Shown: piece after piece, positions 1 to 25,957 of the stretch
Layout of the letters: the number at the start of each line of letters is the position of its first letter
Numbering within the stretch: the stretch's first letter is position 1
NCBI RefSeq assembly: GCF_002104995.1
Contig: NW_024468395.1
Coordinates: 1 to 25,957, forward strand
Direction: 5' to 3'
DNA length: 25,957 nucleotides
Source of the DNA: Linderina pennispora
Taxonomy: Eukaryota > Kickxellomycota > Kickxellomycetes > Kickxellales > Kickxellaceae
Notes under the pieces: generated by a model
What the model was told of the DNA's origin: nothing
Databases searched by the model: none
What the model saw: the letters and a program-made list of their open reading frames with translations, nothing else
Translations under genes and position numbers: made by a program

Positions 1-1
1 G

Positions 2-959
2 GCGTCGTATCCGCTGGAGCTATTCCTGGCTGTGTTCGGCGCGTCGTCAATCCAGGGCTCGATTATCTGGTGGGTGCAGAACCACCGGCTGCACCACCGG
101 TACACGGACACGGAGCGCGACCCGTACAATATCAAGCGCGGGTTCTGGTACGCGCACCATGGCTGGATTATTTTCCGCCGGAAGGAGTCCGAGCTGGGCT
201 ATGCGGAAATGTCCGATCTGTATGCGAACAAGATCGTCAACTGGCAGTACAACTACTATTTCTACATCTGCGGCATGACTTCGCTCGTCCTGCCGACGTG
301 CATCTGCGGGTACTTCTTCAATGACTGGGTAGGCGGCTTCTTCTGGGGCGCCGTCGCCCGCCTCGTCGGCGTCCAGCAGGTCACCTTCTGCGTCAACTCG
401 GTTGCGCACACCTTCGGTACCCAGCCGTACAGCGACGAGCAGACCCCGCGCGACAACTTCCTCACCGGTATTATCACATTAGGCGAGGGCTACCACAACT
501 TCCACCATGCGTTCCCCAACGACTACCGCAATGGCGTGCGCTGGTACGATGTCGACCTGACAAAGTGGATCCTGTGGGTGTGCGAGCAGCTCGGCCTCGC
601 CAAGGACCTGAAGCGCTTCCCGCGCAATGAGATCATGAAGGGCCGCGCCACCATGAAGCTCAAAACGCTGAAAAGTTCGCCAAGAAAATCGACTACGGCA
701 AGCCCATCGACGAGCTGCCCATGTTCACCGAGTCTGAGTTTGTCGCGAGGTCAAGGAGCGTGGCAAGAGGTGGATCGTCATCGAGGGCTTCATCTACAAT
801 GTCGAGGAGTTCATCAAAATGCACCCTGGCGGCCCCAAGCTCATCAAGAGCGGTATTGGCAAGGACATGACCCATGCATTCAACGGCGGTGTCTACAACC
901 ACCACTACTCGGCCCGCAACCTCATGAACTCTACCATGCGCGTGGGCAGAATCGTCTAA
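2..959 (+). CDS. OLE1: Delta-9 acyl-CoA desaturase with C-terminal cytochrome b5 domain (5'-truncated by window; two frameshifts)
   Basis: Introduces the cis-9 double bond into saturated acyl-CoAs in the ER membrane; the fused b5 domain passes electrons to the di-iron centre. The window begins inside the gene, so the first histidine box is missing. Seen: the second box HRLHH (83-97), the third box EGYHNFHH (485-508), hydrophobic membrane stretches between them, then a b5 domain with the haem motifs HPGG and HHYSARN ending in RVGRIV and a TAA at 957-959. The desaturase frame is continuous to about 661. A missing base at the AAAA run (662-665) moves the reading into a second frame (NAEKFAKKIDYGK), and another missing base near 746-747 moves it to the third (EVKERGKRW). 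Both sides of each break look conserved, so assembly indels are as likely as true inactivation. Family assignment is firm; integrity is not. Confidence 0.93.
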
Positions 960-1155
960 AACCAGGCAATATCCTTTTTTCCTCCAGTTTCTTTTGCAGT
1001 CCCTAGTAAAACTTCAACCCGCAAAAAGAACAAGGAAAAAAAGCTGTGGCCTGTGGCAAGATCGCCGGTTATCGACCTTCCAATACTACCCAGTCCCGTC
1101 GCTTCTTTCTTCCTCTCTTTGCCTTCTGTTGTCCACAAATTCCACCGCGTATGCA

Positions 1156-1527
1156 ATGTCAGCTTCCCAGGAGAAACCAACCAGCACACCAGCGGCGGCT
1201 GCCACCACCAGCGAGTTTGACAAGAAGCTCGACCAGGAGGTCGCTCAGATGCAGTTGCTGCTGAAACACTTGGCAGACAAGGTCGAGGAGGCCGAGCGCG
1301 AGGCCGAGGAGGACGCCCAGCCCAGCGGCACCCAGCAGCACAAGGTTGCCGATGCACTAAAGGACATGATGCAGGCCGAGCAGGCAATGGGGTCGTTCGA
1401 AGCCCGGCTGGACCAGCTGCTGGGGAACCTTGACAAAATGCTGGAGAAAGCCAAGACCAGTCTCAAGCTGGAGCAAAAGCGACCTAAGCATCTTTTTTCT
1501 TTCTCCCACCACTCTTCGATTACATAG
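1156..1527 (+). CDS. Small coiled-coil protein, unrecognised
   Basis: A 123-residue reading frame opening with MSASQEKPTS. The first ~15 residues are Ser/Thr/Ala-rich. Two predicted coiled-coil helices follow, one around residues 20-55 (heptad-like Leu/Val spacing, many Glu/Lys) and one around 68-105 (HKVADALKDMMQAEQ, then LDQLLGNLDKMLEKAK), split by a short Gln/Pro-rich linker. There is no signal peptide or membrane segment. The start was chosen because the reading frame further upstream is a pyrimidine-rich leader without protein-like composition. The last ~20 codons are odd and lie over a CT-rich stretch that also serves as leader for SEC20, only 22 nt downstream, so the true C-terminus may be shorter or shifted. 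The shape resembles small subunits of coiled-coil tethering complexes, but I cannot name a family and assign no function. Confidence 0.6.
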   Translation: MSASQEKPTSTPAAAATTSEFDKKLDQEVAQMQLLLKHLADKVEEAEREAEEDAQPSGTQQHKVADALKDMMQAEQAMGSFEARLDQLLGNLDKMLEKAKTSLKLEQKRPKHLFSFSHHSSIT

Positions 1528-1549
1528 CAGTTTATTATTTTCCCTTGCC

Positions 1550-2760
1550 ATGCCAGACAATTCGTTCGACACATTGGGGCTTTCTTTGAGCCAGCTGTCA
1601 AAGGAGCTCGCCCAGGTAGAAAAGGACACTAAGCTGCTTGCGCAGTTTGGCGGGTCGCAGGATGAGCACCGGCAATTCGCCGACTCGATTCGTGAGCAGC
1701 AGCTGGCAGCCAGGCGCACGGCCGAGCAGCTCCGCCTCGAAGTCGAGTACAGCACAGACGCACCCAAGGACGAGCATACCGCGCGACTAAACCTGATCGA
1801 GTCGCAGATGCGCAAGCAGCAGCGCGAGTTCCGCGCAGCACTGCTCAAATACAAGGGCAACTCAGCCTCGGCTGCCAAGAAGGAGCGCGAGCTGCTGCTG
1901 AGCGGGGCCGCAACGCCGTCGGAGCTGCGCAAGCGCAAGGCGCGCACGGGCAATGCGGTGCTGAATGCGGCGACCGATGTGACCACGGCGCTGCAGGAGA
2001 CTGTGAGCTTGATGACCGAGGAGATTGAGAAGAGCGCGCGGAACATCACTGCGCTGCAGGACTCGTCGGATACACTGCGGAAGACCAAGGAGCAGCACCT
2101 GACGCTGGACAGTGTCATGAAGACGTCAGCCAATCTGATCAAATCGCTGGAGCAGGCGGATGCGATGGGACCGCTGGATGATGCTGGGCGGGCTGGTGCT
2201 GTTCGGCATGGTCGTGTTTAATATCTTGCGCAAGCGTATCTGGATCCCGGGCCTATCGACGCTGTTCTCGTTGCTGAGATATGTGCTTCTTGGTGGCTCA
2301 TCAAAGACTGCAGTTGCTGTCACTTCACCGATGGTCATGGCTACCACCAGCAGCGCCGACGTGGTGTCAACAACATCCGATGCACCTACCGGTGTTACCC
2401 GGGCACTGCTAACAACTATAGCAGCAATTGTCGCCAAGGAGACTCTAGTAGTGACTACCACAGTGGCCTGTTGCTGCTTCACATAAAGAGGAGCAAGGTC
2501 CTCTAGAGGAAGATACTGCATCGGTCGAGTATGCCCTGTCTACTGAAGGCATTACCGCAAGCTCTCACGACTTGCCTCCCGAAGATGAGGCTGTTGCCAC
2601 TGGTGGCCTGAATGATGACCCTGAGCAGACTGATGAGCCTGTGACGACCACATCACAACACCAACAGCAGCACCAGCATCAACAGCAACCAGTCGAAAAC
2701 TTCCGCCGCAAGAACATCTACACCATGCCCGTTGAGCGGCCTGTTCACGAGGAGCTGTAG
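1550..2760 (+). CDS. SEC20: Sec20/BNIP1-family Qb-SNARE (two apparent frameshifts)
   Basis: ER-resident SNARE for Golgi-to-ER retrograde fusion, acting with Ufe1, Use1 and Sec22 in yeast. Start MPDNSFDTLG at 1550. An N-terminal coiled coil (about 1560-1860) leads into the Sec20 SNARE region (about 1949-2163, with ATDVTTALQETVSLM and NLIKSLEQAD), then a membrane anchor LGGLVLFGMVVFNIL and basic RKR. The anchor is one base out of frame with the SNARE helix: removing a G from GGG 2167-2169 joins them as LEQADAMDRWMM. A second shift lies between 2455 and 2486. It is either one extra base or a 43-nt GT-AG segment at 2448-2490, both restoring the last frame. That frame runs through a Gln/His-rich lumenal tail to HEEL and TAG at 2758-2760. 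Yeast Sec20 ends in HDEL, so the HEEL end supports this reading. About 402 residues, close to the yeast length. Confidence 0.85.
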
Positions 2761-2876
2761 AAAATCCCAAGTTGCCATATTTCACAATATATCTGCTCGA
2801 CTGATTTATTCTGTGCAGTATATGTGGACCACACAAGAAAAGGCGTCATTTTCCTGATATTTCTATTTCTCCCACC

Positions 2877-4295
2877 ATGCCGTTTGACCCTAACGAGGAA
2901 CTCTTTACCGATGCCGACCCTGGCTACCGCAACACTAGGCTCGAGTCGACAGTTCCGCCGCCATCTTTATCAGCACTGTCGCGGTCGATCCGCAGTGTTA
3001 GAGGCGGCACTCGGGCACCGAACCGCGGTGACCACAGCAATAACAGCAGCAGCCAACGCTCTATGGCCCCTGGCCTCCGCCAGCCGCCACAGCCAGCTCC
3101 TGTCCGGCCTGAAATCGACGTCAAGGGCAGCAGCTGCACTGTGATCAGCAACTCGTATCCGCCATCCTTCGCCGAACAGCATCTGTGCTCGCCTGATTGG
3201 ATACGTATGATGAGTGACAGAGACGATGCTCGCGGCCGGCGTGGTGATGCACGGCTCGGAGATGTAGCCATGATGCAGTCGATCCAGGCGTGCAAGCAGG
3301 CTCTAGCAGAGGTGGACAGTGTTGCAACAACAGAGGATAGGCTCAATGTGTACAGCTGCTTGAAGGTTATCAGTCCGTTTGTGGATATCTCCGCGCTGAA
3401 GCTTGCGCACTTGGACTACCCGCTGGGTGTTGTCAGAGAGTACTTGCAGCCAGACAGGGAGCTCAGATTTGTTGATCTGTGCAGCGGGCGCGGCGGATTC
3501 ACCGAGTACATCTTGTGGCGGGCGAGCAAGCAGTTGGTGGGGTGCAGTGGATGGTACTTTGCTGACAAGTCTTCCAAGCAGCCTTTGGATGTGGACAGGA
3601 TGCTGCCCGAGTGCCATGCCGCGCAAAACACTACTGTTTTCCAAGCGGATATCCTGGATCCGGCCAATGTCGACACGTTCATTCAAAAGGTCAGAGGCGA
3701 CATCCGCGCCAGCCATGCAGTGGATCTAGTCGTCGCTGAGGGCTGCGCCGGCTCACCCAGCTTTGACATGGACCAGGAGCGCCAGCAGTATGCATACCTG
3801 ATCGCCCAGGCGGCTGTTGGTCTGAAGCTGCTGTGCAAGAAAGGCACCTTTGTGTTCAAAGCCTTTGACACATTCACGCCGCTCAGTGCCGAGATTCTGT
3901 TCATTCTACACACTTTCTTTGAGCGCACAGCCATCGTGCGCTCGCTAGCCAGCCCGCCGTCCAGCGCAGAGCGCTTTGTGGTATGCAACCGGCTGATCAC
4001 AGAAGACACCTCGCGGATCGTGGCACATTTGATGTCGGCTCTGCATAGAATGCATCACAACCAGCTCAAGCTGGCGCATCTGGTGAGCTGGACACGCGTT
4101 TCGGGCGACAAAAAATTCATGGCCCCGCTGTACGATGCCAACATGAAGCATGCGGCGTCACAGCTGCAAGCACTGAACGCTATACTCGCGCACATGAAGC
4201 ACCCGGACATGGTCATCAACTGGGCACATAGCCCGCAGGAGGTGGCTGACGTATGCTTTGAGAAGTGGGGGATTCCAAAGAGACATGCTGAGTAG
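2877..4295 (+). CDS. FtsJ-fold cap-type RNA 2'-O-methyltransferase (CMTR1-like)
   Basis: 472 residues, single uninterrupted frame. Residues 1-95 are low complexity (Ser/Pro/Arg-rich) and probably disordered. The Rossmann methyltransferase follows, with the SAM-binding motif FVDLCSGRGGF at 198-208, like the CAGPGGF motif of cap methyltransferases. Family knowledge: the catalytic set is K-D-K-E. Candidates seen are K175 (ALKLAH), K328 (FVFKAFD) and E365 (SSAERFVV). The Asp position carries Glu (E288 in VVAEGC), with the 40-residue spacing to K328 expected for CMTR1. Downstream FKAFDTFTP and FFERTAIV match the CMTR1-like family. It probably methylates the ribose of the first transcribed nucleotides of mRNA, but the Glu substitution leaves activity uncertain. 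It converges on the prefoldin gene, with 18 bp between the two stop codons. Confidence 0.82.
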   Translation: MPFDPNEELFTDADPGYRNTRLESTVPPPSLSALSRSIRSVRGGTRAPNRGDHSNNSSSQRSMAPGLRQPPQPAPVRPEIDVKGSSCTVISNSYPPSFAEQHLCSPDWIRMMSDRDDARGRRGDARLGDVAMMQSIQACKQALAEVDSVATTEDRLNVYSCLKVISPFVDISALKLAHLDYPLGVVREYLQPDRELRFVDLCSGRGGFTEYILWRASKQLVGCSGWYFADKSSKQPLDVDRMLPECHAAQNTTVFQADILDPANVDTFIQKVRGDIRASHAVDLVVAEGCAGSPSFDMDQERQQYAYLIAQAAVGLKLLCKKGTFVFKAFDTFTPLSAEILFILHTFFERTAIVRSLASPPSSAERFVVCNRLITEDTSRIVAHLMSALHRMHHNQLKLAHLVSWTRVSGDKKFMAPLYDANMKHAASQLQALNAILAHMKHPDMVINWAHSPQEVADVCFEKWGIPKRHAE

Positions 4296-4313
4296 GAAAT
4301 AAAACGAAGACAT

Positions 4314-4688
4314 TTACTTTGCCCTGGCAGCGGCGGCCTGCGACGACATAACAATATCACGCAGGTTGCCTGTAGCTTCCTCGAGCTCGCGCTTGACAAA
4401 CTTTTGCTTCTTTTCGAGCGCTGTCAGCATCGTGGCCGACTCCGTCGTGGTCTTCTCGAGGTCCGCGAGCAGGTCCGCCTTGGTCTCCTGCACAAACATC
4501 TTGCCCATCGACTTGTACATGGGCACGGAGCTGCCCAGGCCCTCAAGCTCGCGCTTAGTCAGGCCGGCCAGGCGTGTCTCGCGCTGGTGCAGGCTGATCT
4601 GGGCCTCGATCTGGGCGAGCTGCTTCTGCTTCTCCTGAATTCTGCTTGTGATGCGCTGGTACACCTGCTGGAGCGAGTCGTCGGCCAT
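4314..4688 (-). CDS. PFD1: Prefoldin subunit 1 (beta-type)
   Basis: 124 residues beginning MADDSLQQVYQR; the ATG at 4688-4686 is preferred over an in-frame upstream TTG. Prefoldin/GimC is a hexameric cytosolic chaperone that hands unfolded actin and tubulin to the chaperonin CCT. Seen: two long amphipathic coiled-coil helices (about residues 3-42 and 75-115) joined by the short beta-hairpin region with the diagnostic GLGSSVPMYKSMGKMF segment of beta-type subunits. Length is typical for the family. No frameshift or intron is visible. The neighbouring RPL35 ends at 4955 on the same strand, so about 266 bp must serve as its promoter and the RPL35 3' region. Confidence 0.92.
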   Translation of the reverse strand: MADDSLQQVYQRITSRIQEKQKQLAQIEAQISLHQRETRLAGLTKRELEGLGSSVPMYKSMGKMFVQETKADLLADLEKTTTESATMLTALEKKQKFVKRELEEATGNLRDIVMSSQAAAARAK

Positions 4689-4954
4689 GGTCAATGTAGT
4701 AGCGGGAAAGCGTAAAGTGTATTATTATCACTGCCGGTCCGCGGAGCCAGCCAGAGCCGTTTTCTCGACGAGACCGATCGCCCAGTTTGCACTTCAGGTT
4801 ATGGAGCCCCCTAGGAGTTTGAAAGTTTACAATTTGAAATTCAAATTTTGAAGCGTCATATTTTTGGGACCGGCAAAAGCTCTTGTTGGACACAACAAAA
4901 GACCCAAACCAGAGTACACAAAGAGTAAGACTACGAAAGATGGACGACTGCTGC

Positions 4955-5323
4955 TTAGGCCTTGACGGCGTACTGGCGGCGGGGGAAGTTGGCCAGCTTC
5001 TTCTGCAGACGCACGGTCTTGCGCGAGCGCTCCTCCGGGGTCAGAGCACGGCGCAGAGCGCGGGTAAGCTTGGGGCGGAGGTCCTTGGGGATGTGCTTCT
5101 TGCCCTCGTACTGGGCACGGACCTCAGCGCGCGACTGCTGGGTGATGACAGTCAGAACGCGAGCGACGTTCTTGCGAACCTCACGGATCTTGGTGCCCTT
5201 GGCCGAAGCGGCACCAGCGACCTGCTGGACCTTGAGGTCCAGGAGCTCGCGCCTGTAGTTCTCGAGAGTCTGAGTCAGCTCGGCCTTCGACTTCTCCCGG
5301 AGCTCGGTAACCTTAACCTTAGC
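4955..5323 (-). CDS. RPL35: 60S ribosomal protein L35 (uL29), main exon
   Basis: The main exon encodes AKVKVTELREKSK through to FPRRQYAVKA and a TAA at 4957-4955. It includes the uL29 signature KIREVRKNVARVLTVI and the eukaryotic tail region DLRPKLTRALRR. With one initiator Met it makes 123 residues, the human length. The protein sits near the exit tunnel of the large subunit. Codon use is strongly biased to C/G-ending codons, as expected for high expression. Upstream on the minus strand there is no in-frame ATG; instead CGTAG directly precedes the Ala codon (acceptor), with a CTAAT branch-like site about 38 nt earlier. Candidate first exons are a lone ATG at 5568-5566 followed by GTACCT (the yeast RPL35 intron also follows the ATG), or ATG 5767 with a 12-codon exon and a better donor GTAAGC at 5731. 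I cannot decide between them. Confidence 0.93.
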   Translation of the reverse strand, partial: AKVKVTELREKSKAELTQTLENYRRELLDLKVQQVAGAASAKGTKIREVRKNVARVLTVITQQSRAEVRAQYEGKKHIPKDLRPKLTRALRRALTPEERSRKTVRLQKKLANFPRRQYAVKA

Positions 5324-5565
5324 CTACGTTGAAAGAGTTGTGTAAAGAGCGCATTAGCAATATGGTCTTCCAGAAACCAGCTCCAATCGGCCAAATGGAC
5401 GCGTCGCCGAATTCCAAATTTCGCGATGCCCCCAATCAGCATCTCTCCCATTCACGAAAATCGGACTCTGGTTCTGCAGTCATCCAGCACGTATCCGCCC
5501 TGATTTACGCGGCGCATCCACTGAGTAATTTGGGCGCATCCATCATTCAGCTCAACGATAGGTAC
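5324..5565 (-). other. RPL35: Probable 5' intron of RPL35 (donor unresolved)
   Basis: Bounded at its 3' side by CGTAG, with branch-like TGCTAAT at about 5350-5355. The 5' side is ambiguous: ATG|GTACCT at 5565 gives a 242-nt intron after the initiator codon, whereas GTAAGC at 5731 gives a 408-nt intron and an 11-residue N-terminal extension. No other protein-like frame was found in this stretch. Confidence 0.45.
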
Positions 5566-5769
5566 CATTGCGATTATTCTGTTTGTTCTTAGATATGACA
5601 GAAAGTTGAAAGAGAGAATCCAGCACTCCGCATCAACACCTTCGATATGCCATCGTGCCCCAAAACCGAGGGAATTGCTGGTTCTGATCAGCAATCTGAT
5701 CCGTTAATCTATTCTTCATATTGTGGCTTACAACCGAGCGGGTTTGGCTGGTACGCTTGGCAGCCATGA

Positions 5770-6540
5770 TGAACGTTGTGCCCGCATGCAATGGACAGCA
5801 TCCATCTGTTGAGGATAATTTTTTGAGGGTGGAAGCGATCTCCAAGTTGCAGGCTGAAGTGACCAGTATGGCATGGGCTGCCTGTGTGTATATCCAGTGA
5901 GTGGGCTATGCTCACCAAACAGGAAGACATGGTCTATTTGTGGGCGGGAGAAACATTAAATAACACTGACGATTTTAAAGATTTTGCGACAGAAATGATG
6001 CGAAGAGGTCTTGAGAAGTGTTAGAGAAGACGGTATGTTTTAATTAGGTGAGACTATTCAAATCCTAAGCTAATCAAAATATGAAATGTGCATATATCTA
6101 CATAGCTCTGGTCAGTTCAGCAAAGATATATGTAGAGGGCAGATATATTTACATAGCAAGGCATATGAAAGATACGTAAGAAAAGTCAGATACACCCGAT
6201 ACATCGCATTCAACAGGTATATGTATGGATCTTGTGTGGAATGGTGCAACAGTATAAAAATGACGGCGCTAGTTTACCTAAGCCCTACACCAAGGCTCGC
6301 TCTCCCGATAGCACTGTGCTCAATAATTTAAAAGCTCTGCCTGTTTCCGAATAATAGCGCTGTAGAGTGCGAATGTCCCAAAGTCATCCAGTTCGGAATG
6401 TAAGTATGAATTGCGTTTACCCATGATTAAACCTGGAGATATGTCGCTAGTCGCCCATCTTAATAACAGCAGCAAGTCAGAGCCTCGAGTAATTCACTTA
6501 TCGCCACTTTTCCACAAGACTAAAGGCCAATGGCATAGAA
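5770..6540. other. AT-rich non-coding stretch between RPL35 and the Fanzor region
   Basis: No convincing reading frame. From 6085 to 6240 there are several imperfect direct and inverted copies of an ATATATCTACATAGC-like unit (6092-6106, 6126-6140 inverted, 6143-6159), followed by repeated GATAC words. Composition is visibly more AT-rich than the housekeeping block to the left. It probably marks the start of the accessory island. Confidence 0.5.
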
Positions 6541-6570
6541 TTCCCCCAGCACCTGGTTTTACGGACATAA

Positions 6571-6619
6571 CCACTTGTGGTCAGTAGATAGAACCTGTTT
6601 GACTGCGGGTTCTATCCAC
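6571..6619 (-). repeat. Two consecutive hairpins downstream of the Fanzor stop
   Basis: A strong stem-loop has arms at 6584-6595 and 6608-6619 (GTAGATAGAACC against GGTTCTATCCAC): 11 of 12 Watson-Crick pairs, and the remaining position is a G-U wobble when transcribed from the minus strand. The loop is 12 nt. Immediately beside it, 6571-6580 reads CCACTTGTGG, a short second hairpin. They lie about 210 nt beyond the 3' end of the Fanzor frame, where guide-RNA scaffolds of TnpB/Fanzor elements are normally encoded. Assignment to a guide RNA is inference. Confidence 0.5.
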
Positions 6620-6826
6620 GGTCTATCACTGATCGAGATATAAGGTTCAAGGACTTGTAAGTTCCTATTCGATACTAGAATTGCTCTGCTCGTGATGCGA
6701 GCTCGACTGCTAGTCAGCATGGGTTGACATGTCGATAAAGGCATCACGGCGAACTGGTCATTTGAACGTGTCGGATGGTTGTTCGTGCAATGGCGATCAT
6801 GGACATCTCCCACCTTGGTGGCCTGC
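6571..6826 (-). ncRNA. Candidate Fanzor guide RNA (fRNA/omega-RNA) region
   Basis: Known for the family: TnpB and Fanzor use a structured RNA transcribed from the 3' end of the nuclease gene to the element end, the guide being the sequence just outside the element. Here the minus strand after the stop contains a short hairpin directly behind the stop codon (plus-strand CCACCTTGGTGG, 6809-6820) and the two hairpins at 6571-6619, with no competing protein-like frame. Exact ends and scaffold fold are unknown, so this marks a region rather than a mapped RNA. Confidence 0.3.
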
Positions 6827-9319
6827 TCAGCGTAGGCGCTTCAGTGCTGGCTCGCTGCTGCTGGCAACAGAATCGCCTGCTGCTGCACGCCTCTTGCGCG
6901 GCCTCTTTGTTGCCGGAGTGGTGCCGGAAGTATCGGTAGCAATGGCCGTAGAACGACGGAACCGTTCAGGAATACTACCTGAATCACAGAGTGACTGGAA
7001 AATGAGCCTGAAGTTTAGAACTGCTGCGAGATCGCGGTTCAAGAGTCGAGACAAATAGGCCTGCCTGTATTGTGCCATGGCCCGCTTACATGACTCGCTT
7101 GTACAGCGGAGAAGGCCATGGCACTTCACAGTTGGGTTCTTCGATCTCTGGTAGGGCCGCGGGTTGGGGACATGCCGGAATGTCTGCAGCGACTTTTCGC
7201 AGCAGAACGGGCACATCGACGATGTCCAGAATTCGTCGATCAGATAGACTTCAAAGCTATGGTGCTTGAACTTGTCACGCCATCCCTTGCCACGGATTGG
7301 CGCATGGTGTCGGGCCATCGGCGCACTCCAATTGCCCATGATCAGCACTGGGTCTGGACCAAACTTGCTCCGGAGTTTCGCGGCAAGCCTGTGGTCTGCA
7401 CGGGCCTGGTTCATGGATGAATCAAGGCGCAGCTTGCGGTGAAGCGGGTACACCTTGGGACTGGTACTGACACTTGGATGGGCCTTCCAGCGCCTTTGGT
7501 GCTGCTTGTTTGACTTAGTGGGCTGCTGCTCTGGTAACCTTCGCGCTGTCATCGTGCTGGCATAAAACGGTGCTAGAACACACCGCACAGATGCACGGGC
7601 AGCAACATAGGCACGGAATTTTGCTGGGCTAAGGGTCCGGCAGCAGTGCTTGGAAAGCTCAGCCTCTGCTCTGCGGACAGCATCTTCTGGGACTTGATCC
7701 TTTGTATCCCGACGAATCCTGTCATAGTGGCGCAGCTTGAGCTCCTTATTGCGCTGCTGTCGTGTGTAGCGGTAGAGCATTTTTTCACCCTCTTTCCCAT
7801 TGCTGCTATTTTCGTGCATCATGTATAGCAAATCACCCCGACCTGGATCGATGAATACACAGCGGCCTTTCAGATTCTGCAGCTCTGGCTGTGGGATCTG
7901 GTGGATATAGCAACAGTCAGCTATAGTATTGCCTCCCACAGCACCACCTCCTGCAACATCGCCTGTAGCATCGCCTCCCACAGCATCGCCTCCTGCACCA
8001 TCAGCATCTACTGCACCATCAGTCTTGGATACCTTGTCTTGTAACAAAATGCATATCATTACACCATCTGTTGTCGCCATTCCGTGGAATTTTCTATCAC
8101 CATGCGCCTTAAATGGCTTTGTCAGATCTGCGACCCGGCCCCACACATCCCACACAGGTTGTGTAATCCCTTGGACCGGGTCGTGTGCACAGACTGGGGG
8201 TGCTGGTGCATATGCATTGTTAAGTGCTGCAACAGTGTCTGCTGCTGCATCGGCGGCAGCAGCAAGTGAATCAGCCACTACTGCTGCAGTTTCTGCAGTG
8301 GCCTCTGTTTCATCTGATGGCATCTTCGCTGCTTCGCGTGCAGCCTTCTTGGCCAATTTTTTGCCCTTTTCTGCTGCTTTCCTTGCCTCTGTTGCTACCC
8401 TCTTTGCTGCACTGATCTTGGTAACCTGCTCGCGTGTTTTCGAAATAAACGCCTGCTTGATTATTTGCTTGTCTAAGCGCACATGGCCTGGGATCTATGA
8501 TGTCCGCAGAGGCAAGCATTGGGGGGAGACTTACCAAGTTGCTCATTCTCGATAAGCTGGCATAGGCGAATGTATGCACGCAGATGCTGAAGTGGATTTA
8601 CCTTGGCATCATAGGCATTAAGGACTGGTGCCAGCTTGTTGTAGATTGCAAGCATCGGTGGGGTGAGCACACTGAGATCAGGGTGCCTAGAGCCAACTGC
8701 CTGGCGGAGCTTCTGTGCAGGTGTATAAATACACACTTGACATGCATTATTGAACTCAGCCTTGGACACATTGCCCATTGTGCTGTGCAGTGTGTTTTTG
8801 CGGCTGCGAATATCAATCAATTTGGCCAGAATCCGCTGTAGGCAACTGCCATAGTGCAACACAATGTTGTTCTTGTATGCTGTTAGCAGCTCGGTATCAA
8901 CATATGTCGCTACTTGATCCATTTCGCGCACACCATGTAGCTCGATATCGCCATTATGCAATAGATAATCATAAATATGGTATCTAACTACATCACCGAA
9001 ATCTGCGCTCGACAGTTCTGACCTGTCCTTCCGGTTAACGAAATCCTCGGCAGATATGACAGTCTTCGCCTTCAGATTGTGATATATAAATAAATAAATA
9101 AATTGAGCGAAAGAATCCCTTTTTCACAAGTATTGAAGGGTCAAAAGCATCATCATCAGCTAGTTGATGGAGTAATATCCATCGTGCAAGCATGTATGTA
9201 TGCTCTTTGATGATATTGACGCTGTGTACAAATTGCTCTAGGCGGGGCAACATAGAATCACCGAAGCCAATACCACCAAGTGATGTCTTTATGACAGTAG
9301 TGCTGCGGGTAATATTCAT
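6827..9319 (-). CDS. Fanzor (eukaryotic TnpB-like) RNA-guided DNA nuclease; N-terminal part interrupted twice
   Basis: The family cuts DNA under RNA guidance through a split RuvC domain. The 551-codon frame 8482-6827 carries RuvC-I FIDPGRGDLLY (Asp codon 7849-7847), RuvC-II LIDEFWTSSMCPFC (Glu at frame residue 417), a Cys cluster (C424, C427, C454, C460, C465) and RuvC-III LLNRDLAAVLNF (D484). Before RuvC-I lies the family-like W-x(n)-F..TTDGV segment. The C-terminus holds the basic signal KRPRKRR and ends KRLR, a likely nuclear import tail. Upstream pieces are 9319-9128 (starts MNITRSTTVIKTSL) and 9069-8535 (includes TAYKNNIVLHYGSCLQRI). Splicing out 9070-9127 and 8473-8534 gives a continuous 790-residue protein. 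Without splicing, the gene has a frame change in a TTTA repeat, a frame change at a C6 run and a TAG at 8497-8495. Lys/Ala- and Gly/Ala-rich inserts precede RuvC-I. Family call firm; functionality open. Confidence 0.85.
7929..8016 (-). repeat. Coding minisatellite in the Fanzor gene (Gly/Ala/Asp-rich insert)
   Basis: On the plus strand the words CACAGCA, CCTCCTGCA and ATCGCC recur in imperfect units of about 15-18 nt. On the coding strand they make a GGDAVGGDATGDVAGGG-like stretch (frame residues ~156-186), just ahead of RuvC-I. A flexible, repeat-expanded insert of this kind is likely to vary between copies. Confidence 0.6.
8473..8534 (-). other. Predicted 62-nt intron that overlaps a conserved Fanzor motif
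   Basis: Minus-strand GGTAAGT donor at 8535-8530 and CTTAG acceptor at 8473 restore the frame exactly (L-D-K-Q). Read in the downstream frame, the same segment encodes LPLRTS (8515-8498), TAG (8497-8495), then IPGHVRL continuing into DKQIIK. The block resembles the conserved PLRTSxIPxHxRxD motif of Fanzor proteins. Joining it to the upstream exon needs one extra C at the C6 run (plus-strand G 8521-8526). Confidence 0.5.
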
Positions 9320-10220
9320 TTGAGAAATTCAATAGGCAAGTAAGAAGAGAAATGATGCTGTTCAGTTTTGCTTTATTGCAGATGCATAGCATTAAGAACT
9401 TTTTATTAAAAATGATCTGGCTTGGATGGTTTTTGGGGCCCTTAGCACTGATAGTCTCTTGAATCAGTCTATACAGACTGGGTCCATTGTGGCCCAAATA
9501 CTACTGCTTACGCATGTTCATAAGACAAATTAATTTATAAAATAAACCCACAAATATTGCATAACCACCAGAAGAGCTATATGGCCTTATTCAATAGGTG
9601 CTCTTAAATAAATATCCTAAGAGTGCTGCGCAGCCGGTGATGACCACCATGATGACGCCATGGAAGTTATCAGGCCGACTGACAATGAGAGCAGCTCTTG
9701 CGCTGAACCAATGGAGATATCTAGTGGAGACCTGTGACCACTACAATAACAACTTGTCACACTGGTTTCACCGATGAGGTCAGATGCCGCACAAGATCAA
9801 AAGGAGTTTATGGAGCAAGTCACCCAATCTCGCTTTGAGGCTTAAAAGAGCTTTATTTTTAACCAATTAATAAGGTTCTAGCGGACAGTCGGACACTTTT
9901 GGACTATAAAATCTTATATAAAGGTAAAGACCTTTCAGGAACAATGGCCACATTCGAGTGATTCCGACAAGGTGTGATATTTATCCACAGTCCTCTATCT
10001 TCTGCCCCCTCTCCCAAATTCCTACACTATTTTCTTAATTATTTTGTAGTTCTAACAGTATTAATTTTATTCAAGCATGCACTGGCGTTTTTGAGTTTTG
10101 GCATTTTGACCTCTTATTGTAGCTTGTGTGGCACTTTCCTCTGATTCCGCCACAACACCTGTGAGCTTTAAATCATAGCGTATGGCTACTGAACCCCTAT
10201 AGTTATGACTTTAAGGGATC
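9320..10220. other. AT-rich intergenic DNA between the Fanzor gene and the F-box-like pseudogene
   Basis: No protein-like frame over about 900 bp. Near its right side are a TATATAAAGG TATA-like box (about 9915-9924), a hairpin AAAGGT-AAAG-ACCTTT (9920-9935) and a CT-rich leader-like stretch (about 9989-10030). These look like the promoter of the decayed plus-strand gene that follows. A GTCC-rich sequence at 9881-9905 could be an element end, but this is not established. Confidence 0.45.
9915..9924 (+). promoter_or_regulatory. TATA-like box, probable relic promoter of the downstream pseudogene
   Basis: TATATAAAGG on the plus strand is followed about 65 nt later by a pyrimidine-rich stretch, the same arrangement seen upstream of the intact F-box gene (TATAAAG then CT-rich leader). 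The first ATG after it (about 10076) closes after five codons, in line with a dead gene. Confidence 0.35.
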
Positions 10221-10906
10221 CTATATGTCTTTGACCACATGCTTGCTAATAATAGGTGGTACTTTGAAAAGCCTAACATTTTGCAACCACACATTTTCCA
10301 TCCTTGGCCAGCCTACTGATTCGCGATTATCTAAGCCAGCCCAATAGCCAGCTGATAAGATTCTTTGCACCCACACTCAGTGAGCTAGTGATTTGCATTG
10401 ATACTCGAGCACGGTTTGCATGGAAACAGTTCGTTGACAATGATACGGATACGATCGAGTCTAAAGACCTGACAATATTGAAAACAGCCGTGATAGTTAT
10501 GCACAGCACGCCTTTGCCACCTTCCCTTTGCCTTTCAACCTTCTATGGATCTCAGATGTTTCTCTTCCCGAAGCCCTGCGCACCTTGCAGACATGTGGTA
10601 TATTCAATGTGCACATTGACTTTGAGGGCCTGTTCGATAACATCGCGTTAGGATCGTTGAAGGTAACCGAGTTACCTGACCACATTCCATCCATAAACTC
10701 ATTGCCTCTGCGGAATGTCGAAGAGTTGTATATCTCCCTGCTGCTCACTTTCCGATGCGGCGACATGGATCAACTGATGAGCACCATCATTCATGGCCAT
10801 TAGGGCACGCGATGAGTCGCTCGAAGGCGTTTTAGCATTTGGTGAGAGCCGAGGCATTGAGTTCAGAAGTTTGCAGAAACAGTTCATTGGTGATAGACTG
10901 GTTTAG
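10221..10906 (+). pseudogene. Decayed F-box/LRR-like protein gene
   Basis: Protein-like pieces occur in alternating frames. From about 10221 to 10310 comes VFDHMLANNRWYFEKPNIL; from 10304 to about 10515 LIRFFAPTLSELVICIDTR; from about 10516 to 10803 WISDVSLPEALRTLQTCG and LPLRNVEELYISLLLTF; then to a TAG at 10906 FMAIRARDESLEGVLAFG. The leucine spacing and the LxxLxI blocks resemble the leucine-rich part of fungal F-box proteins such as the intact gene at 11184-12707, but the sequences are not close copies. There is no usable ATG and no F-box, and at least three frame changes. Because other genes here also show single-base shifts, some breaks may be assembly errors, but the missing start argues for real decay. 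Function cannot be assigned. Confidence 0.5.
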
Positions 10907-11183
10907 TCATTTTCGTCAATATATTGCCTTAACGGTGTAGCAGGTATGTTCGAATGCTAGTACGTTAACGCTATGGTCAGTTTTGATGATCAAACACCTC
11001 GCTGAATTGTACAGTGACATTAACTTAGCCATTGCTTCCTTTTCGCTCGGTTTACTTGTGCTCAGAACTAGATGCCTATGTTATGAATATCAGGATCGAA
11101 AGTGGAAGGAGGCGAGAAAAGAAAGAAAAATAATACGCTGCCTATAGTTAGAACAAATCTACAAATGGTAGAAATCATAAAGC

Positions 11184-12707
11184 CTAGACAAATGCTAGAC
11201 CATTCTTGTACACCCGTCTCAAGGCTGCCTTATCCACCTCAAAGCGCTTCGACAGAACTAGCTTGTAAAGCTCTGGCAGCCGCCGGGTTGCCATCAGTAG
11301 CCAGGTCTTGTCTCGCAGCATCGGGAATGCGATTTTGAGACCAAATACCAGAACTGATGTGCTTAGTGGGGTCCTCCTGCTGCACACAACCTCATCACTG
11401 GCTTGCTGATCCGAGTGGGACATGAAGAGATCTAGCGTGTGCATCCGGGGCAGCTGCGTCATGAGCATCTCAATGCTCTGTAGCGGAATTGAGCGAGCTA
11501 TAAGGCGCAGACTCCTAAGCATTGGCCATTTTGCGTCCTTGATGGGTGGGAGGTCGGATTGTGGCAGAGACAGCGTGACTTTGTTCAGCTTGGCCGGGAT
11601 ATCAAAGATCTTGGTAAAGAAGCTGTTCTTGTCGAGTACAGGGATCTGGGTTCTCTGCGAATCGCTGATGCAGAACTCGCGTATATTGCGGACCAGCTTT
11701 GGGTTGAGGCGCTGCAGCTTGTTTGCATCATCGAGGATAACAAGCGACCCAATGCTAGGGATCTTTACCAAGTCCAGCGCGTCCGTGTATGAGTCCAACG
11801 CCTCCATCAGGCAGAGACTCCAGAGTCTGGGGAACTGCAGCTTGAACCGACCAATCTGGGTCGCCGGGTAAACATGGCGATTTTGGAACGTGCGCATTAT
11901 CAGCTGCTCGACATTCGGGAACACGATTGGGTTGCTGGCGTCGCCGAACATGCCCCACGGGAAGTTGCTCGAGCTGTTGACAATTTCGATTGTCTTTAAG
12001 GTGCTCGGCTTGGCGCGCAGGGTCTGGGATGATGAAAGGTCTGAAGGGTTGATGATGCGGATACTGGTCAGGTTCTGGAAGTGCACTTGCGGGATATTGC
12101 CGAGAATGATGCCATTGACCGTGATCTCGTGGATAGACGCAGCCAGCATCACGATGAGATTGTAGTAGATGTTGGCAGGCACTGTCGGCAGGATACTGGA
12201 CGACATAGGAATGACAGAGGTGACATGCGGGAACAGTTGCAGCAAGTAGCTGGAGATGAGCTTACAAACATCATGGAGCTGAAAGAGGTCTGCATGTCCA
12301 TCACATGCCATCATCAGAATTGAGTATAGTTTAGGGAACCTGTGATGGTGCACGCCGAGCCCTCGGATAACGTCGATGAGGGTAGCTCGCTCGGTGATCA
12401 GGGGTCCACCGAGACAAAGGTGTATGACCCTGTGCTGCATGCCGGCGGCGACAATTGACGGCAGATTTGAGCGCCATGTGACGCGGCCTGACTTGGTTTT
12501 CTTGGGCTCAATGACCAGGCTCTTGTAGAGTTCGTGCTTGACAATGGAGTACCAGGAGCGACAGACCAGAGCCAGATTGACGAAGCGCTCCTGGTGGCCC
12601 ATATCGGGCTCGTCTTGATATGCGATGTAGTTGGCATTGCAGATTATGTTTTCGACTATATCGCCGTTCGTCAAGGCGCTGATGTTGGCAGAGGAGCGTG
12701 CATGCAT
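11184..12707 (-). CDS. F-box-like protein with C-terminal leucine-rich region
   Basis: 507 residues starting MHARSSANISAL; this ATG is chosen over the longer in-frame extension because a TATA box lies 96-102 nt upstream of it, inside that extension. An F-box-like motif is seen around residues 15-65 (NGDIVENII, then LALVCRSWYSIVKHELYKSL, the typical L-VC-xW pattern). The remainder is a string of irregular LxxLxL blocks (about residues 170-490), suggesting a leucine-rich solenoid without exact repeats. F-box proteins link substrates to Skp1-Cullin ubiquitin ligases; the substrate is unknown. No intron or frameshift is visible. It is divergently transcribed from MON2 across about 930 bp, and the decayed relative lies just downstream, suggesting a locally expanded family. 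Confidence 0.75.
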   Translation of the reverse strand: MHARSSANISALTNGDIVENIICNANYIAYQDEPDMGHQERFVNLALVCRSWYSIVKHELYKSLVIEPKKTKSGRVTWRSNLPSIVAAGMQHRVIHLCLGGPLITERATLIDVIRGLGVHHHRFPKLYSILMMACDGHADLFQLHDVCKLISSYLLQLFPHVTSVIPMSSSILPTVPANIYYNLIVMLAASIHEITVNGIILGNIPQVHFQNLTSIRIINPSDLSSSQTLRAKPSTLKTIEIVNSSSNFPWGMFGDASNPIVFPNVEQLIMRTFQNRHVYPATQIGRFKLQFPRLWSLCLMEALDSYTDALDLVKIPSIGSLVILDDANKLQRLNPKLVRNIREFCISDSQRTQIPVLDKNSFFTKIFDIPAKLNKVTLSLPQSDLPPIKDAKWPMLRSLRLIARSIPLQSIEMLMTQLPRMHTLDLFMSHSDQQASDEVVCSRRTPLSTSVLVFGLKIAFPMLRDKTWLLMATRRLPELYKLVLSKRFEVDKAALRRVYKNGLAFV

Positions 12708-12802
12708 AGCTGGTGTTCTGGGAAAGATGGATATGAATATGGAAATGGAAGTGTGAGGAGCAGTTGGGTGATAGAGAGGGGAAAGAGTGAGCGGGAGTCG
12801 TG

Positions 12803-12809
12803 CTTTATA
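12803..12809 (-). promoter_or_regulatory. TATA box of the F-box gene
   Basis: TATAAAG on the minus strand, 96 nt upstream of the chosen ATG, followed by a CT-rich leader (minus-strand CTCTTTCCCCTCTC). It supports the start at 12707. Confidence 0.45.
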
Positions 12810-13641
12810 GATATTCAAGAGGAAGGCGGCCAGCGGTGCGTGCGTGACAACCGAAGCAGACAAGTGTCTGCAGTATGCAGGCGCATCTCCGAGTGAGAAA
12901 GACTTCCTCGTATAGAGATCCATAGTGAGGGATGTCAGATGGGGTTCATGCGGCTTAGTACACCTGCAAGCACTTTAAGCAAGTTTATCGATTGCTTTCA
13001 AGATAAGGTCATGCGTGTTTATGAGCATCCGGCTGGACAGGTTCTCAGGAACAGTCTTGCAGGTATCTGAATGGACAAGGTGACGAAAACAGAAACCGAA
13101 GGGTGTCCACATGTCCGGAAAGTATGCAGCTCAGTGCACCATATGTGATGGTTTGTCGATATAAGCGAGCCGCCAGAGTCGCATGGGTGTTTGGATGGAA
13201 CCACCCGGAGCCAGCTGGAGCCAACAAGTACCTGGTTAGTGGTTCAAAAGAATAATTGTGTGTTTCTGAATCAATGTAACCCTTGGTGCGTGGTAATTAC
13301 TCACCTTTGTTATGAAGTATCCAAGGATGCGGGTCCACCGTGAGCTATCAACTAAAACAACAACCTAGAACACGCCGTAGTCACATTTCAGTTGACCACG
13401 GTGGGCTTATTTCACACCAGTTCTCTGCTGTGCCGCTCAATAACGCTAGCGCTGCCAGTTCTGCTCAGTGATTTGATCGACTAATCAGGACTGTCCAGTG
13501 TCAGTTGCTGCCCGTCTGAAGCGCGTCTGGTGTCGACGTGGTCTACTTGCCATCCTCTTCAGTTTACAGCCAGTGCCTTTTTCTAGCAGTCCTAATTTCT
13601 ATATTTCACATCTATCTCTGCATTTACTCTAATCCTTACCA
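12810..13641. other. Divergent promoter region between the F-box gene and MON2
   Basis: About 830 bp with no protein-like frame. An 8-bp inverted repeat, CCACCGTG (about 13336) and CACGGTGG (about 13397), may be a regulator site. A CT-rich leader precedes the MON2 start. No tRNA or repeat family was recognised. Confidence 0.4.
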
Positions 13642-16600
13642 ATGTCAGCTACTGCAGGCATAAGCAATCTGCTGCTCTCGGAGCTGCAGAGTCTGTCCAC
13701 TGAAGCACGACGGAAGCACCCGGAAATAAAGGAGGCAAGTACACTGTACAGGCTTTACCATGCACGCCTGTAGACCGTATTTCAGCACCTTGCTGAGCTA
13801 AAGCTACCATACTCTACCACTCTAGGCAGCAGAGCGTGTTATTGTCATCCTTCGCAGCATCAAGGCGACATCATCTGCACAGGTTGCCACGGAGCTGGCA
13901 AAGTCTGACGAGGTGGTAAAGCCATTTGCACTTGCATGCAAAACAGGAAACCACAAGCTGACAACAATATCGGTGCAGTGCCTACAGCAGCTCATTTCGC
14001 ACCAGGCGCTGTCGCCAGACTCGATCCGTGTGACGCTGGGAATGCTCACGTCGGTGCTGAGCCAGGGAATGGACATACAGGTCAAGATCCTGCAGATGAT
14101 CTTGCCGCTGGTCAGTGCATACGATGCAGTTTCGGGAGAGGCCCTGGTGGAGGCTATTCACATTTGCTTTGTGCTACAGCAGTCGCGCGATCCGATTGTG
14201 AACAACACTGCGGCGGCTATCCTGCGCCAGCTTGTCGTGGCCGTCTTTGATCGGGTTGTCAGCGAGGACAAGCTGATGAACAGCACACAGGTTGATGCCG
14301 AGGCCGACCTAACACGAAAGTGCGCGAAAGATGCGTACTACGTACTGCAGGATCTGTGCCTGCTGCTGACCGACAGCGAGACCGTGTTTATTCGTGCAGA
14401 TACGATTGATAAGGGGCTAGTTCTGGAGCTCGTAGAGTCCATTCTGACAAACCATGCCAAAGTTGTTGCGCGGCATGCGGCTATGGCGCAGCTGCTGCGT
14501 GAGCGACTATCCCCGTATATCGTCCATTTCTTTGCTGAAAAGTCGACGTTCCCGCTCGCTGTGCGCTGCATTCGGGTCATCTGGCTCTTTATCCGCGACC
14601 TGCACGCGGAGTTCAACACCGAATGTGAGATATTTTTGTCGATATTGACCCGCCTAATGGATCCGAGCACAAGTAGCAGCTCTCACAGCCAGGCAGCACC
14701 CGGGCGGCGGCGGCCTAGCTTTGTATTGCCCGGAGGTGTGGGAGCTGGAAATCCAAGCACTCTGTTCCCGCCGTTCTATCGCGTATTGGCCCTTGAGCTC
14801 GTCAAGAAGACGGTCGAGGACCCGGGCCTGCTGCAGGAGCTGTACGCACAGTTTGATGGGCAAATGGGTAGCGGCGAGGACTGCCACGTCATCCTGGACA
14901 TTATCACCGCCGTCGGCAAAGTTGTATCCGAGCGTCCGACGATCCGGTCCAGCAACTCCGACGGTATCCCCAGTGCGCAACCTGAAAATAGCGCTACTGG
15001 CGCTGATACTCAGCTGCGCCGCCACGCAATCGATGCCGATGCAGGCGGTGATAAGGACCAGATCAGTGCACGATCATGCCGTATGCGATCCGAGATGCAC
15101 AAGCTGCTTGACAAGCAGGAGCCGCCTGCGATCCCTGATACGTACCTGTTCTTTTTGGCACTATCATCGACATTATCGCTGGTCGACGGAATGGCAAGCG
15201 TCGTACTGCCTGCCCATACAGCGCCTCTGACAGCATTGATAAAGGGCAAGGAGGTAACGAAGAGCGTGCTTGCAGTGCCTGATGCCAGCGACCAGCAGGT
15301 ACAGGCTGTCAGCGGCTTTGCCACCAAGATATGGCCGATCCTGCTGACAGCATACTCGTTCTTCCTCAACGTGCGCTTCGATAACTCGCTGTTTAACCAG
15401 GTCATGGAAAGCTCGCAAAAGATGGTCCTGGTGTTCGGCGCACTAGGTGTTCGCGATGCGCGCGATGCAGTGCTATCGCTGCTCTGCCGACATTGCCTGC
15501 CGCACGCAGCGATCTCAGAGCATGAGAGACTGCTGCAGCAGAGCCAGGTTGCCAAAACACAGAGCCTGGCAACTGTGCGCGAAGACGAAGCCAATGGCAC
15601 TGATGGTCGGCCACCTGCCACTGCTCCGCTGGTCACATCTTCCCTTATCGGTGCCCAGTTCTCGATGCATTCACGCCAGATCCAGTGCCTACGCGCAGTT
15701 ATCTCCTGTGCGCAGTTCCTGGCCAATACGCTTGGCCCAGCCTGGTATCCGATCATGGTCACGCTGCAGCAGGCTGACGAGCTACTTTACCAGAGCCGTG
15801 GCTCATTACCAACACCAGCAGCTCTGGGGGCTAATAGCAATGCCTCTCACGGACAGATGCCGGGTCGCAGCGCAGGAGGGCGCCAGCGGAGCATGTCGAC
15901 GGCGTCATCGCAGGTGCCTAGCAGCGATGACGATCTCAGCCGGGGCAACCGAGTTCCAGGCAGTTCGCGAAGAGTACGCCCAGCTGTTCTCCCTTGTGCG
16001 TGCGCACGGCAGCGATGCCTTTATCTGGGTTATCCGCTCATTATGCGCGCTTGGGTCTGACCTGACCAGCGTGCCAGCACGACACGAATTTAGCGACATT
16101 TCGAGCCAGATGCGGTCGGCTCTCGGTATCGTCAATCGTCGCATGAGCGCACTAATGGACCGCCCAACATTTGCAGTCGAGGAATTGCGACTGTTAGCCG
16201 TGGAAAATGTCGACCTGTTGATGGGGTCGCGTGCCTTGGCCGACGCTGCCGCTGACACCGACAGTGTCGGATCCGAAGCGTGGTCGCTGATCATGCACCA
16301 CCTTCTCGATACGACGACATACGTGCATACTCCGTCACCTATCCGAACTCAGGCTTGCGAGGCTGTTTCGGATGTTGTGCTGGCAGCTATGGAGCTGGTG
16401 ACTCGCGCAGATGGACTGACGGAAGACGACGATCTGGCCAGCGAAGGAATCAACTCACACTTTATCGCCATGGTTGCCAACGGTGATGCCCAGCTGCGCA
16501 TTCTGACACCACTCTCGCAAATGATGGCTGGGATTCGCTCATCTACTGGTGCCGAAGACAGCCAGGGCTTTGGCCAGTTTGTCGAGGTACGCAAGCTGAC

Positions 16601-19600
16601 GCTTGATACGCTCAGCAAGCTACTCCAGGCCTCGGGACACTCGATCATGCGTGCTTGGGATGTCGTCTTTGACATCATCCAGAGCGTTGTTGCCGCCGAG
16701 TCTGCGGGGTCCACCCATGGTGTAGGCGGGACGAATGCCGAGTCACGGCAGCCTGGATATTTGGTCAGGTTTGCATTCCCATGCCTGCAGCTCATATGCA
16801 CCGACTATCTGGCTGATCTTCCGGCAAACTGCATGCGGCGCTGCATCCAGTCACTTGTCGAATACGGGCAGCAGACTGAGGACTTGAACATCTCGCTGAC
16901 CGCCATTGGGCAGGCATGGAGCCTGAGCGACTTTTTCCAGCGCGCAAGCCCAAAGTCGGATGAAGTGGATTTGGCGGAGCTAAGCGAGTTGATCAGCAGC
17001 AGCCTGGTCACCCACAGCGACGATAGCAAATCGGCAATTGCACACATCGTCGATGGCTGGTGGCGGGAGGAGCTAGTGTCGCTGGAAGATACGCATACTC
17101 GCCAACTACTGTGGCTCCTGCTCCTGCACTCACTTTCTGATCTCGGCCGCGATGTCCGCCACGAAGTCCGACACGGCGCACTGCAGACGCTGTTCCGCAC
17201 GCTGGATATGCATGGTGGGATCTTTGACATCTGGACATGGGATAGTATCATCTGGACTGTTTTGGCACCAGTGCTCGATCGCGTGCTGGCTGAACGTGCT
17301 CGCGTGTTCGATCTGATCCGACAAGGACGCGTGGAGATGCTGTTGTCCGAGCTTGAGGCTGAGCAGATGGCATCCAAAAGCGGGGTAGTTATCGAAGACC
17401 CGAGCCGCCTGCACAAGAAGCAGTGGGATGAAACGGCAGCCACAGCGGTGCTCGGTGCTGCCAAAGTGTGGCGGGACAACCTGCAGCGGTCGATCCGACA
17501 CGTCGGCTATGTAGGGCAGGCTTGGCAGGTTATGTGGAAGCTGGCCATTGATTGTTTGGCTGGTAGACGGTCCAGCGAGGGCGTGCGGTTGCTACCAGTC
17601 GCTGACAAAACGATCGAGGTAGATGTGCCCGACAACTTCATCGACTCAGCCGCAGTCGAGGTGAGTGATAGCCAGCTATACCAGCGCACTCGTGAGAGTG
17701 TTGCCGCTGCGATCGAATGCGTGGCGGCGCTGGTGGGCATTGCCGACCTGGAAGGAGGACCAGAGGACCAGATGATCACGCAGCACTGGCGCACAGTGTG
17801 GAGGGCATGGCTGACGATTGGCAGCCAGATGACGAACCTGCCGATAGACCGCGGGTCGCTGCTTGACATCAACCAGACAGTAGATGGAAATGTAGTCTAC
17901 ACTCAGGAGGTGCTGCTCTCGTATCTGCAAATGTTCCCGCAGATCTTTGACCATCTGCGGTCATGCAAGTGGTTCAGCGAAGGCGATTGTACCATGCTGC
18001 TGCGAATTGCTCGCCGGATCTTGCTGTTCGTTGACGCGCCGCTTTACTCGCCGGATGTCTTGGAGATCTCAACGCTGCAGGCGCAGATCATGGATACGGT
18101 CTGCTCGCTGCAGATGCTTGCTCAGTGCAAGACCGATCACGGGGATAACCTGGTATCGCCTGACACTGTGCTGTCACTTTCTCTTGGCGAGCTGGCGGTG
18201 TATGCTGTCATGCCGTATATCATTCGTCCTGAGCAGGGCGGCGCCGGCACGCTCTACCGCGACAGCCAGGTCATTGGTCGGGGTCGGGGTCTGTTTTCAG
18301 TGCAACTGCAAAGACTTGCCGCACACTCTTCTGCGGCTAATGAGATCAAGAAGCCGCGCAGTGGCAAGGCTAAGTACACACGGCGTGCGATTATGCCGAC
18401 GCTGGTGTCTCTGGCGGTTGCAGCTCTGATAAAGCTTGGCGAGGCGCTCTGCTCTGATCAGATCCTGGGCGAGAGCCAGACCAGCAACCAGGCTCTTGCC
18501 AACTCCAAACGAATCCTTGCCGATGGAGTGCTGGCAGATTCACTGGTTGCCATTGGGCTGCACCTGGTGCTGCCACTTGGGGCTGAGCGCCCACCGGGCG
18601 ATTTGAGCGACACAGCAGCAATGTCTGCTTTTGAGTGGGCCAAGCAACACCAGACGGAGGCTGTAGACTGGCTGATTCGTGTTGTGACGCTGGGAATGTC
18701 GCGGCTGCGCGGCTGCACCGATGGAGATGCGCGGTCGGCGCTGGCAGATACATGGGTGACTATTGGCATCGTTCTGGGGTCGGCAGTAGGGGTGCCGGAT
18801 CATATACTCACGCGGGATCAATCAGTATCGCTGGATGAGACCGCCACCGAGCGGTCTGCGGTGGGTTTGGATACTGCCGGCAATGGTCTTGCACTTTCCG
18901 CGGAGTGTCAAAACCAGGTGCTCGATGCTATTATGCACGCCAGCACTGGATACATTTCTCAATATGGTGGCGGCAGCGGTGGTGGCGACGACAGCACAAT
19001 AGCTCAGGTGCAGCCAGCCGAGGTTGGAGAGTACTGGGGGCTGCTTGTGAGGATTCTCGAGTGGGGAGCTCTAATGGCTGCCGAGCCCGTTGTGCTGCTT
19101 TGTGTGGAGCAAGACGACAACATCGGCATGTTGTTCTCGGCAGCCACCGCCCCGCCTTCCTCCAGTGTTAGTAGTATGGCGCAAATGCAGCAGGCAAACC
19201 GGCAGGCACTGACAATGGAGTGCTTCCAATGGCTGTTCAGAATGTCGTCGAGTGCCGCCGCCGACACATCCTTGCCGTTGTGGGCCAGCCAGCGTGCCGC
19301 CCCGACGCTTGTGCGTCGATGCCAGACGGTGCTCGAGGCATTTGTCCGAGATAAAGCACTGCTGGGGAAAAGCCCGATGCCATTTGCCCGCGTTGTGCTG
19401 CTCAACATGGTGCTGGACAACATGGCTCGCCTGCAGTGCCGAGCCAGCGCGCTGGCGACAGGATCAAGCAAGGCTGCGACCAGCCCGGCAGCCCACCTCC
19501 TCCTGCTATGCGACAATCTCATCGATCTGCTGTCGGCTCCAGATCCTGCGGTCCTGGGCTCGATCCAGCGTTGTCTGCGGCGGATTGCTGGCGAGATAAG

Positions 19601-19607
19601 GCAGTAG
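13642..19607 (+). CDS. MON2: MON2 homologue (large Sec7/BIG-related trafficking scaffold); one intron, one frameshift
   Basis: MON2 is a peripheral Golgi/endosome protein related to the BIG/GBF Arf exchange factors but without a Sec7 domain. With Dop1/Dopey it supports endosome-to-Golgi recycling. Exon 1 is 13642-13734 (MSATAGISNLLLSELQSLS to KHPEIKE); exon 2 starts at 13826 (AAERVIVILRSI). The DCB region (LACKTGNHKLTTISVQCLQ) is followed by a HUS-like block (PLAVRCIRVIWLFIRDLH) and a long helical C-terminal half down to a TAG at 19605-19607. About 1957 residues, somewhat longer than the yeast and human proteins (roughly 1.6-1.7 thousand). The frame shifts by one base near the GGGG run 15942-15945; deleting one G joins DDDLSR to ATEFQAVREEYAQLF. 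The break lies in a Ser-rich disordered linker; a 31-nt GT-AG alternative is too short to splice. Family call firm. Confidence 0.9.
13735..13825 (+). other. MON2: MON2 intron 1, probably GC-AG type
   Basis: The exon-intron junction reads GAG|GCAAGT and the acceptor CTCTAG|GCAGCAGAG, giving KEAAERV, the expected family sequence. The donor is GC rather than GT but otherwise matches the usual GC-AG consensus (AG|GCAAGT). A GT alternative four bases downstream (GTACAC to GGCAG) also keeps the frame and would give KEATERV. Length 91 nt for the GC-AG version. Confidence 0.7.
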
Positions 19608-20128
19608 AAAACACCGTCGTTTGTGTGTATGTATGTGTGTGGACGGGCCAGAGGTGGGAACAACCGGCTGGCGCGCCATAGCCTTTGTAACTGTCAGGAA
19701 AACAAACGAATAAATCAGTTGTTGAGCCGAATGAATCCTCCAAGACGTGGCCCCGCTGACATTGTTGCACTTGTTGTTGCATGTCGTCGCAGGCATCCCA
19801 GAAATAGGTCTGTGGCCCGAGAAAATACGCCCAGTGCTGTTTATGCCATGTCAGGTGTGATGTACTGCGTCCAATTTTCCACTCCCCTTGCATAAAGTTC
19901 GTCAGGCGGCGTTGTCAGACTTTCCTGTTTCAAAGACATTGCAGATTCTAGCGAAGCCATCCTCGCATATTTCCCCTTCTTTCCTCTGCAGCCTATTTTT
20001 TTTTCCTTTCTCCTTTCTTGCACTTTTTAACCGCATTCAGTCTAATTTGCCTGGACAGGCGCTTTTCCCCCTCTTTTTATTTACCGTGGTGTATCCGTTT
20101 ATTTATTCACAACAGCCAGTATCCGGCG
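19608..20128. other. Intergenic region and CT-rich leader of the first Zn2Cys6 gene
   Basis: About 520 bp without a convincing gene. From roughly 19930 to 20100 there are long T- and CT-rich runs typical of fungal 5' leaders, leading to the ATG at 20129. A TG-rich stretch (about 19620-19645) directly follows the MON2 stop. Confidence 0.45.
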
Positions 20129-23100
20129 ATGTCTGCGGGCGGCCACTACCATCGACATTACCAGCAGGCATCCCCGCTTCCCCCCAAGCGACAGCGCGAG
20201 GATTCGGAGGAAAAGGTATCGAACATTCGGTCGCTGCTTAACGACACTGACAGCGATGCCATGCTGCCTGCCACAAACAGCAGCATGTCCATCAACGTGT
20301 TGACGGCACAGCATCCACAGCATCCACAGCAGCACAAGCGCAGCGAGGCGAGAATGGCCCAGTACGTTAAGCCCGTGTATCGGCCAAGCCACTATAACGA
20401 GAGCCGTCAACAGATTGCTATGCGTTCCGGGTGCCTTCATCAGCAGCAGCCACTTGTGGTCCAGCCCATCGCCTCGGGTAGCTTCAGGGTCCAATCAGGA
20501 TCTGATGCATCGGCCCAGCAGCAGCAGCGGCAACAGCGCCTGTCCCGAGGCATTATGCCTGCGACTGCCAATGGCACCGGGCAATCAGCAGCACCTGTCG
20601 GTTTTGTCGGTCACCCACGAGCCGAACCCGACCCATCGTCGGATAAACTGGCGACTGGAGATTTGCCGCCAGCGATTCGTGAACCAACAGACCCAATGGA
20701 TCGCCCGCGTCACTCAATTCCGACGCTGGTCACAAAAGTGGACTCCGCAAACCAGCAGCGCCAATTACACGAACCCGGTTCCGCGGTTGACCACTTTACA
20801 ACTCATGGCGGAGTTGGTGGGGAGACCCAGTCACCGGAGCCAATTGCAGCTAATGGAAAGGGGGCTACGAGGGGCGACCCTGGCGTCACTGCTTTCACGC
20901 AGGGTGTTGCGCGAACTGATGTCGGCCAGTCGTCGAGTGATGCACGGTTCAGGCCATACCCGGAAATCGGTAGCAGCTCGCTGCCGGACTCGGCCTCGCA
21001 TGTTGATGACGAACAATCAGCGGACAGACTGCCCCAGACTGCAGCCGAGCCCGGCCGCCAGGACGACTCCCAGGCACAGCGGCGGCGGCGGCGAACGCAG
21101 GCGTGCGAGTACTGCCACCAGAAGAAGATTAAGTGTGAGGGTGAGGGTACCCGCTGCATCAACTGCATCAAAAACGACATCCAGTGCATTTGGGGCCAGA
21201 AGCGCAAGCGTGGGCCCAAGCCGAAGCCGCTGTCGGCGGTGCTCAGCAAGACTCCGGTCCCGAGGGTCGCGTGCGCAGAGGGCGGCCAAGGGGGGCAAGG
21301 GCAAGCCGTCAATTACCGTGGTTACTGGCGCTCCTGCGCAGGCGCTCGCACCATCAGCAGAGTCTGATGCTCGGTCACTAACGCCGGCGACGCCTATACG
21401 CGATGACCAAGTGTCTGAGTCGGCAGAGTACGCGGATGTAGATGCTGTGCCGGAGGGACTGAAGGCGCCGTCGATGCATCGTGAGCTGCAGGAGTTCTTC
21501 TCGGGCAAGGTCGACCTTGAAACACGCGAGGCAGTGACCATGTACTTTGACTACTTCTACCCGCTGTGTCCGATATTCCACCCGTCACTGTTTATCCGAA
21601 GGGTAGTGGAGAACGACGTCGACCCAATTCTGATTGACGCGATGAAGGCGACGACGGCCCGGATGCTCTCGGCGAAGACAGGGAGGTTTATTGATGGCGA
21701 TGCGCTGGCAGAGAGCGTAAAAGCGAGAATTATTTCACATTTGGAGACGCCGTCGATTGACTACGTGCGTACAGTTGTCATCATGACACTGCTTGCCGGC
21801 TGTCGGGGCGAGCACTGGTCCTACAACTCGCTTATCGTGCTGGCTGCCAGCCTGGTTACTCGCTGCGGGTGGCACCAGATCGACCTGTATCGCCGCCCGC
21901 CCCCGGCGACGTGGGAGGAATGGGTCAACATGCAGATAAAGCGCCGTATCTTTTGGATAGTCTATCAGACGGACAGCTACCAGTCGATGCTGACTGGCCG
22001 GGGAACAACTATGAACGAGTCCAGCGTCTATGTGAGAACCCCGTGCTCGGACTATGAGTGGGACATTGTTCTCAAGCAGGGCACTGACGGGCCGTCGCTG
22101 GCCACTCATGTCAACACATCTGATGCCCTGGCTCGCGTCAAACACCGCCCGTCGCTGTCCTCGTCCGGCTCGTCGTCGTCTCTGATGCAGTCGATGCGCG
22201 TCGACCAGGACATAATTGTAGCAACTGGTGCCTTTTCATACTCGTTCATGGCGCTGAGCGAGCTGACATCCATCATCTCCAACACCAACATGTTCCTGTG
22301 CGATGCCAAGGCCAGCCGCGACTCCCTGGGCGTGTTGTCCAGCTCGTCCTGGCCGAGCCTATCGCCGTTCCGTGACAGCCCGTTTCCTGCGCTGAATTTC
22401 CTCAACCAGACGCCAGGCACTGGTCGGCTCGCATACCGGCCCAAGCGCACTGTCAGACTTGTGTCCGACTACCCGCGGTTTGGCGAGCTCGACTACAAGC
22501 TGCCAGGACTGGAAGCGCAACCTGGTGCTTCCAGAGGAGCTGCGCGACGAGTCAATGCCAGCAGGGGATATCTCATACTTTGGGCAGGCCGACCACCGCC
22601 GGTTCATGATGCGGGTGAGGTACTTTTGCCTGCACTGCTACTATGTGCCCATTGCAATATTCTTGCACCAATCCAACCGTCCCTCGTTCTTCACCGAGTA
22701 CGAGGAGCCGCCAGAGCTCCGGGGCAGCGATCGGACGCCGATGGCAGTGCAGAGTCCGGCTATGATGCGGCAGCGGGCGACAGGGCTCTGCGCGAAATGC
22801 TCAACATGGCCTTTGCCAATACGTGGAATGCGGGTTTAGTAGCGAATGATATCGAGCCGAAATCCTGGCAAGTGTGCCTTGATGCTGCGCACGGGCTGTC
22901 TGACACTTGGAGCGCAACCAGGACATGCCGCTAGAGCGCTTCGACCAGGTCATTCCCTTTTGCATTTTCATGTCGTCATCTGTGCTCTGCGACAAACAAA
23001 AAAGTGCCGGAGGATCTTGGCCGAGCGCCCGCCAGGCCAGACTGGACAAGGTCAGAGCAGAAATTGCCCTGTGCACACGCCATCTTCAGCACCAGTGGAC

Positions 23101-23218
23101 GACACTGAAGGGGCTGGGCGAGCTGTGGAACGTTGCGGGCATGGAGATGCTGCTGAAGTCGATGCAGATTGATGAGGTGACCAATGCTGCTGATCTTTTC
23201 TCGTCCCTGTCGCTGTGA
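20129..23218 (+). CDS. Zn2Cys6 transcription factor with fungal-specific middle domain (paralogue 1; four apparent frameshifts)
   Basis: A nuclear DNA-binding regulator. Start MSAGGHYHRHYQQ. The N-terminal ~300 residues are Gln/Ser/Pro-rich. The zinc cluster is CEYC-x6-C-x6-CINC-x6-C at residues 326-353 (21104-21187), preceded by five Arg and followed by the basic, AT-hook-like KRKRGPKP. The fungal-specific transcription factor domain (about 21480-23100) begins at LQEFFSGKVDLETREAV and includes the helical YFDYFYPL and RRIFWIVYQTDSYQ blocks. Frame breaks: CCC 21259-21261 (extra base), near 22503-22508 (extra base), between about 22720 and 22800 (missing base) and near 22903-22908 (missing base). 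Joining the parts gives about 1029 residues ending ADLFSSLSL. Each break lies between protein-like pieces, so sequencing indels are a strong alternative to pseudogenisation. Target genes unknown. Confidence 0.82.
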
Positions 23219-23952
23219 GCTTTACCACATATTGAAAGGTGATTGTCTTACGCTATTTTATTGATCACTGTAATGTATATTGGACATATATTTCATCCTC
23301 CCCCCCACGAATGGTGTGCGATGGATACATTACTGTCCCATGTTGCGCCGTGATTTTTTTTTTTTGCAGACGGCTGAATCTGTGAGATGCCGAGCCACTG
23401 ACCTGCTTCTGCTTCTGCTTTTGGCCGACATCGCAAGCTGCATGGTTATTCACGGCAAGGATTGCTCCAGGGAATCCATGCCGGCAACAGAAATCCCGGC
23501 GTCTGAAATTTTTCTTCCCCAAAACCACACGGACCGGCATGTGGTTGCCTGAGAAATCATAGAAAGCGGATGTTTGTGTCTTTGGTGGAATCGCAGAGTC
23601 CCTCCCAGTAGTCCTGCGAGCTGCAGCCGTCTCAGCCGCATATTAGACATGCAAACACCTTTGCTGCTCGCAGCCTAGCTGCGTGTTGACAAACATCGAA
23701 GGCAGCGCCCAGCAGATGTGCACTATGAAGCCGACTGGGGCGGACTAGTCCTGGGCTAGGATGCGATAGCCTGGGCTGCACACATGCGATCTCAGTGATT
23801 TCCCCTGCCAGCACTAGGCCTACACAATACCTGGCCAGCATCCCTACTTTGGACCCTTGTGCTTTTTCCTTTCCCTTGCCAGTTTCACAATCCTTTCCCT
23901 TTTTCGTCTTTTTTTGTTTCTTCATATCTTTTAAGGATATTTCATAGCAGCA
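23219..23952. other. Intergenic region and CT-rich leader of the second Zn2Cys6 gene
   Basis: About 730 bp without a convincing gene. It contains a C6 run followed by a T10 run (about 23300-23365), a short CTGCTT triplicate (about 23403-23421) and a long pyrimidine-rich leader (about 23861-23930) directly before the ATG at 23953. Confidence 0.45.
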
Positions 23953-25957
23953 ATGGCACAGCAGCAACCGGGCCGTAGCCACCCGCAGGCAGGCGGTGGA
24001 CAGGTGCGTGGCCCAACGCTACCGCCTATAAGAAACTTGGTTTCAAACATCCCGCCCACCTACAGGGCTCAGCGCGGGCTACCGCCCATGATTCCCAGGG
24101 AGCCAGGCAACAGTCGACCTCACAATGAGCCAGAAACTCAGCCAGTGTACAACTTCGTCCACAGCCACCACCACCCCCACCACCACAGCCAGGCATGCCT
24201 GGGGCTGTGCACGCACCACCCGCACCACCCGCACCACCTTCCGCCATTTAATGGCCACTCGCCACTCGGGCAATTCGCCATCACCAGGAGGCACCCTTGG
24301 TGCACCATCGACATCACCCTTACAGCCCAGCGATGATGGCGGGTTTCGATTTTGCACATGGCCAGCCCCCACGCACTCCCGGCCCTGGCCAGCACCGGCC
24401 TACATATCTGGCCCTCCGGTGATGGGGCCGCCAATACCGGGTATCCGCATGGCCTGCCGCCGCCGCCGCCGGTAGATTATGCGGCTTATCATCAGCATGA
24501 TTTTGTCTTCGGACGGCGGAATCGGCGCACGCAGGCGTGCAAGTACTGCAACAAGAAAAAGGTGCGGTGCGAGGGCGGCAATGGCGACAAGGGAGCGCCC
24601 TGTGATATGTGCGTGCGGCTGGACATTCGGTGCGAGTGGGGAGAGAGGAGGAAGCGCGGGCCCAAGCCGAGGACAGACGACAAGCCAGCACACGTCCCCG
24701 TGCCGTTTATCCATCCAGCCAATATACCGCAGGGCGATGCGCGGGGTGGCCACAGTGTCGCGGCGCTATCTGCATCTGCATATGCAGACAGGCGTGCGGT
24801 GGAAGCGTCAGGGTCACGGGATGCTGACACCGCAGGCTCGCCATCGGCAGCGACTGGGAAGAGCACTGGTGCTGCGGGTGGATCCAGCAGCCAGACAGCC
24901 GGACAGCAGAGCGCGAAGGGGATCATGGAGTCACCTGGCCGACTCGCTGTCCAGGGGCTGGGGGCAGAGGACCACAGCAGGCACAATGGCGAGGCTGATG
25001 GGTCAAAGCTCGAGCACGACCCCGTGTACCTGAACTCGGAGCCCCGGCAGATTGCCAAGACCGACTCGATGAACAGCCGCACCGAGCACACGCCCTCCTC
25101 GGTCGGCGGAATCAGCACCAGCGACTTCATCGCGCCATCAGTTGAGAATTTGATGCAGCAAGTAAACTCGAGCAAGGTCGATGCAGATACACGCGAGGCC
25201 GTGATGGCATACTTTGACTATTTCTACGCGTTCTCGCCGACGCTTCACCCGTCGACATTCCTACGACAGCTCGTGGACGGGAACGTCGACCAGCTGCTGA
25301 TTGATGCGATAAAGGCGATGACGGCGCGGTTTATCACGGCCAAGACGGGTCGCAAAATCGACCCCACGCCGTACATCGACAATGTCAAGCGCAACATGAT
25401 TATGCACATCGAGGAGCCGTCGCTGGATATCATACGCGCTATCCAGATCATTGCCATGAATGAGGCGTGTGTGGGGCACTTCATGTCGTACAATACGCTG
25501 ATGTGCACTGTCGCCAGCATGATAGTGCGGCTCGGCTGGCATGAGATGGACTTGTACCGGACGCTGAAGCCAAAGACGTGGGAGGGGTGGGTGGAGGCAG
25601 AGACCAAGCGCCGTGTGTTCTGGCTTGTATACCAATCGGACTACTATCTGGCGCTCATGTCGGGCAGGCCGGCCATGATCCCTGAGAACATGGTGTACGT
25701 GCGTGCTCCATGCGCTGACTCCGAGTGGGATGAGTTCAACTTTTCGCTGGTTACCAAGACGCCGGAGTCGAGAGACCCGCCGATGGCCAGCACCGAGCCA
25801 CGAGCAGCGTCAGCACCCACAGCCGGCGCCACGGCTCGTGATCGCGATAGCGACAACGATGATAGTGGCAGCGACATCGGCGAATTCACATTTGAGCAGC
25901 AGTGGATCTGGAGCAACTCCGACGACAGCTCATCGCCGCAAACAGTCCGCCGCATAG
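23953..25957 (+). CDS. Zn2Cys6 transcription factor (paralogue 2; 3' end outside window, N-terminal linker frame-broken)
   Basis: Tandem paralogue of the preceding gene. Start MAQQQPGRSHPQAGG. A His/Pro-rich stretch with many CAC/CCA triplets runs to about 24330, where the start frame ends at a stop codon (24334-24336). Alternative frames over 24170-24450 give plausible Pro/Ser/Gly-rich linker (SPSPGGTLGAPSTSP, GPPVMGPPIPG), so several indels or an unrecognised intron lie here. From 24337 one frame is open to the window end. It holds the zinc cluster CKYC-x6-C-x10-CDMC-x6-C (24538-24633), the basic RRKRGPKP, and the fungal-specific domain from about 25140 (VDADTREAVMAYFDYFYAF, then LIDAIKAMTARF and KRRVFWLVYQSDYYLAL). 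It is clearly similar to paralogue 1 by eye over this domain. Expected role: sequence-specific regulator; targets unknown. Confidence 0.82.

Follow-up and report, generated by a model that had tools for sequence, protein, structure and literature searches.

The DNA analysed here, a stretch of 25,957 bases that makes up the whole of contig C54 of Linderina pennispora and is called the window below, carries a disabled copy of a gene for Fanzor1, a relative of the CRISPR cutters, inside a Helitron-type element that is repeated many times in the genome. We lean towards the view that this is a dead member of a high-copy family of Fanzor1-bearing Helitrons, which is moved by a RepHel transposase and homes by RNA-guided cutting through an ATA TAM. 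To our knowledge, the role of Fanzor in its carrier transposons is unsettled. The Linderina family lends itself to a direct test of this role: a single assembly contains 78 places, many of them with known flanks, together with intact sister genes, empty sites and a linked RepHel.

Identity of the Fanzor1 gene

Judged by its sequence, the gene of the window element is a Fanzor1 gene on the minus strand, with its frames within positions 9319-6830. A phmmer search against PDB sequences matched it to PpFz1 (E=2e-56), the best among the solved relatives, and to SpuFz1 (2.4e-28), and the structure comparison found a RuvC fold with PpFz1 as the top fold match. The Fanzor gene announced in the original prediction is thus borne out, and its RuvC motifs lie where they had been placed, on the minus strand. 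Numbered in the 555-residue frame, with the positions in the GTG ORF in brackets, these are RuvC-I IDPG with D216 (D212; codon 7847..7849), RuvC-II DEFWTSSMCPFC with E421 (E417; codon 7232..7234, within DEFWTSS, the majority of sister copies having DEFRTSS) and RuvC-III NRDLAAVLNF with D488 (D484; codon 7031..7033, within NRDLAAV). In view of the phmmer matches, chance does not account for these motifs. The Fanzor1 motif D-X(125,275)-[TS][TS]-X-X-[C4 zinc finger]-X(5,50)-RD (PMC3627910) is found in the window frame as D216, T424-S425, C428/C431/C464/C469 and R487-D488, C464 and C469 being the second Cys pair. Pfam profiles gave no Fanzor match on the window frame, where only a sub-threshold CorA match appeared in the N-terminal part, and none on the ORF of the sister copy L020 either. 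A homologue search with the full length of L020 gave one match among the best 7999 candidates; with residues 500-830 as query, 115 relatives were found at E<=1e-5, mainly in Coemansia and Mucorales. The AT-rich island in which the gene had been placed holds for positions 5501-6500 and 9001-11000 (GC 0.41-0.44) and not for the ORF itself (GC 0.49-0.55).

The intact single frame at 6827-9319 that the original prediction had described was not confirmed. Coding is split over three minus-strand stretches in two frames: an N-terminal frame of 94 aa from an ATG to a stop (9038..9319), a middle part in another frame (8476..9123) and, back in the first frame, a C-terminal part of 555 aa with the linker, RuvC, zinc ribbon and basic tail (6830..8494). 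Compared with L020, it has gained 4 nt in a TTTA repeat (CDS nt 234), lost 1 nt from a C run (nt 833) and acquired a stop at reference codon 287. Relative to the sister copies the window copy also lacks about 13 codons in the middle part and has W instead of R in DEFRTSS. Interrupted by a stop and two breaks of frame, it is not a complete translatable gene; it is disabled and cannot encode the enzyme. Plausible splice letters in the window (GTAAGT..CAG at about 8536-8491 and GTGAAA..GAAG at about 9125-9064) would be expected if the gene were functional and these were two short introns. However, five sister copies (L003, L020, L022, L023 and L029) each read through both places as one ORF of 857-870 aa, so the frame breaks are lesions rather than introns, and at the second place a similar peptide, QCCPLRTSFIPSHMHID, is present in P0001, a relative from Coemansia. 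The two introns were rejected on these grounds, and we give a functional spliced gene hardly any chance. A frame-breaking deletion in the C run (CDS nt 820-840, about position 8528 of the window) occurs in 10 of 43 copies, of 1 nt in nine and 2 nt in one, and could reflect a hot spot of slippage, common descent or a fault in the assembly.

A Helitron-type element in many copies

The gene lies in a non-autonomous Helitron-type element of 3,256 bp on the minus strand (6675..9930). Alignments of sister copies to the window end at about 9930 and 6673, and copies whose flanks are unrelated have in common a 5' TC and a 3' CTAG or CTGG. The 5' terminus is TCTTTACCTTTATATAAGATTTTATAG (9904..9930). Towards the other end are a subterminal hairpin, GCTCGCATCACGAGC (6688..6702), with one pair broken relative to most copies, the 3' terminus CTAG, of the type CTRR (6675..6678), and then a TA (6673..6674), all on the minus strand. 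This TA, which follows the end in 50 of the 51 distinct 3' ends, is read as target-derived. Across the family, copies begin with TCTTTACC; at the other end stands a hairpin, mostly GCTCGCATCGCGAGC, and after it TTCTAG or TTCTGG. The pattern with which the 51 distinct 3' ends (CTAG or CTGG) were collected required TTCT[AG]G. The element thus has the 5' TC, the 3' CTRR and the subterminal hairpin that are hallmarks of Helitron1 (PMC3627910). Many copies (L037, L045, L048, L052, L062 and L063) have extra ATCTTT units or partial terminal duplications at the 5' end, as if this end had been re-copied or had slipped.

A genome-wide search for sister copies in the 26.17-Mb assembly of 222 contigs found the element at 78 or more places including the window, i.e. 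at least 77 others, in 113 matched stretches. As 78 of 426 first-look candidates were scored, and 40 of 241 in a search with the 3' end alone, the copy counts are lower bounds. Some of the 78 places are probably the two haplotypes of one insertion.

The neighbours of the element in the window include an FtsJ-like gene whose best match, at 97% identity, is a protein of Linderina pennispora; the second match reaches 46%. Upstream lies an F-box-like gene (11184-12923, minus strand; F-box-like E=8e-5, just below the family cut-off), and by eye a relic of the same family perhaps sits beside it (10300-12923). Part of the 3' flank of copy L007 (L007:1-754) is 95.6% identical to window 11081-11834, and the 3' flank of L022 holds an ORF that by eye resembles the F-box-like gene.

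A linked RepHel transposase

The window copy has no RepHel itself; a related element at L037 (C157:10300-20200) does, with PF14214 (2e-49) and PIF1 (2e-78) domains. The first 79 bp of the window element's 5' end are 91% identical to the 5' end of this RepHel Helitron, which ends in a related hairpin, GCTTGCATCGCAAGC, with a compensated change, plus CTAG. A Fanzor element follows directly after it in the same orientation. In the whole assembly, PF14214 was found at seven loci in 13 matched stretches. All eight candidates for the RepHel 3' end were found to be such ends, and all eight are joined head-to-tail to a 5' end of the Fanzor type. With a slash marking the junction here and below, five joins read CTAG/TCTTTACC, two CTAG/TACTT and one CTAG/TTACC. 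The Fanzor element runs on for at least 1.48 kb, to the edge of the stretch examined, in six of them, and diverges after about 52 bp in one and after about 317 bp in the other. Since six of the eight joins have no intervening TA, they look like end-to-end rolling-circle products rather than ordinary insertions. Among the eight RepHel 3' ends of the assembly none is free-standing. The Fanzor element is most likely moved by the RepHel of this related Helitron.

No uninterrupted RepHel gene could be read in the stretches examined, introns and lesions not being told apart there; open parts measure 487 aa in L094 and 616 aa in L036. In L036 (C171) the gene is interrupted by a stretch with an ORF that, by eye, we take to be a Copia-like reverse transcriptase/RNase H.

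Target sites and empty alleles

At +2, A stands without exception in the 51 distinct 3' flanks; at +1, T stands in 50 of them. In the same flanks, the background frequency of A is 0.34-0.40 (128 of 381 after T, 57 of 144 after AT). For 22 sites, the two flanks were joined and used as query against the genome. Three sites have a second place spanning the junction, with flanks 93-99% identical; these are probably the empty sites of the other haplotype. They read CCCA/TATACTTA/TACTATC, GATA/TAGGGCCCATA/TAATAG and GCAA/TTTAATA/TAGAATT, and the middle 8, 11 and 7 nt, respectively, are absent from the filled allele. The empty 5' junction is A/T at all three sites, no target-site duplication was seen and 7-11 nt were lost at each. 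Helitrons insert at A/T without target-site duplication, and their canonical description is one without target loss.

A search with 29 further 3' flanks led to seven places that were read: four were filled (L119, L120, L122 and L124), two empty (L121 and L123) and one was the filled copy's own place (L125). Another five second places were counted as filled from their position next to Fanzor copies or 3' ends already listed. The empty-like 3' junctions are A/TA in five of six, a count that includes site E, where a 2-nt gap is needed, and site D, where the 5' flank is not homologous. The sixth, at C112:1278153, reads GGCA/AACATG against TACATG in the filled allele, i.e. A/AA and no loss; its match to one filled site covers the 3' flank but no more than about 10 nt on the 5' side. 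In filled alleles the junction is CTAG/TA or CTGG/TA, so that GTA stands in place of ATA. The A/TA rule may reflect the target preference of the transposase alone.

Empty and filled alleles differ at sites A-E in 7 of 40 positions at +3..+10, as compared with 6 of 198 positions (Fisher p=0.0018, the interval having been chosen post hoc). The differences thus sit just downstream of the 3' junction; by eye, the 5' junctions are clean in two of the three known.

Selection on the Fanzor protein

Changes in the Fanzor CDS that are common to three or more copies bear the mark of purifying selection. For 29 copies (of 31, the low-coverage ones being left out), singleton changes comprise 314 nonsynonymous (N), 140 synonymous (S) and 17 stops, a ratio of 0.96 to the resampled expectation, which is neutral. 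The ratio falls to 0.85 for changes in two copies, 0.47 for those in 3-6 copies and 0.33 for those in more than six. On a FastTree tree of 43 copies (8 of 51 with less than 60% CDS coverage being left out), internal branches have N 254, S 272 and one stop (ratio 0.42); for terminal branches the ratio is 0.66, from N 869, S 580 and 24 stops. By simulation, 0 of 300 runs were as low in either case. Neutrality is not seen on the terminal branches of the tree, which could be due to homoplasy from recombination or gene conversion lowering the ratio; alternatively, selection may still act on some copies. The contrast of shared changes and internal branches with singletons and terminal branches indicates a stronger constraint on the protein in spreading lineages than in single copies. 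The low-complexity linker was masked in these analyses.

The catalytic letters are altered in 4 of the 29 copies, at the first D in L010 and L026 and at E in L011 and L012. Outside the masked linker, 11 of the 43 copies have neither frame break nor stop at more than 95% CDS coverage; L037, split inside the linker, counts among these 11 because of the masking.

Signs sought of a guide RNA and of homing

A search for an omega-RNA in the 3' UTR gave no signal: this stretch folds no better than its shuffles (z=-0.92, with 35 of 200 doing as well), has no match in Rfam and is not conserved above the ORF.

At the window locus both versions are filled, that of C54 and that of L017 on C168. Over window 5329-10276 the flanks of the two are 94.7-95.6% identical (divergence 4.4-5.3%), and divergence is 6.1% in the CDS and 7.1-8.5% in the element parts. 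The two Fanzor copies belong to different clades and are not nearest neighbours. With copies more diverged than their flanks and not closest relatives, simple recent homing is not favoured at this locus; gene conversion between copies is a possible source of the clade mismatch. In the filled pair L004/L025, divergence is 3.4% in the CDS and 3.5-4.3% in the flanks, and L004 is nearer L028 than L025. Reduced divergence between filled allelic copies, as a sign of homing, was thus not seen at window/L017 or L004/L025. In the filled pair L029/L112, neither the CDS nor the 189 nt of flank that entered the comparison shows any difference.

Proposed mechanism and alternatives

The ATA target, the GTA of filled alleles and the published TAMs together suggest a model in which insertion supplies a guide from the 3' flank and at the same time erases the TAM. 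The RepHel of a related Helitron would move the Fanzor element. A Fanzor RNP would then draw its guide from the DNA flanking the element's 3' end and cut a matching empty site that bears an ATA TAM, and repair from the filled copy would favour retention and spread of the element. Insertion itself would destroy this TAM, turning ATA into GTA. Movement by the linked RepHel, the origin of the guide, cutting, TAM use and homing are what we infer. The ATA target agrees with the TAM known for the nearest enzyme that has been characterised. The selection signal indicates that the protein mattered during the spread of the family. As a tentative reading, to which we give less than an even chance, the family would be a eukaryotic RNA-guided homing Helitron, in which an HUH enzyme inserts at ATA and Fanzor reads ATA as its TAM and the 3' flank as its target. 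With the TAM erased by the terminal G of the element, cutting would be confined to empty alleles. Such cutting by Fanzor may also lie behind the loss of 7-11 nt of target and the changes in the first bases of the 3' flank.

It is rather unlikely, in our estimation, that Fanzor is a passenger without a role in spread, the Helitron transposase alone setting the A/TA target and the copy number. The known insertion of Helitrons at A/T speaks for this explanation, as do a 3' UTR that shows no special RNA structure and the persistence of many broken copies. It has difficulty, however, with the amino-acid-conserving bias, which is strong for changes in 3-6 copies (0.47), in more than six (0.33) and on internal branches (0.42) and vanishes in singletons (0.96). 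Instead of cutting the empty allele later, Fanzor might aid integration itself, e.g. if it opened or trimmed the target. The 8, 11 and 7 nt missing from the target at three empty sites would suit such a role, as would the concentration of filled/empty differences at +3..+10, significant for an interval picked after looking (p=0.0018). Yet staggered nicks by RepHel alone could lose target bases as well, the sites are three in number with the direction of change not polarised, and the doubtful sixth place, C112:1278153, shows no loss. We thus regard an integration aid as quite improbable and retain RepHel-driven movement followed by RNA-guided homing as the preferred mechanism.

Comparison with known systems

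Fanzor1 within non-autonomous Helitrons has already been described in Chlamydomonas (PMC3627910), and the association of Fanzor with Helitrons is named in the introduction of PMC10711439. A search of one literature library found no paper on Fanzor in Linderina; among the excerpts that it returned, those for target-site deletion by Helitrons concerned only L1 retrotransposition, and those for Helitrons in Kickxellomycotina only DIRS/Ngaro elements. As far as these searches show, the intronless high-copy family in a fungus, the head-to-tail RepHel join, the loss of target that accompanies the A/TA rule and the contrast in selection are new.

The transposase carried with TnpB in IS200/IS605 is an HUH enzyme. 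TnpB, likewise an RNA-guided nuclease, is reported to act there as a gene drive that cuts plasmids without the element (PMC11870625). That system is bacterial and its activity is demonstrated, whereas the Linderina system has a eukaryotic RepHel and a putative activity.

SPu-1 of Spizellomyces punctatus, the element of SpuFz1, carries a Fanzor1 with a CATA TAM and has putative TA target-site duplications (PMC10432273, PMC3627910), a relation of target to TAM similar to that in Linderina; it has terminal inverted repeats instead of Helitron ends (PMC3627910). The TAMs of GtFz1 and SpuFz1 are listed in a sentence of PMC11423790 in the order opposite to that of PMC10432273. PpFz1 of Parasitella parasitica (PDB 9cf0/9cf1) is the closest solved structure by sequence and by fold, and its ATN TAM (PMC11423790) is compatible with the ATA of the Linderina empty sites. 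Between two matched stretches PpFz1 has 99 residues and the window protein 23, from which the FRI insertion that PpFz1 is described as having (PMC11423790) is probably missing for the most part in the latter.

A similar architecture is that of CRe-1, -2 and -3, Helitron2 elements of Chlamydomonas reinhardtii described by Bao and Jurka in 2013, which likewise carry Fanzor1 in a multicopy non-autonomous Helitron-type element with truncated derivatives (PMC3627910). According to the same article, their gene is spliced, they insert after TTTT and many copies have target-site duplications of about 7-19 bp. The Linderina element differs from them in its intronless fungal ORF, its A/TA target, the lack of a visible target-site duplication with 7-11 nt lost at three sites, and the RepHel 3' end that is joined directly upstream at eight loci.
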